Below are positions 1-64,000 of a stretch of 64,000 nucleotides of DNA, one piece after another. Numbering within the stretch: position 1 is the stretch's first letter; every line of letters starts with the position of its first letter. Origin of the DNA: Rhodanobacter sp. (GTDB lineage Bacteria; Pseudomonadota; Gammaproteobacteria; Xanthomonadales; Rhodanobacteraceae); NCBI GenBank assembly GCA_004322005.1, contig SCRF01000104.1, forward strand, positions 1-64,000, in the 5' to 3' direction. A model generated the notes under the pieces. That model saw only the letters and a program-made list of their open reading frames with translations, was not told the origin of the DNA and searched no databases. Position numbers and translations under genes: made by a program.

Positions 1-1
1 C

Positions 2-2872
2 CTGCTGCCGCCGCCGAACGTCACCGGCACGCTGCACATGGGGCATGCGTTCCAGCAGACGGTGATGGACATGCTGGTGCGCTACCAGCGCATGCGCGGC
101 ATGAACACGCTGTGGCAGGTCGGCACCGACCACGCGGGCATCGCCACGCAGAAGATCGTGGAGAACCAGCTCGCCGCCGAGGGCAAGACGCGGCACGACC
201 TGGGGCGCGAGGCGTTCATCGAGCGCGTGTGGCAGTGGAAGGAGGAATCAGGCTCCACCATCACCAACCAGATGCGCCGCATCGGCGACGCAGCCGACTG
301 GACGCGCGAGCGCTTCACCATGGACGAGGGGCTGTCGGCCGCGGTGCGCAAGGTGTTCATCGACTGGTATCGCGCCGGCCTGATCTACCGCGGCAACCGG
401 CTGGTGAACTGGGATCCGGTGCTGGGCACCGCCGTGTCGGACCTGGAAGTGAACAACGTCGAGCGCGACGGGTTCATGTGGTCGATCCGCTACCCGGTGA
501 CGGGCAGCGACGAAAGCCTGGTCGTCGCCACGACCCGCCCGGAGACGATGCTGGGCGATGCAGCGGTAGCCGTGCATCCCGAGGACGAACGGTACGCTCA
601 TCTCGTCGGCAAGACCGTTACCCTTCCCGTCACCGGGCGCCAGATTCCCATCATCGCCGACGACTATGTCGACAAGGATTTCGGCACGGGAGCGGTCAAG
701 ATCACCCCGGCCCACGACTTCAACGATTACGCGATGGGCGTGCGTCACCAGCTGACCAGATTCAAGATTTTTACGCTGGACGCGAAGGTTGTCGGCAATC
801 TCGATTGGCACTCGCAGGATCGGTCGGCAAACGCGATTCCGGCATTTGAAGTTTCGAGTGTCGTCGACATCGCGGAAGACATCGGCATCCCCGAGAAATA
901 CCGGGGCCTCGACCGCTACGACGCGCGCAAGCTGATCCTGGCCGATCTCGAAGCCGCCGGCCTGCTGGTCGAGACCAAACCGCACAAGCTGCAGGTGCCG
1001 GTAAGCCAGCGCTCGGACGCGGTGATCGAGCCGATGTTGACCGACCAGTGGTTCGTCGATCTCACTTCGGACGTCCAGAAGGATGGACGTCCAGGCGGAC
1101 GCAAGGCGATCACCGAACCGGCGCTGGACGCGGTGCGTTCGGGCGAGATCAAGTTCGTGCCGGAGAACTGGGCCACCACGTACACGCAGTGGCTGGACAA
1201 CATCCAGGACTGGTGCATCAGCCGCCAGCTGTGGTGGGGCCATCGCATCCCGGCGTGGTACGACAATGAGGGGCGAATCTTCGTGGGTGAGGACGAGGCC
1301 GACGCGATCGCCAATGCGCCCTACCCACCCAATGGCCAGCTGCGCCAGGACGAGGACGTGCTCGACACCTGGTTCTCCTCCGCGCTGTGGCCGTTCTCCA
1401 CCCTGGGCTGGCCGGCCGATGGCCCGGTGCGGAACGAGCGCGGCGAAATCGTGGCGAACTGGGAGAACGACCAGATCTTCCTGCCCAGCGCGGTGCTGGT
1501 CACCGGCTTCGACATCATCTTCTTCTGGGTCGCGCGGATGGTGATGGCGACCAAGTACTTCACGGGGAAGATTCCGTTCCGCGAGGTCTACATCAACGCC
1601 ATCGTGCGCGACGCCGAAGGCCAGAAGATGTCCAAGTCCAAGGGCAACACGCTGGACCCGCTGGACCTGATCGACGGCATCGCGCTGGAGCCGCTGGTGG
1701 AGAAATCCACCCGCTCGCTGCTGCTCCCGCAGGTGCGCGCCAAGGTGGAGAAGCGCATCCGCAAGGATTACCCCGAAGGCATCCCGGCGATCGGCACCGA
1801 CGCGCTGCGCTTCACCTTCGCCGCGCTGGCCAGCTACAGCCGCACGATCAACTTCGACATCAAGCGCGCCGAGGGCTACAAGGCGTTCTGCAACAAGCTG
1901 TGGAACGCGGCGCGGTTCGTGTTGATGAACATGCCGGACGACGAACCTGTTGTAGGAGCGACTTCAGTCGCGATGCCCTCGTCCATGGCGCGAAAGAGCA
2001 TCGCGGCTGAAGCCGCTCCTACAACACCGGTAACGGAGGCCGAACGCTGGATCCTCACTCGCCTGAAACAAACGCTGGGCGAGGTCGAGCAACACTTCGT
2101 CACGTACCGCTTCGATCATCTTGCGCAGGCGCTGTACGAATTCGTCTGGAACGAGTACTGCGACTGGTTCCTCGAACTGGCCAAGCCCGCGCTGGCCGGT
2201 GACGACGCCGCAGCCGGCGCGTCCACGCGCCACACCTTGCTGGTGGTGCTGGAAACCGTGCTGCGCGCGCTGCACCCGGTGATCCCGTTCATCACCGAGG
2301 AAATCTGGCAGTGGGTGGGGCCGAAGCTCGGCCTGCGCGAAGAAACTCTGATGAATCGGCCGTGGCCACGCGCGGACGAGATCGTTGCCGACATGGCGGC
2401 CAGCGCCGAGATCGAGTGGTTCAAGAACGTGCTCTCCGGCATCCGCCGGATCCGTTCGGAGATGAACATCTCGCCGGCAAAAACGATTCCGCTGCTGCTC
2501 GCCGATGGCGACGCCGGCGATCGCGCCCGCGTGGCCAAGTTCGCCGCGCAGATCGGCTTCCTGGCCCGCGTCGAGGCGCCGCAGTGGATCGACAGCGGTG
2601 CCGGCGAATCCGCCGCGGCGGCCGCCGTCGTCGGCAGCTTGCGCGTGCTGATCCCGCTGGCCGGCCTGATCGATCTGGGCGCCGAGAAGGCACGCCTGGG
2701 CAAGGAGATCGCCCGCATCGAAGGCGAGATCAGGAAGTGCGAGGGCAAACTCGGCAACGCCAGCTTCATCGCCAACGCACCGGCCGACGTGGTCGCCCAG
2801 GAGCGTCAGCGCATCAGCGACTGGAACACCACGCTGGGCGCCTTGCGCGAACAGGCGCAGAAGCTGGGCTGA
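2..2872 (+). CDS. valS: Valine--tRNA ligase, 5' end cut by window
   Basis: Class Ia aminoacyl-tRNA synthetase that charges tRNA-Val in the cytoplasm. The open frame already runs at base 2 and reads [15 protein letters not shown], so the HIGH-type ATP site (HMGH) is present and only a few dozen N-terminal residues lie outside the window. The second signature, KMSKS, lies near bases 1620-1650. The editing domain, anticodon-binding domain and C-terminal coiled-coil arm (lysine/glutamate-rich tail near 2690-2870) follow in order. Odd points: a complete palindromic repeat at 1948-2026 is translated in frame, and a second extra segment near 1066-1104 contains two copies of GGACGTCCA. Length otherwise fits the family, about 950 residues. 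Confidence 0.97.
1948..2026. repeat. Family A palindromic repeat inside valS
   Basis: Inverted repeat with arms starting TGTTGTAGGAGCG and ending CGCTCCTACAACA. The inner stems are GACTTCAGTC on the left and GGCTGAAGCC on the right. It has the general form of the dispersed family A element (GTAGGAGC-stem-GATGCTCTT-spacer-AAGAGCATC-stem-GCTCCTAC) seen throughout the window. It is read through in frame by valS. Confidence 0.85.
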
Positions 2873-2906
2873 ACGGCCCCTCGCCTCCACCCGCTCCTTG
2901 GCCCGC

Positions 2907-2982
2907 GTAGGAGCGCACCCTGTGCGCGAATGCTCTTGTCAGGATCACGGCAAACCCCTTCGCGCACGGGTGCGCTCCTGCG
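2907..2982. repeat. Family A palindromic repeat
   Basis: Two inverted arms (GTAGGAGCGCACCCTGTGCG and its complement) separated by a short spacer, between valS and the convergent rimI. Each arm also folds on itself through the GCGCACCCTGTGCGC core. This is the commonest repeat of the window and resembles REP/BIME elements. Confidence 0.85.
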
Positions 2983-3163
2983 AATCGGGGTTGTTCGAGG
3001 TGCCTTGAAGGCAGGTTCACGGCGAGCCCGTCACCGCCCTTCGTCAGGCGCAGGACAGGCAATCCGCTCCCCGCGAGGGAGAGCCGGCGAACGCGAAGAG
3101 CAGGCATCGATGCGTCGTAGCGCGCCTTCCGCACAGGCGTTTACCGAGCAGTCCGTCGGGCTG

Positions 3164-3646
3164 CTATTTCTGGAAATCGCCTGCGGCAATATCCAGAGCC
3201 ATCACGATCGCATCTTCGCGCCCGTCGCGAGCCGGGTAATAGCGCGGCCGCCGTCCGATCTCCTTGAAGCCCACCGACTCGTACAGCGCCTTCGCCAACG
3301 GGTTGGACGTGCGCACCTCGAGGAATACCCGCTCGGCACCGTTCCAGCGTGCGATGTCCAGCAGCCGGCGCAGCAGATGCCGGCCCAACCCCTTGCCGCG
3401 ATAGGCCGGACCGATGCAGATGTTCAGCACATGCGCCTCGCCGGCACCCATCGACAGGATGCCGTAGCCGGCGACCCTACCGTCCACGCACAGCACCCAG
3501 CACGGATGCCCGGCTTTCAGGCAGTCGGTGAAGATACCCGGCGACCAGGGGAATTCGTAGGAGGCGTTTTCCATTGCGCTGATCGTGGCCAGGTCCGCCA
3601 TGCGCATGGCGCGCACCTGCACAGCGGGTTGGACGACCGCCGCCAT
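3164..3646 (-). CDS. rimI: Ribosomal-protein-alanine N-acetyltransferase RimI
   Basis: GNAT acetyltransferase of 160 residues. RimI acetylates the N-terminal alanine of ribosomal protein S18 using acetyl-CoA. The acetyl-CoA pyrophosphate loop is visible as YRGKGLGRHLL (about residues 82-92). It is followed by ERVFLEVRTSNPLAKALYESVGF, broken here as ERVFLEVRTSNPLA and KALYESVGF, typical of RimI. I chose ATG 3646 because the longer open frame upstream overlaps the holD-like gene out of frame. It lies directly after the holD-like gene, the same order as the holD-rimI pair of E. coli, which supports both calls. Confidence 0.92.
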   Translation of the reverse strand: MAAVVQPAVQVRAMRMADLATISAMENASYEFPWSPGIFTDCLKAGHPCWVLCVDGRVAGYGILSMGAGEAHVLNICIGPAYRGKGLGRHLLRRLLDIARWNGAERVFLEVRTSNPLAKALYESVGFKEIGRRPRYYPARDGREDAIVMALDIAAGDFQK

Positions 3647-3651
3647 GGCCG

Positions 3652-4155
3652 CTAGTCGCCTGCCGCGGCCAGCGCACGGCGCAGGCTGCGCAGCGCGCTC
3701 CACAGCCGTCGCTTGGCGTCGGCGCGGGTCAGCACCAGCGCCGGTTCGTCGGCCAGCACGATCTGCGCGCGGTGCAGCGCCGCGGCCGGCAGCTTGCGGC
3801 CCAGCGCGTGCGCCTGGGCTTCGCCGAACACCAGGTAGGCCCGTGCCCCGGGCACGTCCGCGGCCAGCTGCCCGTCGCTCACCGTGATGCGTGCGGCACG
3901 CGCCAGGCTTGTCCCGCCAGCGCTGAGCGCGCGCCCCAGCAGATCCAGTTCGCGGGTACTGCAGCCCGCGGGCAGGATCACCACGCAGTCGGCCCCGGCG
4001 CTCGTGCCCGCCACGATGCCCGGTGCCGGCTCCGGCTGCGCCACCCCGACAAGACGGTTCGCCGACGCGCGCCGCACCCACGGCGTCACGCCCAGCGCCC
4101 GCAACACGCGCTCGCGATGGCTGGCATCGACCGGCTCGCGCACGGATGCGTTCAT
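3652..4155 (-). CDS. holD: Probable DNA polymerase III psi subunit (HolD-like)
   Basis: A 167-residue soluble protein. HolD (psi) joins chi to the clamp loader of the replicative polymerase. The sequence is weakly conserved, but the N-terminal LGVTPWVRR, the central nucleotide-fold-like stretch and the C-terminal KRRLWSALRSL resemble the layout of psi proteins. The strongest argument is position: it lies immediately upstream of rimI, as holD does in E. coli. Its ATG (4155) overlaps the pssA stop as ATGA, implying translational coupling. It could alternatively be an unrelated lineage-specific protein; a structure or profile comparison with psi would decide. Confidence 0.55.
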   Translation of the reverse strand: MNASVREPVDASHRERVLRALGVTPWVRRASANRLVGVAQPEPAPGIVAGTSAGADCVVILPAGCSTRELDLLGRALSAGGTSLARAARITVSDGQLAADVPGARAYLVFGEAQAHALGRKLPAAALHRAQIVLADEPALVLTRADAKRRLWSALRSLRRALAAAGD

Positions 4156-4931
4156 GCCGCACCGCGCCTCGACCGGCGCTGGCGGGCGGCCAGCCAGACG
4201 GTCCATGCCGGCCCGGACAGCAGGTAGAGCGTGAACCCGGCGAACAACACCCGCGCCGTGTCCAGGATCAGCAGCGCCAGCAGCAGCACGGCCACCACGA
4301 TCCAGCGAAACGGCACCCGCCCGTGCTCGTCCGCCGGCAACGACTTGAAGCTGAAATAGCGAAACCGGCTGACCATCAACAGCCCGGTAATCAGCATGAT
4401 CGCTGGTGTGACGAAGCAGAATTCGCTGCCGGGCAGGCCGGACTTGTCCACGCTCCACACGAACGACATGCACACCGCGGCGGCGGCGGGGCTGGCCAAC
4501 CCCTGGAAATAGCGCTTGTCGGCCACCCCGGCCTGGGTATTGAAACGCGCCAGCCGCAGCGCGGCGCAGGCCGCGTAGATGAAGGCCGCGGCCCAGCCCA
4601 GCTTGCCCCACAGCGGGCCGAAATCCTTCAGCGCGGACAGCGACCACGTATACATCACCAGGGCCGGCGCCAGCCCGAAACTGATCAGGTCCGAGAGCGA
4701 ATCGTACTGCACGCCGAACTCGCTCTGGGTACCGGTAAGCCGCGCCACGCGACCATCCAGGCCGTCCAGTACCGCGGCAATGAACACCGCCACCGCCGCC
4801 TCGGTATAACGTCCACCGATGCTGGCAATGATCGCGTAGAAACCCGCGAACATCGCACCGGTGGTCACCAGGTTCGGCAGCAGGTAAATGCCCCGGTGTC
4901 GCGGGGGCGGGACAGGCATCGCTTCGTTCAT
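4152..4931 (-). CDS. pssA: CDP-diacylglycerol--serine O-phosphatidyltransferase
   Basis: Integral membrane enzyme (259 residues) that makes phosphatidylserine from CDP-diacylglycerol and L-serine, the first committed step to phosphatidylethanolamine. The CDP-alcohol phosphotransferase signature DG-x2-AR-x8-G-x3-D-x3-D is seen as LDGLDGRVARLTG then EFGVQYDSLSD around residues 55-85. Several hydrophobic segments follow (for example residues 170-190 and 205-225). The arginine-rich tail RQRRSRRG is typical of a cytoplasmic C-terminus. First gene of a pssA-holD-rimI unit with a 4-base overlap to the next gene. Confidence 0.95.
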   Translation of the reverse strand: MNEAMPVPPPRHRGIYLLPNLVTTGAMFAGFYAIIASIGGRYTEAAVAVFIAAVLDGLDGRVARLTGTQSEFGVQYDSLSDLISFGLAPALVMYTWSLSALKDFGPLWGKLGWAAAFIYAACAALRLARFNTQAGVADKRYFQGLASPAAAAVCMSFVWSVDKSGLPGSEFCFVTPAIMLITGLLMVSRFRYFSFKSLPADEHGRVPFRWIVVAVLLLALLILDTARVLFAGFTLYLLSGPAWTVWLAARQRRSRRGAA

Positions 4932-5038
4932 GAATCAATCCGTGACAGGATGCGCGCAGTGTAAACCATCGACTGCTTGAGTCCGGGCCGCCGGGGTGAT
5001 AACAAGATAATCGTCGATTCCACCCGCTGGAGAACACC

Positions 5039-5476
5039 ATGCACCGTTTGCCGATCGCCTTGGCACTGCTGTTGCTGGCCCCGTTGGCCGCCGCCCAGAA
5101 CAACAACGCCCAGGTCTACAAATGGACCGATGCCAGTGGCACCGTGCATTACGCCCAGGCACCACCACCGCCGGGAATCAGGTATACCGAGGTGAAGACC
5201 ACCGGCAGTGTGGAGCCATTGGCCGCACCCCCATCCAGCGGCGACCGTGGGGACGGCGACCAGGCCAATCCCGCGCCTGCGGCACCGATGGCCGATACGC
5301 CGGCCAACCGCGGCAAGCTGTGCACCACGCTGAAAGCCAATCTCGCGGCGCTGCAGGGCAGCGGCCCGGTGGTGATGCAGCAGAACGGCAAACCCACCGC
5401 GCTCGACGACGCGCAGCGCAAACAGCAAACCAGCGCGGCCCAGGCGCAATACCAGCAGTATTGCCAGGGCCAGTAA
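5039..5476 (+). CDS. DUF4124 domain exported protein
   Basis: A 145-residue protein with a clear signal peptide (MHRLPIALALLLLAPLAAAQ) and cleavage expected after AAA or AAQ. The mature N-terminus carries the DUF4124 motif YKWTDASGTVHYAQAPPP, common in Xanthomonadales and Pseudomonas envelope proteins of unknown role. The C-terminal half is charged and glutamine-rich (QRKQQTSAAQAQYQQY), probably helical. It stands alone between the divergent pssA operon and proS. Function unknown; periplasmic location is inferred from the signal peptide. Confidence 0.88.
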   Translation: MHRLPIALALLLLAPLAAAQNNNAQVYKWTDASGTVHYAQAPPPPGIRYTEVKTTGSVEPLAAPPSSGDRGDGDQANPAPAAPMADTPANRGKLCTTLKANLAALQGSGPVVMQQNGKPTALDDAQRKQQTSAAQAQYQQYCQGQ

Positions 5477-5516
5477 ACCGGCGGTCGGCACTGGGTACCT
5501 CGAATAACCCCGATTC

Positions 5517-5640
5517 GTAGGAGCGCACCCTGTGCGCGAATGCTCTTTGCGAGGCGTGGAGCAAGAGCATTTCGTAGGAGCGCACCCTGTGCGCGATGCT
5601 CTTTGCGAGGCGTGGAGCAAGAGCATTCCGCAGGAGCGCA
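5517..5640. repeat. Two family A half-units in direct tandem
   Basis: GTAGGAGCGCACCCTGTGCG followed by a shared spacer (GCTCTTTGCGAGGCGTGGAG) occurs twice in the same orientation, starting at 5517 and 5574. It ends with a degenerate right arm (GCAGGAGCGCAGAG). Unlike other copies, the unit is duplicated head to tail rather than forming a simple inverted pair. Confidence 0.8.
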
Positions 5641-5776
5641 GAGCACTGAAGTGCCACGAACCAGGTTTTTCGAAATTCCCCGCCGCGCTGCCCGTGTCGG
5701 TCCGTCCCGGCCGGCGCGACAGCGCGCGCCGACAGCCCGCTATAATCAGCGTCTTTATCCCGCCGGAACTGCCCGC

Positions 5777-7474
5777 ATGCGCCTCAGCCAATTCCATCTG
5801 GCCACCGTCAAGGAAATCCCGGCCGATGCCGAAATCGCCAGCCATCGCCTGATGCTGCGTGCCGGCATGGTCCGCAAGCTCGCCTCGGGCCTGTACACCT
5901 GGTCGCCGCTGGGGCTGCGCGTGCTGCGCAAGGTCGAAAACATCGTGCGCGAGGAAATGAACCGCGCCGGCGCGATCGAAATGCTGATGCCGTCGGTACA
6001 GCCGCGGGAATTGTGGGACGAAACCGGCCGCTGGCAGAAATTCGGCGGCCAGCTGCTGAAAATCAAGGACCGCAAGCAGCAGGAGTACTGTTACGGCCCG
6101 ACGCATGAGGAAGTGATTACCGATTTCGCCCGCAACGAGCTGAAAAGCTACAAGCAGCTGCCGGTCAACTTCTACCAGATCCAGACCAAATTCCGCGATG
6201 AAATCCGCCCGCGTTTCGGCGTGATGCGCGCGCGCGAATTCCTGATGAAGGATGCTTATTCGTTCCACCTCGGCGCCGAGTCGCTGGCTGAAACCTATGC
6301 GGCGATGTATCAGGCCTACACGCGCATCTTCACTCGCCTCGGGCTGCGCTTTCGCGCCGTCCAGGCCGATACCGGCGCGATCGGTGGCAATGCAAGCCAT
6401 GAATTTCAGGTGCTGGCCGATTCCGGCGAAGACGCGATTGCGTTTTCCGATGGCTCCGATTACGCCGCGAATATCGAGAAAGCCGAAGCGCTGGCGCCAG
6501 CACACGAGCGCCCGGCCGCGGTGGCCGCATTGCAGCGGGTCGACACGCCCACCCAGAAAACCATCGCCGAGGTTGCCGGTTTTCTCAAGGTATCGCCACG
6601 GCAATGCGTGAAAACCCTGCTCGTGCGCGGCCGCGACGGCCTGGTTGCGTTGTGCCTGCGCGGCGATCACGAGATCAACGCCATCAAGGCCGGCAAGCTG
6701 GGCGAATTGCCCGGCGAATCGGCGCTGGCCAGCGAAGAGGAAATTCTCGCCGCCACCGGCACCCGTCCGGGTTTCATCGGCCCGGTCGGCCTGCCCGATT
6801 CCATTCCGGTGATCGTCGATCGCGATGCCGCCGTACTCGCCGATTTCGTCTGCGGCGGCAATGCCGACGGCAGCCACTACGCCGGCGCCAACTGGCTGCG
6901 CGATGCGCGCATCAGCCGCATCGCCGATCTGCGCAACGTGGTCGAGGGCGACCTTTCGCCGGACGGCAAGGGCGTGCTGCATCTGGCGCGGGGCATCGAG
7001 GTCGGTCATGTGTTTCAGCTCGGCCAGACCTACGCCGAGGCCATGAAGGCCACGGTGGTGGACGACCAGGGCCAGAGCCGGGTCATGACCATGGGCTGCT
7101 ACGGCATCGGCGTCAGCCGCATCGTCGCCGCGGCGATCGAACAGCGCCACGACGACGCCGGCATCCTCTGGCCCGAAGCCATGGCACCGTGGCGGGTGGT
7201 GGTGTGCGTGATCAATCCGAAGAACACCCCGGCGGTCGGCGAGGCTGCCGAGGCGCTGTACCAGTGGCTGCTCCAGCACGGCATCGAGGCACTGCTGGAC
7301 GATCGCGGCCTGCGCCCGGGCGGCATGTTCGCCGACATGGAACTGATCGGCATTCCGCACCGCGTGGTGGTCAGCGAACGCGGTCTGGCTGCCGGCACGC
7401 TGGAATACCGCGCCCGTCAGGAAACCGAAAGCCGTTCCATCAGCCAGGACGATCTGCTCGCCTTGCTGCGGTAA
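5777..7474 (+). CDS. proS: Proline--tRNA ligase
   Basis: Class II synthetase, 565 residues, close to the bacterial-type ProRS of E. coli (572). The start ATG at 5777 reads [20 protein letters not shown], the usual N-terminus; the open frame extends upstream only through repeat sequence. Motif 2 is present ([25 protein letters not shown], seen as [17 protein letters not shown] then LMKDAYSF). Motif 3 lies in [17 protein letters not shown]. The YbaK-like editing insertion spans roughly residues 225-390 (for example [20 protein letters not shown]). A C-terminal anticodon-binding domain follows ([10 protein letters not shown]). It stands alone between two repeats. Confidence 0.97.
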
Positions 7475-7875
7475 TCGAAACGTCCGCCGTGCACCGCTGC
7501 ATATCGGGAAATCCCGAATATCTGGTTCCTGGCATTCTGGTAGGAGCGCACCCTGTGCGCGATGCTTTCGCCGCGCGTGAAGAAGAGCCATCGCGCACAG
7601 GGTGCGCTCCTACGAAAATCGGGTTATTCGCGGTGCCCTGCATTGAAACCAGGCACTAATCGAGCGCCGTTGAAAACGACCTGAATGAAGAAAAGCTCGC
7701 CCAGGCATTCCGTGACTGCGATCTCCACTTGACTGGTAATGGCGGCCCCTGCTTTACAAGCATTCGGCAAATAGGCGAGAATCTGGTTTGTTGCGCATTT
7801 TAATGTGCCGGGCTTGATTCCTGAAAATAACAGCCCGACTGTACAAGCACCCAAACCCACTCCCGGGAGTCCAAC
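7475..7875. other. Intergenic region proS to hns-like gene
   Basis: About 400 bases without a gene. It holds one family A palindrome (7540-7613). The rest, 7614-7875, is distinctly AT-richer near 7790-7840 and probably contains the promoter of the downstream H-NS-like gene. A CTCCCGGGAG palindrome just before the start includes the ribosome binding site. I see no convincing small gene. Confidence 0.6.
7540..7613. repeat. Family A palindromic repeat
   Basis: Arms GTAGGAGCGCACCCTGTGCG and CGCACAGGGTGCGCTCCTAC around a 30-base spacer, downstream of proS. Confidence 0.85.
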
Positions 7876-8193
7876 ATGGCCGTCGATATCAAGAATCTCA
7901 ATCACACCCAGCTCAACGATCTGATCAACAAGGCGCAGATCCGCCAGAACGAACTGCGCAAGGAAAAGGTCGTCAAGCTGCGCGACAAGATTCACGCGCT
8001 GCTCAAGGCCGAGGGTTATACCTTCGAGGACATCTTCGGCCGTGGCAAGACCAAGCGCACCAGCAGCCCGGTCGCCCCCAAATATCGCAACCCGGCCAAC
8101 CCCGCGCAGACCTGGTCCGGTCGCGGCAAGCGTCCGCACTGGTTCAACGACGCATTGAAGGCCGGCAAGAAGGAAAAGGATCTGGCGATCTGA
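7876..8193 (+). CDS. H-NS family nucleoid-associated protein
   Basis: A 105-residue histone-like DNA-binding protein. The N-terminal 50 residues are a heptad-rich oligomerisation helix (LNDLINKAQIRQNELRKEK). The C-terminus carries the H-NS DNA-binding core YRNPANPAQTWSGRGKRPHW (about residues 72-91), where the TWSGRG loop inserts into the minor groove of AT-rich DNA. H-NS proteins silence horizontally acquired DNA. The gene is monocistronic: it has its own upstream AT-rich region and is closed by an intrinsic terminator 20 bases after the stop. Similar short H-NS proteins occur in Xanthomonas. Confidence 0.92.
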   Translation: MAVDIKNLNHTQLNDLINKAQIRQNELRKEKVVKLRDKIHALLKAEGYTFEDIFGRGKTKRTSSPVAPKYRNPANPAQTWSGRGKRPHWFNDALKAGKKEKDLAI

Positions 8194-8213
8194 TTGCCGG
8201 TTCGAGGAAGTGT

Positions 8214-8242
8214 AAAACGCCGGCCTTGTGCCGGCGTTTTTT
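8214..8242 (+). terminator. Rho-independent terminator of the hns-like gene
   Basis: Perfect stem CGCCGGC (8218-8224), loop CTTGT, GCCGGCG (8230-8236), followed by six T and preceded by AAAA. Confidence 0.9.
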
Positions 8243-8264
8243 GGGGGGGGGTTTGAGGCAACGT

Positions 8265-8306
8265 GACCTTCCCTCCCCAACCCTCCCCCAAGGGGGAGGG
8301 GGCAAA
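8265..8306. repeat. Family D C/G-run repeat
   Basis: CCTTCCCTCCCCAACCCTCC followed by CCCAAGGGGGAGGG. Similar C-run/G-run blocks occur at 20993-21108, 24905-24928, 52777-52870 and inside ribD. It lies between two convergent genes. Confidence 0.6.
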
Positions 8307-8378
8307 CGTGCAGTGCGGGGTCGTTGTCTTGAGGGGTGGCGCGACCGGGAGTGGCGAGTGCAGTCGAGGGCTTTTGTT

Positions 8379-9656
8379 TTATAGGGACCGCCGCGGCGAA
8401 ACCAGCAGGTCGCCGAACATCAGTCCGGCCACCAGTGAAACCAGCAAGGTCAGCAGCAACACGCCGGTATCCATGCCCAGTTCGGTATCGCGGTCGAGCA
8501 GGAACGACATGCTGCGGAAACCGACGCTTCCGGGCACCAGCAGGATAATCCCCGGCTCGCGGATCAAGGCGCCGGGCCGATGCGCGAAGCGCGCGTAGAA
8601 ATTGGCCAGCGCACTGAGCACGAAGCCGCCGAGGAATACGCCGAACGGCGCCCCCGGCAGATACCCGGAGATCTGCCCGCCCCAGCGCGTGGCCAGATAG
8701 CCGACCATCACCGCGCCCATCACCACCGGCCAGTCCTTGCGCGCCGCGCGGAACAGGATCGCAAAGCCGAAGGCGCCCAGCAGCAGGGTGGGATAATCCA
8801 GCCAGCTCGGCAATGGCGGCAGCGCATAGTCGCGCGCGCGGATGCCCACCGCGGCGCACAGCTGGGTCGCCGCCACGGTGCCGAAGGTGAGCTTGAGCAG
8901 AGTCGACACCGCCCCGCCCATGCGGGCCACGCCGGCCACCAGATGCTGGCTGGACAGTTCGCGCACCGCGGTGGTCAGCGACATGCCGGGAATCAGCACG
9001 ATCAGGCTGGCCAGCACCACCGCCTTGATCGCCAGCGGCACCACGAACGCGCTCACCATGATGGCGATGGTCGTGGCCACCAGGGCACTGATCGCATCGC
9101 TGGCCACCGCCAGCCGGGGCCGGCTGAGCGACAGCACGCTGATCGTGCCGATGATCAGCCCGATCAGCGCCGCCGTCAGCAGATCCGGCCATGAGCTGTG
9201 CAGGAACAGCGCCACCACGCAGGCCGCGGACAGGCCGTAACTGGCGATCACCGCCAGCCGCGCGAGCCGGCCCTCCGGCCGGTCCAGCGCGCGCAAGCGG
9301 TGAAAGCCCTCGCGCAGATCCAGCGCACCGGCGATCACCTGATCGGCGATGCGATCGGCTTCGCACAGCCGCGCCAGGTTCACGTCGCCGGGCGCCAGCC
9401 GCATCACCTGGGTGGTATGCGCCACGCCCTCGTCGCCTTGCGCCATGTCGGTGAACGAGATGATCAGCGCGGTGGGGCTGGACCAGACATCGGCGACCAG
9501 CCCCATGCGCTGCGCCGAACCGGCGATCGCCATCTCCAGTCGCGGCGCGGTGGTGCCGTACTGGTGCAGCCGTCGCGCCAGCTCCAGCAGGAACGCAATG
9601 CGGGTATTCAGCGCGGTGGCGGCAAACGGTTGGCCACGGGCACCGCCGATGTTCAT
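8379..9656 (-). CDS. ThrE-type threonine/serine exporter family membrane protein
   Basis: A 425-residue protein of the DUF1212/ThrE family, both halves fused. The N-terminal cytoplasmic part (about 1-130) contains the family stretch LHQYGTTAPRLEMAIAGSAQ and SSPTALIISF. About ten hydrophobic helices follow (for example VVALFLHSSWPDLLTAALIG and LVPGSVGFRSMSFLL). ThrE of Corynebacterium exports threonine and serine; substrate here is not known. ATG 9656 overlaps the stop of the NfeD gene (ATGA), so it is the last gene of an SPFH-NfeD-ThrE operon. An upstream in-frame extension to 9746 is ignored because it overlaps NfeD. Confidence 0.85.
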   Translation of the reverse strand: MNIGGARGQPFAATALNTRIAFLLELARRLHQYGTTAPRLEMAIAGSAQRMGLVADVWSSPTALIISFTDMAQGDEGVAHTTQVMRLAPGDVNLARLCEADRIADQVIAGALDLREGFHRLRALDRPEGRLARLAVIASYGLSAACVVALFLHSSWPDLLTAALIGLIIGTISVLSLSRPRLAVASDAISALVATTIAIMVSAFVVPLAIKAVVLASLIVLIPGMSLTTAVRELSSQHLVAGVARMGGAVSTLLKLTFGTVAATQLCAAVGIRARDYALPPLPSWLDYPTLLLGAFGFAILFRAARKDWPVVMGAVMVGYLATRWGGQISGYLPGAPFGVFLGGFVLSALANFYARFAHRPGALIREPGIILLVPGSVGFRSMSFLLDRDTELGMDTGVLLLTLLVSLVAGLMFGDLLVSPRRSL

Positions 9657-10099
9657 GCCGCCGCACGCACCTTCAGCGTGGTGCCCTCGACGGCCACCAC
9701 CTCGACCGTGCTGCCCAGCGGCAGATCCGGTCCACTGACCAGCCACTGGCCGTCGCCCACCAGGGCTTTGCCGCGGCCGTTGACGATCGGCTCGATCAGT
9801 TGATAGCGCTGGCCGATCATCTGCTCGCCACGGCGGTTCAGTCGCTCATGGCCCGGTTCGCGGCGCTCCAGTTTCGGCCGCAGCAGGCGCGCATAGGCCA
9901 GGCAGACGGCGAACGCCAGCAGCGCGAACAGCACCGCCTGCGCCAGCAGTCCCAGCGACGGCACCAGCCACAGCAACGCGCCCATCGCCGCGGCGGCCAG
10001 GCCGATCCACAGCATGAAATAACCGGGCAGCAGGATCTCGCCGGCAATCAGCAGCAGCGCGAGGATCCACCACAGATAATGCACGGACAGGTTCCACAT
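9653..10099 (-). CDS. NfeD-like membrane protein
   Basis: A 148-residue NfeD/YbbK family protein. Hydrophobic helices occupy about residues 8-75 (ILALLLIAGEILLPGYFMLW). A short soluble OB-fold domain follows (about 90-148) with RYQLIEPIVNGRGKALVGDG and GSTVEVVAVEGTTLKV. NfeD proteins pair with SPFH/stomatin proteins, and here the SPFH gene lies 18 bases upstream, as in the E. coli qmcA-ybbK pair. Probable role in membrane microdomain scaffolding or quality control. The short form lacks the ClpP-like protease domain of long NfeD proteins. Confidence 0.92.
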   Translation of the reverse strand: MWNLSVHYLWWILALLLIAGEILLPGYFMLWIGLAAAAMGALLWLVPSLGLLAQAVLFALLAFAVCLAYARLLRPKLERREPGHERLNRRGEQMIGQRYQLIEPIVNGRGKALVGDGQWLVSGPDLPLGSTVEVVAVEGTTLKVRAAA

Positions 10100-10117
10100 C
10101 GTCTGGGTACTCCCGCT

Positions 10118-11062
10118 TCAGCGCAGCGGCGGCTGCACCGCCACCGACTTCTGCTGCTGGCCCAGCGACTCCTTCGCCAGTTCGGCGATGCCGGCCAGCG
10201 AGCCGAGGATGCCGGTGGCCTCGATCGGCAGCAGCAGCATCTTCTGGTTGGGCGACTTGGCCATTTCCTTCAGCGCCTCGACGTAGTTGTTGGCAACGAA
10301 GTAGTTCAGCGCATTGACGTTGCCGTTGGCGATCGACTCGGACACCATCGTGGTCGCCTTGGCTTCGGCCTCGGCCGAACGCTCGCGCGCCTCGGCGGCG
10401 CGGAACGCCGCTTCCTTCTCGCCTTCGGCGGCCAGGATCACCGACTGCTTCTCGCCCTCGGCCTTGAGGATCGCCGCCTGGCGGAAGCCCTCGGCATCGA
10501 GGATGTTGGCGCGCTTCTCGCGCTCGGCCTTCATCTGCCGCGCCATCGCGTCGATCAGGTCGCGCGGCGGCGCGATGTCCTTGATCTCGATGCGGTTGAC
10601 CTTGACGCCCCACGGATGGGTCGCCTCGTCCACCACGCGCAGCAGCCGGGCATTGATCTCGTCGCGTTTGCTCAGGCTTTCGTCCAGATCCATCGAGCCG
10701 AGCACGGTGCGGATGTTGGTCATCACCAGCGCCAGCGAGGCCTGCTCCAGGTTGGAGACCTCATACGCCGCCTTGGACGCATCCAGCACCTGATAGAACA
10801 CCACGCCGTCCACGCGCACCACTGCGTTGTCCTTGGTGATCACGTCCTGCGAAGGCACGTCCAGCACCTGTTCCATCATGTTGATCTTGCGCCCGACCGC
10901 CTGGTAGATCGGGACCAGGAAATGCAGCCCGGGGCTGAGCGTGCGGGTGTATTTGCCGAACGTCTCCACGGTCCACTCGAAACCCTGCGGCACGATGCGC
11001 ACCAGCTTGGCGATACCGACGACCACGACCAGCACGATGACCAACGCAAGAAGCTGTCCCAT
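10118..11062 (-). CDS. SPFH/band 7 (stomatin-like) protein, QmcA type
   Basis: A 314-residue stomatin/prohibitin family protein. One N-terminal membrane helix (LLALVIVLVVVVGIAKLV, about residues 4-21) is followed by the SPFH domain (IVPQGFEWTVETFGKYTRTL through VNRIEIKDIAPPRDL). A long charged coiled coil rich in A, E, K and R comes next (residues about 180-260). The C-terminal NALNYFVANNYVEALKEMAKS matches the QmcA group. It forms large membrane-anchored oligomers in lipid microdomains with its NfeD partner. ATG 11062 fits the family; the upstream open frame is repeat sequence. Confidence 0.92.
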   Translation of the reverse strand: MGQLLALVIVLVVVVGIAKLVRIVPQGFEWTVETFGKYTRTLSPGLHFLVPIYQAVGRKINMMEQVLDVPSQDVITKDNAVVRVDGVVFYQVLDASKAAYEVSNLEQASLALVMTNIRTVLGSMDLDESLSKRDEINARLLRVVDEATHPWGVKVNRIEIKDIAPPRDLIDAMARQMKAEREKRANILDAEGFRQAAILKAEGEKQSVILAAEGEKEAAFRAAEARERSAEAEAKATTMVSESIANGNVNALNYFVANNYVEALKEMAKSPNQKMLLLPIEATGILGSLAGIAELAKESLGQQQKSVAVQPPLR

Positions 11063-11123
11063 TGCCTTTCCCCTGTCCAGATGAAGACCCGAGTATAAGC
11101 CACCTCGAACAACCCCGATTTGT

Positions 11124-11200
11124 GTAGAAGCGCACCCTGTGCGCGACTGCTCTTTGTCGCGGCTGTGACAAGAGCATTCGCGCACAGGGTGCGCTCCTAC
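11124..11200. repeat. Family A palindromic repeat
   Basis: Left arm GTAGAAGCGCACCCTGTGCG (one mismatch to the consensus) and perfect right arm. It separates the SPFH operon promoter from the end of the kinase gene. Confidence 0.85.
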
Positions 11201-11242
11201 AAGTGCCACGAACCAGGTTATTCGAGGGGTGCTGGAAGTTGG

Positions 11243-12628
11243 CTACCGCGTCGCCGTCCGCGGCAGCAGCAGGCTTACCCGCAAACCGCCGCCTTCGCGG
11301 TTGGCCAGCAGCACGCGTCCGCCGTGCGCCTCGGCGATCTCCCGCGCCAGCGCCAGGCCCAGCCCGGTGCCCGAGCGCTTGGTCGAATAGAACGGCAGCA
11401 GCGCCTGCGCCAGTACCGTCTCGCTCATGCCGGGGCCGCGGTCGGCTACCTCGATGCGCAGCTCGCGGCCGGTCTCGAGCAGCGACAGCGTGACCTCGTC
11501 CGCGGCACTGCCCGATTCGTGCGCGTTCTTGATCAGGTTGATCAGCACCTGTTCGATCTGCGCCGCATCGAAACGCCCGGGCCGGGCCGGTATCGGCGTG
11601 GCCAGGCGATAGCGGCAATGCTGCGCCAGCCCATCCAGAAACGGCGCCCAAGCGATCGCCACCGGCTGCGGCGCCGGCAGCTTGGCGAAGCTGGCGTAAC
11701 CGGTGATGAACCCGTGCAGGTGGCGCGCGCGCTCGCCGATGGTGGCGAACACCCCGGGCAGGCGTTCGATGTCGCCGCGCCGCGCCAGCTCGGCGCCGGA
11801 ATGGGCCAGCGAGGAAATCGGCGCCAGCGAGTTGTTGAGCTCGTGGCTGATCACCCGGATCACCCGCTTCCAGGTCGCCACTTCCTGCCGCGACAGCTCG
11901 CGCGTCATGCGGCGGAACAGCTGCAACCGATGTGGCCTGCCCTGCAGGCGGAACGCACGCTGTGACAGGTGGAAGGTTTCCTCGCTGCCATCCATCTCCA
12001 GGTTGAGCAAGGCGTCCTCGCCGCTTTCCACCGCCTGGCGCAGCGCCGGCGGCGCCGCGGCCAGCAGCTCGGCAAAGTCCAGCCCGTGCAGGCTGCGTCC
12101 CTCGTTGAACAGATGCCGCGAAGCGATGTTGGCGTAGGCCACGCGGCCGGCCGCATCGGTCAGCACCAGCGCCACCGGCGTGTTCTGCACCACCGTGTCC
12201 AGCAGCAGCTCGCGCTGCACCAGATGCTGGCGCTGCTCGCGCAGGGTGTGCCCCAGCGCGTTGTGCATGCGGATCAACGCGCCCAGTTCGTCGCCCCGGT
12301 CGACCGCGATCGAGAAACTGAAATCGCCGTCGCGATAACTCGCCACCGCGCCTTCCAGCGCCCGCAACAGGCGGCTCACCGGCGCCATCGCCCGGCCGGA
12401 CAGCCAGAACGCCAGCGGCAGCAGCACGATCGCGCTGGCCAGCAGGCCACCGTAGATGCCCAGCTGCATCGGCGACTTCATGCTCAACGCCAGCTCGGTG
12501 CGCATCCACTGCAACAGCTGCGGCAGCGGCCATTGCGTGACGCCGGCGTAGACCAGCGCACCGGCCATGCCGGCGACCGCCAGCAGGACCGTCAGCCGCC
12601 CGCGCAGCGAATTCAGGCGATGCCACAT
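11243..12628 (-). CDS. NtrY/NtrB-like sensor histidine kinase
   Basis: A 461-residue membrane kinase. Two transmembrane helices (about 11-30 and 57-77) enclose a very short loop, so it probably senses the membrane or cytoplasm rather than a periplasmic ligand. A HAMP-like linker (about 78-135) leads to a PAS domain (about 141-235). The phospho-acceptor helix has RVISHELNNSLAPISSL with His262. The ATPase domain shows the N box INLIKNAHESG (363-373), G1 VADRGPGM and G2 GTGLGLALA. ATG 12628 is preceded by GAGGTG. It lies after its response regulator and is the last gene of the exporter operon. It probably phosphorylates Asp53 of that regulator. Confidence 0.93.
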   Translation of the reverse strand: MWHRLNSLRGRLTVLLAVAGMAGALVYAGVTQWPLPQLLQWMRTELALSMKSPMQLGIYGGLLASAIVLLPLAFWLSGRAMAPVSRLLRALEGAVASYRDGDFSFSIAVDRGDELGALIRMHNALGHTLREQRQHLVQRELLLDTVVQNTPVALVLTDAAGRVAYANIASRHLFNEGRSLHGLDFAELLAAAPPALRQAVESGEDALLNLEMDGSEETFHLSQRAFRLQGRPHRLQLFRRMTRELSRQEVATWKRVIRVISHELNNSLAPISSLAHSGAELARRGDIERLPGVFATIGERARHLHGFITGYASFAKLPAPQPVAIAWAPFLDGLAQHCRYRLATPIPARPGRFDAAQIEQVLINLIKNAHESGSAADEVTLSLLETGRELRIEVADRGPGMSETVLAQALLPFYSTKRSGTGLGLALAREIAEAHGGRVLLANREGGGLRVSLLLPRTATR

Positions 12629-12779
12629 CGGTGGCACCTCACGGTGGAAATGGACAATCCCGACGGGCCATGTCGCATCGCACGATTCCTGCTGGATGGG
12701 AGCATCGTTGTACGCTATCAGGTTGCTGGCAAGCGTCGCCGCATCGACTCGATCGCGCCAGGGAATGTCTGAATAAGCC

Positions 12780-12858
12780 GTCATCCCGGCGAAAGCCGGG
12801 ATCCAGTGACTTGGTAACCCCTCGAAGGCACTGGATTCCGGCTTTCGCCGGAATGACG
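12780..12858. repeat. Family B palindromic repeat
   Basis: Inverted arms GTCATCCCGGCGAAAGCCGG-GATCCAGTG and CACTGGATTCCGGCTTTCGCCGGAATGAC. This is a second repeat family, distinct from family A, between regulator and kinase genes. Confidence 0.85.
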
Positions 12859-12893
12859 AGCAGAAGCTTGTTCAGACGTTCCCTGGCAGCCCG

Positions 12894-14237
<1,344 letters not shown>

Positions 14238-14317
14238 CTTCTTTCTGCACATGCGGACATGGATGCCGCTCCGGGCGCAAAGGTTGCCATGACTATCGGA
14301 CCAGGCATGCCACCCTG

Positions 14318-14392
14318 GTAGGAGCCCGCTGGCGGGCGATGCTCTTCCCCCATGCCACCAAGCAAGAGCATCGCCCGCGAGCGGGCTCCTAC
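14318..14392. repeat. Family A palindromic repeat, CCCGC variant
   Basis: Arms GTAGGAGCCCGCTGGCGGGC-GATGCTCTT and AAGAGCATC-GCCCGCGAGCGGGCTCCTAC. Lies between the small ORF and the regulator gene. Confidence 0.85.
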
Positions 14393-14432
14393 GCAAGGGA
14401 GCGGGGACGGTCGGCGATCGATGGACTGGCCC

Positions 14433-14513
14433 TTACTCCACCGCCGGATGCACCGGGCCAATGCGTGATGCCGCCTGGGGAACGGAAATACCGATGTCGA
14501 CGGTGAAATTCAT
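14433..14513 (-). CDS. Candidate 26-residue small protein
   Basis: Short ORF starting MNFTVDIGISVPQA and ending PVHPAVE, between the last permease and the response regulator. Its ATG (14513) has an excellent ribosome binding site (GAGGAG, nine bases upstream), stronger than those of several neighbours. No similarity is recognised. It could be a small exported substrate of the ABC system, a leader peptide controlling the two-component genes, or chance. Expression is not shown by sequence alone; the ribosome binding site and operon position are the only support. Confidence 0.4.
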   Translation of the reverse strand: MNFTVDIGISVPQAASRIGPVHPAVE

Positions 14514-14602
14514 GGCCCGTCTCCTCTGCCGCCAGCCTACCGTACACGTTCCTGCGCAGCTAACGCCGGTTCTTGCGATGCTATCTCGCCCCAACCGGTT
14601 CG

Positions 14603-15817
14603 TCACACGCTCCGCGTCGCCACCACCGGCGGCACCGCCGCCGCGCGCAGCGCGGGGCCGAGCACGGCGAGCTGGCCGAGCAGCCACAGCGCGATCGCGC
14701 CGATCGGCAGGTAGTAAAGCGGCAGGCGCAGCAGCTCGTAGTGCTTCATCAGGAACAGGTTCAACCCGAACGCCAGCAGCATGCCAAGCGCGATGCCGCC
14801 CGTGACGATCAGGAAATTCTCGGTCTGGAAGTAGTGCAGGATGTCGCGGCGGGTGGCGCCGAGCGCGCGGCGGATACCGATCTGGCGGCGCCGCTGCTGC
14901 ACCCAGAAACTGGCCAGGCCGACGATGCCCAGCGCGGTGACCAGCAGCAGCGCGGCGATCACGCCCAGCAGCATGCCGGCCATCGCGCGGTCCTGCTGGA
15001 AGTAACGCTGGCGCAGGTCGCCGAGGGTCCGGCTCGCCTGGCTGTCGACGACGGCATCGGGAGCGATCCTGGCGATCGCGGCGCGTGCGTCGCGCAACAC
15101 CCGCGGCAGTTGCGCAGGCTTGGCGCGCAACAGGTACACACCGGCGAGTTGCTGGCCGGGCTGACCCGGCACGAATACCGACCACTCGATCTTGCCCGGG
15201 CCGCCTTCGCCTCCGCCGGGCCGGGCCAGGTGCGCCACCACCCCAGCTACGCGAAAGTGGAACTTGTCCACCCAGAATTCCTTGCCCAGCGGATCGCTTC
15301 CCGGCCACAGGTGTTCGGCCAGCGCGCGGGTCACCAGCACCGATGCGTCATCCGGCACGAAGCTGTGCACCGGCTGGTAGTCGTCCGCCTGCGGCGCGCG
15401 GCCGGCGACCAGGCGCAGGCCCAGCGCCTGGAAACTGCCGGGGCCGGCGACATAGAAATCCACCACGGCGCCGAAGTGCTGGCCCGCCGCATCCAGCGTG
15501 ATGCCCGCAGTGGCGGCGTGCTCGCCGAACGGCACCGCGTTGATCACGCTGACCGACTGCATGCCGGGGATCATGCGCAAGCCGGACAGCACCCGCGCGT
15601 TGAGATCATCTGCCTTGGCGTCGTCGTATCCGGTGAGTTTCAGCGCGGCCAGGGACGACTCGTCCACGCCACTGTTGATCCGCGTCAGCTGCCATCGACT
15701 GGCAATCAGGAAGCAGGCGTTGCACAGCACCGCGCAGGCCAGCGCGATCTCCAGCGCGATCAGCACGGTGGCAAGACGATGGCGTCCGAGTGCGGCGAGA
15801 ACAGGTTGGATCTGCAT
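14603..15817 (-). CDS. MacB/FtsX-like ABC permease, type B, second copy
   Basis: A 404-residue permease with the four-helix MacB layout. One N-terminal helix (VLIALEIALACAVLCNACFL, about 19-38) is followed by a large periplasmic domain (about 45-275). Three C-terminal helices follow (for example MAGMLLGVIAALLLVTALGI). The FtsX-family coupling stretch is QIGIRRALGATRRDILHYFQ. It resembles the gene at 17337-18593 along its whole length, for example LAALGRHR against LAALRRHK and the shared C-terminus VPPVVATRSV. ATG 15817 was chosen because the upstream extension enters the intercistronic gap. Confidence 0.92.
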   Translation of the reverse strand: MQIQPVLAALGRHRLATVLIALEIALACAVLCNACFLIASRWQLTRINSGVDESSLAALKLTGYDDAKADDLNARVLSGLRMIPGMQSVSVINAVPFGEHAATAGITLDAAGQHFGAVVDFYVAGPGSFQALGLRLVAGRAPQADDYQPVHSFVPDDASVLVTRALAEHLWPGSDPLGKEFWVDKFHFRVAGVVAHLARPGGGEGGPGKIEWSVFVPGQPGQQLAGVYLLRAKPAQLPRVLRDARAAIARIAPDAVVDSQASRTLGDLRQRYFQQDRAMAGMLLGVIAALLLVTALGIVGLASFWVQQRRRQIGIRRALGATRRDILHYFQTENFLIVTGGIALGMLLAFGLNLFLMKHYELLRLPLYYLPIGAIALWLLGQLAVLGPALRAAAVPPVVATRSV

Positions 15818-15896
15818 GTCGAAGGCACCTGTATGGAAAGAGCTCTTTTGAGGAATGCGGCCACGGATGGCCGCTTTCACGCGCAAGGAAAGCGCA

Positions 15897-17219
15897 TCAC
15901 AGCGTCTTCAATTGCAACGCAGGCGCAATGCGGCTGGCACGCAGCGCAGGCAGCAGGCCGGCCAGCAGACTGGCGGCTATCGCCAGCGCGAACGTGACGA
16001 GAAACATGGACGTGTCCAGATGCACCAGGTCCGCATACGGGGTCGGCTGACGGCGTACCAGCCACAGCCCGCCCAGGGTCAGCAGCCAGCCGCCGATGCC
16101 GCCGAGCAGACCGATCAGGCCCGCTTCCACCAGGCATTGCGCGAACACCGCCGCCCGACTGGCGCCGAGCGCGCGGCGCACGCCGATCTCGCCGCCGCGG
16201 CGCAGGAACTTGGCCAGCAGCAGGCCCACCGTGTTGAACAGGCAGATGACGAGGAATGCGAACGCCAGCCAGGTCTGCAACCGCACGTCGCTGGGCACCA
16301 CGCCGTTGTAGTCCAGCCACTGCATCAGGCTGCGCAGGCGCGTGTTGTCGGCATTCACGAAGCGACCGAGCGATTTCTGCCGCGCCGCGTAATCGGCGAC
16401 GAAGCGTCGGTAGGCGGCGACCTTGCTGGCATCGCCAAGCTGCACCCACAGCGTGACCCACTCGCACGGGGCATCCTCCAGGTGTCCGGGCGTGTCCGGC
16501 ACGTGCCAGCAGTTAAACTGCTGGAAGCTGCCGTCGTTGATCTCCAGGCCAGTGAAGAACGGCGTGATGACATCTTCCGGCTTGCCGTAGAAGCCAGCCG
16601 TATCGCCATGCGCGTAGCGGCCGCCGGCCACTTCGTAGAACAGCGGCGACGGACGCCACGGCTTGAGTACGCCGACGATGCGCACATCGCTGTCGCGCAG
16701 GCGCAGCGTGCGGCCCACGCTGTCGGCGCCACCGAACAACTTGTCGTTGAGGTCGGCCGAGATCACCGCGACCCGCGCCCGCTTCGCGTCGTCGTCCGCA
16801 CTCCAGCCGCTGCCGTAGCGGAACGGCACATCGAACATGGGAAAGAAATCCGCCGTGGTCGAGAGCATCATCGCCATCAATGGCGGCAGGTTCACCGTCG
16901 GCGCCCGCAGCTTCAGCTGGCTGTCGACGATCAGCGTCTGGGCGTCGGCGCGGCGCGCGCTCCACAGATCCACCGCCGAGTGGTAGTCCATCACGTCCGC
17001 CGGCTCCTTCGCATGCGGTGGGGTCGTGTCGGGATCGACCTGCGGATAGAAAAGATGCGCACTGCGCCCCGGCAGCGGATCACCCGACAGCAGGTGCATC
17101 ACCGTCAGCGTGGTCATCGATGCACCGATACCGAGCGCGATCGCCAGCACCATCAGCGCAGTAAGCGCCTTGTTGCGCTTCAGGCTGCGCAGGGCCAGGT
17201 CGAGGTAATAGGCAAACAT
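15897..17219 (-). CDS. MacB/FtsX-like ABC permease, type A, second copy
   Basis: A 440-residue permease starting MFAYYLDLALRSLKRNKALT, with the N-terminal helix at about 19-40. A large extracytoplasmic domain follows (about 45-300, with DFFPMFDVPFRYGSGWS and ISADLNDKLFGG). Three C-terminal helices follow, including [20 protein letters not shown] between the first two. It is a close relative of the 18764-20086 gene, with matching start, internal GSGWSA.DDA.RA motif and the [20 protein letters not shown] stretch. It lies 79 bases before the type B second copy with no repeat between them. Confidence 0.93.
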   Translation of the reverse strand: MFAYYLDLALRSLKRNKALTALMVLAIALGIGASMTTLTVMHLLSGDPLPGRSAHLFYPQVDPDTTPPHAKEPADVMDYHSAVDLWSARRADAQTLIVDSQLKLRAPTVNLPPLMAMMLSTTADFFPMFDVPFRYGSGWSADDDAKRARVAVISADLNDKLFGGADSVGRTLRLRDSDVRIVGVLKPWRPSPLFYEVAGGRYAHGDTAGFYGKPEDVITPFFTGLEINDGSFQQFNCWHVPDTPGHLEDAPCEWVTLWVQLGDASKVAAYRRFVADYAARQKSLGRFVNADNTRLRSLMQWLDYNGVVPSDVRLQTWLAFAFLVICLFNTVGLLLAKFLRRGGEIGVRRALGASRAAVFAQCLVEAGLIGLLGGIGGWLLTLGGLWLVRRQPTPYADLVHLDTSMFLVTFALAIAASLLAGLLPALRASRIAPALQLKTL

Positions 17220-17248
17220 GTCGTGACTCCTTGAATCTCATATTTTCC

Positions 17249-17323
17249 GTAGGAGCGCGCTTGCGCGCGATGCTCTTGTCGATGAACCTTCGCAAAGAGC
17301 ATCGCGCGCAAGCGCGCTCCTAC
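17249..17323. repeat. Family A palindromic repeat, GCGCGC variant
   Basis: Arms GTAGGAGCGCGCTTGCGCGC and GCGCGCAAGCGCGCTCCTAC between permease genes. Confidence 0.85.
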
Positions 17324-17336
17324 GGGTACCCGTTCG

Positions 17337-18593
17337 TCACACCGACCTTGTCGCCACTACCGGTGGTACGTTGGAGGCGCGGCGCGCGGGCAAGAACACC
17401 GCGCCCTGCCCCAGTGCCAGTACCGCGGCGACGCCGGCCAGCACGTAGCCGATCGGCAGGCGAGCCATCGCGAAGTGCCGCATCAGCAGCAGGTTGAGGC
17501 CCAGCGCCAGCACCACGCCGAGCATCGCGCCGCCGCCGGCGATCAGCAGGTTCTCGGTCTGGAAGTAACGCAGGATGTCGATCTTGCGTGCGCCCAGCGC
17601 GCGGCGCACGCCGATCTGCTTGTGCCGCTGGCCGACCCAGAAGCTGGTCAGGCCGACGATGCCGGCGCCGGTGACGGCGAGCAGGATCAGGCAGATCACG
17701 CCCATCAGGATCGCCATGCCGAGATCGGCGCGGTAGGCGCGTGCGCGGATGTCGGCAAACGACTTGACGCCGCTGCTGTCGGCATCATCCCCAATCACGC
17801 GCATCGGATTGGCGGCAAACAGCGCCGCGCGCGCTTCCTTCATCGCGGCATCCATGCGGCCCGGCCTGGCACGCACCGCATAGCGCGAAAAGTTTCCGTC
17901 CAGCCGGGTCGGGATCAGCACCGAGTTCCAGGTGAAGTCGTTGGCCCAGCTATCCACGCTCGGCACCTGCATGCGCGCGACCACGCCGACGATGGTGCTG
18001 GGGGTGTTGCGATCGATGTAAATGGTCTTGCCGACCGCGTTGCCGCCCGGAAACAGCTTGTCGGCCAGTGCCTTGGTGACGATCACGATCGGCGGCACGT
18101 TCTGCCCGCGCACGCCCATGTGATGCACGTCGCCGGCATTGAAATCGCGTCCGGCGATCAGGCGCAACCCGAGTGTGTGGATCGTCTGCTCGTCGGCGAA
18201 ATAGTGTGCGGCGTGCGCGGTCGCATGCTCCTGCGCGGGCTTGAGGCCGATACCGCCGCTCCAGGTGCTGTTGGTCAGCGGCAGCGAGTTGATGGCGATC
18301 GCCGATTCCACATCGGGCAAGCTGCGCAGGGTCTGCACGTCGGTGCGCAGCATGGCGTCGAGCTTGTCGATCGAAGCCTTGTCATCGCCGGTGGGCGCGC
18401 CGACCCACAGCTGGGTCACCATGAACAGGTTCTTCTCGTCCATGCCGGTGGGGCGCTGGATGCGCTGGACGCGGCTGCCGATGATGAAGATCGCATTGCA
18501 CACGATCGCCAGCGTCAACGCGATCTGCAACGCGATCAGCACCACGCCGGCCTTGTGGCGGCGCAATGCGGCGAGGATGGGGTGCAGGGTCAT
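17337..18593 (-). CDS. MacB/FtsX-like ABC permease, type B, first copy
   Basis: A 418-residue permease starting MTLHPILAALRRHKAGVVLI, with N-terminal helix VVLIALQIALTLAIVCNAIF. The periplasmic domain includes the MacB-like GRDFNAGDVHHM and ALADKLFPGGNAVGKTIYI. The C-terminal membrane part includes [20 protein letters not shown]. Its partner type A gene lies just upstream. A and B are presumed to form a heterodimeric permease powered by the ATPase at 20244-20963, moving a substrate between periplasm or inner membrane and the exterior, as known for MacB-type mechanotransmission pumps. Confidence 0.93.
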   Translation of the reverse strand: MTLHPILAALRRHKAGVVLIALQIALTLAIVCNAIFIIGSRVQRIQRPTGMDEKNLFMVTQLWVGAPTGDDKASIDKLDAMLRTDVQTLRSLPDVESAIAINSLPLTNSTWSGGIGLKPAQEHATAHAAHYFADEQTIHTLGLRLIAGRDFNAGDVHHMGVRGQNVPPIVIVTKALADKLFPGGNAVGKTIYIDRNTPSTIVGVVARMQVPSVDSWANDFTWNSVLIPTRLDGNFSRYAVRARPGRMDAAMKEARAALFAANPMRVIGDDADSSGVKSFADIRARAYRADLGMAILMGVICLILLAVTGAGIVGLTSFWVGQRHKQIGVRRALGARKIDILRYFQTENLLIAGGGAMLGVVLALGLNLLLMRHFAMARLPIGYVLAGVAAVLALGQGAVFLPARRASNVPPVVATRSV

Positions 18594-18610
18594 GTCATGT
18601 CCTCTTGTTC

Positions 18611-18756
18611 GTCATTCGCACGCAAGCGGGAATCGTGGCTCTTGCTCTTGGTTCGTCATTCCCGCGAAAGCGGGAGGCGCTTTACAACGGCGAAGCCTGT
18701 CATCCAGTGTCTTTTCACGTCAGAGTCGCTGGATCCCCGCTTTCGCGGGGATGACG
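18611..18756. repeat. Family B palindromic repeat with extra half unit
   Basis: GTCATTCCCGCGAAAGCGGG at 18655 pairs with CCCCGCTTTCGCGGGGATGAC ending near 18756. A degenerate left half (GTCATTCGCACGCAAGCGGG) precedes it at 18611. It fills the gap between the first A and B permease genes. Confidence 0.8.
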
Positions 18757-18763
18757 GTGGGTT

Positions 18764-20086
18764 CTAATTCGATTTCAACTGCCACGCCGGCTGCACTCGC
18801 GATGCCCGGAACGTCGGATACAGCGCCGCCAGCAAGCTGGCGATCACCGCCACGGTCAGCGTGGTGAGCAGCAGCGAGATGTCCAGGCGCGCCAGCGAAG
18901 CGATGTCCTTCGGCATCACCAGCCCGACGCTGGCCACGCCGACGCCGGTGAGCAACAGCCCGAGCACGCCGCCGGCCAGTCCGATCATCCCGGCCTCGGT
19001 GAGGAACTGCGCGTAGATCGCCGCGCGCGGTGCGCCCAATGCGCGGCGCACGCCGATCTCGCCGCTGCGGCGCAGGAACTTCGCCAACAGCAAACCGGCG
19101 GTATTGACCAGACATACGATCAGCAGCCCCAACGCGACCAGCAGCGACACCCGGGTGTCGCTCGGCACCACGTGCTCGTAATCCAGCCAGCTCATCAGAT
19201 CGCGCAGGCGGGTATTGGGTGCCCACTGCGGGTAGCGCTGCCGCGCGAAACCGTCCAGATAATTCCTGTAATGCTGCACCGCCGTCGCGTTGTCGAGTTG
19301 CGCCATGTAGGAAATCCAGATGCAACTGGAATGCTGCAAACCGACGAACCCGGACTCCTTGGGGTCTTCGTTGCAATTGGTGCTGCCCTCATTGGGCATG
19401 CCCGCCGCGATCGCGGTATTGAACGGCAACAGCACGTCCTCGCCGCTCATGTAGAAGCCGCCGGTATTGGACACGTCATAGAACATCGGCTCGGGATGCC
19501 AGTCGCCGAGCACGCCGACCACGCGATAATCGCGGCCTTCGATATCCAGCGTCTTGCTGACACTGTTGCCGCCACCAAAGACCTTGTTGTTGAGCTTGTC
19601 GCTGATCACCACGATCTCGGCGCGACGCGCGTCGTCGGCCGCGCTCCAGCCGCTGCCGTATTTAAACGGCGCGTCCACCATCGGAAAGAACTCGCTGTAC
19701 ACCGCGTGGCCGCCGGCATTGATCGGATGCTTGCCGGCCTGCTGCGGCACCACCGACGGCGAGATCATGTACAGCGCCGACTGCAAGGTCGCGCGGTGAT
19801 CGCGCATCAGCGCCACTGCATCGGCGTAATCCAGCGCATTGGGTGGATCGCCATAATGCGGATCGGCGGGGTTGCCACCCTTGCCCGCCGGCCCCCACAT
19901 GTCGATCTGCGGCACAAACAGCTTCGACGATTTCCACGGAATCGGATCGCCCGACACCGCGCGGAATACCGACCAGGTGGTCATCGACGCGGCCACGCCG
20001 AAGCCGATGGTCAGGATCATCAGCGCCGTCAGTCCGGGGCTGCGCCTCAAGCTGCGCAGGGCCAGTTCGAGGTAATAGCTGAACAT
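18764..20086 (-). CDS. MacB/FtsX-like ABC permease, type A, first copy
   Basis: A 440-residue permease starting [20 protein letters not shown], with one N-terminal helix (about 19-38). The periplasmic domain includes [20 protein letters not shown] and a Cys pair in TNCNEDPK and QHSSCIW that could form a disulfide. The C-terminal helices flank [20 protein letters not shown]. The start ATG 20086 matches the paralogous gene exactly. First permease gene after the ATPase gene; a family A repeat lies in the gap between them. Confidence 0.93.
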
Positions 20087-20149
20087 GCGTGGTTCCTTGG
20101 GTTGGTCGCCGGGATGGCATCGCAACGAACGGCCGCTGCGGGAGTGGTT

Positions 20150-20224
20150 GTTGGAGCGCGCTCGCGCGCGATGCTCTTGCTCGTCATGCCTGCCGAAAAG
20201 CATCGCGCGCGAGCGCGCTCCTAC
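20150..20224. repeat. Family A palindromic repeat, GCGCGC variant
   Basis: Arms TTGGAGCGCGCTCGCGCGCG-ATGCTCTTG and AAAGCATC-GCGCGCGAGCGCGCTCCTAC. Confidence 0.85.
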
Positions 20225-20243
20225 GTGTCGATCCCACACGGCA

Positions 20244-20963
20244 TCAGCGGTACTCGTGCGCGGCCTCGGCCGCGTGCGCGTGGAAACGGGGCTCCTCGGC
20301 CAGATCGACTACCTGGCCGTCGATGATGTGCACGTTGCGCTGGGCGCGCGCGGCCAGTTCCGGATCGTGGGTGACCATCACGATGGTGGCGCCGCCGCGA
20401 TGGATGTCCTCGATCAGTTCGAGCACGCCGCGCGCCATCTGGGTGTCGAGGTTGCCGGTCGGTTCGTCGGCCAGCAACAGGCGCGGGCTGCCGGCCAGCG
20501 CACGGGCGATCGCCACGCGCTGCTGCTGGCCGCCGGAGAGTTCGGCCGGATAGTGCCTGGCGCGCGAGGACAGGCCCACGCGCTCCAGCGCATCCATGAT
20601 GCGCTGCTTGCGCTCGGCGGTCTTCATGCCGCGATAGCGCAGCGGCACCTCGATGTTGTCGTACACGTTGAGGTCGGGAATCAGGTTGAACGCCTGGAAG
20701 ATGAAGCCGATCTTCTCGTTGCGGATCTTCGAGCGCGCGTTGTCGTTGAGGTTGCTGACCTCGATGCCGTCGAGGTAGTACTCGCCGCCCGAGAAAGTTT
20801 CCAGCAGGCCGGCGATGGTGAGGAAGGTGGTCTTGCCCGAACCGGACGGGCCGGTCACGGCGACGAACTCGCCCTCCTTCACGTCGATGTTGAAATCGCG
20901 CAGCGCATAGGTCTCCACCACTTCGGTGCGGTAGACCTTGGACAGATGGTTCATCTTCAGCAT
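20244..20963 (-). CDS. MacB/LolD-like ABC transporter ATP-binding protein
   Basis: A 239-residue ATPase subunit. Walker A is [11 protein letters not shown] (about 37-47), the Q-loop is [12 protein letters not shown] and the ABC signature is [15 protein letters not shown]. Walker B is [12 protein letters not shown] and the switch His is in [10 protein letters not shown]. The [20 protein letters not shown] region is typical of the MacB/LolD/FtsE group, which powers single-helix-plus-three permeases. ATG 20963 gives [14 protein letters not shown], the expected N-terminus; the in-frame upstream extension is repeat sequence. It presumably serves all four permeases of the operon, since it is the only ATPase gene in it. 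Confidence 0.95.
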
Positions 20964-20992
20964 GGTGGTTCCTCGGTGGTGGTAGTGGTTTG

Positions 20993-21108
20993 AGCCCCTC
21001 TCCCTCCGGGAGAGGGGTTGGGGTGAGGGTTCGGCTTGCGTGGGATGCCACGCAGGCCCCATACCCTCATCCGCCCTACGGGCACCTTCTCCCAGAGGGA
21101 GAAGGGAA
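20993..21108. repeat. Family D repeat pair
   Basis: CCCCTCTCCCTCCGGGAGAG-GGGTTGGGGTGAGGG at the left and CCCTCATCC-GCCC-TTCTCCCAGAGGGAGAAGGG at the right, forming an imperfect inverted pair between adaptor and ATPase genes. Confidence 0.65.
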
Positions 21109-21114
21109 AATCCG

Positions 21115-22386
21115 TCAATCACTGATCGCTACGCGGTCCGCGCCCTTGAAGTTGTCGGTGCCGGAAATCACGATGCGGTCGCCTTGCTTCAGGCCCTGCA
21201 GGATCTCCACCTTGTCGATGCTGCTGGCGCCCACGCGGATCGGGGTTTTCGTCGCGATGCCGTCGCGCACGACGTAGGCGTAATTGCCGCCGGATTCGTC
21301 GACGAACGAGCCGCGCTGCACGGTCAGCACGTTGTCGCGACGGTCCAGCAGCACGCGTACCGACAGGCGCTGGTTCTGCCGCAGCTGCTTCGGCGTGTCG
21401 CCATCGAAGCGCAGCCGCGCGGCCACTTCGCCATTGACCACTTCGGGCGAGATCGCGCTGACGATGCCTTTCCATACATGCCCGTTGCCGCTGATCTCGC
21501 CGGTCATGCCGATGCCCAGATCGCGCGCGAAACTTTCCGGCACCTGCATCTCCACCTGCAGCGCGGACAGGTCGATCACGCTCAGCAGCTGCGCGTCCTT
21601 CGCCACGGTGGCGCGTTCGGCGATGAACAGCTGGCCGACCTGGCCGTCGACCGGCGATCTCACGTTGAGGTCGTCGACCTGGCGCTTGAGGTCGGCCACC
21701 AGCAGCAGCTGGCGTTCGTGGGCGAGCTTCTTCGACTGGATATTGAAGTTCAGGCTGGCGTTGTCCATGCCCAGATCGGATCTGGCGTGCTGCGCGGCGA
21801 TCTTCGCCTTGTCCAGTGCGTCCTGTGCCCGATCGACGTCCATCTGCGGCACGGCACCGAGCTTGAACGCCTTCTGGTAGCGCTCCAGATCGCGCTGCGC
21901 GGTCTGCTGGTCGATCTGCGCATTGTCGAACGCCTTCTGCAGCGCCGAGCGCTGCTTGCGCGCATCGATCTGTGCGCGCTGGTAATCCACTTCCATCGCG
22001 TCGGCGTTGCTTTCTTCCTGCGCCAGCTTGTTGGTCAGTTCGGGACTGTCGATGGTGGCCAGCACCTGGCCCTTCTTCACCGTGTCGCCGGCATGCACCT
22101 TGAGCGTCACCGCGCCGCCGGAGGTGGCGTACAAGGTCGGACTGACCGCCGCCACCACCTTGCCTTCGGCGGCGATGTCGCGCACGAACAGTCCGCGCTC
22201 GACGGTGGCGAACGACAGGCGCGAACTGCTGACCGAGCCGGATGCCGAGAACAGCCGTCCGATGTCCGGCGCCAGCCAGGCCAGCAGGCCCAGTGCGATC
22301 ACGCCGGTGCCCAGCAGGATCAGCTGGCGCCGGCGATCGGGTTTGACTTCGACCAGGCGATCGGTTGCGGCGGTGTCGCGTATCAT
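21115..22386 (-). CDS. Periplasmic adaptor (membrane fusion protein, HlyD/MacA type)
   Basis: A 423-residue adaptor. An N-terminal anchor (LILLGTGVIALGLLAWLAPD, about 21-40) precedes the split lipoyl domain: VKKGQVLATIDSPELTNKLA before and NVRSPVDGQVGQLFIAERAT after a coiled-coil hairpin of about 120 residues (about 110-235). The beta-barrel (LQVEMQVPESFARDLGIGM) and membrane-proximal domains (VEILQGLKQGDRIVIS) follow. In MacA systems the adaptor links the inner-membrane ABC permease to a TolC-like channel; no TolC gene is in the operon, so a shared one is presumed. ATG 22386 has AGGGAAGG eight bases upstream and is the first gene after the sigma-54 promoter. Confidence 0.95.
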   Translation of the reverse strand: MIRDTAATDRLVEVKPDRRRQLILLGTGVIALGLLAWLAPDIGRLFSASGSVSSSRLSFATVERGLFVRDIAAEGKVVAAVSPTLYATSGGAVTLKVHAGDTVKKGQVLATIDSPELTNKLAQEESNADAMEVDYQRAQIDARKQRSALQKAFDNAQIDQQTAQRDLERYQKAFKLGAVPQMDVDRAQDALDKAKIAAQHARSDLGMDNASLNFNIQSKKLAHERQLLLVADLKRQVDDLNVRSPVDGQVGQLFIAERATVAKDAQLLSVIDLSALQVEMQVPESFARDLGIGMTGEISGNGHVWKGIVSAISPEVVNGEVAARLRFDGDTPKQLRQNQRLSVRVLLDRRDNVLTVQRGSFVDESGGNYAYVVRDGIATKTPIRVGASSIDKVEILQGLKQGDRIVISGTDNFKGADRVAISD

Positions 22387-22429
22387 CGTGCCTTCCCTGA
22401 CCGCATGCAGTGCGGCGTCACGTGGTCGT

Positions 22430-22445
22430 TGCAATCCACGTGCCA
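22430..22445 (-). promoter_or_regulatory. Sigma-54 (-24/-12) promoter
   Basis: On the minus strand TGGCACGTGGATTGCA matches the consensus TGGCACG-N4-TTGCA exactly. Predicted transcription start is about 12 bases downstream, leaving a leader of roughly 30 bases to the adaptor ATG. The operon encodes an NtrC-type activator with an intact GAYTGA loop, which such a promoter requires. Confidence 0.88.
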
Positions 22446-22502
22446 GCACGAAATCCACCGGCAACTGGCGCCAGTTCAGCAACCGGCAATGTCTCGCGGC
22501 AG

Positions 22503-22532
22503 CCGCGCGGCTGTCCGCGGACAGCCGCGCGG
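22503..22532. promoter_or_regulatory. Perfect 30-bp palindrome, candidate activator site
   Basis: Bases 22503-22532 equal their own reverse complement, with core CTGTCCGCGGACAG. Its centre lies about 72 bp upstream of the -24 element, the usual distance of an upstream activating sequence for NtrC-type proteins. It is most simply read as the binding site of the response regulator encoded in the operon. No other copy was noticed in the window. Confidence 0.75.
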
Positions 22533-22553
22533 ACATGCGGACGCAGGTCTGTC

Positions 22554-22722
22554 TAGGAGCCTGTCGGACTTTGGCGGCCGAGGCGAGAATTCGGCTGTGC
22601 GAGGACAGAACTCGACGGCTTCTTTGTTGGCCCATAGTGGTGCTATGGGCCAAGAAGCGGCGGAAATATGGACCGCACAGACGGATTCGCAGCCCGGCCG
22701 ACCAGAGTCCGACAGGCTCCTA
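22554..22722. repeat. Family C MITE-like element, long copy
   Basis: Terminal inverted repeats TAGGAGCCTGTCGGACT and its complement bound a 169-base segment without a gene. A second inverted repeat (GGCCCATAG...CTATGGGCC) sits inside. Next to the left end comes GGCCGAGGCGAGAATTCGGC, and next to the right end CGGATTCGCAGCCCGGCC, both shared with the short copy at 28999-29096. This looks like a non-autonomous mobile element. Confidence 0.7.
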
Positions 22723-22728
22723 GGCTTC

Positions 22729-23313
22729 TCAGCCGTACGGCATCGGCCGCCACGACAACGCTTCGACACCGGCGACCCGCTCGGCCAGATGCCGGCTCAA
22801 CGCCGACACCGACATGGCCGTCTCGCAGCCGAGCACGCGCAGTCCAGCGAGCCGTCGCACATGAAAGCGCAGCAGCTGGGCGCTGCCCGAACGGCCGTTG
22901 CGCGGCCACCACGCCTGCATCGGCACGGCCACCGGCTTGCCGCCGGCCAGCAACATATCCCAGGCGAGATAGTCCGTATCGGGCAGCAGATACAGGCGTG
23001 CGCGCAGATGGCCGTGACGATCGACACACTCGACCCACTCGCGCGGGCCTTCGCTGGTGACCACGCTGGCGGCCAGCAGCCAGTGTGTCTGCAACAGCGG
23101 CGCCAGCACCGCGTCTTCGGCCAACAGCCCGCGCGGCATCGGCCGGTACGCCGGCCAGCGCGGCTGCTTCGGCACATACAACACGGCGCCCAGCGCAGGC
23201 AGCGCTTCGAGCAAGGCCGCCGGCGCAAGTTGCCAGCAGCAACGGCTGATCGCCGGCGCCGTGCCGGTCGGGCGAATACCCTGCATGGACTGAATCAGGT
23301 GACTGGGCATCAT
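22729..23313 (-). CDS. Uncharacterised protein in hemP operon
   Basis: A protein of about 194 residues with no motif I recognise. It has one tryptophan- and proline-rich middle (LYLLPDTDYLAWDMLLAGGK, AVPMQAWWPRNG), few hydrophobic stretches long enough to span a membrane, and no signal peptide. Two adjacent ATGs (23313 and 23310) follow GGAGG; the second has the better spacing. It lies 112 bases after hemP, downstream of the same Fur box, so iron-repressed expression and a role in haem handling are inferred from context only. A longer GTG start at 23343 is less likely. Confidence 0.7.
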   Translation of the reverse strand: MMPSHLIQSMQGIRPTGTAPAISRCCWQLAPAALLEALPALGAVLYVPKQPRWPAYRPMPRGLLAEDAVLAPLLQTHWLLAASVVTSEGPREWVECVDRHGHLRARLYLLPDTDYLAWDMLLAGGKPVAVPMQAWWPRNGRSGSAQLLRFHVRRLAGLRVLGCETAMSVSALSRHLAERVAGVEALSWRPMPYG

Positions 23314-23425
23314 CGGCCTCCGACGGAACAACCCGGCTGGCACGGCGCAACACGACGCCGGCGGCAGGTTTGGATGGAAGCGCAGATCCGCCCCGCGGCT
23401 GCGCGCGTGGGAACAGTTCGAGCGG

Positions 23426-23614
23426 TTACTTGGTCAGGATCAGCTTGTCGTTGCGGGTCAATCGCAGGCGGTATTCGCTGCCCTGGTGCTGAATCACCAG
23501 TTCACGCGCCCCCTCAAGCAGCATCTGGCTGGAGGCATGGCGCGTCGGCGCAGCCGGCAGCCATCGCGGCAGCAGGCGCCGCGATGGCTGCAGGGACAGG
23601 ACAGGTATCGACAT
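23426..23614 (-). CDS. hemP: HemP family hemin uptake protein
   Basis: A 62-residue protein with the HemP signature: LLEGARELVIQHQGSEYRLR then LTRNDKLILTK at the C-terminus (about 32-62). HemP/HmuP proteins act as small regulators or accessory factors of haem uptake gene expression. The N-terminus is basic and proline-rich. It sits directly under a near-perfect Fur box 27 bases upstream of its start, so it should be induced by iron starvation. The usual TonB-dependent haem receptor and ABC importer genes are not adjacent here, which is unusual. Confidence 0.9.
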   Translation of the reverse strand: MSIPVLSLQPSRRLLPRWLPAAPTRHASSQMLLEGARELVIQHQGSEYRLRLTRNDKLILTK

Positions 23615-23640
23615 GGGAAACCCCGCAGACGGTCAGTTGC

Positions 23641-23670
23641 TATCAAAATGATAATGATTCTCATTTGATA
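23641..23670 (-). promoter_or_regulatory. Fur box upstream of hemP
   Basis: AT-rich dyad TATCAAAATGATAATGATTC-TCATTTGATA, containing GATAATGATTCTCATTT, close to the 19-bp Fur consensus GATAATGATAATCATTATC. It stands out sharply from the GC-rich surroundings. Confidence 0.9.
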
Positions 23671-23708
23671 GTCAACCTTTTTCTGCGACCCCACAGTGGT
23701 CGCACCGT

Positions 23709-23851
23709 GCGGAGCGCACCCTGTGCGCGATGCTCTTGTGGGAGATGCTGTAGGAGCCCGCTTGCGGGCGATGCTCTTGCGAGTCCCGAAAGCAAAGCAT
23801 CGCGCCCGCAAGCGGGCTTCTACAGCATCGCGCACAGGGTGCGCTCCTACG
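23709..23851. repeat. Nested family A repeats
   Basis: An outer copy of the GCGCACCCTGTGCGC type (arms near 23709-23740 and 23826-23851) is interrupted by a complete inner copy of the GCCCGCTTGCGGGC type (23750-23823). The outer right arm overlaps the stop codon of the aldo/keto reductase gene. Confidence 0.85.
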
Positions 23852-24821
23852 CTACCCCGACGGCCTGCCGGATGCGCTCGGCGATGGCCGCGTCCAGTCG
23901 CGGCAATACCTCCAGCGCACCCAGGTTCTGCTCCAGTTGCTCGCGCCGGCTGGCACCCAGCATCACGGTGGAGACGTGCCGATTGAGCAGGCACCACGCG
24001 ATCGCCAGCTGCGCCAGACTGGCACCGAGTTCGTCGGCGATCGGCTGCAGCGCGCGCACCTTGCCGATGCGCTCGTCGCCCTGGCCGAGCACGCTTTCAC
24101 GCAGCCATTCGTAACCGGGCTGGGCCAGCCGCGAACCGGCCGGCACGCCGTCGTTGTATTTGCCGCTGAGCAGGCCGGACGCCAGCGGCGACCAGATCGT
24201 GGTGCCCATGCCGTAGGCGTCGTACAGCGATGCGTACTCCACTTCCACCCGTTCGCGATGCAGCAGGTTGTACTGCGGCTGCTCGACCACCGGCGCGACC
24301 AGGCGGTTCTCGCGGGCAATGCGATGCGCCTCGTGGATCGCCGTGGCCGGCCATTCGCTGGTGCCCCAGTACAGCACCTTGCCCTGGCGGATCAGCGTGT
24401 CCATCGCCGCCACGGTTTCCGCGATCGGCGTGTCCGGGTCGGGGCGATGGCAGAAATACAGATCCAGGTAATCGACCCGCAGGCGCTGCAAGGCCTGGTG
24501 GCAGGCCTCGATCACATGCTTGCGCGACAGCCCGCGCTGGGTCGGCAGCGGGTGCTCGACCGCACCGAAAAACACCTTGCTCGACACGCAATAGCTGTCG
24601 CGCGGAAAACGCAGGTCGGCGATCACGTCGCCCATCAGCTGCTCGGCCATGCCGTTGTTGTAGGTTTCGGCGTTGTCGAAAAAATTCACCCCATGATCGT
24701 GCGCCAGCGCCAGCAGGTCGCGCGCCTGCGAGCGATCGACCTGCCGGCCGAAGGTGACCCACGCGCCGAACGACAGCGCGGACAGTTGCAGGCCGGTGGT
24801 GCCGAGGCGACGGTATTGCAT
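23847..24821 (-). CDS. Aldo/keto reductase (potassium-channel beta subunit-like)
   Basis: A 324-residue NAD(P)H-dependent oxidoreductase, TIM-barrel fold. The N-terminus MQYRRLGTTGLQLSALSFGA is the usual AKR start. The catalytic tetrad can be placed as Asp in NFFDNAETYNNG, Tyr in the same stretch, Lys in VSSKVFFG and His in YFCHRPDPDT. The cofactor loop includes LGASRREQLEQNLGAL. Closest in style to the AKR6/YghZ-Kvbeta group. Physiological substrate unknown. Its TAG stop (23847-23849) is formed by the repeat arm that follows, so the C-terminus may have been set by repeat insertion. Confidence 0.93.
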   Translation of the reverse strand: MQYRRLGTTGLQLSALSFGAWVTFGRQVDRSQARDLLALAHDHGVNFFDNAETYNNGMAEQLMGDVIADLRFPRDSYCVSSKVFFGAVEHPLPTQRGLSRKHVIEACHQALQRLRVDYLDLYFCHRPDPDTPIAETVAAMDTLIRQGKVLYWGTSEWPATAIHEAHRIARENRLVAPVVEQPQYNLLHRERVEVEYASLYDAYGMGTTIWSPLASGLLSGKYNDGVPAGSRLAQPGYEWLRESVLGQGDERIGKVRALQPIADELGASLAQLAIAWCLLNRHVSTVMLGASRREQLEQNLGALEVLPRLDAAIAERIRQAVGVA

Positions 24822-24904
24822 GGGGGGACTCCTGCGCGGGAACGGGCAACGAGAGCATGCCCAGCGTTGCGTTGCCGTGTCCAGCCGGGGTGGGGGCTTG
24901 TGCT

Positions 24905-24928
24905 CCTCCCCCTGCGTGCAGGGGGAGG
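24905..24928. repeat. C-run/G-run hairpin between divergent genes
   Basis: CCTCCCCCTGC-GT-GCAGGGGGAGG forms an 11-bp perfect stem with a two-base loop in the 251-base gap between the aldo/keto reductase and alcohol dehydrogenase genes. Related to family D. No T-run follows, so a terminator is unlikely. Confidence 0.6.
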
Positions 24929-25072
24929 TCGGGAGGGGGGCTCTTGATCTATCGCCGGTACCGGATCGGCGTATTCTGCCGACCTCACCCCTACCTTCCC
25001 TCGCTGAAGCGAAGGGAAGAAAATCAGTAGGCACGCAAGTCACTGCGTGCCGTATCAACGCAGGAGAACGTC

Positions 25073-26086
25073 ATGTCGAAGATCCATGGCTGGGCCGCCG
25101 CGCAAGCGGGTCAGGCGCTCGAACTGCAGACCTTCGAGGTCGGCGAGCTGGGCGCCGACGAGGTCGAGGTGGCCGTCGATTACTGCGGCATCTGTCATTC
25201 CGATTTGTCGATGATCCACAATGAATGGGGCGCATCGCGCTACCCGTTCATCCCCGGCCACGAGATCGTCGGCCGCGTCACCGCGATGGGCGCACAGGCC
25301 AAGGGGCTGGCGGTCGGCCAGCGCGTGGGCATCGGCTGGACGGCCGGCAGCTGCATGCATTGCCAGCCCTGCCTGTCCGGCGATCAGAACCTTTGCGCGC
25401 AGGCGGTGGCCACCATCGGCGGCCACCACGGCGGCTTCGCCGACAAGGTGCGCGCGCACTGGGCGTGGACGATCCCGCTGCCCGACGGCATCGACCTGGC
25501 CAGCGCCGGCCCGCTGCTGTGCGGCGGCATCACCGTGCTCAAGCCGTTCCTCGAATACGACATCAAGCCGACCGCGCGGGTCGGCGTGGTCGGCATCGGC
25601 GGACTCGGCCACATGGCGGTGAAGTTCGCCGCCGCGTGGGGTTGCGAGGTCACTGCGTTCACCTCCACCGCGGCCAAGGCCGACGAGGCGCGCGGCTTCG
25701 GCGCGCACCGCGTGATGGCCAGCCGCGACGCCCAGGCCATCGCCGCGATCGCCGGCACGCTCGACCTGCTGCTGGTCACCGTCAACGTGCCGATGGACTG
25801 GAACGCGCTGCTCGGCACGCTGGCGCCGAAGGGCCGCATGCACGTGGTCGGCGCCGTGCTGGAGCCGATCCCGGTGCCCGCGTTCGCGTTGATCGGCAAA
25901 CAGCGCCAGGTGTCCGGCTCGCCCACCGGCTCGCCGGTGGACATCGCCCGCATGCTTGCCTTCGCCGCCCGCCACGACATCCGTCCGCAGGTGGAGATGT
26001 TCCCGATGAGCAAGGTCAACGAAGCGCTCGCCCATCTCGAAGCGGGCAAGGCACGTTACCGGATTGTGCTGCAGGCGGGGAGCTGA
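25073..26086 (+). CDS. Zinc-dependent alcohol dehydrogenase (cinnamyl/YahK type)
   Basis: A 337-residue medium-chain dehydrogenase. The catalytic zinc ligands appear in DYCGICHSDL (Cys, plus the second shell) and GHEIVGRV (His-Glu). The structural zinc cluster GSCMHCQPCLSGDQNLC supplies four Cys. The nucleotide fold has VVGIGGLGHMAVKFAAAWG, and TSTAAKADEARGFGAH suggests NADPH preference. Such enzymes reduce a broad range of aldehydes to alcohols and often take part in detoxification. ATG 25073 is preceded by AGGAGAAC. Divergent from the aldo/keto reductase, with which it may share regulation. Confidence 0.95.
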   Translation: MSKIHGWAAAQAGQALELQTFEVGELGADEVEVAVDYCGICHSDLSMIHNEWGASRYPFIPGHEIVGRVTAMGAQAKGLAVGQRVGIGWTAGSCMHCQPCLSGDQNLCAQAVATIGGHHGGFADKVRAHWAWTIPLPDGIDLASAGPLLCGGITVLKPFLEYDIKPTARVGVVGIGGLGHMAVKFAAAWGCEVTAFTSTAAKADEARGFGAHRVMASRDAQAIAAIAGTLDLLLVTVNVPMDWNALLGTLAPKGRMHVVGAVLEPIPVPAFALIGKQRQVSGSPTGSPVDIARMLAFAARHDIRPQVEMFPMSKVNEALAHLEAGKARYRIVLQAGS

Positions 26087-26116
26087 AGGCGGGCGCCGCA
26101 ACCTTGGCTGCTCGAT

Positions 26117-26677
26117 TCAATACAGCCAAGGGATCAACCGTTTCGTGTGCCGGCAGTACTCGTGATAGGTCTCGCCAAACGCGCTCGCCAGCGCCGCCTC
26201 TTCCTCGCGGATGCGATGGAGATAGATCGCCGGCGTGACGATCAGGATCACCATCAGGCTCAGCCAGTTGCCCAGCGCGAGGCCGAAGCCTACGAAGGCG
26301 ACCAGCGCACCGAGGTAACTCGGATGCCGCACGTGACGGTACAGGCCAGTTGCCTTCAGCCGATGATCCACGCGCACCGCCACGTTCGGCGTATGCAAGC
26401 GGCCCAGCTGCGCGATCGCGGTCGAGCGCACGGCGATGCCGACCCCCATCAAGGCCAGGCCGGCAACCTGCAGCGCAGCCAGATGCAGGGCGCCGATTGT
26501 GCCGAACGCAAGACCGATGCTGGCCACCCAGGCCAGCGGCCCGGCGATCATCAGCAGGAGCAACGAGGAACGATCGCGGTTCTCGGCCTGAGCGGTCTTG
26601 TGGCGAAAGACCACGATGCCATCGATGAAGGTCCACAGGAACAAGACGGCGATGGCAAGGTCTCGCACGACAGGCAT
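26117..26677 (-). CDS. Isoprenylcysteine carboxyl methyltransferase-like membrane protein
   Basis: A 186-residue integral membrane protein of the ICMT/phospholipid methyltransferase family. It has about five helices (LAIAVLFLWTFIDGIVVF, LLLLMIAGPLAWVASIGLAF, ALQVAGLALMGVGIAV, LGALVAFVGFGLALGN, LMVILIVTPAIYL). The SAM-binding signature appears as GLYRHVRHPSYLGALV and REEEAALASAFGETYHEYCR. Substrate in bacteria is unknown. ATG 26677 has GGGAG seven bases upstream; a 13-codon upstream alternative lacks one. Convergent with the dehydrogenase gene. Confidence 0.88.
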   Translation of the reverse strand: MPVVRDLAIAVLFLWTFIDGIVVFRHKTAQAENRDRSSLLLLMIAGPLAWVASIGLAFGTIGALHLAALQVAGLALMGVGIAVRSTAIAQLGRLHTPNVAVRVDHRLKATGLYRHVRHPSYLGALVAFVGFGLALGNWLSLMVILIVTPAIYLHRIREEEAALASAFGETYHEYCRHTKRLIPWLY

Positions 26678-26978
26678 GGCTGCTCCCACTCTTCGAGATT
26701 GAATCGCGACCAGCATGCCATGCAGGCTTGAGCGCGTCTGGTCGTACCGACGGCGGTTTCACGCCGACCGAGTGTAGCTGCCAATGATCGAACTGAATCT
26801 TCGGTTGCTTCCAACTGCTCTGCACCAGAACAGGCGAGAGCACCATGCGTTGCCAAAACCGGCAAGCAGACGCGGCCGACTGCGCATAGCCCGCAATCTC
26901 CGTCGCGTGAGAATCGTGCCAATGAAAATGGGCCAGGCTCGCCAACCAGCGAACCCGGCCCACTTTTGGCTCGATCGA
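26678..26978. other. Intergenic region
   Basis: About 300 bases without a gene. It contains the terminator of the downstream-oriented beta-barrel gene (26925-26967). The sequence near 26700-26830, slightly AT-richer than average, presumably holds the methyltransferase gene promoter. Nothing else recognised. Confidence 0.5.
26925..26967 (-). terminator. Rho-independent terminator after beta-barrel gene
   Basis: Imperfect stem of about 15 bp, GTGGGCCGGGTTCGC against GCGAGCCTGGCCCAT on the minus strand, loop TGGT or so, followed by TTTT and preceded by AAAA, so it may act in both directions. Confidence 0.8.
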
Positions 26979-27842
26979 TCAGTACGTGTACTTCACTGAC
27001 GCACCGGCGCCCCAGTCCGGGCTGCCATCGGCCGCACCGCCCAGGACATAGCTCTGCAGCCGCAGATTTTCGCTGAACTTGTGGTTCCAGTAGGCGGCAA
27101 GTTCGCTCTGCTGGGCACCGCCGACGGCGATTTTCTCGCGGTAGTAGTAGTACGAGCCGAAGTTGTTGTTGTTGTCGAGTTTGTAGTCCACGCCCACATT
27201 GGCGTTGTAGCCGTTCCTCAGCTTGATGTACTGGGAACTGCCGTACTTCATCCAGCCCACGCCGCCGAACGGCGTCCACTGGCCGTAGGCCTTGTAGGTG
27301 TCCAGCGAGACACCGTAATCGTTCTTGCCGGTTCCCAGGCCCTTGTTCTCGTCGGCGGTACCGAATTTCACCTTGCCGGTGAGCACCAGCCCGAAGCTGC
27401 GGTCGGCACTGGAAAACACGGTATAGCCGGCCGAGGCGACGACGTCGCCAAGCCCCGAGGCCGAGCCATTGGTCGTGGTGGTTGCGGTGCCGCCGGAGCC
27501 GGTGGACCCACCGCCGCCGAGGATGTTGCCGTGCCCCCGTCCCCGTCCCAACGGGTTGATGTTGTCGACCAGGCCCGTGCCGGGAATGACGCTGCCCGAT
27601 CCGCTGATGCCGATGTAGGGGACGATGAGCTTGAAAGTCCAGCGATCACTCTCGTAGGCAGCCGTCAACGGCACCGACCAGATATCCGTCGTGGTGCTGG
27701 TGCCGTACTTGCCGCTGCTGTAGTTCGCACCACCGCTGATGCTGAAGCGACCGTCGCTGGTCCCGGTATCGGCGGCATGGACAGCGGGTGCACCGAGCAG
27801 CAAGAGGCCGCCAAGAACCATCCAGTATTGTTGGTTGTTCAT
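26979..27842 (-). CDS. Probable outer-membrane beta-barrel protein
   Basis: A 287-residue exported protein. The signal peptide MNNQQYWMVLGGLLLLGAPA-VHAA is followed by alternating hydrophobic/polar strands (WSVPLTAAYESDRWTFKLIV, SFGLVLTGKVKFGT, NANVGVDYKLDNNNNFGSYY) and a terminal VKYTY with a C-terminal aromatic residue, as expected for a barrel. A glycine/threonine-rich loop (RGRGHGNILGGGGSTGSGG) lies near residue 105. The general look is that of the DUF3187/transporter-like barrels. Ligand or role unknown. A terminator follows directly. It lies 77 bases after the repetitive secreted protein gene but a terminator separates them. Confidence 0.8.
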   Translation of the reverse strand: MNNQQYWMVLGGLLLLGAPAVHAADTGTSDGRFSISGGANYSSGKYGTSTTTDIWSVPLTAAYESDRWTFKLIVPYIGISGSGSVIPGTGLVDNINPLGRGRGHGNILGGGGSTGSGGTATTTTNGSASGLGDVVASAGYTVFSSADRSFGLVLTGKVKFGTADENKGLGTGKNDYGVSLDTYKAYGQWTPFGGVGWMKYGSSQYIKLRNGYNANVGVDYKLDNNNNFGSYYYYREKIAVGGAQQSELAAYWNHKFSENLRLQSYVLGGAADGSPDWGAGASVKYTY

Positions 27843-27865
27843 GCTGAGGAATTCCTTGGAAAATC

Positions 27866-27899
27866 ATGAAAATGGACCCGGTACCAGTGTACCGGGTCC
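27866..27899 (-). terminator. Rho-independent terminator after repetitive protein gene
   Basis: Perfect 11-bp stem GGACCCGGTAC, loop CAGT or ACTG, GTACCGGGTCC at 27874-27899, followed on the minus strand by ATTTTCATGATTTT. Confidence 0.85.
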
Positions 27900-27919
27900 G
27901 TGGGGAAGCGGAGCGGATA

Positions 27920-28855
27920 TCAGCCGCCCGGACGACCGGCGTGCGACGGAATGTCGGGCCGCTGCGGCAATTGCGGGCGCTCCGGCAACTGCGGCCGGTC
28001 AGGCATGGCTGGATGCTCGGGAAGCTGCGGCCGCTCCACTCCGCCCAGCCCGGTGGGATGGTCCGTACTCAAACCGGTGGGGTGATCGGCGCTCAAGCCG
28101 GTGGGGTGATCGGTGCTCAACCCGGTGGGATGGTCGGTACTCAAGCCCGTGGAATGGTCGGTGCTCAAGCCCGTGTTGAAATCGACATGGGCAACGTTGG
28201 CGTTGGCGTTGGCGTTGGCGTTGGCGTTGGCGTTGGCGTTGGCGTTGGCGTTGGCGTTGACGCTGGCGTTGGCATGGCCATTGGCCGCAACACCCGCTGC
28301 TTTCGGCGAACGCATGACGTCGCCCAGCTTGAAGCCCATGCTGTTGGCGATCTGGCCCCAGCCTTCGCCGGAAGCCCGTGCGGCCAGCACACCCTGCAGG
28401 TCGACCGTGGTGCCGTCAGCCAGGATCAAGGTGCCGCCATTGAGCGCGGCGGCGATCTCGGCGGCAGTCGGGTCGGTAATGCCCGCATTGGCCAGACTCG
28501 CTTCGGCCAGCGACAGTGCGATCTTCACGTTGCCATAGCCCATCTGGCCGGTGACCGGCTGGAACGTGACCTGACTGGTGGTGCTGGTCCCGTCGGGATT
28601 CAGGATCGTCTGATCGAGCGTGACGGCCGTGCCGTCGCGCAGCCCGGTGACCAGCGCCTGCGAACCCGTGTCCGAACCGACGAAAGTGGTGAACTCGCTG
28701 CCCAGCCGGGTCAATTCCGGGTTGGTGGTCGTTGATGTGGTCGTATCGGTACTCGTATCGGTCGTCGTGCCGGTCTGCGCCATGGCCGGCGTAATGGCCA
28801 GTGCAGCAAGTACCGCTGCACAGACGAGCGTGAAGGTGAGGTTGCGGGTTTTCAT
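27920..28855 (-). CDS. Secreted protein with Asn-Ala and TGLSTDHP repeats
   Basis: A 311-residue exported protein of unknown function. The signal peptide MKTRNLTFTLVCAAVLAALA-ITPAMA is followed by a Thr-rich stretch (TGTTTDTSTDTTTSTTT). A more ordinary domain spans about 45-195 (for example LADGTTVDLQGVLAARASGE and WGQIANSMGFKLGDVM). About a dozen Asn-Ala dipeptides and about five copies of an eight-residue unit near TGLSTDHP follow. A proline-rich tail has repeats of RPQLPE. The domain plus low-complexity tail suggests a cell-envelope or adhesive protein. Both repeat tracts are exact enough at DNA level to change length by slippage. Confidence 0.8.
   Translation of the reverse strand: MKTRNLTFTLVCAAVLAALAITPAMAQTGTTTDTSTDTTTSTTTNPELTRLGSEFTTFVGSDTGSQALVTGLRDGTAVTLDQTILNPDGTSTTSQVTFQPVTGQMGYGNVKIALSLAEASLANAGITDPTAAEIAAALNGGTLILADGTTVDLQGVLAARASGEGWGQIANSMGFKLGDVMRSPKAAGVAANGHANASVNANANANANANANANANANANVAHVDFNTGLSTDHSTGLSTDHPTGLSTDHPTGLSADHPTGLSTDHPTGLGGVERPQLPEHPAMPDRPQLPERPQLPQRPDIPSHAGRPGG
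28049..28176. repeat. 24-bp tandem repeat in coding sequence
   Basis: About five copies of a 24-base unit close to CCGGTGGGATGGTCGGTACT-CAAG, each encoding one TGLSTDHP-like octapeptide on the minus strand. Confidence 0.85.
28195..28272. repeat. Hexanucleotide tandem repeat in coding sequence
   Basis: Ten perfect CGTTGG hexamers at 28195-28254 followed by CGTTGA, CGCTGG and CGTTGG. They encode alternating Asn and Ala on the minus strand. Length change by six keeps the frame. Confidence 0.92.
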
Positions 28856-28998
28856 GAGCGACTCCAGTATGGTGACAAAGGCGGATTGCCCGACGAAACG
28901 GACATCCTGTGGTGGACCCGTGACTTGCACGTTCCATTACGTCCGGGATCCGGGAATCCTTCCCCGCTGTCGGGTTGCGTTCTGTATGCGTTCAGCTT

Positions 28999-29096
28999 CC
29001 AGGAGCCTGTCGGTCCGTTGGCGGTCGAGGCGAGAATTCGGCTGTGCGAGGACGGATTCGCAGCCCGGCCAACCTCAAGTCCGACAGGCTGCTAGG
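28999..29096. repeat. Family C MITE-like element, short copy
   Basis: Ends AGGAGCCTGTCGG and AGTCCGACAGGCTGCTAGG. It shares CGAGGCGAGAATTCGGCTGT and GGATTCGCAGCCCGGCC with the 22554-22722 copy but lacks its central hairpin. The last bases include the stop codon of the S8 peptidase gene. Confidence 0.7.
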
Positions 29097-30456
29097 GCGA
29101 CAGCAGACCGTAGCCGTAGCGCGTATCGCGACCCGGCGGTCCGAGGTCGCGGGCCTCGCTGGCCAGGCGCCGCAGGATCTGCGCCGCGGCGCCCTCGCGC
29201 GGCGCGTCCAGCAACTGGGCGGCCCTTCGCGCCACGATCGGTGCCGCGAACGAGGTGCCGCGCAAGGCGTCGCGGCCGCGTCCGACCACCCCGGACGCGC
29301 AGAAGGCGACCTGTTCACCGCTGCCGGACTCGGGCAGCAAGCGATCGCGCGCGTCGACACCGCTGACGCCGATCACGCCCGGATAGGCGGCCGGGAACAG
29401 CGGTGGCGCCGCAGGCCCGTCGTTGCCGACTGCACTGACCAGCACGTGGCCGCGAGCGATCATCGCCTGCACCGCTCGCGCGAGCACCGGGTTGTCGGGG
29501 CCGACCAGGCTGATGTTGATCACCGGCACGCGTTCGCGCGCCATCCAGGCGAGCGCGTCCACGAGGCTCGACGTCGCGCCGCCAACCTTGTCGCCGCACC
29601 ACAGGTCGGCCGCGTAAAGCGTGTCGCTATCGCCATCCACGAGGCGCGCGGCCACCGCGGTGCCATGGTCCGATACGTTCGGCCTGTTGCAGCCGTGTTG
29701 CTCGATGTGCGCGTGCGCCAATGCCGGGGCGGCCGGGTCCACGCCGCCGTCAATCAGTCCCACGCGCCGCGGCATGGTGGCGGATGGCCCGGTCGCCGAC
29801 GTATTGTCCGGGGCGGCCCCGCCATCGCCCGCGGGCAGGTAGATGTGCTGGTAGGCGAAGGTAGCGTTGGGCGCCGCCTGCTGCAACACGCGCATCGCCT
29901 CGGCCTCGCTGCGTCCCCGGGTGTCGTGCAGGACCGCCAGCTCCAGTCCCAGCGTGGCGTCCGCCGGCGACGGGCTGCCCGCGGCGAATCCCTGCGCCCG
30001 CACGGCATGGCGTTGCCTGCCCGACAAGCCCAGGGCAAGGAACTCGCCGCGCAGAACCGGTGCACCCTGTGGATCGACCGCCACACGCCCGGGTTCTTCG
30101 CGCAGCAGGGTCCTGATCTGCGACCGTCGCGTGACGACTGGTGGTTCGTGCAGCAGGCGGTCGACGTGTTGCATCGATGGCACCGAGGCCATGCCCGGTG
30201 GGCCAATCACGCTGGGTACATGCGGCACATGAGGCACATGAGGCACGTGCGGTACGTGCGGTACGTGCGGTACCTGGGGGACAGCGGGCGGCATGGCGGG
30301 CGGCAAGCGGGGCATGCCCCCGCCGGGGAAATGCATGGTGCTGGGCGGCCCCTGCATGGGACCGTGTACCTGTGCCCGCGCAGCCGTCGCGCCGCCCAGG
30401 GCAAGCGCGATCGTCAGCAATGGAATCAGCACGGAAATCGGGCGCTGCATCGGCAT
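29092..30456 (-). CDS. S8 (subtilisin-like) serine peptidase, exported
   Basis: A 454-residue secreted protease. The signal peptide MPMQRPISVLIPLLTIALAL-GGATAARA is followed by a low-complexity linker with six or more Val-Pro-His units (about 60-80). A pro-like region comes next, then the catalytic domain from about residue 225. The triad is visible as Asp in RVGLIDGGVD, His in VSDHGTAVAARL and Ser in LRGTSFAAPIVA; the oxyanion Asn is in SAVGNDGPAAP. The VPH tract could bind metal. The gene is divergent from the ECF sigma/anti-sigma pair. Its TAG stop lies in a family C repeat end, so the original C-terminus may have been longer. Confidence 0.92.
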   Translation of the reverse strand: MPMQRPISVLIPLLTIALALGGATAARAQVHGPMQGPPSTMHFPGGGMPRLPPAMPPAVPQVPHVPHVPHVPHVPHVPHVPSVIGPPGMASVPSMQHVDRLLHEPPVVTRRSQIRTLLREEPGRVAVDPQGAPVLRGEFLALGLSGRQRHAVRAQGFAAGSPSPADATLGLELAVLHDTRGRSEAEAMRVLQQAAPNATFAYQHIYLPAGDGGAAPDNTSATGPSATMPRRVGLIDGGVDPAAPALAHAHIEQHGCNRPNVSDHGTAVAARLVDGDSDTLYAADLWCGDKVGGATSSLVDALAWMARERVPVINISLVGPDNPVLARAVQAMIARGHVLVSAVGNDGPAAPPLFPAAYPGVIGVSGVDARDRLLPESGSGEQVAFCASGVVGRGRDALRGTSFAAPIVARRAAQLLDAPREGAAAQILRRLASEARDLGPPGRDTRYGYGLLSP

Positions 30457-30580
30457 GGCGGGAGCGGTCGGGAGTCAGGCGTCAGGATGCTAGCATTCGC
30501 TGGCTTTACGCACCCGAACCGCGCCGTTGTGCGCCAGGGAAGGAATTCCCCCTCTCAGACGTAGTGGAAAAGGCAAGTAC

Positions 30581-31069
30581 GTGGATCCGAACCAAGCCGT
30601 GCGCGAAGGATTGCCCCCGCTGCTGCCGCGCCTGCGCCGATTGGCGCGGGCGTTGGCGGGCCAGGCCGCCGATGCCGACGACCTGGTGCAGGTGGTGATG
30701 GAGCGCGCACTGGCTCGGGCGGCGCAATGGCGGCCGGACGCCGCGCTGGACAAGTGGGTGTTTGCGATCGCGCGCAATGCCTGGCGAGACGAGTTGCGCG
30801 CGCGTGGAAGGTCGCAGCACCTGTTCGCCGCCGAGGAAGCCGGCGCCATGACCGCCGACGGAACCAGCGCACCCGTGCAGAAGCTGGCGTTGGCAGCGGC
30901 GCTGGCGACGCTGCCGCCGGATCATCGCGAAGTGGTGGCCCTGGTGCTGGTGGAGGGACTGTCGTACAGCGAGGCCGCCGCGCTGCTGCAGGTGCCGGTG
31001 GGAACCGTCACCAGCCGTCTGGCGCGTGCCCGCGCCAGCCTGCAATCCCATCTTGGGAAGGACACATGA
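30581..31069 (+). CDS. ECF-type RNA polymerase sigma factor
   Basis: A 162-residue extracytoplasmic-function sigma factor. Region 2 is represented by ADADDLVQVVMERALARAAQ and WRPDAALDKWVFAIARNAWR. Region 4 is LATLPPDHREVVALVLVEGL followed by SYSEAAALLQVPVGTVTSRL, a clear helix-turn-helix. The start is probably GTG 30581; a TTG 18 codons upstream (30527) is the only longer in-frame alternative and the ribosome binding site is weak. It overlaps the anti-sigma gene as ATGA. It may direct transcription of its own operon and of the divergent protease. Confidence 0.92.
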   Translation: MDPNQAVREGLPPLLPRLRRLARALAGQAADADDLVQVVMERALARAAQWRPDAALDKWVFAIARNAWRDELRARGRSQHLFAAEEAGAMTADGTSAPVQKLALAAALATLPPDHREVVALVLVEGLSYSEAAALLQVPVGTVTSRLARARASLQSHLGKDT

Positions 31070-31818
31070 ACTCGATCGACGAAGACACATTGCAGGCTTA
31101 CGTGGACGGCGAGCTCGACGCGGCAGCTACCGCGCGGATCGACGCCGCGCTGGCGCACGACGATGTGCTTGCACGCCGCGTGCAGCAGGCAAGGGCATTG
31201 CGCGCGCAATTGCAGGCCGCGTTCGACCCGGTGCTCGACGAACCGGTGCCGGAGCGTCTGTCCGCCCTGTTGCGGCCGGCACCTCCACACACAGCGACAG
31301 CGGCAACGCCATTCGTCGTACCCGCAGGCCGGCGCGGATTCGGCGCGGGCCGACGCCGCGCGCTCCGGCGCTGGTTGATGCCGGCTGCGGTCGCCGCGTC
31401 GATCGCGGTACTGGCCGTGGGGCTGTGGTGGCGCCCCGGCGACGGCCTGGTGCGCGTGCACGACGGCCGGCAATTCGCCGCAGGCGCCCTGTCCGATGCG
31501 CTCGACCGGGCGCTGGCGAGTGAACCCGATCCGCGCGCCCCGATCAGCATCGGCCTGAGTTTCCGCAGTGCCGACGGGCACATTTGCCGCACCTTCATCG
31601 ACCGCACCAGGCCGCCGATGGCCGGCCTGGCCTGCCATGACAATGCAGGCTGGTCGCTGCCCGTGCTCAGCGCCGCTGAAAAACCCGCAGGCGGCGAACT
31701 GCGGCAGGCCGCCAGTGCCTTGCCCCCCGACGTGCAGGCCGCGGTCGACGCGCGCATCCGCGGCGAAGCCTTCGATGCGCAGCAGGAGCGAGCGGCGCGC
31801 GATGCCGGCTGGCGCTAG
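31066..31818 (+). CDS. Transmembrane anti-sigma factor
   Basis: A 250-residue membrane protein translationally coupled to the sigma gene. The N-terminal cytoplasmic part begins with MNSIDEDTLQAYVDGELDAA, the typical anti-sigma start (EDTLQAYVDGEL), but has no His-Cys-Cys zinc motif. One membrane helix lies at about 106-122 (LMPAAVAASIAVLAVGLWW). The periplasmic C-terminal domain (about 125-250) carries two Cys (GHICRTFID, AGLACHDN) that could form a redox-sensitive disulfide. Expected to sequester the ECF sigma until an envelope signal arrives. Confidence 0.9.
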   Translation: MNSIDEDTLQAYVDGELDAAATARIDAALAHDDVLARRVQQARALRAQLQAAFDPVLDEPVPERLSALLRPAPPHTATAATPFVVPAGRRGFGAGRRRALRRWLMPAAVAASIAVLAVGLWWRPGDGLVRVHDGRQFAAGALSDALDRALASEPDPRAPISIGLSFRSADGHICRTFIDRTRPPMAGLACHDNAGWSLPVLSAAEKPAGGELRQAASALPPDVQAAVDARIRGEAFDAQQERAARDAGWR

Positions 31819-31862
31819 CCGCCTGACGGGCCGTTGGTGGTCGAGGCGACACGCGACACGCA

Positions 31863-32909
31863 TCAGAACGTCATGTCGAACGCCACCTCGCCCTCGACGC
31901 CGATCTGGTACGCCGATACGCGGCGCTCGAAGAAATTGGCGAGCTCCTGCACGTCCTGCAGATCCATGAAGTCGAACGGGTTGCTGGTGCCGTATTTTTT
32001 CGGCATGTCGAGCTGGACGAAGCGCTGGTCGGCGCAGTATTGAAGGTACTGGCGCATCTCCTTTGGCGACAGGCCGCTGACGCCGCCGGAAAGCACATCT
32101 TCCGCAAAGCGGGTTTCGCAGTCGATCGCCTCTTCCATCATGGCCTCGACCTGCGCACGCATGGCGTCGTCGAACAGTTCGGGTTCCTGCTCGCGTGCGG
32201 TACGCACGACCTCGAACGCGAACGCCATGTGCCCGCTCTCGTCGCGGAACACCCAGTTGGTGCCGGCCGCCAGGCCGTGCAGCAAACCGCGCGAGCGCAG
32301 AAAGTAGACGTAGGCGAACGCGGCGTAGAAGAACAGGCCCTCGATGCAGGCGGCAAAACAGATCAGGTTGAGCAGGAACTGCCGGCGATGCTCGCGCGAC
32401 TCCAGCCGGGACAGATTCTGGATCGAGTCGATCCACTTGAAACAGAACTCGCCCTTGGCACGGATCGAGGGGATGTTCTCGATCGCCGCGAACGCCTTGT
32501 TGCGGTCGGCCGGATCGGGAATGTAGGTGTCGAGCAGGGTGAGATAGAACTGCACGTGCAGCGCTTCCTCGTACAGCTGGCGCGACAGGTACATGCGCGC
32601 CTCGGGCGCATTGATGTGCTGGTACAGGTTCAGTACCAGGTTGTTCGACACGATGGAGTCGCCGGTGGCGAAAAACGCCACCAGACGCTGGATCAGATGG
32701 CGGTCGGCCGGCGACATCTTCGACGCCAGATCGCGGGTGTCCATCGAAAAGTCCACCTCCTCCACGGTCCAGGTGTTCCTGATCGCATTGCGGTACATCT
32801 CGTAGAACACCGGGTAGCGCATCGGGCGCAGGGTCAGTTCGAAGCCGGGGTCGAGGAGGCGAGGAGTGAGTGAAGAGGAGTGAGAAGTGAGAGATGATGT
32901 TCCGGACAT
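31863..32909 (-). CDS. nrdB: Class Ia ribonucleotide reductase, beta subunit
   Basis: A 348-residue radical-generating subunit. The diiron ligands and radical Tyr are recognisable: EEALHVQFY gives Glu, His at +3 and Tyr at +7, as Glu115/His118/Tyr122 in E. coli. WTVEEVDFSMDTRDL holds the first acidic ligand region, and RDESGHMAFAFEVV the second Glu-x2-His. The C-terminus (QIGVEGEVAFDMTF) is the docking tail. I chose ATG 32909 (AGGA upstream) over 32927. Residues 5-17 (SLTSHSSSLTPRL) are encoded by a dispersed repeat and are extra relative to family members. It is separated from nrdA by an oppositely oriented GIY-YIG gene. Confidence 0.96.
   Translation of the reverse strand: MSGTSSLTSHSSSLTPRLLDPGFELTLRPMRYPVFYEMYRNAIRNTWTVEEVDFSMDTRDLASKMSPADRHLIQRLVAFFATGDSIVSNNLVLNLYQHINAPEARMYLSRQLYEEALHVQFYLTLLDTYIPDPADRNKAFAAIENIPSIRAKGEFCFKWIDSIQNLSRLESREHRRQFLLNLICFAACIEGLFFYAAFAYVYFLRSRGLLHGLAAGTNWVFRDESGHMAFAFEVVRTAREQEPELFDDAMRAQVEAMMEEAIDCETRFAEDVLSGGVSGLSPKEMRQYLQYCADQRFVQLDMPKKYGTSNPFDFMDLQDVQELANFFERRVSAYQIGVEGEVAFDMTF
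32861..32901. repeat. Family E repeat forming nrdB 5' end
   Basis: GAGGAGTGAGTGAAGAGGAG-TGAGAAGTGAGAG. The complement (CTCACTTCTCACTCCTCTTC) recurs at 55209-55240 beside ribE, and its inverted copy at 55152-55185. Confidence 0.75.
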
Positions 32910-32961
32910 GGAGGTGTTCCTATGCATTATCGAAAGACGGTGGAGCGCGGAGGATCTTGAT

Positions 32962-33059
32962 CGTCATTCCAGCGAAAGCTGGAATCCAGAGCCTTTCGCC
33001 TACATGACATCGGGTCGAAAGCTGAAGTCACTGGATTCCAGCTTTCGCTGGAATGACGT
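32962..33059. repeat. Family B palindromic repeat, left of GIY-YIG gene
   Basis: Arms CGTCATTCCAGCGAAAGCTG-GAATCCAG and CTGGATTCCAGCTTTCGCTGGAATGACG. Confidence 0.85.
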
Positions 33060-33113
33060 GCGTTTTCATTGATACGTTTGGGCAAACCCGAGTTGCCGGA
33101 ATGGATTCACTGC

Positions 33114-33410
33114 ATGCGAGAACGAAATCCGTGTGTGTACCTCCTTGCCACCCGGCGCAACGGCACGCTGTACGCAGGCGTCACCTCCAACCTGCCGGCG
33201 CGCATCTGGCAGCACCGGAACAACGTAGTCGATGGCTTTACTCAACGTCGTCATGTGCATGACCTCGTCTGGTTCGAGATGCATGAAACGATGGAGTCCG
33301 CGATCACCCGCGAGAAGGCGATCAAGGCGTGGAAGCGAGCGTGGAAGATCGAACTCATCGAGAAATCCAATCCGTATTGGCGGGATCTGTACGTGGAGAT
33401 TTGCGGTTGA
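33114..33410 (+). CDS. GIY-YIG domain nuclease-like protein
   Basis: A 98-residue single-domain protein of the UPF0213/GIY-YIG group. The motif appears as CVYLLATRRNGTLYAGVTSN (VYL and YAGVT standing for GIY and YIG). The conserved Arg is in ARIWQHR and the metal-binding Glu region is WFEMHETMESAITREKAIKA. The C-terminal WKRAWKIELIEKSNPYWRDL is standard. ATG 33114 fits the family start; the region upstream gives only a TTG. It is inserted against the direction of nrdAB between nrdA and nrdB and bounded on each side by a family B palindrome. Possible role in repeat mobility is inference only. Confidence 0.92.
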   Translation: MRERNPCVYLLATRRNGTLYAGVTSNLPARIWQHRNNVVDGFTQRRHVHDLVWFEMHETMESAITREKAIKAWKRAWKIELIEKSNPYWRDLYVEICG

Positions 33411-33426
33411 GCCCCCGTTCCCTCAC

Positions 33427-33511
33427 CGTCATTCCAGCGAACGCTGGAATCCAGAGCCTTTGCTTCTGGACACGCCAGAGTCTCAGGATCCCAGCGTTCG
33501 CTGGGATGACG
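33427..33511. repeat. Family B palindromic repeat, right of GIY-YIG gene
   Basis: Arms GTCATTCCAGCGAACGCTGG-AATCCAGAG and GATCCCAGCGTTCGCTGGGATGAC, ending nine bases before the nrdA stop codon. Confidence 0.85.
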
Positions 33512-33519
33512 GATGGGGA

Positions 33520-36051
33520 TTACTGGCAAGCTTCGCAGTACTCCGGGTTTTCCAAGGAGCAGAAAACGGCCGCTGTGGCCTTCCCCTGCTCGTCCGCAAC
33601 CGGCGTTGGCGCCGCGGTCATGGCGGCCGCCACCGTGGTCTTGGCGATCTTCGTCGCCGGCCTCGAGCGCAGGTAGTAGGTGGTCTTGAGGCCGGCCTTC
33701 CACGCGTACATGTACATCGAGCTGAGCTGGCCGATGTTCGGGTTTTCCATGAACAGGTTCAGCGACTGGCTCTGGTCGATGTACGCAGCACGCGCGGCGG
33801 CCAGCTCGATCAGGGACTTCTGCGGCAACTCCCACACCGTGCGGTAGATCGCGCGCAGGCGTTGCGGGATCGCCGCAATGCCCTGGATCGATCCCTCGGC
33901 CAGCTTGATCGCGTCGCGCACGTCGCTCGTCCACAGCCCGAGTGCCTTCAATTCGTCGGCCAGGTAGCGGTTCACCTGCAGGAAATCGCCGGACAGCGTC
34001 TCGCGCTTGAACAGGTTGCTGACCTGCGGCTCGATGCATTCGTAGCAGCCGGCGATCGAGGCGATCGTGGCGGTGGGCGCGATCGCGATCAGCAGCGAGT
34101 TGCGCAGGCCGCTCGTCTTGATCCGCTCGCGCAATGCGTCCCATCGCGCGCCGTCGTGCGGCGTGGCATGGGGCCAGTAGTCGAATTGCAGTTCGCCGCT
34201 CGCCGCGCGGCTTTCGGCGAAGCCTGGATGGGCGCCTTCGACTTCGGCCAGCTCGCACGACATGCCCAGTGCATGGAAATAGATCTCTTCGGCGATTCGG
34301 GTGGACAGCTCCAGTGCCTGCGCCGAGTCGAGCGGCAGGCGCAGCTTGAAGAACACATCCTGCAAACCCATCACGCCCAGGCCGACCGGGCGCCATTTCA
34401 TGTTGGCGGTGCGCGCGCCGTCGATCGGATAGTAGTTGAGGTCGATCACCCGGTTGAGCTGGCGCACCGCGGTGCGCACGGTCGAGGCCAGTTTCCCGAA
34501 ATCGAACGCGCCATCGACGACATGTCGCGCCAGGTTGATCGAGCCGAGATTGCATACGGCCGTCTCGCTGGCCGAACTCACCTCCAGAATCTCGGTGCAC
34601 AGGTTGGACAGGTGGATCACGTTGCCGGGCCGGGCGGTCTGGTTGCTGGTGGCGTTGCAGCGGTCCTTGAAGGTCATCCAGCCGTTGCCGGTCTGCGCCA
34701 GCGCGCGCATCATGCGCGCATAAAGTTCGCGGGCCTTGACCCTTTTCACGGCCAGACCGCCCGCTTCGGCTTCGCCGTAGGCGGCATCGAACGTCTCGCC
34801 CCAGCAGTCCACCAGATGCGGCACCGCTTTCGGATCGAACAGCGACCAGTCGCCATCGCGCTCGACCCGGCGCATGAATTCGTCGGGAATCCAGTTGGCG
34901 AAATTGAGGTTGTGCGCGCGGCGGGCATCGTCGCCGGTGTTGTCGCGCAGTTCCAGGAAATCCTCGATGTCGGCGTGCCAGGACTCCAGGTACACGCAGG
35001 CCGCACCCTTGCGCTTGCCGCCCTGGTTCACCGCGGCGACCGACGCGTCCAGCGTCTTCAGCCACGGCAGCAGCCCGTTGGAATGGCCGTTGGTGCCGCG
35101 GATCAGCGAGCCGCGCGAGCGTACCCGCGACCAGGCCAGGCCGATGCCGCCGGCGAACTTGCTGAGCTTGGCCACGTCGGCGTACTTGTCGTAGATCGAC
35201 TCCAGCGAATCGGCCGGCGAGTCGAGCAGGTAGCACGAGCTGAGCTGCTCATGGCAGGTGCCGGCATTGAACAGCGTGGGCGAACTGGCGAGGTACTCCA
35301 GCGACGACAGCAGCCGGTACAGCTCCAGCGTCTCGCCGATTTCGCCGCCGCCCAACGCGCAGGCGATGCGCATGAAGAAATACTGCGGCGTCTCGATCAC
35401 CCACCGCTGTTGCGGGTGGCGCAGCAGGTAGCGGTCGTACACCGTGCGCAAGCCGAAATACTCGAAGCGACGGTTGGCCAGCGGGTCGATCGCGTCGTTG
35501 AGCTTGCGCGCATTGGCGGCCACGAAATCGCGCAGGCGATCGTTGAGGATACCGGACTCGGCGCCGCGGGCGATCGACTGCGAGAAGCTCTGGATCTCCT
35601 GCCCGCTGACCTCCTTGTCGATGAAGGCACCAAGCAGGCGCGCGGCGAGCTGGCCGTATTCGGGTTCTTCGGCGGTCAGCGCAGCGGCGGTGCGGATCGA
35701 CAGCTGGTCCAGCTCGGCCGTGCTGGCACCGTCGTACAGGCCGCCGATGGTCTTCAGCGCCACCCGCAGCGGATCGACCGCATGCAGGCCGTCGGCGCTG
35801 CGCGTCACCGCACGCACGATCTTGTTGACGTCGACGCTCTCCTGCTGGCCGTTGCGCTTGGTCACCCGCATCTGTGCGGGACTGTGCGGCGGGGTCAGCG
35901 TGAACGCCGTCTCGCCGCTCGCCGCGGCGAGAGGTTCGTCCGGCGAACCGGCGGCCGGTTCGGCAGCGGGGTTGGTGGATTCATTCGCACGGACGGCAAT
36001 GCGCTCGTGGTCAGCGGTATCGAGAGGATGCATGGCAACGGTTTCCGGCAT
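33520..36051 (-). CDS. nrdA: Class Ia ribonucleotide reductase, alpha subunit
   Basis: An 843-residue catalytic subunit that reduces ribonucleotides to deoxyribonucleotides. An N-terminal extension of about 60 residues precedes the ATP-cone (MRVTKRNGQQESVDVNKIVR, about 61-150). Active-site elements include SSCYLLDSPADS, NLCTEILEVS (radical Cys with Asn and Glu) and ECIEPQVSNLF. The C-terminal swinging tail CSLENPEYCEACQ has the redox Cys pair at 839 and 842 plus Cys831. Start ATG 36051 gives MPETVAMHPLDTADHERI. Upstream lies a cobalamin riboswitch and NrdR-controlled promoter. This gene itself needs no cobalamin, so a B12-dependent class II reductase elsewhere is implied. Confidence 0.97.
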   Translation of the reverse strand: MPETVAMHPLDTADHERIAVRANESTNPAAEPAAGSPDEPLAAASGETAFTLTPPHSPAQMRVTKRNGQQESVDVNKIVRAVTRSADGLHAVDPLRVALKTIGGLYDGASTAELDQLSIRTAAALTAEEPEYGQLAARLLGAFIDKEVSGQEIQSFSQSIARGAESGILNDRLRDFVAANARKLNDAIDPLANRRFEYFGLRTVYDRYLLRHPQQRWVIETPQYFFMRIACALGGGEIGETLELYRLLSSLEYLASSPTLFNAGTCHEQLSSCYLLDSPADSLESIYDKYADVAKLSKFAGGIGLAWSRVRSRGSLIRGTNGHSNGLLPWLKTLDASVAAVNQGGKRKGAACVYLESWHADIEDFLELRDNTGDDARRAHNLNFANWIPDEFMRRVERDGDWSLFDPKAVPHLVDCWGETFDAAYGEAEAGGLAVKRVKARELYARMMRALAQTGNGWMTFKDRCNATSNQTARPGNVIHLSNLCTEILEVSSASETAVCNLGSINLARHVVDGAFDFGKLASTVRTAVRQLNRVIDLNYYPIDGARTANMKWRPVGLGVMGLQDVFFKLRLPLDSAQALELSTRIAEEIYFHALGMSCELAEVEGAHPGFAESRAASGELQFDYWPHATPHDGARWDALRERIKTSGLRNSLLIAIAPTATIASIAGCYECIEPQVSNLFKRETLSGDFLQVNRYLADELKALGLWTSDVRDAIKLAEGSIQGIAAIPQRLRAIYRTVWELPQKSLIELAAARAAYIDQSQSLNLFMENPNIGQLSSMYMYAWKAGLKTTYYLRSRPATKIAKTTVAAAMTAAPTPVADEQGKATAAVFCSLENPEYCEACQ

Positions 36052-36197
36052 GGAGTCAAACGCCTGCTCCCGCGCGCAGGGCCTGAAGCGATGGATGCCG
36101 TGGCAAAGTCACAGACAGGTGCCCGGCGGCCCCTGTTCTGCGACGAGCTTCCCCACGGAAGCCGTCACTACGCATCGGGACATGCTCGTCCCGATGT

Positions 36198-36358
36198 GTC
36201 GGCAGGTCTTCGGACTTGCGGACGAGGATCTTTCGATCCGCCTACTGCCCATCGCTTCCCAGGCGCCGAGGCCCAGTGCATGTGACGGGTTTCGTTTCCG
36301 CTTTACCGCTGCGGGGCAGTTCCGGACTCACACCGGATTCCCTTTTGAGCCCAACCGA
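36198..36358 (-). promoter_or_regulatory. Cobalamin (AdoCbl) riboswitch
   Basis: Read on the minus strand, the leader has the B12-box features in order: GGGAATCCGGTGTGAGTCCG, then GAACTGCCCCGCAGCGGTAA, then a variable stem, then AAGTCCGAAGACCTGCC. This matches the cobalamin aptamer consensus closely. A strong hairpin (CATCGGGAC...GTCCCGATG, about 36168-36194) follows toward nrdA without a T-run, so control may be at translation or through Rho. B12 binding is expected to shut off nrdAB. Confidence 0.93.
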
Positions 36359-36385
36359 CGATCACGTCTGGATGGGCACCGACGG

Positions 36386-36433
36386 ACACAACATATCGGG
36401 TGTTCAGGCGAAGGTCAACCCAATAGATTGTGC
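36386..36433 (-). promoter_or_regulatory. nrdA promoter bracketed by two NrdR boxes
   Basis: Two 16-bp sites, ACACAACATATCGGGT (36386-36401) and ACCCAATAGATTGTGC (36418-36433), each match the NrdR box consensus at about 13 of 16 positions. Their centres are 32 bp apart, the spacing usual for NrdR box pairs. On the minus strand a -35 TTGACC (36413-36418) and -10 TATGTT (36390-36395) with a 17-base spacer lie between and over the boxes. Binding of NrdR would block RNA polymerase. The start is about 25 bases before the riboswitch. Confidence 0.85.
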
Positions 36434-36640
36434 GCAAGTCGAGGAATCGGCCGTGTGCGACAAGGCTGTTTGGCAGGCGCGACGGGCGGGATTCATGCCG
36501 CTTGGCGGCAATGGCGCCAGGCCGGTGTCTGCCCTTGAAGTCCCGGCCGTGATCAAGCCTGCAAGGGCTAACCACGGTCAGGAGCGGAACTTTCCAAAAA
36601 AGAAATTGCGCTCTGTCGATTCCTCGGATGGGCGTGCGCG

Positions 36641-36808
36641 TCAGGTAGACCCGTGGCTTGATGCCTGCGGGAGCAGCACGGTCACACGTACCGGCGCCGC
36701 CGGCGTGATGACGATGGGCATGCCAAGCTGTTGCAGCCAGCGGTAGTGCGAGGCAATGGCCGCAGCGAAGGTGGGTTGCTCAAGATAGGCGACGCCGAAC
36801 TGAAGTAT
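36641..36808 (-). pseudogene. Gene remnant, C-terminal fragment of unknown protein
   Basis: An open stretch of 55 codons reads FGVAYLEQPTFAAAIASHYR, then WLQQLGMPIVITPAAPV, ending in TGA. The regular protein-like composition and the in-frame TAG just upstream (36809-36811), with no usable start, suggest the 3' end of a degraded gene. The family is not recognised. The surrounding 36440-36640 and 36810-36900 hold nothing I can identify. Confidence 0.35.
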
Positions 36809-36902
36809 CTAGGGGGTAATTGGCAATTCATCGCTAACGGGAAGGCTGCGCATGCGGCAAGTCAATGCCTCAACGCCTCGCAGGCAATTGTGGCCTTCCG
36901 AT

Positions 36903-37706
36903 TTATCCCGCGGTCGCAGGTGTTGTGGATACGTCCTTGCGGGTCACCGTCAGAAAGATGACCAGGCCCAGGATCGTGACCAGGAACAGCGCGCTGGTCA
37001 CGACGGTGCCGAGACCCAGGGCACCCTGATTCAAGGGCTGGGACATGAAGTCGCCAATCGATGCGCCGAGCGGACGGGTCAGGATATAGGCGAACCAGAA
37101 CGCAAAGATCGCATTCAATCTGAAGCGCAGATGCGCAAACGCCGCCAGCGCGATCAAGGCTGCGAAGATGAAGGCTGACAACAAATAACCAAGCTGCAGT
37201 TTCTCGGCCACCAGATCTCCCGCGGCCGTGCCCAGTGCAAACGTGAACAGGATCGCCAGCCAGTAGAAGGCTTCCCTGCGTGTCGTGTGAATCGTATGGA
37301 CGGAAAGCGTCTTCTCGCTGGCATACCAGGCCAAGAACGTCACCGTCAGCAGAACGCTGAACACGATGGTGGTCGTGACCAGGGAGACGCCGAAATGGTC
37401 GGTCAGATTATCTGTGATCAAGGTGCCGACAATGCTCAGCAGCACGACGGCGAGCCAGTACGTGCCGGCCACATACTTGCGCGCCTTGAACTGGAAAAAC
37501 AGGGTGGCGATCAACAGGCTTCCCATCAGGTAGGTCGTGTTGGTCAAGCCAAGGTGAAGGTTCACATTCAGGAAATCGGCGAAGGTCTCGCCGACTGTGG
37601 TGCACAGGATCTTGATGATCCAGAAATACAGGGTGATTTCCGGCACCTTGTTGAGCATGGCGCGGGCGGAATATTCGGCGGGACGATTTTCTGGATAACT
37701 GTGCAT
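36903..37706 (-). CDS. COG4705/DUF347-like integral membrane protein
   Basis: A 267-residue protein with about eight transmembrane helices arranged as two similar halves. The repeated feature is a helix with a conserved acidic/glycine stretch: KILCTTVGETFADFLNVNLH near residue 35 and FTFALGTAAGDLVAEKLQLG near residue 160, with related VGTLITDNLTDHFGVS and ILTRPLGASIGDFMSQPLN. This matches the uncharacterised COG4705 family seen in metal-tolerant bacteria. Function not established. ATG 37706 has GAGG eight bases upstream. Stands alone. Confidence 0.82.
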   Translation of the reverse strand: MHSYPENRPAEYSARAMLNKVPEITLYFWIIKILCTTVGETFADFLNVNLHLGLTNTTYLMGSLLIATLFFQFKARKYVAGTYWLAVVLLSIVGTLITDNLTDHFGVSLVTTTIVFSVLLTVTFLAWYASEKTLSVHTIHTTRREAFYWLAILFTFALGTAAGDLVAEKLQLGYLLSAFIFAALIALAAFAHLRFRLNAIFAFWFAYILTRPLGASIGDFMSQPLNQGALGLGTVVTSALFLVTILGLVIFLTVTRKDVSTTPATAG

Positions 37707-38187
37707 GGGTGCCTCATGGCGTTTAATGGATAAGTGGCAGCACGGTTCTCGCCATTGACACCTGGCGAGATCCTTCGGGCGGCAGGTGATCTGCGCACAT
37801 CAGGCGTGAGGTAGGGGTATACAACTGGCGATGGAGGATCCGCTTGAGCTGCGCATCGGCTAGGTGAACTGCCTGCGCATTCGACCCGGATCAGCGGGAG
37901 AACGTGCCATAGGAACCGGTGACGTATTGACGTGCCAACGTAGTCTCGCAACTGCCGCTTAGTTCTTCCTATGTAGCGAGCAGAGAGCATTCATGCCTGA
38001 CGTAACGACAGCGTGGGTGATCCTTGATGATTGGAGCTGAGCCTGTTCTTCGCTCGCGATGGTGGTGCGAATGACTCGCTGATGAACGCACGGCACGCTG
38101 ATGTGCAGACATAAGGCCTGCCTAAGTCCCCGTTGCGATAAAGGTGACGCGACTCACTTCGTCGCTCCACACAGCGAGAGAAATTCC
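37707..38187. other. Intergenic region
   Basis: About 480 bases between a membrane protein gene and the PepSY gene. Base composition is lower in G+C than the core of the window. No open frame with a ribosome binding site, no repeat of families A-F and no terminator were found. The segment may be the remains of accessory DNA. Confidence 0.5.
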
Positions 38188-38490
38188 ATGAAAAAGATGC
38201 TGGTTGTCATTGCCACCGCTACCCTCGCCGTCGCCGCGTTCGGTGCCAGTGCAGGCTCGGATAAGGCGTTGGCCGCACAAGCCAGGGTACAAATGCCGCA
38301 GGCGCGCAGCATGGCGCTGAAGGCGTATCCGGGGAAGATCGTCAAGGAGGAGCTGGAGAATGAGAAAGGTGGCAGTGGCCTGCGCTACTCGTTCGTGATC
38401 AAGAACGGCAAGGTGTCCCACGAAGTAGGCATCGATGCGAAGACCGGAAAGCTGCTGGAAAATTCGGTTGAGGGCGCAGACAACGATTGA
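38188..38490 (+). CDS. PepSY domain exported protein
   Basis: A 100-residue protein. The signal peptide MKKMLVVIATATLAVAAFGA-SAGS is followed by a single PepSY-like unit (ARSMALKAYPGKIVKEELEN, then SFVIKNGKVSHEVGIDAKTG and KLLENSVEG). PepSY domains occur in peptidase inhibitors and metal- or stress-related periplasmic proteins. ATG 38188 is preceded by GAGAGAAA. It sits alone in the accessory region. Periplasmic role inferred; partner unknown. Confidence 0.88.
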   Translation: MKKMLVVIATATLAVAAFGASAGSDKALAAQARVQMPQARSMALKAYPGKIVKEELENEKGGSGLRYSFVIKNGKVSHEVGIDAKTGKLLENSVEGADND

Positions 38491-38676
38491 TCGATCGGGG
38501 CGATCCATGCTCAGCATAGGACCGCCCGAAGTTCACGACGATCATCGACGCAATCGTGATCGCCACCGGGGTTCTAACCCGTGAACACGGACACTTCCAA
38601 GAAGACTGATGATCGCAACACGTTGTGGCAAGCAAACATGCCAACGTCTGCCATCGAGCAACCCGTCTCAGACTGA

Positions 38677-38734
38677 GACCGGCAGCTCCTGGCCGTTATG
38701 GAGAGCTCTCCATAACGGCCAGGAGCTGCCGGTC
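38677..38734. repeat. Perfect 58-bp palindrome
   Basis: Arms GACCGGCAGCTCCTGGCCGT-TATGGAGAG and its exact complement meet with no spacer. Outside, TCAGAC and GTCTGA extend the symmetry after a short bulge. No gene lies in 38491-38864. Confidence 0.9.
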
Positions 38735-38864
38735 GTCTGAGGCTGGGCCAAACCGAGTGCGCAAAGTCTATCGCTCATCGAGCCCAATCCTTTCGTCATC
38801 GCGTGGTTGACGTGGATTAAGTGAACCTGACCCTGTTCCTGAGTTCCACTATCCCCCGCTCGGG

Positions 38865-39056
38865 TCAGCTGCTCGCCTTCTGGCTCCGGTGGATCCGCTG
38901 TTGTCCCGCCTCGGAACCTTCGGTGCCGCTTTCCTCGTCGTCGAGGGTGTGAAGCCGGTTTGAGGTAGGGTCCGGTGGCGGAATTTGCCCAGCTGTTGGC
39001 GACTTCAAACCCGGCTGCTTCGTCGTATCAACCTTCCCCTGAGACGGATCACCCAT
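38865..39056 (-). CDS. Possible small hydrophilic protein
   Basis: A 63-residue frame starting MGDPSQGKVDTTKQPGLKSP and continuing with LHTLDDEESGTEGSEAGQQR. It is hydrophilic, without membrane or signal segments, and probably disordered. Composition looks like a protein rather than a shadow frame, but the ribosome binding site is poor. Divergent from the sulfur operon. Function unknown. Confidence 0.4.
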   Translation of the reverse strand: MGDPSQGKVDTTKQPGLKSPTAGQIPPPDPTSNRLHTLDDEESGTEGSEAGQQRIHRSQKASS

Positions 39057-39069
39057 AGCATAGCGTCAC

Positions 39070-39103
39070 TTGACATCATTAAATCAATTATTCAAGCTAA
39101 TAA
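39070..39103 (+). promoter_or_regulatory. AT-rich promoter/operator region of the sulfur operon
   Basis: TTGACA at 39070-39075 is a perfect -35 box, though no well-spaced -10 is obvious. The dyad TTATTCAAGCTAATAA (39088-39103) is a plausible operator for the ArsR-type regulator encoded by the second gene. The stretch is strikingly AT-rich compared with flanking DNA. Confidence 0.4.
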
Positions 39104-39127
39104 ACGATTACTAGCCTGGATGATGTC

Positions 39128-40276
39128 GTGACCCCCATCTACCTCGATTACAACGCCACCACCCCAGTCGCGCCGGAGGTAGTGGCTGCCATGCTCCCCT
39201 TTCTGCACGAGCATTTCGGCAATCCTTCGTCCAATCACGCTTACGGTGACGCACCGCGTGTGGCCATGGCCGAATCGCGGCAAGAAATCGCACGTCTGAT
39301 TGGTGCGCAGCCGCTCGAAATCATCTTCACCGGCAGCGCCACCGAGGCCAACCATCTGGCGATCCTCGGTCTCGCCCGCGCGATGGGGGAGTCGCGGCGT
39401 CACGTCGTGATCTCAGCCATCGAGCACCCGTCGGTGAGTGAGCCAGTCCATCGGTTGCAGGAGCTGGGTTGGTCGGTCACGGTGGTGCCGGTCGACGAGT
39501 ACGGTCGGGTGGCTGCACGCGATATCGCCGCCGCCCTGCGAGCCGACACCGGACTGGTCTCCGTGATGCACGCGAACAACGAGGTCGGCACGATCCAGCC
39601 GATCGCCGAGATTGCAGCGCTCGTTCGCGCACGCGGAATACTGATGCACACCGACGCCGCGCAATCCGCCGGCAAGGTGGCGCTGGATGTCGATGCGCTC
39701 GGTGTCGATTTGCTGACCCTCGCCGGGCACAAGTTCTACGCGCCGAAGGGTGTCGGTGCCCTCTACGTGCGCTCGGGCACGCCGATTGCGGCGGTGCTGG
39801 CCGGTGGCGGACAGGAGCGTGGTTTGCGTGCGGCCACAGAGAACATTCCCCATATCGTCGCCCTGGGCACGGCTGCACGTCTGGCACGCGAACGCCTGCC
39901 GGAAACCCGCTCCCACCTGCTCGCGTTGCGCGACCGGCTGCATGCGCGTCTGTCGCGGGAGGTTCCGGGTCTCACGTTGAACGGTCATCCCGAGCATCGT
40001 TTGCCGAATACCCTCAACGTGTCTTTCCCCGACGTCTCCGGTGCGATTCTGCTGCGACACTTGCGGGATCGAATCGCCGCCTCCACCGGTTCGGCCTGCC
40101 ATGCCGGAGACGCTGCGCCCAGTGGGGTACTTGGCGCCATGGGGCTGTCGCGCGAACGCGCCTCCGGCGCCGTGCGCCTGTCCATCGGGCTCGACACCCG
40201 AGAGGATGACATCAACGCGGCCGCCGCCGCGCTGATCACGGCATGGCACGAGCTGGCACAAGCGGAGCACGTCTGA
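39128..40276 (+). CDS. Cysteine desulfurase (NifS/IscS family)
   Basis: A 382-residue PLP enzyme that removes sulfur from cysteine, leaving an enzyme persulfide. The N-terminus MTPIYLDYNATTPVAPEVVA is characteristic. PLP-binding His/Asp/Gln occur in MHTDAAQSAGKV and the Schiff-base Lys is about 202 in LAGHKFYAPKGVG. The persulfide-forming Cys is about 324 in ASTGSACHAGDAAPSGV, on a loop of the NifS/IscS length. The start is GTG 39128; the ATGATG just before is out of frame. Its stop overlaps the next gene. Clustered with sulfur-transfer and sulfide-oxidation genes rather than isc/suf scaffold genes, so it likely feeds persulfide chemistry. Confidence 0.93.
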   Translation: MTPIYLDYNATTPVAPEVVAAMLPFLHEHFGNPSSNHAYGDAPRVAMAESRQEIARLIGAQPLEIIFTGSATEANHLAILGLARAMGESRRHVVISAIEHPSVSEPVHRLQELGWSVTVVPVDEYGRVAARDIAAALRADTGLVSVMHANNEVGTIQPIAEIAALVRARGILMHTDAAQSAGKVALDVDALGVDLLTLAGHKFYAPKGVGALYVRSGTPIAAVLAGGGQERGLRAATENIPHIVALGTAARLARERLPETRSHLLALRDRLHARLSREVPGLTLNGHPEHRLPNTLNVSFPDVSGAILLRHLRDRIAASTGSACHAGDAAPSGVLGAMGLSRERASGAVRLSIGLDTREDDINAAAAALITAWHELAQAEHV

Positions 40277-40974
40277 TGGACAACCGCGCATTCAAGGATC
40301 AGATCTACGATCAATTCGGGCGATTGGGTAAGTCCCTGGCAAGCCCCAAGCGGCTGGAAATGCTCGATGTGCTCTGCCAGGGACCGCACACGGTCGAGTC
40401 ACTCGCGGCGGCCACCGGGCAGACCCTGGCAAACGCTTCGCAGCATCTCAAGGTGTTGCGCACGGCCCGACTCGTGGAGGCAGAAAAGCGGGGTCTGTAT
40501 GTCACTTATCGACTGGCAGGGACCGAGGTCTGCGATTTCTTTCTTGCCTTTCGCCGTCTGGCCGAATCGAGACTGGCTGAAATCGAGCGCATCACGCGGC
40601 TCTTTCTCGACAGCAGGGACGTTCTGGAGGCAGTGGACCAGGCCACCTTGCTCGGGCGTGTCCGGCGCGGTGAAGTCGTCGTGCTCGACGTGCGGCCCGA
40701 GCAGGAGTTCCGCAGTGGGCACATCCCCGGTGCACTGTCGGTGCCGCTGGCCGAACTGGAGCAGCGGCTCGCCGAACTGCCGCGCGACAGGCAGCTGGTG
40801 GCCTATTGTCGCGGCCCGTACTGCGTCATGTCCATCGAGGCGGTGGAAATCCTGCGGCGCCACGGTCGCCAGGCGGCGCGTCTGGAAATCGGCGTGCCGG
40901 ACTGGCGGGCACTCGGACTGCCGCTCGAATCGCCCACCGATCCCGTTCCATCAGCGCAAGGGAGATCCGCATGA
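40276..40974 (+). CDS. ArsR-family regulator fused to a rhodanese domain
   Basis: A 232-residue two-domain protein. Residues about 10-100 are a winged helix of the ArsR/SmtB family (MLDVLCQGPHTVESLAAATG, ANASQHLKVLRTARLVEAEK). Residues about 125-220 are a rhodanese (VVLDVRPEQEFRSGHIPGAL, loop with catalytic Cys178 in VAYCRGPYC). Cys34 in LDVLCQG and Cys86 in TEVCDFF are placed much like the persulfide-sensing pair of BigR/SqrR. It plausibly represses its own operon and is relieved by persulfide, possibly delivered by its own sulfurtransferase domain. Overlaps both neighbours by ATGA-type junctions. Confidence 0.92.
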   Translation: MDNRAFKDQIYDQFGRLGKSLASPKRLEMLDVLCQGPHTVESLAAATGQTLANASQHLKVLRTARLVEAEKRGLYVTYRLAGTEVCDFFLAFRRLAESRLAEIERITRLFLDSRDVLEAVDQATLLGRVRRGEVVVLDVRPEQEFRSGHIPGALSVPLAELEQRLAELPRDRQLVAYCRGPYCVMSIEAVEILRRHGRQAARLEIGVPDWRALGLPLESPTDPVPSAQGRSA

Positions 40975-41321
40975 AATATCTATTCGTTCTCAACGACGCC
41001 CCTTACGGTAGCGAGCGCAGCTACAACGGCTTGCGGCTGGCTCGCCACCTGCTCAAAACCGGCAGCGAGGAGGTGAAGCTGTTTCTGATCGGTGATGCCG
41101 TGGCCTGTGCCAAGGCCGGCCAGAAAGTGGCACCGGGCTACTACAACATGGGCGACATGCTGGGCATGGTCGTTCGCCACGGCGGCGAAATCGGCGTGTG
41201 CGGCACCTGCATCGACGCCCGCGGCATTGCCGATGCGGAATTGGTCCAAGGCGCACCACGCAGCACGATGGACCAGCTCACCGCCTGGACGCAGTGGGCG
41301 GATAAATTGCTGGTGTTCTGA
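40971..41321 (+). CDS. DsrE/DsrF-like sulfur-relay protein
   Basis: A 116-residue protein of the DsrE-like fold: MKYLFVLNDAPYGSERSYNG at the N-terminus, VKLFLIGDAVACAKAGQKV in the middle, and VCGTCIDARGIADAEL near the C-terminus, whose CGTC cysteines are candidates for persulfide carriage. Related proteins pass sulfur between desulfurases, rhodaneses and oxidoreductases. ATG 40971 has GGGAGA upstream and overlaps the regulator stop; the next gene starts at its stop codon. Cytoplasmic. Confidence 0.9.
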   Translation: MKYLFVLNDAPYGSERSYNGLRLARHLLKTGSEEVKLFLIGDAVACAKAGQKVAPGYYNMGDMLGMVVRHGGEIGVCGTCIDARGIADAELVQGAPRSTMDQLTAWTQWADKLLVF

Positions 41322-42478
41322 TGATCACGCCTAAAACCGTTGTCATCCTGGGTGGCGGTGTGGGTGGTCTCGTCGCTGCTTGCACGCTGCGCAAGCGCCT
41401 TCCACGCACCCATCGCATCGTGCTCGTCGACCGGGAACGCGAGCACCTCTTCGCGCCTTCACTGCTGTGGCTGACGGTGGGACTACGTGACGCCGAATCC
41501 ATCAAGCGCCCGCTCGCCCGGCTGGCGCGCAAGAGCATCGAGGTGCGGCTGGGCGAGGTGGAGAAGATCGATCCCGAAACTCGCCGCGTCACGGTCTCCG
41601 GCGAAACCCTCGATGCTGACTATCTCGTCGTCTCGCTCGGCGCCGAGCTGGCACCGGAAGCCGTGCCGGGTCTGCAGGAGGCGGGGCACAATTTCTACGC
41701 GCTTACGGGTGCTGAGAGCCTCCATGCTGCGCTCGGATCCATGCAGCGGGGCCGCATCGTCGTGCTCACCGCGGCACCCGCGTACAAATGCCCGGCGGCG
41801 CCTTACGAAGCGGCGCTTCTCATCGATGCGTTCTATCGCGAGCGTGGCCTTCGCGATGCGGTCGACATCGCGGTGTTCGCGGCGGAACCCGGGCCGATGG
41901 CGGTTGCAGGTGCGGAAACTTCCGCCGCAGTGGAACAGCTTCTCGAAGCGAAGGGCATCTCCTACCACCCCGAACATCAGGTGACGTCGGTCGATACGAC
42001 AGCAAAGCGAATCGACTTTGCCAATGGCGAGAGTGCGGGATTCGATCTCCTGGCCTACGTGCCACCGCACCGTGCACCGCGCGTTGTCCGCGAGAGTGCC
42101 CTCGCCAGCGAGACCGGCTGGGTTTCGGTGGACCGGCACACGCTGGAAACCCGATTCCGTCATGTCTTCGCCATCGGCGATGTCGTCTCGATTCCGCTGA
42201 AGCTCGGCAAACCGCTGCCGAAGGCCGGCGTGTTTGCCCATGGCGAAGCGGAGGTCGTCGCGAAGAACATCGCCTCACGCATCCTGGGCCGGGATCCGTC
42301 CGAACGATTCAATGGGCACGGCGCGTGCTTCGTCGAGGCTGGCCATCGGCAGGCGAGTTACGGTAGCGGTGATTTCTATGCCGAACCCAAGCCCATGGTG
42401 AAATTTCACGCGCCAGCGTGGCGCTGGCACTTCGCCAAGGTGCTGCTGGAAAAGTCTTGGCTTCACTTCAAGGTATAG
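41321..42478 (+). CDS. Sulfide:quinone oxidoreductase-like flavoprotein
   Basis: A 385-residue FAD protein of the SQR/FCSD/NDH-2 group. The dinucleotide fold is VVILGGGVGGLVAACTLRKR (residues 7-26). The second motif VFAIGDVVSIPLKLGKPLPK contacts FAD. Cys157 in YKCPAAPYE and Cys336 in HGACFVEAG match two of the redox cysteines of sulfide:quinone reductases; the third is not obvious. The C-terminal hydrophobic/amphipathic segment (PAWRWHFAKVLLEKSWLHFK) fits membrane attachment. It likely oxidises sulfide and passes electrons to quinone, generating the polysulfide handled by the upstream proteins. Start overlaps the DsrE-like stop (TGATG). Confidence 0.9.
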   Translation: MITPKTVVILGGGVGGLVAACTLRKRLPRTHRIVLVDREREHLFAPSLLWLTVGLRDAESIKRPLARLARKSIEVRLGEVEKIDPETRRVTVSGETLDADYLVVSLGAELAPEAVPGLQEAGHNFYALTGAESLHAALGSMQRGRIVVLTAAPAYKCPAAPYEAALLIDAFYRERGLRDAVDIAVFAAEPGPMAVAGAETSAAVEQLLEAKGISYHPEHQVTSVDTTAKRIDFANGESAGFDLLAYVPPHRAPRVVRESALASETGWVSVDRHTLETRFRHVFAIGDVVSIPLKLGKPLPKAGVFAHGEAEVVAKNIASRILGRDPSERFNGHGACFVEAGHRQASYGSGDFYAEPKPMVKFHAPAWRWHFAKVLLEKSWLHFKV

Positions 42479-42607
42479 CAGCAACCTTCCATGAGTCGGC
42501 CGACCGCACCAAGAGTTACGGTGTCGTTTTCTGCAGCAGCATGGGCTTCGCGTGTCATTCCTTGAACTTTGGGCTCTTCCACAACAGTCAAGAAGCGAGG
42601 TCGACGT

Positions 42608-42871
42608 ATGAATGGCATGGGTATGGGCATGGGAGGCCCGGGCGTCATGTGGATATTCTTTATCCTGTTCTGGGTTCTGTTCATCGCCGGTGTAGTAACG
42701 GTGGTCCGCTGGCTACTTCGCGACAAAGCCGAGTCTCCGCTGAAAATCCTGCAGCGTCGCTACGCCAGGGGTGAGATTGACCAGGAAACCTACGTGCGCA
42801 TGCGCCGGGATTGCATACGGCCGCAGAGTGGCCCGCGGTCGTGGAACGCATGGCTGCGCGCGAGCGCATGA
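42608..42871 (+). CDS. SHOCT-domain small membrane protein, C-terminus altered
   Basis: An 87-residue protein. It has a methionine/glycine-rich N-terminus (MNGMGMGMGGPG), one membrane helix (VMWIFFILFWVLFIAGVVTV) and a SHOCT motif (SPLKILQRRYARGEIDQETY). After RMRRD the frame continues as CIRPQSGPRSWNAWLRASA, which is out-of-frame cytochrome sequence, so the natural end of the protein has been lost and replaced. Typical of proteins in copper/metal and sulfur accessory loci. ATG 42608 has AGGTCG upstream. Confidence 0.75.
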   Translation: MNGMGMGMGGPGVMWIFFILFWVLFIAGVVTVVRWLLRDKAESPLKILQRRYARGEIDQETYVRMRRDCIRPQSGPRSWNAWLRASA

Positions 42872-43209
42872 TGAGTGCGCACCACATGATGGGAATCCAG
42901 GCCCCTACCGACAAGGAGTTGACGACACTCCTTGTGTATTTGCAGCGGTACGCCCAAATACCCCTGAACAAGGCAACTGCCAAAGAGCTGGATACACCCG
43001 CCGGCAGGGCCTTCAGCGAAACCTGTTCCCAATGCCATGCTCTCCCCGATCCTGCGCAACACATTGCCGCGGATTGGCCTGGGGTCGTGCTGCGCATGAA
43101 ACACAACATGGTGGCCTTGGGAAAACCCGCCCCGGCACCGTCAACGTTGGATGCTATCGAAGCGTACCTTCAGAAATACGCCAAGCCATCTGGCAAAGGC
43201 GGCGCTTGA
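42811..43209 (+). pseudogene. Truncated cytochrome c gene
   Basis: The frame encodes two cytochrome-like units. The first half (AEWPAVVERMAARERMM, then LVYLQRYAQ) is the C-terminal part of a haem domain that lacks its CxxCH. The second half is complete: ETCSQCHALPDPAQHIAADW with CSQCH at about 72-76, and distal Met in VLRMKHNMVAL. No signal peptide or proper start exists (only TTG 42811). The 5' end merges into the SHOCT gene, so a deletion appears to have fused the two genes and removed the first haem site. The remaining frame is otherwise clean. Confidence 0.75.
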
Positions 43210-43404
43210 GAAGATTGCCGACGTGAATGCCAAATTCACCGCTCCAAGCTGTCCTTAGCCCTGAGTAAGTATCCATCCCCCGGCAAGGGGTTCGCCAAAG
43301 AACTAATGGGCCGATGCCTGCGGCGTAGGTGAGAGCGGCTACGACCAGAAGCAGCAACGTAACCAGATACCGCGCCGAGGATCGCAGGCACGGTCCACCA
43401 AGGA

Positions 43405-46400
43405 TCATGCAGGATTCGTTTTTCCTCCGAGCAGTTGCCTGCCTTGGGCGATCGCCGTTTGCAACTGCTTTTCGCCGGACTGTGCCTGCCGGTCGAGCAT
43501 GTCGAAAACCCGATATTGCGCCGGCGTGGGTTTGTCGTACGCCAGATCGATGTCGGCGGCAAGATAGGCCAATTGACTGCGCAGCCTGGTCGGGTGCAGC
43601 AAGCTGCCTTCGCTCGACTGGATCTTGAGCTGGACCAGCTTGCCGATCTGTTCCTCGAGCGCTGCCAGCGTGGCATGGGCTTTCGTCGCGCCGAGCTTGT
43701 GCGCAGCGAGGGCGGCAGTGAGCCGATCGCGCATGGCGATGGCCTGATTGAGCGTGCTGTCGAGCGTGTCCAGCGTCGTGTGGATGCGCATCTGCAGCGC
43801 CAGGCGCTGCCGCAGCGCGTCGGCCGCCGGATGCAGCCGCGGATCGAGCGCGACGTCAAAGGACTGCCGGGTTATCTGGCCGTTGTCGTCGAGTACCACG
43901 GTGTAGCGCCCTGGTGGCACCGTGGGGCCTTTGACGCTGTCGGGCAGGCCGCCGGCGGCGATCGGCGGCTGGAAGCCGGTCACCTCGGTGGCGTCGGGAT
44001 AGCGCAGATCCCACTGGAAGTGGTTCATCCCCGGCGAAACGGCCGTGAGCTTTTCCAGCGCCGCCTGCTTCTTCTGCGTCGGTGTGCGGTTGTCGCGCGC
44101 GGCGGCGCTGAGCTTGGCTGGCTTGGTCTTGAGATGCAGCGCGAAGCGCCGGATCAGTTGACCCCTGGCATCCATGAATGAAAGGCTCACCGGCGCCTTG
44201 CCGTGATAGCTGGCGGGCAGGCGGAAAAACACGCTGGCCCCGAACGGCGGGTTGGTACCCACCGCCGGTACACGTTTGGCCTGGGGATTCTTCCCGTAAG
44301 CATGGCTGAGCCACGCCGTTTGCGGTGCATACAGCTGCGCCACGTTCGGGTTCACTGCCGGCTGCTGCGAGCGCTGTTCCAGCAGGGCCAGATTGTCCAG
44401 CACCCAGAACGCGCGTCCGTGCGTTGCGGCGACCAGATCGCCCTGGCGCGAATCGATCGCCAGGTCGCGCACCTGCACCTTCGGCAGGTTCAGGCCCAGC
44501 GGCTGCCACTTCGCGCCGCCGTCAAAGCTGGCATACACGGTGTTCTTGGTGCCGAGGAACAGCAGCCTCGGGTCGGACGGATCCTGGCGCACCACGAACA
44601 CGTACTGGTCATCGGGCAGGCCGGTCGTACGCGCGGTCCAGTGCGCGCCATAGTCCGTGGTCTCGAACACGTAGGGGCGGAAGTCGTCCCACATGTAGCG
44701 TGAGGCGGTAAGCCATGCGACGCCCTTGGCCACGTGCGAGGGCTCGATCGAGCTGATCTGGGCCCATTTCGGCAGGCCTTCGGGCCTTGCCACCTGCCAG
44801 TGCGCGCCGCCGTCGGTGGTGACATGCACCAGGCCGTCGGCCGAGCCGGCCCAGATGACCTTGTCGTCCAGCGGCGAGGCCGCCAGCGCCGAGATGTCGG
44901 GGAAGATTTCCGCGCCGGATTGATCCAGGTCCACCGGGCCGCCGCTGGGCAACTCGGTGCTGGGGTCGTTGCGCGTCAGGTCGGGGCTGATGCGCGTCCA
45001 GTTCTCGCCACCATCGGTGCTGCTGAGCACGTACTGCGACGCCAGCAGCAAGTGCTTCGCATTGGCGGCCGAAAACAGGATCGGATGGGTCCAGCCGAAG
45101 CGGTATTTCAGCGCGTTGGAGGCAGCCCCTTCCTGGTAATCGGGCCAGGGACTGACTTCGCGCGACTGCCCGGTAGACATGTCATAGCGCAGCAGGATGC
45201 TGTAGTAGCCGCTGCCGAAGGTCACGTTCGGGTTCCCCGGCATCGGCGCGATGAAGGTGCTCTCGCCATACGCCACGTGATGCCAGGCACCCAACGGGAT
45301 CATCCCACCGGGCGTGGCGCTGGGCCCTTCGAACGAACCCTCGTCCTGCTGCGCGCCATAGATGTGGAACGGAAACTGGCCGTCCAGCGCCACGTGGTAG
45401 AACTGCCCGGTGGGCTGGTTGTGTTCGCCGCTCCAGGAGTTGCCGCCGTCGGTGGAAACCGTGGCGCCGCCGTCGTTGCCCTCCAGCAGCAGCTTCGGAT
45501 CATCCGGGTTGATCCACACGATGTGGTTGTCGCCGTGCGGCGTATGCAGTTTGGCGAACCGTTTGCCGCCGTCGTGCGAAACCCACAGCGCATCCACCTG
45601 CGGCACGTAGACCGTGTTGGCGTCGGTGGGGTCGGCGTAGATGCTCATGTAGTAGAACGCGCGCTGGCGCAGGCTCTGGCCGGCGTTGACCCGGGTCCAG
45701 CTGGTGCCGCCGTCGTCGGAGCGGAACACTCCGCCATCCTTGGCCTGCACGATGCTGTAGAGCACGTTCGGCTTGCTGGCCGCCACGCTGATGCCGATGC
45801 GACCCAGTACGCCCTGCGGGAATCCCTGGTGGCGGGAGATCTCGGTCCAGTGCGCGCCGCCGTCGCCGCTCTTGTAGAGACCGCTGCCGGGGCCGCCGTC
45901 GTCGAGCTTCCACGGTGTGCGATGGGCCTGCCACATCGCGGCATACAGCACGTCGGGATGGTTCGGATCCATCACCAGATCGATCGCACCGGTCCTGGCG
46001 TCGGTGTACAGGATCTTCGTCCAGCTCTTGCCGCCGTCCACCGACTTGAACACCCCGCGCTGCGGGTTGGGTTGGAACACATGCCCCATCGACGCGGCGT
46101 AGACCACGTCGGGATTTTTCGGGTCGACCACGATGGCGCTGATCGTGTGGGTCCCGGCCAGGCCCGCCGCATGCCAGGTCTTGCCGGCATCGTCGGAACG
46201 GAACACGCCATCGCCGGTAATCAGGTCGCCGCGGATGTCGCTCTCGCCGGTGCCGACGTAGATGATCCGGGGATCGGAAGGTGCCACGGCGATCGCGCCG
46301 ATACTGTTGCTCGATCCGGGCAGCGTGCCGTCGGAGATGTTGTTCCACTTGACGCCGTAGTCCGTGCTGCGCCAGACACCACCGTCCACGGCGCCCATGT

Positions 46401-46608
46401 AGAACAGGTCGCGTTGACCGGCCACGCCAGTCACGGCGACCACGCGGCCACCGATCCACGGGCCGACATTGCGCCACGTCGGCTGGCCGGTCGGCACCGG
46501 TGACGGTGGCGGGTTCGCCCCCGCGACCGTGCACAGGACAAGTGCACCGGCCAGGGCTACCGGAGCAGCGCAGCGGTGGAAATTCTTCAACATCGCAAGG
46601 GATTTCAT
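43405..46608 (-). CDS. Exported BNR/sortilin-like beta-propeller protein
   Basis: A 1067-residue secreted or periplasmic protein. The signal peptide lies within the first 31 residues (APVALAGALVLCTVAGA). It carries at least ten BNR/Asp-box repeats of the type S.DGG..W (for example STDYGVKWNNIS, SVDGGKSWTKI, SDDGGTSWTRV, STDGGENWTRIS, SFDGGAKWQPL). This predicts one or two large propellers of the VPS10/sortilin type up to about residue 745. The remaining part (about 850-1067) is a mixed sandwich and helical region (RYTVVLDDNGQITRQSFDVA, LAALEEQIGKLVQLK). Related to COG4447 proteins sometimes called glycosyl hydrolases, without proven catalysis. ATG 46608 follows AGGAG. Confidence 0.9.
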   Translation of the reverse strand: MKSLAMLKNFHRCAAPVALAGALVLCTVAGANPPPSPVPTGQPTWRNVGPWIGGRVVAVTGVAGQRDLFYMGAVDGGVWRSTDYGVKWNNISDGTLPGSSNSIGAIAVAPSDPRIIYVGTGESDIRGDLITGDGVFRSDDAGKTWHAAGLAGTHTISAIVVDPKNPDVVYAASMGHVFQPNPQRGVFKSVDGGKSWTKILYTDARTGAIDLVMDPNHPDVLYAAMWQAHRTPWKLDDGGPGSGLYKSGDGGAHWTEISRHQGFPQGVLGRIGISVAASKPNVLYSIVQAKDGGVFRSDDGGTSWTRVNAGQSLRQRAFYYMSIYADPTDANTVYVPQVDALWVSHDGGKRFAKLHTPHGDNHIVWINPDDPKLLLEGNDGGATVSTDGGNSWSGEHNQPTGQFYHVALDGQFPFHIYGAQQDEGSFEGPSATPGGMIPLGAWHHVAYGESTFIAPMPGNPNVTFGSGYYSILLRYDMSTGQSREVSPWPDYQEGAASNALKYRFGWTHPILFSAANAKHLLLASQYVLSSTDGGENWTRISPDLTRNDPSTELPSGGPVDLDQSGAEIFPDISALAASPLDDKVIWAGSADGLVHVTTDGGAHWQVARPEGLPKWAQISSIEPSHVAKGVAWLTASRYMWDDFRPYVFETTDYGAHWTARTTGLPDDQYVFVVRQDPSDPRLLFLGTKNTVYASFDGGAKWQPLGLNLPKVQVRDLAIDSRQGDLVAATHGRAFWVLDNLALLEQRSQQPAVNPNVAQLYAPQTAWLSHAYGKNPQAKRVPAVGTNPPFGASVFFRLPASYHGKAPVSLSFMDARGQLIRRFALHLKTKPAKLSAAARDNRTPTQKKQAALEKLTAVSPGMNHFQWDLRYPDATEVTGFQPPIAAGGLPDSVKGPTVPPGRYTVVLDDNGQITRQSFDVALDPRLHPAADALRQRLALQMRIHTTLDTLDSTLNQAIAMRDRLTAALAAHKLGATKAHATLAALEEQIGKLVQLKIQSSEGSLLHPTRLRSQLAYLAADIDLAYDKPTPAQYRVFDMLDRQAQSGEKQLQTAIAQGRQLLGGKTNPA

Positions 46609-46752
46609 GGCACGAACTCCTTGATGCTTTTGTTTGATCTATCGCTCATGGCAACTCCTTGTCGATGGGTGTGGTCCACGCGCCGCCGGTTCCGCAGATG
46701 TCGAGTGTGGATGCCCTTGGCAAAAACGTCGAATTAAAAGGAATGCAGGTGG

Positions 46753-49635
46753 TTATCCTGACGGCCTGATCCGGCCCCATTGTCCGTCGATCGCGGACTG
46801 GACCGCCGGCGCTCCCGATCGCCACGAGTCGGGGGGTATCCAGCTCGCCATCCAGGCGGGGATCGCCTCGGCCGGCATCGGCTCGGCGATGGCGTAACCC
46901 TGCAACTGCCGACAGCCCAGCGCGATGAGAGTCTCGCCCTGGGCCTCCGACTCGATGCCTTCGGCGATCACCGTGATCCCCAGCAGGCGGGCCGTGGTGA
47001 GGATGCCGGTGGCGATCGCGATGTTGCGAGGCTCCACCAGGATGTCCCGCACGAAACTCTGGTCGATCTTCAGCGTGGCCACGTCCATCTGCTGGACGTG
47101 GCTGAGCGAGGCGCTGCCGGTGCCGAAATCGTCCAGGCTCACGTTCACCTGCCGCGCACGGCACTCGTCGATGACCAGGCGGGCCCTGGCTGGATCGAGC
47201 AACGGGCCGGTTTCGGTGATCTCGATGCCCAGCAAGGCGCCATCGACCGTCGGGTGCGCGGCCAGCGCCTGATCGATATCGTCGAGAAAATCCGGGTGCA
47301 TCAAGTGCCGGGTGCTGATGTTGACCGCCACCGGCAGCCGTATCCCCAGCGCCAGCCAGGCTGCGCTGGCGCGCAACGCGGCATCCAGCACATGGCGACC
47401 GATCGGACGCGCCAGCCGGCTGTCGTCGAGGGTGTGGTGGAACCGTGCCGGCGACAACAGGCCGATCGTGTCGTCGCGCAGCCGCAGCAGGGCTTCCGCA
47501 CCAATGACGCGCGAAACGGCGGACCCGACATCGAACGCGACGATCGGCTGGAACAGCAGCACCAGGTTGCCGTCGTCCAGCGCGCCGGCCACGCGGGTCT
47601 TCATCGAGCGCTGTTCCACCTCGCCAAGTTCGATCGCCGCGGAGTACAGCTGGTCGTGGTCGCGTCCCTGGCCCTTGGCGGCGAACATGGCCAGATCCGC
47701 ATGGCGCACGAGCGTTTCCGCATCGACATGGTCCTCGGGATACAGCGTCAGGCCCACGCTGGCGGACAGGTGCAGCACCTCGCCTTGCCACGACAACGGG
47801 GCACGAATGGCCTCGAGGACGCGGGCACTCGTCAGCCGCATGTCCTGCGCGCTGCCGAGATCGGCAAGCAGGATGGCGAATTCGTCGCTGCCCAGCCGGC
47901 CCACGACGTCGCCCTCATCCAGCGCACTGCCGATCCGCCCTGCGATTTCCTTCAGGACCCCGTTGCCTGCCGCGTGCCCGAGCTGGTCGTTGACGTGCTT
48001 GAAGTCGTCGAGGTCGATCACGCCGACGCCCAGCAGCGCCCGGTGGCGTTGCGCCTGGCCGAGCGCCCGTTCAAGCAGTTCGAGGAACAGCCGGCGATTG
48101 GGCAATGCGGTCACCGGATCGTAGTAGGCCAGCCGCTCGACTTCCGCTTCCTGCGCCTTGCGTTCGGTGATGTCGATCAGATGCCACACGCGCCCGGAGG
48201 GCCGGCCGTCGAGCATCAGCGGCGCGAAGCTGCGCAGATACGTGCGCCCGCGACTGATCGAAATCTCCTCGGTCTCGACCGGTTCGGCACGTTCGAGAAT
48301 GGCGCTGATGCGGTTGAGTTCGCGCTCGGGGTCCGCATAGGCCATGCGAACCCTGTCGTCGAGCTGGGCTGCGGACAGCCCGATCAGCTGCCCGGGCTCC
48401 TCGGCCAGGTCGAACATCCGGCACAGCGTGGCATTGCAGAACTGCACCCGGTCGGTCATGTCCATCACCAGCACGCCCGCGTAGCGGCTGTCGAGGATCG
48501 CCTGGAAGCGGCGCAGACTGAGCTTGAGCTGCTGTTCGGCCTGCTCTTGTGCCTGGTTGGCACGCAACTGCTCCAGCCCCAGACTCAGTTCCCTGGCAAT
48601 CTCCTCGAAAACCCTCGTCTCCGCGCCCGAAAACGCATCTTCGGCTTGCGCGCCGATCACGATCACGCCCGCCACCTTTCCACGCAGGCGCAGCGGCAGA
48701 CCATGCAGCGCACCCAGCCCCAGCCTGCGGGCGTGCCCGGCCCCGGTTTGCTCACCGCCCTCGTTCGTCAGCATCACTACCGGTTCGCCGGACCGGATCA
48801 CCGCCGCGGTCACGCCCGTGGAAACGCTGGGGGCGGCAAGCTCGAGTCTGAGCGACTGGTAGGTTTCGGCGCCACGTCCCGCGTGTGCACGCAGTTCCAC
48901 GGTCTGCGCCGGGTCGTTCGTCAGCAGGCCCATCCAGCACACCGGGTACGCCCCCACATCCACCACCACGCGGCAGGCTTCGCCGAGCAGATCGTCCTCC
49001 GTGCCTGCATGCGTGGCGACCTTGAGCGTCTCGCTCAGCAGCCGCAGCGCGCGTTGACTGCGCTCGGCGACAAGCAGGGCCTGATCGAGCCGGGCAAGTT
49101 GCGCGTCGCCCTCGAGTGCGTGACCGATGCTGAGCGCGGCACGTTCAAGCAGCTTCAGCAGCTCCGGCGCGAAAAACTCGGGGGTGCTCGAGCGCAGGAT
49201 CAGCGCCGTGCGGATCTCGCCGAAGCAGTACACCGGTACCGCGGCCGAGGATCGGATGCCATGACGGGCATAGCCGGGCCGCAACGCTTCTCTGCCGGGG
49301 GCGTTGACGATATCGGGTTCGACATCGATCCTGCCCGCCCAGAACAAGGAGCGTGCGATCGCCAGCGGCACCGAGTCCGGATAGAGGTCCTCCTCCCCCG
49401 CAGGCACCGTGGCAGGCGCCCGTCTTCGCATGACGCCCGCCGCGTAGTCGATTTCCCCGACCAGCACCAGCAGGGCGCCCACCTGACGCTCGAAAATATC
49501 CACGATCCCGTCGTACAGCGCCTGCGGTTGCGGCATGGACGCGACGAGATCGCCGATGTCGGCCAGCACGGCGTAGAAGCGCTCCATCGGAACCGGCGCA
49601 GGTGCATGCGTGGGGAGAATGGGGGGCGAAGTCAT
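46753..49635 (-). CDS. GAF-GAF-PAS-GGDEF-EAL cyclic-di-GMP protein
   Basis: A 960-residue cytoplasmic signalling protein without membrane segments. Two GAF-like domains lie at about 20-180 and 200-355, a PAS domain at about 370-485 (ILDSRYAGVLVMDMTDRVQF). The GGDEF domain spans about 495-650, where the signature is GSDEF (about 580). The EAL domain spans about 665-925 and keeps GAEALLRL, EITETGPL, LDDFGTGSASLSH, KIDQSFV and IAEGIES, so it should be an active phosphodiesterase. The cyclase signature keeps the acidic pair but has Ser at the second Gly, so activity is uncertain. No partner gene nearby. Confidence 0.93.
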   Translation of the reverse strand: MTSPPILPTHAPAPVPMERFYAVLADIGDLVASMPQPQALYDGIVDIFERQVGALLVLVGEIDYAAGVMRRRAPATVPAGEEDLYPDSVPLAIARSLFWAGRIDVEPDIVNAPGREALRPGYARHGIRSSAAVPVYCFGEIRTALILRSSTPEFFAPELLKLLERAALSIGHALEGDAQLARLDQALLVAERSQRALRLLSETLKVATHAGTEDDLLGEACRVVVDVGAYPVCWMGLLTNDPAQTVELRAHAGRGAETYQSLRLELAAPSVSTGVTAAVIRSGEPVVMLTNEGGEQTGAGHARRLGLGALHGLPLRLRGKVAGVIVIGAQAEDAFSGAETRVFEEIARELSLGLEQLRANQAQEQAEQQLKLSLRRFQAILDSRYAGVLVMDMTDRVQFCNATLCRMFDLAEEPGQLIGLSAAQLDDRVRMAYADPERELNRISAILERAEPVETEEISISRGRTYLRSFAPLMLDGRPSGRVWHLIDITERKAQEAEVERLAYYDPVTALPNRRLFLELLERALGQAQRHRALLGVGVIDLDDFKHVNDQLGHAAGNGVLKEIAGRIGSALDEGDVVGRLGSDEFAILLADLGSAQDMRLTSARVLEAIRAPLSWQGEVLHLSASVGLTLYPEDHVDAETLVRHADLAMFAAKGQGRDHDQLYSAAIELGEVEQRSMKTRVAGALDDGNLVLLFQPIVAFDVGSAVSRVIGAEALLRLRDDTIGLLSPARFHHTLDDSRLARPIGRHVLDAALRASAAWLALGIRLPVAVNISTRHLMHPDFLDDIDQALAAHPTVDGALLGIEITETGPLLDPARARLVIDECRARQVNVSLDDFGTGSASLSHVQQMDVATLKIDQSFVRDILVEPRNIAIATGILTTARLLGITVIAEGIESEAQGETLIALGCRQLQGYAIAEPMPAEAIPAWMASWIPPDSWRSGAPAVQSAIDGQWGRIRPSG

Positions 49636-49725
49636 GAATGATTCCGATGCGACTCCTGCATGGCTGCAAGCGAAAGCTTGCCAATGAGAATCGATCCTAC
49701 CATTGCGGACAGACAGAAAAGGGGG

Positions 49726-50247
49726 TCAGCGCAGCAGCAGCCCCGGTGCCAGCACGAGTGCGGCGAACAGGCCTGCCACCACATCGTCCACCATCACGCC
49801 CATGCCGCCCTTGAGGTGGCGGTCCAGCCAGCGGATCGGCCACGGTTTCCACACGTCGAACAGGCGGAACAGCACAAAGCCGGCAGCCGGCATCCACCAC
49901 GTCATGCCCGATGCGGGCAGCAGTGCGGGCATCGACAGCGGGATCAGCGCGATCCACTGGCCGATGAATTCGTCCCAGACCAGGCTGCGGTGATCGTCGA
50001 CGCCGAGCGCGCGGCCGGCGATATCGCAGGCCCACACGCCGAGCGCGAAACCCGCCAGCAGCACCAGCAGGTACCACGGCAACGCCAGCCGACGCAGCAG
50101 CAGCCAGGGCAGCAGGGCTGCCAGCGAACCGAAGCTGCCTTGCGCGACGGGCGCCAGACCGGAACCGAAACCGCAGGCGAGCCAGCCGGCCGGTGTGGCC
50201 AGCAGGGCGCGGCGCTGTTCGGCGCTGAGCGTTTTCTTCGCGCTCAC
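49726..50247 (-). CDS. pgpA: Phosphatidylglycerophosphatase A
   Basis: A 173-residue membrane phosphatase that converts phosphatidylglycerophosphate to phosphatidylglycerol. Family motifs: ACGFGSGLAPVAQGSFGSLA at the N-terminus, HRSLVWDEFIGQWIAL in the middle and FVLFRLFDVWKPWPIRWLDR, then GGMGVMVDDVVAGLFAAL with the conserved acidic residues at the C-terminus. Several hydrophobic helices. The start is GTG 50247, overlapping the thiL stop as GTGA. Pairing of thiL and pgpA in this order is common in proteobacteria. Confidence 0.94.
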   Translation of the reverse strand: MSAKKTLSAEQRRALLATPAGWLACGFGSGLAPVAQGSFGSLAALLPWLLLRRLALPWYLLVLLAGFALGVWACDIAGRALGVDDHRSLVWDEFIGQWIALIPLSMPALLPASGMTWWMPAAGFVLFRLFDVWKPWPIRWLDRHLKGGMGVMVDDVVAGLFAALVLAPGLLLR

Positions 50248-51215
50248 GCGAAATGCTCCCAGCCCTGGCGATCGGTCGGCAGCCACGCACCGTCGTGGCC
50301 GCGCACCCGCACGCCGCTGCCTTCGACGATACGGCCGATGCGCGTCACGCCGCAGCCAAGCCGCGCAAGATCCGCCTGCACGTCGGCCAGCCGGTGCGTC
50401 GGCACGCTGAAGCACAGCTCGTAGTCGTCGCCGCCGCTGAGCGCGAAGTGCAGGGCCGTGGCATCGTCATGCAGTTGCAGCAGGGCCGGCGAGCGCGGCA
50501 GCAGCGCCGCGTCGATTTCCGCGCCGACGCCGCTGGCGTGGCAGATGTGCCCGAGATCGGCGAGCAGGCCGTCGGAGATGTCGATGCAGGCGCTCGCCTG
50601 GGCGCGCAAGGCCGTGCCCGCGGCGAGTCGCGGCAGCGGGCGATTGAGCCGCGCGATCAGGAAGTCGCGCGCCCTGGCATGCGGGTCGTCGTCGCGCCGG
50701 GGCTGCTGCAGCGCATTGAGGCCGGCGGCCGCATCGCCCAGCGTGCCGGTGACCAGCACGGCGTCGCCCACACTTGCGCCGGCGCGGGTCAGCGCCTTGC
50801 CCGGCGGCACGAAACCGTGCACGGCGACGCTGATGCACAGCGGCCCGCGCGTGGTGTCGCCGCCGACCAGGGCGAGCCGATGCGGCTGCGCCAGCTGCGC
50901 GAAGCCCGCGGCAAAACCTTCGACGAAAGCCGGGTCGGCCGTGGGCAGGGTCAACGCCAGCAGCGCCCACGCCGGGCTCGCGCCCATCGCCGCCAGATCG
51001 GACAGGTTCACCGCCAGCGCCTTCCAGCCGATGTCCGCCGCGGCGGTACCGCGCGGGAAGTGCACGCCTTCGACCAGCGTGTCGATCGCCACGGCCAGTT
51101 CCTTGCCGGCCGGTACCGCCAGCAGCGCGGCGTCATCGCCGATGCCCAGGCGCACGTCGTCGCGCGGCTGCGCCGTCAGCTCGCGGATGCGCTCGATCAA
51201 CCGGAATTCCAGCAC
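50244..51215 (-). CDS. thiL: Thiamine-monophosphate kinase
   Basis: A 323-residue enzyme making thiamine pyrophosphate from thiamine monophosphate and ATP. Motifs of the PurM/ThiL fold: DDVRLGIGDDAALL (Asp pair binding magnesium), VDTLVEGVHFPRG seen as IDTLVEGVHFPRGT, WKALAVNLSDLAAMGASP, VGGDTTRGPLCISV, and IDISDGLLADLGHI. The start is taken as GTG 51215 (VLEFRLIERI, the family N-terminus); a TTG at 51233, overlapping the previous stop, is possible. Part of ribH-nusB-GNAT-thiL-pgpA. Confidence 0.94.
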   Translation of the reverse strand: MLEFRLIERIRELTAQPRDDVRLGIGDDAALLAVPAGKELAVAIDTLVEGVHFPRGTAAADIGWKALAVNLSDLAAMGASPAWALLALTLPTADPAFVEGFAAGFAQLAQPHRLALVGGDTTRGPLCISVAVHGFVPPGKALTRAGASVGDAVLVTGTLGDAAAGLNALQQPRRDDDPHARARDFLIARLNRPLPRLAAGTALRAQASACIDISDGLLADLGHICHASGVGAEIDAALLPRSPALLQLHDDATALHFALSGGDDYELCFSVPTHRLADVQADLARLGCGVTRIGRIVEGSGVRVRGHDGAWLPTDRQGWEHFA

Positions 51216-51229
51216 GGGCTCGCCGGCCT

Positions 51230-51793
51230 TCAAGACGCGTCGCCCGGGCGCGCGAAGACGATGGTGGGGCTGCCGTGGTAGCTGGTTTCCTGCCAGCGAC
51301 GAAACCCGGCCTTCTCGGCGACCCGGATCGAGGCCAGGTTCTGCGGCGCGATGATGCACACTTCGCGGCGGTCGCCGAGATGCGCCTGGCCCCAGGCGCT
51401 GACCGCCGCCACGGCTTCGCTGGCGTAGCCGTGGCCGTGCGCGTGCGTGGCCAGCACCCAGCCGAATTCGAGCATGCCCTCCAGGCTCGGCACGATCTCG
51501 CGCTTGAAATCGGCATAGCCGACATCGCCGATATGGCGGCCGCTGGCCTTTTCCACGACCGCCCAGTAACCGTAGCCCAGCAGGCACCAGAGCCCGCGAT
51601 ACTGCAGCAGGCGCTTCCAGACTTCCTCGACGGTGGACGGGCGGCCGCCGATATAACGGACCACCTCCGGATCGGTCCAGATCGCCTGGCAGGTCGCGTA
51701 GTCGTCGGCGCGATGGCCGCGCAGCAGGAGCCGTGCGGTTTCGATCGCCGGCACCGGCCCGACGGACGGGAACCCGGCGACCGCGGCGGACAT
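51230..51793 (-). CDS. GNAT family acetyltransferase
   Basis: A 187-residue acetyltransferase of the RimJ/RimL-like (Acetyltransf_3) group. ETARLLLRGHRADDYATCQA is the common N-terminus. The acetyl-CoA site lies near ATHAHGHGYASEAVAAV, and the C-terminus has NLASIRVAEKAGFRRWQET. Target unknown; this group acetylates proteins or small amines. It lies between nusB and thiL: its start ATG overlaps the nusB stop (ATGA). Confidence 0.9.
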   Translation of the reverse strand: MSAAVAGFPSVGPVPAIETARLLLRGHRADDYATCQAIWTDPEVVRYIGGRPSTVEEVWKRLLQYRGLWCLLGYGYWAVVEKASGRHIGDVGYADFKREIVPSLEGMLEFGWVLATHAHGHGYASEAVAAVSAWGQAHLGDRREVCIIAPQNLASIRVAEKAGFRRWQETSYHGSPTIVFARPGDAS

Positions 51794-52239
51794 CAGCCCT
51801 GCTTCTCCACCGCGCGCAGCTCGGCGGCCAGCTTGTCCAGCACGCCGTTGACGTAGCTGTGGCCGTGATCGGCACCGAAGCGCTTGGTGACCTCGATCGC
51901 CTCGTTGATCACCACCCGGTACGGCACGTCGGGGCGGAACTTCAGCTCGTAGGCGGCCAGCCGCAGCGCGGCGCGTTCGATCGGATCGATCTGCGCGACC
52001 TCGCGGTCGAGGTGCGGGCGCAGGCTCTCGTCGAGCGCCTCGACGTTCTTTTCGACCCCGTGCAGCAGATCCTCGAAGTAGTCGAGATCGGCCACTTCCA
52101 TGTCCTGCTCGTGCCGGAACTGCTCGATCACCGCGGTCATGTGGCTGCCGCTCATCTGCCACGCATACAGCGCCTGCAGGGCGCGGCGGCGGGCGCGCGA
52201 ACGCGCCTGCATGTCGATGCCGTGCGCCGGTGCGGCCAT
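51793..52239 (-). CDS. nusB: Transcription antitermination factor NusB
   Basis: A 148-residue all-helical RNA-binding protein that with NusE binds BoxA in rRNA leader transcripts. The N-terminus RSRARRRALQALYAWQMSGS and the C-terminal VINEAIEVTKRFGADHGHSY then VNGVLDKLAAEL are typical. ATG 52239 overlaps the ribH stop, and its own stop overlaps the next gene. The ribH-nusB order is widespread in proteobacteria. Confidence 0.96.
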   Translation of the reverse strand: MAAPAHGIDMQARSRARRRALQALYAWQMSGSHMTAVIEQFRHEQDMEVADLDYFEDLLHGVEKNVEALDESLRPHLDREVAQIDPIERAALRLAAYELKFRPDVPYRVVINEAIEVTKRFGADHGHSYVNGVLDKLAAELRAVEKQG

Positions 52240-52700
52240 CAGAGCTTCCCGTACAGGTTGACCATCTCGAGCGCGGCCATCGCCGCATCCGCGCCCTTGT
52301 TGCCGGCCTTGGTGCCGGCACGCTCGATCGCCTGCTCGATGCTGTCGGTGGTCAGCACGCCGAAGCTCACCGGCACGCCGGAATCCAGTGCGGCTTTCGC
52401 CAGGCCCTTGACGCATTCGCCCGCCACGTAGTCGAAGTGCGGGGTGGCGCCGCGGATCACCGCGCCCAGCGCAATCACCGCCACGTATTTGCCGGAGTGG
52501 GCCAGCTTGTGCGCGACCAGCGCGATCTCCCACGCGCCCGGCACGCGGACCAGTTCGATCGCCTCGTCCTTCACGCCATGGCGCAGCAGCACGTCACGCG
52601 CGCCGGCCACCAGCGGTTCCACGACGAAGCCGTTGAAGCGGCCGGCGACGATGGCAAAACGGCCCTTGGGCGCGGCGAAATCGCCTTCGATGATCTTCAT
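52239..52700 (-). CDS. ribH: 6,7-dimethyl-8-ribityllumazine synthase
   Basis: A 153-residue subunit of lumazine synthase, the penultimate step of riboflavin synthesis, condensing the pyrimidine diamine with the four-carbon phosphate made by RibB. Motifs: [80 protein letters not shown] 52700 ([14 protein letters not shown]) follows AGGAATACGA. First gene of the ribH-nusB-GNAT-thiL-pgpA unit, separate from the FMN-riboswitch-controlled ribE-ribBA unit. Confidence 0.96.
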
Positions 52701-52776
52701 TCGTATTCCTCGGTGGACACAGTGGCCCATGCTGGCCGGTCATTTTACGGGTTTACCGATCCCGCTGCTCGCCTTG

Positions 52777-52870
52777 CCCCCCTGCGCTCAGGGGAGGGCT
52801 GGGGTGGGGGCGCTTTTGGGGCGTGGCGGCAACTTGACCTCCCCTCCTCAATCCTCCCCCAAGGGGGAGG
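52777..52870. repeat. Family D C-run/G-run repeat
   Basis: CCCCCCTGCGCTCAGGGGAG on the left and CCTCCTCAATCCTCCCCCAA-GGGGGAGG on the right. The right half overlaps the ldcA 3' end and supplies its stop codon. Confidence 0.7.
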
Positions 52871-53819
52871 AGGCGATGGGGTGCGCTGCGCGCACAGTTT
52901 CATTATATAAATGCGGGTAGCCGCTGACCTCCAGCTGTGCGGCATGACCGGCGACCCGCAGCCGTGCCGGCGCACCGAACGGCAGGGTGAGCTGGTCGGC
53001 GGCGTGGCCGTGCGGCAGCCCATCGACCACTGCAATGCCCGCCACGGCGCGGATCTGCGCAAACGCAGCCGCGAGGTCGTAGCCGTTGTCGCGCGCGCCG
53101 CTGCGGCAGTGGCTAAAACTGCCCAGCACCAGCGCGCGTTGCCTGCCCAGCACGCCGGACAGCTGCAGTTGGTAGAGCATCCGCTCGATCCGGAACGGGG
53201 CCTCGCCGACGTCCTCGACGAACAGGATGCCGCCGTCGATGCGCGGAAAATACGGCGTGCCGAGCAGACTGCACAGTACCGCGAGATTGCCGCCCCACAG
53301 CGGCCCCTGCACGTCGAGTTCGACCGCGCTGTCGGTGGACCATGTGGCTGCGGATGTGGCCGAAGTCAGCGTGGTCCAGAACTGCCGCCAGCTGAAATCG
53401 CTGCGCGGCTCGGCCCCCAGGTCCGCCAGCAGCGGCCCGCTGAACGTACACAGGCCGCTCTTCGCATACAGCGCCAGTTGCAGCGCGGTGAAGTCGCTGT
53501 GGCCGACCAGGGCGATCGGCGCGCCATGCAGCCGTTCGCGCAGTACGTCGTACTGCAGGTGCTGCAACAGCCGTGTCGCGCCGTAGCCGCCGCGGGTCAC
53601 CAGCGCGATATCCGGGAGTGTGTCCATGCTGGCCAGGGCATTGATGTCCGCGGCACGTTCGGCATCGCTGCCGGCGAAGCGCAGCTCGGCACGCTGCAAC
53701 ACCTCAAGCCCCTCCACCGCGCAACCGGCCTCGTGCAAGCGCGCCACACCGCGCGCCATCGCCGCGGGATCGTGCGGATAACCGGAAGGGGCGATCAGGC
53801 GGATGCGGGTGGCGATCAT
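52848..53819 (-). CDS. ldcA: Muramoyltetrapeptide carboxypeptidase (LD-carboxypeptidase)
   Basis: A 323-residue S66 family cytoplasmic peptidase that trims the terminal D-alanine from murein tetrapeptides during peptidoglycan recycling. The nucleophile Ser is in ALVGHSDFTALQ, preceded by VTRGGYGATRLL. The Glu is in FVEDVGEAPFRIERML and the His in LPHGHAADQLTLPFG. The N-terminus IRLIAPSGYPHD is typical. The last residues (PIASSPLGED) and the TGA stop are encoded by repeat DNA, so the C-terminus is probably altered but outside the catalytic core. Confidence 0.94.
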   Translation of the reverse strand: MIATRIRLIAPSGYPHDPAAMARGVARLHEAGCAVEGLEVLQRAELRFAGSDAERAADINALASMDTLPDIALVTRGGYGATRLLQHLQYDVLRERLHGAPIALVGHSDFTALQLALYAKSGLCTFSGPLLADLGAEPRSDFSWRQFWTTLTSATSAATWSTDSAVELDVQGPLWGGNLAVLCSLLGTPYFPRIDGGILFVEDVGEAPFRIERMLYQLQLSGVLGRQRALVLGSFSHCRSGARDNGYDLAAAFAQIRAVAGIAVVDGLPHGHAADQLTLPFGAPARLRVAGHAAQLEVSGYPHLYNETVRAAHPIASSPLGED

Positions 53820-53927
53820 GGGCTATGCCGGTTGGGTGGGTTGATTATGCGGTGAACAAGCGGCGTCGGCATGGCGCAATCGGGCCGCATCCGGGGTGCA
53901 GCAGCGCTCCGTGTGGGCGATATTGCC

Positions 53928-54011
53928 GTAGGAGCCCGCTTGCGGGCGATGCTCTTGTTTTGAATCTCCCAAACATCAAAACAAGAGCATCGCCCGCAAG
54001 CGGGCTCCTAC
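53928..54011. repeat. Family A palindromic repeat, CCCGC variant
   Basis: Arms GTAGGAGCCCGCTTGCGGGC and GCCCGCAAGCGGGCTCCTAC, with extended stem ATGCTCTTGTTTTGA...TCAAAACAAGAGCAT. It ends about 20 bases from the ribBA stop. Confidence 0.88.
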
Positions 54012-54030
54012 GGGTTTTGCGCAAGGCCGG

Positions 54031-55122
54031 TCACACGTATTCGACCACCTCCAGCCCGAAGCCGGCCAGGCCGACCAGCTTGCGCGGGGTGCCGAGCACG
54101 CGCAGGTGATGCACGCCCAGATCCAGCAGCATCTGCGCGCCGAGGCCGAGCTGACGCCACTCCTGCTGCTGCACTTCCTCTGGCGCCTGGGTGCCGGGCT
54201 GGCGGTTGAGCCGGGCCAGCAGCGCTTCGGGGGTGTCCTCGCCGGACAGCACCAGCAGCACGCCGCGATCCTCGTCGTCGATGCGGCGCAGCGCGGCGGT
54301 GACGGTGAGGCCCAGGTCGTCGCGTTTCAGATGCAGCACGTCGGACAGCGTGTTGCGCACGTGCACGCGGGTGAGCACCGGCGCGCCGTCGTCGACGGTG
54401 CCGCGCACCAGCGCGAAGTGCACGCCACGGCGGATCACGTCGCGATACGCCACCAGGCGGAACGCGCCGAACTCGGTATGCACGTCTTCCTCGTGCACGC
54501 GCTGCACGGTTTTTTCGGTTTCCAGCCGGTAGCGGATCAGGTCGGCGATCGAACCGATCTTCAGGCCATGCTTGCGCGCGAAGATTTCCAGCTCGGGACG
54601 GCGCGCCATCGAGCCGTCCTCGTGCAGCACTTCGATCAATACCGCCGAGGGTTCCAGCCCCGCCAGCGCGGCCAGGTCGCAGCCGGCCTCGGTGTGGCCG
54701 GCGCGGGTCAGCACGCCGCCGGGCTGTGCGGTGAGCGGAAAGATGTGGCCGGGCTGGGTCAGGTCCTGCGGCTTCGCATCGGCCTTCACCGCGACCTGGA
54801 TGGTGCGTGCGCGATCGTGCGCCGAGATGCCGGTGGTGACGCCCGCGGCCGCCTCGATCGAGACGGTGAAGTTGGTGTGGTAAGCCGAGGTGTTGTCGCT
54901 GACCATCGGCTTCAGGCCGAGCTGGCGCGTGCGTTGCTCGGTCAGCGTGACGCAGACCAGCCCGCGCGCCTCGCGCACCATGAAGTTGATGTCTTCGGCG
55001 CGGACCTTCTCGGCAGCCATGATCAGGTCGCCCTCGTTCTCGCGGTCCTCGTCGTCGAGGAACACCACCATGCGGCCGGCGCGGATGTCGTCGAGGATTT
55101 CGGGGATGGTGTTGAAGGGCAT
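54031..55122 (-). CDS. ribBA: DHBP synthase RibB fused to degenerate GTP cyclohydrolase II-like domain
   Basis: A 363-residue protein. Residues 1-200 are 3,4-dihydroxy-2-butanone 4-phosphate synthase with intact motifs ([48 protein letters not shown]). Residues about 205-363 resemble GTP cyclohydrolase II but lack the zinc-binding Cys-x-Cys arrangement: where VHSECLTGD and CDCG are expected the sequence reads [19 protein letters not shown], and the GIGL stretch is missing. RibB activity is therefore expected and RibA activity is not; a separate ribA should exist elsewhere. Second gene of the FMN-riboswitch unit. Confidence 0.93.
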
Positions 55123-55151
55123 GGGGTCAGTCCTGGAAAGTTTTGATGAAT

Positions 55152-55244
55152 GACGGAGAGGGAGGAGTGAGAAGTGGGAGAAGAGCAACGCCACGCAGGC
55201 TCTCTCTCACTACTCACTTCTCACTCCTCTTCCCTCACTTCTCG
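55152..55244. repeat. Family E inverted repeat
   Basis: GGGAGGAGTGAGAAGTGGGA-GAAGAGC and CTCACTTCTCACTCCTCTTC-CCTCACTT form inverted arms around a 25-base centre between ribE and ribBA. It shares its arm with the nrdB 5' end. Confidence 0.75.
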
Positions 55245-55248
55245 CCTT

Positions 55249-55890
55249 TCAGGCGAAGCCGTGTTGTTGCAGGAACGCTTCATCGAGCTTCGGCACCTCG
55301 CCGCTGGACAGCAGCCGCTCGACATAGCGCGCGATCACGTCCACCTCGATGTTCACCGCATCGCCCACGCGCCGCGCATGAAACGCGGTGTGCTCGACCG
55401 TGTGCGGGATCAGGTTGACGCCGAAGCGCGTGCCGGCCACTTCGTTGACGGTGAGGCTGGTGCCGTCGATGCACACCGACCCCTTCGCCGCGATATAGCG
55501 AGAAGTCGCCGCCGGCACCTCGAACGTCCAGCGCTGCGAACGGCCGTCCGGCACGATCGATACCACTTTGCCGAGGCCATCGACGTGGCCCGAAACCAGG
55601 TGGCCGCCAAGCCGGTCGGCGAGGCGCAAGGCCTTTTCCAGGTTCACCGGATCGCCGGCCTTGAGCTGGCCCAGCGAAGTCAGCGCCAGCGTCTCGTTGG
55701 AAACGTCGGCACTGAAGCCACGCGGCTCAAGCGCCACCGCGGTGAGGCACACGCCGGAGACGGCGATCGAGTCGCCCAACTGCACGTCGGCCAGATCGAG
55801 GTCGGTGGTGTCGACTGTCAGCCGCACATCGCCGCCACGCCGCTCCAGCCGCGCGATGCGGCCCACGCTCTGGATGATGCCGGTGAACAT
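55249..55890 (-). CDS. ribE: Riboflavin synthase, alpha subunit
   Basis: A 213-residue enzyme that dismutates two lumazines to riboflavin. It shows the internal duplication: MFTGIIQSVGRIARLERRGG with LGDSIAVSGVCLTAVAL, and GGHLVSGHVDGLGKVVSIVP with GSVCIDGTSLTVNEVAG. The C-terminal helix is IEVDVIARYVERLL. ATG 55890 (MFTGI) is the universal start. Under control of the upstream FMN riboswitch, with a family A repeat in the leader between. Confidence 0.96.
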   Translation of the reverse strand: MFTGIIQSVGRIARLERRGGDVRLTVDTTDLDLADVQLGDSIAVSGVCLTAVALEPRGFSADVSNETLALTSLGQLKAGDPVNLEKALRLADRLGGHLVSGHVDGLGKVVSIVPDGRSQRWTFEVPAATSRYIAAKGSVCIDGTSLTVNEVAGTRFGVNLIPHTVEHTAFHARRVGDAVNIEVDVIARYVERLLSSGEVPKLDEAFLQQHGFA

Positions 55891-55903
55891 CAGCGCACCT
55901 CCG

Positions 55904-55981
55904 GTAGGAGCGCACCCTGTGCGCGAATGCTCTTGCTCTGGATGCCGGCAAAGAGCATTCGCGCACAGGGTGCGCTCCTAC
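55904..55981. repeat. Family A palindromic repeat in ribE leader
   Basis: Arms GTAGGAGCGCACCCTGTGCG and CGCACAGGGTGCGCTCCTAC only 14 bases upstream of the ribE ATG. The GGTAGGAG at its boundary does not serve ribE, since it is on the other strand; the complement (CTCCTACC) precedes the ribE ribosome binding region. Confidence 0.85.
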
Positions 55982-56078
55982 CCGCTTGCCTGGACGGGAT
56001 GCTCAAGGTTTCCTGGAAGCGGATGTTCCGGAGAGTGCCGCTGATGTTCATGCAACGTTTCCCGCGCTCAAGTCTGCG

Positions 56079-56101
56079 AAAAACGCCTCAAGGCATGAGG
56101 C
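56079..56101 (-). terminator. Intrinsic terminator of the FMN riboswitch
   Basis: On the minus strand GCCTCA-TGCCT-TGAGGC followed by GTTTTTCG. It lies about 30 bases after the aptamer, the expected place for an attenuation terminator. Confidence 0.75.
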
Positions 56102-56133
56102 AGGCGCGCGGCCGCGAAGCCATGCACCTGGCC

Positions 56134-56331
56134 GTCTTCTCTTTATCCGGACTGTGAGGCAGCAGTTGCCCGCTGCCAACCGTCGGCTCCGGCATCGGAC
56201 CGGATCTGCTGACCCTTCGCCGACCCCTTGAAGGTTCGCCGAAGGCGCTCGCGGGCTCGTTGTCAGAACAGCCTGTACCAAGCCGCCTTTCAACCTACCG
56301 CCGGTGGGGAATTTCGCCCCGCCCTGAAGAC
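56134..56331 (-). promoter_or_regulatory. FMN riboswitch (RFN element)
   Basis: Minus-strand sequence has the conserved blocks TCTTCAGGGCGGGGCGAAAT, TCCCCACCGGCGGTA, AGCCCGCGAGCG, GGTCAGCAGATCCGGT and the closing AGTCCGGATAAAGAGAAGA, in the correct order. FMN binding should favour the terminator downstream and stop ribE-ribBA transcription. Confidence 0.96.
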
Positions 56332-56366
56332 GTTGTGTGTGAATTTCCGGCCAGGCCGGAGCCCGC

Positions 56367-56375
56367 AGTCTAGCA
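56367..56375 (-). promoter_or_regulatory. Possible extended -10 promoter of the riboswitch transcript
   Basis: TGCTAGACT on the minus strand gives an extended -10 box about 35 bases before the aptamer. No good -35 box is seen. Confidence 0.4.
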
Positions 56376-56441
56376 CTGACCGCGAACCACCTGCCGGCAA
56401 GCGATTGCGATGCAGCGTTCGCTGCGCGGGACGGTGATCGC

Positions 56442-57590
56442 TCAGACCGGACGCAGGCGCAGGCGCCAGTCGCTGCCGAGCTGGCGCTGCTCGATGGTCT
56501 GCAGCCGCCAGCGTGCCGCCATGTCGGTCAGCGTCGGCAGGTGCAGCAACGCTCGCGCGCTGTCGCCCAGCAGCAGCGGCGCGACGTAGAGCAGCAGTTC
56601 GTCGACCAGGCCCGCGGCGAACAGCGCGCCGCACAGGGTCGGTCCCGCTTCGACCTGCACCTCGTTGCAGCCGCGGCCGGCCAGCAGCGCGAGCACGGCC
56701 TGCAGGTCGAGCCCGTCGCCCTGCCCTGGCACCACGATCCGCTCCACCCTGGCGAAGCGATCGTCGGTGGGGATGGCATCGGCAGCGTGCAGAACCAGTG
56801 TCGGCGCTTCGCCATCCAGAACATGGCTGGCGGCCGGGGTGCGTAGACGGCGATCCAGCACGACCCGCAGGGACGGAACCTGCCCTTCAGCCCAGCCCTC
56901 TCCCGGCCGGGGTGAGGAAGTCCTGCGCGCTTCGGCGGGCCGTGCTTCGTCCAGTCGCACCGTCAGTCGAGGGTCATCGGCCAGCACCGTGCCGCTGCCG
57001 GTGAGGATCGCCGAGCTGCGCGCGCGCCAGCGCTGCACATCGGCGCGCGCGGGCTCGCCGGTGATCCATTTCGATTCGCCGTTGGCCAGCGCGGTACGGC
57101 CGTCCAGGCTCATCGCCAGCTTCACCCGCACCCACGGGCGACCGCACTCGATGCGGCGGAAGAAGCCGATGTTGAGCTCGCGCGCGGCCTCGCGCAGCAG
57201 GCCGGTCTCGACCGCAATGCCAGCTGCGCGCAACTTGCCGATACCGCGGCCGTCGACCTCCGGGAACGGGTCCTCGGCGGCGATCACCACGCGCGCCACG
57301 CCGGCGGCGACCAGCGCGTCGGCGCACGGCGGCGTGCGGCCGTGGTGCGCGCACGGTTCCAGCGTCACATAGGCGGTCGCGCCGCGCGCACGCTCGCCCG
57401 CCGCGCGCAATGCGAACACTTCGGCATGCGGTCCGCCGGCACGCCGATGCCAACCTTCGCCGACAACCGCATCGCCGAACGCGATCACGCAACCCACGCG
57501 GGGATTCGGCCGGGTGGTGTACAGGCCGCGCCCGGCCAGACGCAGGGCGTGCGCCATGTGGGCGTGATCGCTGGCCGAGAAATCCATCAT
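56442..57590 (-). CDS. ribD: Bifunctional riboflavin biosynthesis deaminase/reductase RibD
   Basis: A 382-residue protein. The deaminase domain (1-145) has the zinc motif GGPHAEVFALR and TLEPCAHHGRTPPCADAL. The reductase domain (about 150-382) has VRVKLAMSLDGRTALANGES, then LTGSGTVLADDPRLTVR, and EVQVEAGPTLCGALFAAGL. It catalyses steps two and three of riboflavin synthesis. ATG 57590 or the adjacent 57587. About 20 residues (TSSPRPGEGWAEGQV) between DDPRLTVR and LRVVLDRRL are encoded by a family D-like repeat and are not typical of RibD. It lies between nrdR and the FMN riboswitch, so it is not itself behind the switch. Confidence 0.95.
   Translation of the reverse strand: MMDFSASDHAHMAHALRLAGRGLYTTRPNPRVGCVIAFGDAVVGEGWHRRAGGPHAEVFALRAAGERARGATAYVTLEPCAHHGRTPPCADALVAAGVARVVIAAEDPFPEVDGRGIGKLRAAGIAVETGLLREAARELNIGFFRRIECGRPWVRVKLAMSLDGRTALANGESKWITGEPARADVQRWRARSSAILTGSGTVLADDPRLTVRLDEARPAEARRTSSPRPGEGWAEGQVPSLRVVLDRRLRTPAASHVLDGEAPTLVLHAADAIPTDDRFARVERIVVPGQGDGLDLQAVLALLAGRGCNEVQVEAGPTLCGALFAAGLVDELLLYVAPLLLGDSARALLHLPTLTDMAARWRLQTIEQRQLGSDWRLRLRPV
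56881..56945. repeat. Family D-like repeat inside ribD
   Basis: CCTTCAGCCCAGCCCTCTCC-CGGCCGGGGTGAGG within the ribD frame. It resembles the intergenic CCCTCTCCC/GGGGTGAGGG blocks at 20993-21030. Confidence 0.6.
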
Positions 57591-57595
57591 CGCCG

Positions 57596-57671
57596 GTAGG
57601 AGCGCACCCTGTGCGCGATGGCTCTTTGCGACATCCTGCACCCGTGTTCGCGCACAGAGTGCGCTCCTACG
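57596..57671. repeat. Family A palindromic repeat between nrdR and ribD
   Basis: Arms GTAGGAGCGCACCCTGTGCG and CGCACAGAGTGCGCTCCTAC, fitting almost exactly in the 90-base gap: nine bases from the nrdR stop and five from the ribD start. Confidence 0.85.
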
Positions 57672-57680
57672 GTGGCGACG

Positions 57681-58193
57681 TCATTTGCCGGCATGTTTGC
57701 CGTCACCGAGCAGCGGCAGCTGCAGGCCGTCCAGTTCCGGCAGGTCGCGTTCGAGTTTCTCGATTTCTTCGCGGAACGCCTGCATGTCCTCGAATTTGCG
57801 GTAGACCGAAGCGAAACGCACGTAGGCGACCTGGTCGAGCTTTTTCAGTTCACGCATCACCAGCTCGCCGAGCTGGCGCGAGGGCACCTCGCGCTCGCCG
57901 CTCTTGCGCAGGTCGTTGATGATGGTGCGCACCGAGCTGTCCACGTCGCGGCTGGGCACGGGCCGCTTCTGCAGCGCGCGCTCGAAACTCACCCGCAGCT
58001 TGCGCTCGTCGAACACCTCGCGCCGCTCGCCGCTCTTGACGATCGCCGGCAACTTCAGCTCGGCGGTCTCGTAGGTGTTGAAGCGTTCGCCGCACTGCGG
58101 GCACTCGCGCCGGCGCCGCACGGTGCTGCCGTCCTCGGTCAGACGCGAGTCGATCACGCGGGTGTCTTCGTGCTGGCAGAAGGGGCAATGCAT
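57681..58193 (-). CDS. nrdR: Transcriptional repressor NrdR
   Basis: A 170-residue regulator of ribonucleotide reductase genes. The N-terminal zinc ribbon is [20 protein letters not shown] followed by [18 protein letters not shown] (four Cys in two CxxC pairs). The ATP-cone spans about 50-140 ([20 protein letters not shown]), which senses ATP/dATP. Family length is about 150; the C-terminal tail rich in Glu and Lys is slightly longer here. It lies between glyA and ribD, a common arrangement. Its target boxes are visible upstream of nrdA at 36386-36433. Confidence 0.97.
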
Positions 58194-58198
58194 CAAGT

Positions 58199-58340
58199 AG
58201 GGACTGGGGACCGGGGACCGGGAACCGGACAATGGCAAGCACGCGACCTTCGCTCACTTGGCAGCCAGAGACAACCCAAACGGGCACCGGATGCCCGGAG
58301 TCTCTCCGGTCCCCGGTCCCTGGTCCCCGGTCCCAAGTGC
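58199..58340. repeat. Family F GGGACCGG inverted repeat
   Basis: GGGACTGGGGACCGGGGACC-GGGAACCGG on the left and CCGGTCCCCGGTCCCTGGTC-CCCGGTCCC on the right fill the glyA-nrdR gap. The arms are themselves short tandem repeats. Confidence 0.75.
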
Positions 58341-59609
58341 TTAGCCATACACCGGAAACTTCTTGCACTGCGCCTCGACCTTCGCGCGCACCGCGGCGAT
58401 CACCGCCTCGTCGCCCGGTGCGTCCAGCAGGTCGCAAATCCAGTTCGCCAGTTCGACCGCGTCGGCTTCCAGGTAGCCGCGGGTGGTGATGGCGGGAGTC
58501 CCCACGCGCAGGCCGGAAGTCACGAAGGGTTTGCGCGGGTCGTTCGGCACGGCGTTCTTGTTGACGGTGATGTGCGCCTTGCCCAGTGCCGCTTCCGCGT
58601 CCTTGCCGGTCACGTCCTTGCCGATCATGTCGACCAGCATCAGATGGTTTTCGGTGCCGCCGGAAACGATCTTGTAGCCGCGTGCGATGAAAGTCTTCGC
58701 CATCGCCTTGGCGTTCTTCACCACCTGCGCCTGATAGGTCTTGAAGGCCGGTTCCAGTGCCTCCTTGAACGCCACCGCCTTGGCCGCGATCACGTGCATC
58801 AGCGGGCCGCCCTGGATGCCGGGGAACACGATCGACTGCAGCTTCTTCTCGATCTCCTCGCCAGCCTGCCCCATTCCGGCGTGACTGGCCACGATGAAAC
58901 CGCCGCGTGGGCCGCGCAGGGTTTTGTGGGTGGTCGAAGTGACCACGTGCGCATGCGGCAGTGGGCTGGGATACACGCCGGCGGCGATCAGGCCGGCGAC
59001 GTGCGCCATGTCCACGAACAGGTATGCACCGACCTTGTCGGCGATCGCGCGGAAGCGCGCCCAGTCCAGCACCTGCGAGTAGGCGCTGAAGCCGGCCACG
59101 ACCATCTTCGGCTGGTGCAGGGCGGCGAGGCGTTCGACTTCGTCGTAGTCGATCAGGCCGTTCTCGTCGACGCCGTACTGCACGGCATTGAAGATCTTGC
59201 CGGAGAAGTTGACCTTGGCACCGTGGGTGAGGTGGCCCCCGTGGGCCAGCGACATGCCCAGGATGGTGTCGCCGGGCTGCAGCAGCGCGAAGTACACCGC
59301 CTGGTTGGCCTGTGACCCGGAATGCGGCTGCACGTTGGCGTAAGTCGCGCCGAACAGCTGCTTCAATCGCTCGATCGCCAGGCGCTCGGCCACGTCGACG
59401 TATTCGCAGCCGCCGTAGTAGCGCTTGCCGGGATAGCCCTCGGCGTACTTGTTGGTGAGCTTGGAGCCCTGCGCTTCCATCACCCGCGGGCTGGCATAGT
59501 TCTCCGAGGCGATCAGCTCGACGTGATCCTCCTGGCGCCGGCCTTCATCGGCAATGGCCTTGGCCAGTTCGTCGTCGTAACCGGCGATGGTGCAGTCCTT
59601 GGGGAACAT
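58341..59609 (-). CDS. glyA: Serine hydroxymethyltransferase
   Basis: A 422-residue PLP enzyme interconverting serine and glycine and charging tetrahydrofolate with one-carbon units. The N-terminus [20 protein letters not shown] is followed by [20 protein letters not shown]. The PLP Lys is in [16 protein letters not shown], and [20 protein letters not shown] is highly conserved. ATG 59609 ([15 protein letters not shown]) was chosen; further upstream is repeat sequence. First gene of glyA-nrdR-ribD. Confidence 0.97.
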
Positions 59610-59691
59610 TCTGACCTCGGGAGTTGGCAAGCGGGGACAAGCGCGAAATTGTAGCGCCGCGGAGCCCTTGCGGCCACCGACGCCGCCTGCC

Positions 59692-59774
59692 GTAGGAGCG
59701 CACCCTGTGCGCGAATGCTCTTGTTCTTGCGGACGTTTCGACAAGAGCATTCGCGCACAGGGTGCGCTCCTGCG
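59692..59774. repeat. Family A palindromic repeat
   Basis: Arms CGTAGGAGCGCACCCTGTGC and GCACAGGGTGCGCTCCTGCG with stem extension GAATGCTCTTGT...ACAAGAGCATTC, between divergent glyA and ettA. Confidence 0.88.
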
Positions 59775-59877
59775 GCGAATCGAGGCATTCAAGGTGCCCT
59801 ATAATGCGCGGTTCAGCAATTCACCATTCCAGCGCCAGCCTCGTCGAGGTGGCGCGGCGCACGCCTCCGGAGACTCC

Positions 59878-61545
59878 ATGAGCTCGCAATACATCTACAC
59901 CATGAACGGGGTGAGCAAGATCGTCCCGCCGAAACGGCAGATCATCAAGGACATCTCGCTCAGCTTTTTCCCCGGCGCCAAGATCGGCCTGCTCGGCGTC
60001 AACGGCGCGGGCAAGTCCACCGTGCTGAAGATCATGGCCGGCGTGGACACCGACTTCCAGGGCGAGGCACGCGCGCAGCCGGGCACCAAGATCGGTTACC
60101 TGGCGCAGGAGCCGCAGCTCGATCCGGAAAAGACCGTGCGCGAGGCGGTCGAGGAAGGCGTCGCCGAGATCCTCGATGCGCAGCAGCGCCTCGACGAGAT
60201 CTACGCGGCCTACGCCGAGGAAGGCGCCGACTTCGACAAGCTGGCCACCGAGCAGCAGAAGCTGGAAAACCTGCTCGCCGCCAACGACGCGCATGCGCTG
60301 GAGCGCCAGCTGGAAGTGGCCGCCGACGCACTGCGGCTGCCACCGTGGGACGCCAAGATCGGCCCGCTGTCCGGCGGCGAGAAGCGCCGCGTGGCGCTGT
60401 GCCGCCTGCTGCTGTCCAAGCCGGACATGCTGCTGCTGGACGAGCCGACCAACCATCTGGATGCCGAGTCGGTCGACTGGCTGGAGCAGTTCCTGCACGA
60501 CTATCCGGGCACCGTGGTGGCGGTGACGCATGACCGTTATTTCCTCGACAACGCGGCGGAGTGGATCCTCGAACTCGACCGCGGCCGCGGCATTCCGTGG
60601 AAGGGCAACTACACCGAGTGGCTGGAACAGAAAGGTGCGCGTCTGGCGCGCGAGGAGTCCGCCGAAAAGGGCCGCCAAAAAGCCCTTGCACGGGAACTCG
60701 AGTGGGTGCGGTCGGCCGCCAAGGGCCGTCAGTCCAAGGGCAAGGCGCGCATCAACCGCTTCGAGGAACTGAACTCGGTCGAGTACCAGAAGCGCAACGA
60801 GACCAACGAGCTGTACATCCCGCCGGGCGAACGCCTGGGCCAGGAAGTGATCGAATTCAAGCACGTCAGCAAGTCGTTCGGCGACCGCCTGCTGATCGAC
60901 GATATTTCGTTCAAGGTGCCGCCGGGCGCGATCATCGGCGTGATCGGCCCGAACGGCGCCGGCAAGTCCACGCTGTTCAAGCTGATCACCGGCCAGGAAA
61001 CACCGGACCAGGGCGAAGTGAAGATCGGCCACACCGTGCAACTGGCCTACGTCGATCAGTCGCGCGACAACCTCGACGGCAAGAAGAACGTGTGGCAGGA
61101 AGTGTCCGGCGGCGCCGACATCATCACCATCGGCAAGTACGAATTGCAGTCACGCGCCTACATCGGCCGCTTCAACTTCAAGGGCACCGACCAGCAGAAA
61201 CTGGTCGGCAGCCTGTCCGGCGGCGAGCGCGGCCGCCTGCACCTGGCCAAGACCCTGATGCAGGGCGGCAACGTGCTGCTGCTCGACGAGCCGTCCAACG
61301 ATCTGGACGTGGAGACCCTGCGCGCGCTGGAAGACGCGATGCTGGAATTTCCCGGCTGCGTGATGGTGATCTCGCACGACCGCTGGTTCCTCGACCGCGT
61401 CGCCACCCACATCATCGCCTTCGAAGGCGACTCGCACGTCGAGTTCTTCCCCGGCAACTACAACGAGTACGAGGCCGACAAGAAGCGTCGCCTCGGCGAG
61501 GAAGGCGCGCGGCCGCACCGGGTGAAGTACAAGAAGCTGGCCTGA
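59878..61545 (+). CDS. ettA: Energy-dependent translational throttle protein EttA
   Basis: A 555-residue ABC-F protein with two ATPase domains and no membrane part. It gates the first translocation step of the 70S ribosome according to ATP/ADP. Walker A motifs are GLLGVNGAGKSTVL and GVIGPNGAGKSTLF, signatures LSGGEKRRVALC and LSGGERGRLHLA, Walker B MLLLDEPTNHLDAE and VLLLDEPSNDLDVE. The arm domain (about 95-140) and the P-site-contacting linker (KQKALARELEWVR region, about 255-300) are present. ATG 59878 gives MSSQYIYTMNGVSKIVPPKR, the expected start; upstream open frame is repeat. Confidence 0.96.
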   Translation: MSSQYIYTMNGVSKIVPPKRQIIKDISLSFFPGAKIGLLGVNGAGKSTVLKIMAGVDTDFQGEARAQPGTKIGYLAQEPQLDPEKTVREAVEEGVAEILDAQQRLDEIYAAYAEEGADFDKLATEQQKLENLLAANDAHALERQLEVAADALRLPPWDAKIGPLSGGEKRRVALCRLLLSKPDMLLLDEPTNHLDAESVDWLEQFLHDYPGTVVAVTHDRYFLDNAAEWILELDRGRGIPWKGNYTEWLEQKGARLAREESAEKGRQKALARELEWVRSAAKGRQSKGKARINRFEELNSVEYQKRNETNELYIPPGERLGQEVIEFKHVSKSFGDRLLIDDISFKVPPGAIIGVIGPNGAGKSTLFKLITGQETPDQGEVKIGHTVQLAYVDQSRDNLDGKKNVWQEVSGGADIITIGKYELQSRAYIGRFNFKGTDQQKLVGSLSGGERGRLHLAKTLMQGGNVLLLDEPSNDLDVETLRALEDAMLEFPGCVMVISHDRWFLDRVATHIIAFEGDSHVEFFPGNYNEYEADKKRRLGEEGARPHRVKYKKLA

Positions 61546-61551
61546 CTTATT

Positions 61552-61598
61552 CGGGATTCGGGATTCGGGACTCGGGACTCGGGACTCGGGACTCGGAA
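61552..61598. repeat. CGGGATT/CGGGACT short tandem repeat
   Basis: Three units ATTCGGG then four units ACTCGGG run head to tail right after the ettA stop. Related in style to family F. Confidence 0.8.
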
Positions 61599-61619
61599 GA
61601 GCGTAAAACTTCCACGCTT

Positions 61620-61732
61620 GTCATCCCGGCGAAAGCCGGGATCCAGTGAAATACTCGTGCGAAGCACTCCTTGTGGGTTTTGGGTGCTTCGCACGTTTCC
61701 CAAACTGGATTCCGGCCTTCACCGGAATGACG
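61620..61732. repeat. Family B palindromic repeat
   Basis: Arms GTCATCCCGGCGAAAGCCGG-GATCCAG and CTGGATTCCGGCCTTCACCGGAATGAC, with inner stem TGCGAAGCACTCC...TGCTTCGCA, between ettA and pyrF. Confidence 0.85.
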
Positions 61733-61767
61733 AACAACGGAACTATTCGGTTATCCGGAGATATGAC

Positions 61768-62610
61768 ATGGGTTTCATGCAGGTCCTGCAACAGGCCTGG
61801 CGGCGCAACGACTCGCTGGTCTGCGTCGGGCTCGACCCGGAGCCCGCGAAGTTCCCCGCGCAGCTGCGTGACCAGCCCGATGCGGTGTTCGGCTTTTGCG
61901 CCGCCATCGTCGACGCCACCGCCGACCTGGTCTGCGCGTTCAAGCCGCAGATCGCGCACTTCGCCGCGCTGCGCGGAGAAGATGCGCTGGAACGGCTGAT
62001 CGCGCACATCCACGAGAAACATCCCGGCGTGCCGGTGATCCTCGACGCCAAGCGCGGCGACATCGGCAGCACGGCGCAGCATTACCTCAGCGAGGCATTC
62101 GACCGCTACCGGGCCGACGCGGTGACGCTGAACCCTTACCTGGGCCGCGACTCGATCCAGCCGTTCCTGGACCGCGCCGACAAGGGCGTGATCCTGCTCT
62201 GCCGCACTTCCAACCCCGGCAGCGCCGACCTGCAGGATCTCACCGTGTCCGACGGGAACGGCGGCGGCAAACCGCTGTATCAGCGCGTGGCGCAGATCGT
62301 CGCACGCGACTGGAACACCCACGGCAACTGCGCCCTGGTTACCGGCGCCACATGGCCGGAAGAGATCGGCAAGGTCCGCGCGATCGTCGGCAACATGCCC
62401 CTGCTCGTCCCCGGCATCGGCGCCCAGGGCGGCGACGTGGCAGCGGTGGTTCGCCATGGCCGCACGCCCGAGGGGACCGGCCTGATGATCAACTCCTCCC
62501 GCGCGATCCTTTACGCCGGCAGCGGCGAGGATTTCGCACTCAAGGCGCGTTCGGCGACGCAGGCACTGCGCGACGCCATCAATCGCCATCGGCAACTGCC
62601 GGCAAACTGA
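61768..62610 (+). CDS. pyrF: Orotidine 5'-phosphate decarboxylase, type 2
   Basis: A 280-residue enzyme for the last step of UMP synthesis. It has the longer type 2 form: [18 protein letters not shown] at the N-terminus and [20 protein letters not shown]. The catalytic [20 protein letters not shown] has the Asp-Lys-x2-Asp charge array; [15 protein letters not shown] and [20 protein letters not shown] form the phosphate-binding loop. ATG 61768 follows GGAG. Monocistronic, flanked by repeats. Confidence 0.95.
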
Positions 62611-62679
62611 GCTTTCCTCGATTCACTGGCCGTGCGTTTCCCGCCAGAGAATCTCGAATAATCCGGTTCTTGGCACTTC

Positions 62680-62751
62680 GCAGGAGCGCACCCTGTGCGC
62701 GAAGCTTTTGCCGCACCACAAAAAGCATCGCGCACAGGGTGCGCTCCTACC
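62680..62751. repeat. Family A palindromic repeat
   Basis: Arms GCAGGAGCGCACCCTGTGCG and CGCACAGGGTGCGCTCCTAC between convergent pyrF and def. Confidence 0.88.
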
Positions 62752-62763
62752 ACAGTGCGCCGC

Positions 62764-63300
62764 TCAGCCGTCGCCCAGTTCCTGCCCCGGAAACAGCACC
62801 TCGGTGTAACCGAACTTGCTGAAATCGGTGATTCGCGAGGGGTACAGCCGGCCGATCAGGTGGTCGCACTCGTGCTGCACCACTCGGGCATGGAAACCTT
62901 CGGCGCGGCGGTCGATCGGAGCCCCCCGGGGATCCACGCCCTGGTAGCGGATCATGCTGTAGCGACTGACCGCCCCGCGCAGGCCCGGCACCGAGAGGCA
63001 GCCTTCCCAGCCTTCCTCGAGATCCTGCGACAACGGCGTGATCAGCGGGTTGAGCAGGACCGTCCGCGGCACCGCCGGCGCGTCGGGATAGCGTTCGGAG
63101 CTGTCGAAACCGAAGATCACCAACTGCAGATCCACGCCCAACTGCGGCGCGGCCAATCCCACGCCGTTGGCGGCGTGCATGGTCTCGAACATGTCGGCGA
63201 TCAATGCATCGAGCTCGGCACTGCCGAGCATCGCGTCGGGCACCGGCGGCGCGATGCGCAGCAGGCGCGGGTCCCCCATCTTGAGGATTTCGCGGATCAT
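62764..63300 (-). CDS. def: Peptide deformylase
   Basis: A 178-residue metalloenzyme that removes the formyl group from nascent N-terminal methionine. Motif 1 [10 protein letters not shown], motif 2 [11 protein letters not shown] (metal Cys), motif 3 [12 protein letters not shown] (metal His pair and catalytic Glu) are all intact. ATG 63300 gives [20 protein letters not shown]. It is not beside fmt, as def often is, so it may be a second deformylase copy; some such copies are stress or accessory forms. Confidence 0.96.
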
Positions 63301-63656
63301 GCAATGCCCTCGCAGTGGCCAGATGATGCTCACCTGTGTGCGGCCATGACCGCGCAAACACAAGCCCCGGCGGTCGAACCGCGCAACGGCCGCCGAATGC
63401 CTTCTTCCGCAGATCCCGGAACTGGTCCGGGGCAGCATGGCCGGCATGCATGCGTCGGGCAGGCCACGGCGGATCGGGCACGCACCACGAACTTCATGTG
63501 CGTGGCGAGGCGGCCAGTGTACAACCGGCCAACCGACCGAAGCATGCCGTCGCCTGGCTGGCTATTCGACCAATGGCCAATGCCGAACCGGTCGGTTCGG
63601 GATTGACCTGTGTCGCCTGCAGGATGAATCTTGGGATACCACTCGGGGAAACCATC
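63301..63656. other. Divergent intergenic region def to cstA
   Basis: About 355 bases without a gene, expected to hold both promoters. The inverted repeat CCGAACCG-GT-CGGTTCGG (63583-63600) lies 57 bases before the cstA start and could be an operator. A TTGACC at 63603-63608 is a possible -35 box. No repeat of the dispersed families was seen. Confidence 0.5.
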
Positions 63657-64000
63657 ATGCATACCAGAGCCGCGAACCCACCCAGTCCTGCGGGAAAGAT
63701 CCTGTGGGCCACCATCGCCATCGTCGGCGCGTTCTGCCTGGGCGTGGTCGCCCTGCGCCGCGGCGAACCGATCAATGCCATCTGGCTGGTCGCGGCCGCG
63801 ATGGCGGTGTTCGTCATCGGCTACCGCTTCTACGGCAAATTCATCAACAACTCGGTGCTGCAGCTCGATCCCAGCCGCGCCACGCCGGCCGTGCTGCGCA
63901 ACGACGGACTGGACTACGTACCGACCGACAAGTGGGTGGTGTTCGGCCATCATTTTGCCGCGATTGCCGGTGCCGGTCCGCTGGTCGGTCCGGTGCTGGC
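63657..64000 (+). CDS. cstA: CstA-family carbon starvation/pyruvate transporter, 3' end cut
   Basis: The first 114 codons of a large membrane protein: helix 1 ILWATIAIVGAFCLGVVAL, then helix 2 INAIWLVAAAMAVFVIGYRF, then YGKFINNSVLQLDPSRATPA, and YVPTDKWVVFGHHFAAIAGA with GPLVGPVLA at the window end. This is the hallmark N-terminal region of CstA, a peptide or pyruvate transporter induced on carbon limitation. ATG 63657 has GGGGA upstream. The rest lies outside the window. Confidence 0.95.
   Translation, partial: MHTRAANPPSPAGKILWATIAIVGAFCLGVVALRRGEPINAIWLVAAAMAVFVIGYRFYGKFINNSVLQLDPSRATPAVLRNDGLDYVPTDKWVVFGHHFAAIAGAGPLVGPVL

Follow-up and report, generated by a model that had tools for sequence, protein, structure and literature searches.

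The nrdAB locus and its promoter

The window, by which we mean the whole 64,000-nucleotide stretch of Rhodanobacter DNA analyzed here, carries on its minus strand the two genes of a class I ribonucleotide reductase: nrdA (33520..36033), which encodes an alpha chain with an ATP-cone, and nrdB (31863..32927; PF00268, 265.5 bits), which encodes the beta chain and lies about 590 bp past nrdA. A first-pass annotation had described the enzyme as class I and cobalamin-independent, and the profile searches agree: NrdA scores 715.9 bits against the class I model TIGR02506 (cut-off 341.05) and 343.3 bits, under the cut-off of 399.95, against the NrdJ model TIGR02504, and NrdB is encoded nearby. The nearest named NrdA, that of Rhodanobacter sp. 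FW104-R8, is 87% identical. The nrdR gene that had been placed in the same window is also found, at 57681..58193 on the minus strand, and encodes a Zn-ribbon plus ATP-cone protein (TIGR00244, 199.6 bits; cut-off 124.65).

The longest ORF of nrdA begins at 36051; this in-frame ATG was rejected as the start because several relatives do not have it. The ATG at 36033 (MHPLDT) is the more probable start, and the NrdA proteins of relatives begin with MQPLDT or MQALDT, usually behind GGAG or GGGAG. The surroundings hold further features: a GIY-YIG ORF (33069-33410, plus strand) between nrdA and nrdB (32962-33519), with imperfect palindromic repeats of the CGTCATTCCAGCGAA type on both of its sides; an ORF upstream of nrdA (36903-37706, minus strand) with four DUF347 repeats (PF03988, 209.8 bits); and an FMN riboswitch (RF00050, 72.5 bits against a gathering threshold of 66.2) at 56335-56130, which like nrdR is on the minus strand and follows it about 1.3 kb downstream.

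On the minus strand, the elements follow one another in transcription order as NrdR box 1, the -35 hexamer, NrdR box 2 with the -10 hexamer, the cobalamin aptamer, a platform of about 150 nt, nrdA, and nrdB. The promoter pattern search returned TTGACC (36418-36413) and, after a 17-nt spacer, TATGTT (36395-36390), letters that were rechecked; this is the only sigma-70-like site in 35950-36550, where shuffled DNA yields 0.1 +/- 0.3. Because the -10 hexamer sits at 36395-36390, transcription would start near 36383, at the first base of GUCGG in the 5' strand of aptamer P1. The two NrdR boxes, GCACAATCTATTGGGT (36433-36418) and ACCCGATATGTTGTGT (36401-36386), both on the minus strand, are spaced 32 bp start to start, with 16 bp between them. 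The first-pass annotation had them bracketing the promoter; its 32-bp spacing and promoter letters hold, whereas the boxes overlap the promoter rather than simply lying on either side of it, since the final base of box 1 is the first base of the -35 hexamer and box 2 contains the -10 hexamer.

Scored with a rough consensus matrix, this pair is the best in the 64-kb window, at 30.0 vs 16.3 for the top pair that includes neither box (31-33 bp spacing). A pair at 32 or 33 bp is present among the best four matches per leader in 55 of the 57 leaders counted by eye (the window and L007-L062), the remaining two being L057 and the short L023. The arrangement is that of an NrdR regulon, with two boxes separated by an inner distance of about 15-16 bp at a promoter and nrdR in the genome; the NrdR box pairs of E. 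coli are given an inner distance of 15 bp in the available part of PMC12176259.

The cobalamin aptamer and its leader

The leader matches RF00174 from 36398 to 36184 on the minus strand with 107.4 bits (gathering 31.5; E 6.4e-26), and all model positions (1-189) are covered, in agreement with the full cobalamin aptamer that had been announced for this transcript. Read from the sequence, its helix P1 is formed by 36383-36378 with 36202-36198, its loop L5 (CCCCGC) lies at 36316-36311, and its B12 box at 36216-36201. The span originally assigned to the whole control region, 36198-36433, takes in the aptamer, promoter, and boxes; it stops at the 3' end of P1 (36198) and thereby omits the expression platform at 36197-36034.

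This platform begins with a hairpin adjoining P1 (36173..36196; CATCGGGAC-GAGCAT-GTCCCGATG), identified by eye, whose sequence differs among relatives with its pairing maintained. It is followed by a P13-like hairpin (36142..36166), the loop of which (36156-36151) is complementary to L5 and is proposed to engage it in an L5-L13 kissing interaction. Such complementarity is typical of kissing-type cobalamin switches. The L13 loop reads GTGGGG in the window vs GCGGGG in most aligned relatives; covariation is silent on the proposed interaction because L5 is invariant across the alignment. Further downstream, a conserved hairpin, CCTGC-GCGCGGGA-GCAGG (36063..36080), precedes nrdA in most Rhodanobacteraceae leaders read; its stem bases differ in Luteibacter L021, and it was not seen in the Luteibacter leaders L024 and L042. 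It would be enclosed by a proposed ribosome-site helix (36046..36100), in which CGGCAT (36100-36095) pairs with ATGCCG (36051-36046). In 34 aligned Rhodanobacteraceae leaders, taken from the 50 available, no variation occurs in L5, in the B12 box, or in much of the core, and the intervening hairpins drift. The anchor-based comparison covered 46 of the 50; L013, L014, L024, and L042 were dropped as their anchors were missing.

The class II reductase and the other cobalamin switches of the genome

From the B12 switch on nrdA, the first-pass annotation had predicted a class II nrdJ in this genome, and the genome-wide search that it called for found one on contig C53 (G000:C53, start about 25429), with 564 bits against TIGR02504 over two stretches (cut-off 399.95). 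The gene (L087:5430-8909) is a 1159-aa frame without stops that carries a 440-aa insert. The insert begins with Cys, ends with His-Asn ahead of a Cys, and matches LAGLIDADG_3 (37.1 bits); its score with Intein_splicing, 33.6, is just below the cut-off of 35.8. By these signs, it would be an intein, located at an early site after LKAG and before CGIGYEF; in many relatives, the NrdJ insert lies elsewhere instead, near model position 281. A possible intein in the NrdJ of Rhodanobacter fulvus is noted in the accessible text of the genome paper (PMC4465626).

Upstream of nrdJ, a pair of NrdR boxes is again spaced by 32 bp, with a weak second box, and such a pair is present in all 11 nrdJ upstream regions examined, this one included. 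The whole-genome search with RF00174 gave three matches, before nrdA, a BtuB-type receptor, and metE, and none before nrdJ. The receptor is a TonB-dependent B12 receptor that scores 595 bits with TIGR01779, just under the cut-off of 599.7, and metE scores 1049.6 bits with TIGR01371, so that the three switch targets comprise B12 uptake plus two B12-independent enzymes. The metE switch (L089) also has a downstream loop, CCGCGGGG, complementary to its L5. B12-binding domains occur at three sites in the genome, one of which is probably MetH. The corrin-ring marker CobI/CbiL is matched only weakly (58.6 vs a cut-off of 163.25 bits), and the cell may therefore rely on imported B12, as judged from one marker in a 96%-complete genome.

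Co-occurrence of switch and nrdJ among relatives

Among 35 other Rhodanobacter genomes searched, the switch lies upstream of nrdA in all 32 with a detected nrdA, and nrdJ exceeds the cut-off in 32 of the 35, with sub-cut-off fragments only in G019, G029, and G034. The same and a second family contributed 40 genomes, 38 of them with a class I nrdA: nrdJ and switch occur together in 29, nrdJ alone in one (G203), neither in eight, and the switch alone in none. Among 21 genomes taken from the order's other families, read by eye, five have both (G037, G038, G040, G042, and G048), two have nrdJ and a second reductase match with no switch nearby (G041 and G050), two have neither (G043 and G053), and 12 have no clear class I match.

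The NrdA tree was built from 79 rows, namely the window, 58 of the 80 loci of the first relatives' set, and 20 further loci; L023, whose upstream DNA was too short, was left out together with 21 loci from outside the order, and L057 and L070, which likewise do not belong to the order, were kept in. Switch and nrdJ are both present in 56 rows and both absent in 19, where L033 is counted as nrdJ-positive on a partial sub-cut-off match of 386.1 bits. The exceptions are two rows with the switch and no detected nrdJ (L025 and L059, both MAGs) and two with nrdJ and no switch (L040 and G203, the latter being the genome of L137), both of the Stenotrophomonas group. L052 and L064 of the same group have an intact aptamer and nrdJ. 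The Fisher p of the association is very small, with the genomes being related. Three changes of the switch and seven of nrdJ map onto the tree, and the independent-pairs sign test, run on a tree with wrong frames for L144-L147, gave two pairs in the same direction, none in the opposite direction, and four without difference (p 0.5); the tree with corrected frames for these loci again gave three and seven changes. Outside the tree set, six of 21 loci have the switch by pattern, and all six have nrdJ. Outside the order, nrdJ does not imply a switch: nine of the ten evaluable switch-less loci have nrdJ, loci with <150 bp upstream (L063, L065, L066, L073, and L077) not being counted.

Several reductase inventories in these genomes are unusual in their own right. 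A divergent second class I NrdA type occurs in the sister family (L141-L146, from G173, G208, G246, G259, G231, and G217); it corresponds to PRK09209, as checked for L141 and L142, and is accompanied by the same B12 switch and nrdJ in five of the six genomes, G173 having neither. In genus g13, six of the seven nrdJ-lacking genomes (G056, G155, G162, G188, G193, and G236) have, in addition to nrdA, an extra reductase match of the split kind, and RF00174 gives no match in its vicinity in these six. G030, a Rhodanobacter, has two nrdJ copies over the cut-off (C1:470464-473493 and C1:2055485-2057659). In G261 and G197, nrdJ is present and a class I nrdA was not detected; these two therefore may depend on B12 for DNA synthesis.

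Decayed switches

In most nrdJ-lacking relatives examined, the switch is decayed or absent. The switch-less Stenotrophomonas leaders retain the promoter and both NrdR boxes. L043 and L045 lack the core but still have P1, the L13 hairpin, and a B12 box that is damaged; L050 and L040 retain less than these two, and the S. maltophilia-like leaders retain the surroundings only. In G173 (L141), which belongs to another genus, the aptamer and the L13 loop are independently damaged and the promoter is kept; its nrdA is of the second class I type (PRK09209, 1502 bits; NrdJ model 279, under the cut-off).

Since the covariance search misses these decayed aptamers, the identification of remnants rests on alignment and shuffles. 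No RF00174 match was obtained at E up to 10 in L045, L050, L141, L137, and L039, nor at gathering in L037, L039, L040, L043-L046, L048, L050, and L051. Nine leaders (L039, L040, L043, L045, L046, L050, L051, L137, and L141) were compared with the 3' halves of two intact leaders, L053 and L064. L043, L045, and L141 align to both better than 200/200 dinucleotide shuffles, and L040, L050, and L137 beat 200/200 shuffles against L053 but not against L064; the S. maltophilia-like L039, L046, and L051 did not beat the shuffles against either.

Remnants are present in L040 and L137 although both genomes have nrdJ, which weakens a strict rule. The NrdJ proteins of L040 and G203 share a long branch that falls outside the remaining rows of the Stenotrophomonas group, a position that fits re-acquisition of nrdJ and fast drift alike. 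The leaders nevertheless suggest that, where nrdJ is lost, the aptamer mostly decays in place, and because remnants persist, we infer that the direction was loss rather than gain.

The output step

On the nrdA strand, 35950-36550 contains no T-tailed terminator, and the sole terminator-like match in this interval is on the opposite strand. Pairings within the platform were assessed by comparing cognate with permuted partner leaders (5000 permutations), a duplex test in which relatedness is not removed and which therefore provides support rather than proof. For the ribosome-site helix, the upstream partner was a 24-nt segment whose end lies 8 nt ahead of the conserved hairpin; 0/5000 permutations were as good as its cognate pairing with the last 24 nt (3/5000 with the wider region), and the helix forms in the predicted fold of 36200-36020. 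The segment before the conserved hairpin and the 3' flank of that hairpin likewise gave 0/5000. For a helix closing the L13 domain, formed between the stretches that precede the L13 hairpin and the conserved hairpin, 23/5000 permutations were as good, and the signal is weak in two subsets (62 and 255), the latter being Dyella/Luteibacter (n=10; 255/5000). The ribosome-site helix is unsupported in the same Dyella/Luteibacter subset (3275 and 1407 of 5000), and two control pairings were null. A loop-loop pairing of the L13 hairpin with the conserved hairpin, which share CGCGGG in most relatives, was tried and rejected, cognate partners being no better than permuted ones (4983/5000 as good).

Two of these helices have crossing partners along the sequence and could hardly form at the same time, a property that fits a translational switch. 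Translation is accordingly put forward as the most likely output step, at about even chances.

Proposed mechanism and alternative explanations

We consider it highly likely that nrdAB is a B12-gated spare reductase, controlled by NrdR and a B12 switch, with NrdJ used when B12 is present; ligand binding, the sign of the effect, the output step, and NrdR binding are deduced from sequence. NrdR would set both reductases through the tandem boxes, and both would therefore answer to the dATP/ATP state. At nrdA, the boxes extend over the -10 hexamer and the edge of the -35 hexamer, so that NrdR would block polymerase there. A second gate would act on the B12-independent class Ia nrdAB alone, the mRNA of which would start with an adenosylcobalamin aptamer. 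When B12 is present, the bound aptamer would dock L5 on L13, the output of nrdAB would fall, and AdoCbl-dependent NrdJ would provide deoxynucleotides; when B12 is short, the gate would open and NrdAB would take over, such that class Ia would be used only under this condition. The gate itself would be translational, with the ribosome-site helix competing with the helix that closes the L13 domain.

The same regulation could operate through another output step, in which the switch ends transcription at a Rho-dependent or unusual terminator instead of blocking translation, a version that we regard as possible though less probable. The leader is long, with over 150 nt from aptamer to start codon, and much nrdAB transcription in P. 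acnes apparently halts before the first gene, according to the available part of PMC3848588; against this stand the nrdA strand of 35950-36550, which has no T-tailed hairpin, and the ribosome-site pairing, which is supported in Rhodanobacter.

Two further explanations dispense with the proposed link or reduce its role. If the switch were an inherited leftover, switch and nrdJ would both be ancestral and would track the phylogeny with no working connection, as the small number of independent changes (three for the switch among 79 rows; sign test p 0.5) and the broken switch in two nrdJ-bearing genomes (L040 and G203) would allow. Such passive inheritance is very improbable: L5, the B12 box, and much of the core do not vary in the 34 aligned Rhodanobacteraceae leaders despite drifting hairpins, and in the nrdJ-lacking lineages the aptamer breaks and the adjoining promoter and NrdR boxes remain. 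Class II ribonucleotide reductases are oxygen-independent, and the wiring could accordingly be one of oxygen or stress, with class II serving low oxygen and the B12 switch just fine-tuning nrdAB; the accessible text on P. aeruginosa likewise describes the class II enzyme as oxygen-independent (PMC5962746). We give this account marginally less weight still, as the sensor on nrdA is one for cobalamin, metE has the same sensor, and oxygen does not explain the pairing.

Returning to the B12-gated spare reductase, a joint interpretation of its history and its platform is favored by a narrow balance. The nrdA leader would be, across the order, a readable record of B12-run DNA synthesis, in which nrdJ is lost and the aptamer then decays inside an intact NrdR-controlled promoter, at least twice with visible remnants (Stenotrophomonas and G173) and perhaps a third time without (L054/L055); the Rhodanobacter platform would consist of competing helices over the ribosome site around the hairpin with the CGCGGGA loop.

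Relation to known systems and significance

In Streptomyces, coenzyme B12 reportedly controls the class Ia nrd genes, nrdABS, via a riboswitch (the 2006 work of Borovok); the likeness lies in a B12 riboswitch on class Ia genes, and the difference in the actinobacterial host. The closer counterpart is nrdAB of Propionibacterium (Cutibacterium) acnes, for which the available part of PMC3848588 describes an NrdR box over the promoter, a cobalamin riboswitch in the 5' UTR, and a switch-less nrdJ elsewhere in the genome. As far as that text goes, P. acnes nrdAB has one NrdR box, whereas Rhodanobacter nrdA has two; nrdR is co-transcribed with nrdJ, whereas here the two genes lie on different contigs, nrdR on that of nrdA; and early termination is reported, whereas no terminator-like site is present here on the nrdA strand (PMC3848588). 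The P. acnes and Streptomyces cases together support the direction of control. In delta-proteobacteria with NrdJ, B12 elements precede nrdDG, with the same logic proposed in the accessible text of PMC545781; the gated reductase there is the class III NrdDG, in contrast to the class Ia NrdAB here. Within the present genome, the metE switch (L089) is a parallel on a different gene, with a B12-independent isozyme behind RF00174 and a downstream loop complementary to L5.

Repression of B12-independent isozymes by B12 elements where a B12-dependent isozyme is present is established, according to the available parts of PMC545781 and PMC2211319, and "isozymes of B12-dependent enzymes" are a listed target class in that of PMC3766115. 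The Rhodanobacter genome shows this arrangement, with B12-independent nrdAB behind the switch and class II nrdJ in the same genome. The regulatory logic is thus already known, and since it has been described for P. acnes nrdAB (PMC3848588, in the part available), the Rhodanobacter case adds one more member to this kind; what is fresh here is the set of decayed switches. A literature search that covered few subscription papers returned nothing on this leader or on decayed switches; Vitreschak 2003 and Borovok 2006 may list members of the order.

The observation in the first-pass annotation was real and correctly read, and the leader very probably does what was proposed for it. The predicted class II partner is present, and the case extends B12-gated choice of reductase to the genus Rhodanobacter and its relatives. 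Those relatives that lack nrdJ amount to a natural experiment on the purpose of the switch: as the boxes and promoter persist while the aptamer breaks, the proposition that the switch exists to choose between reductases becomes testable by comparison and with simple reporters.
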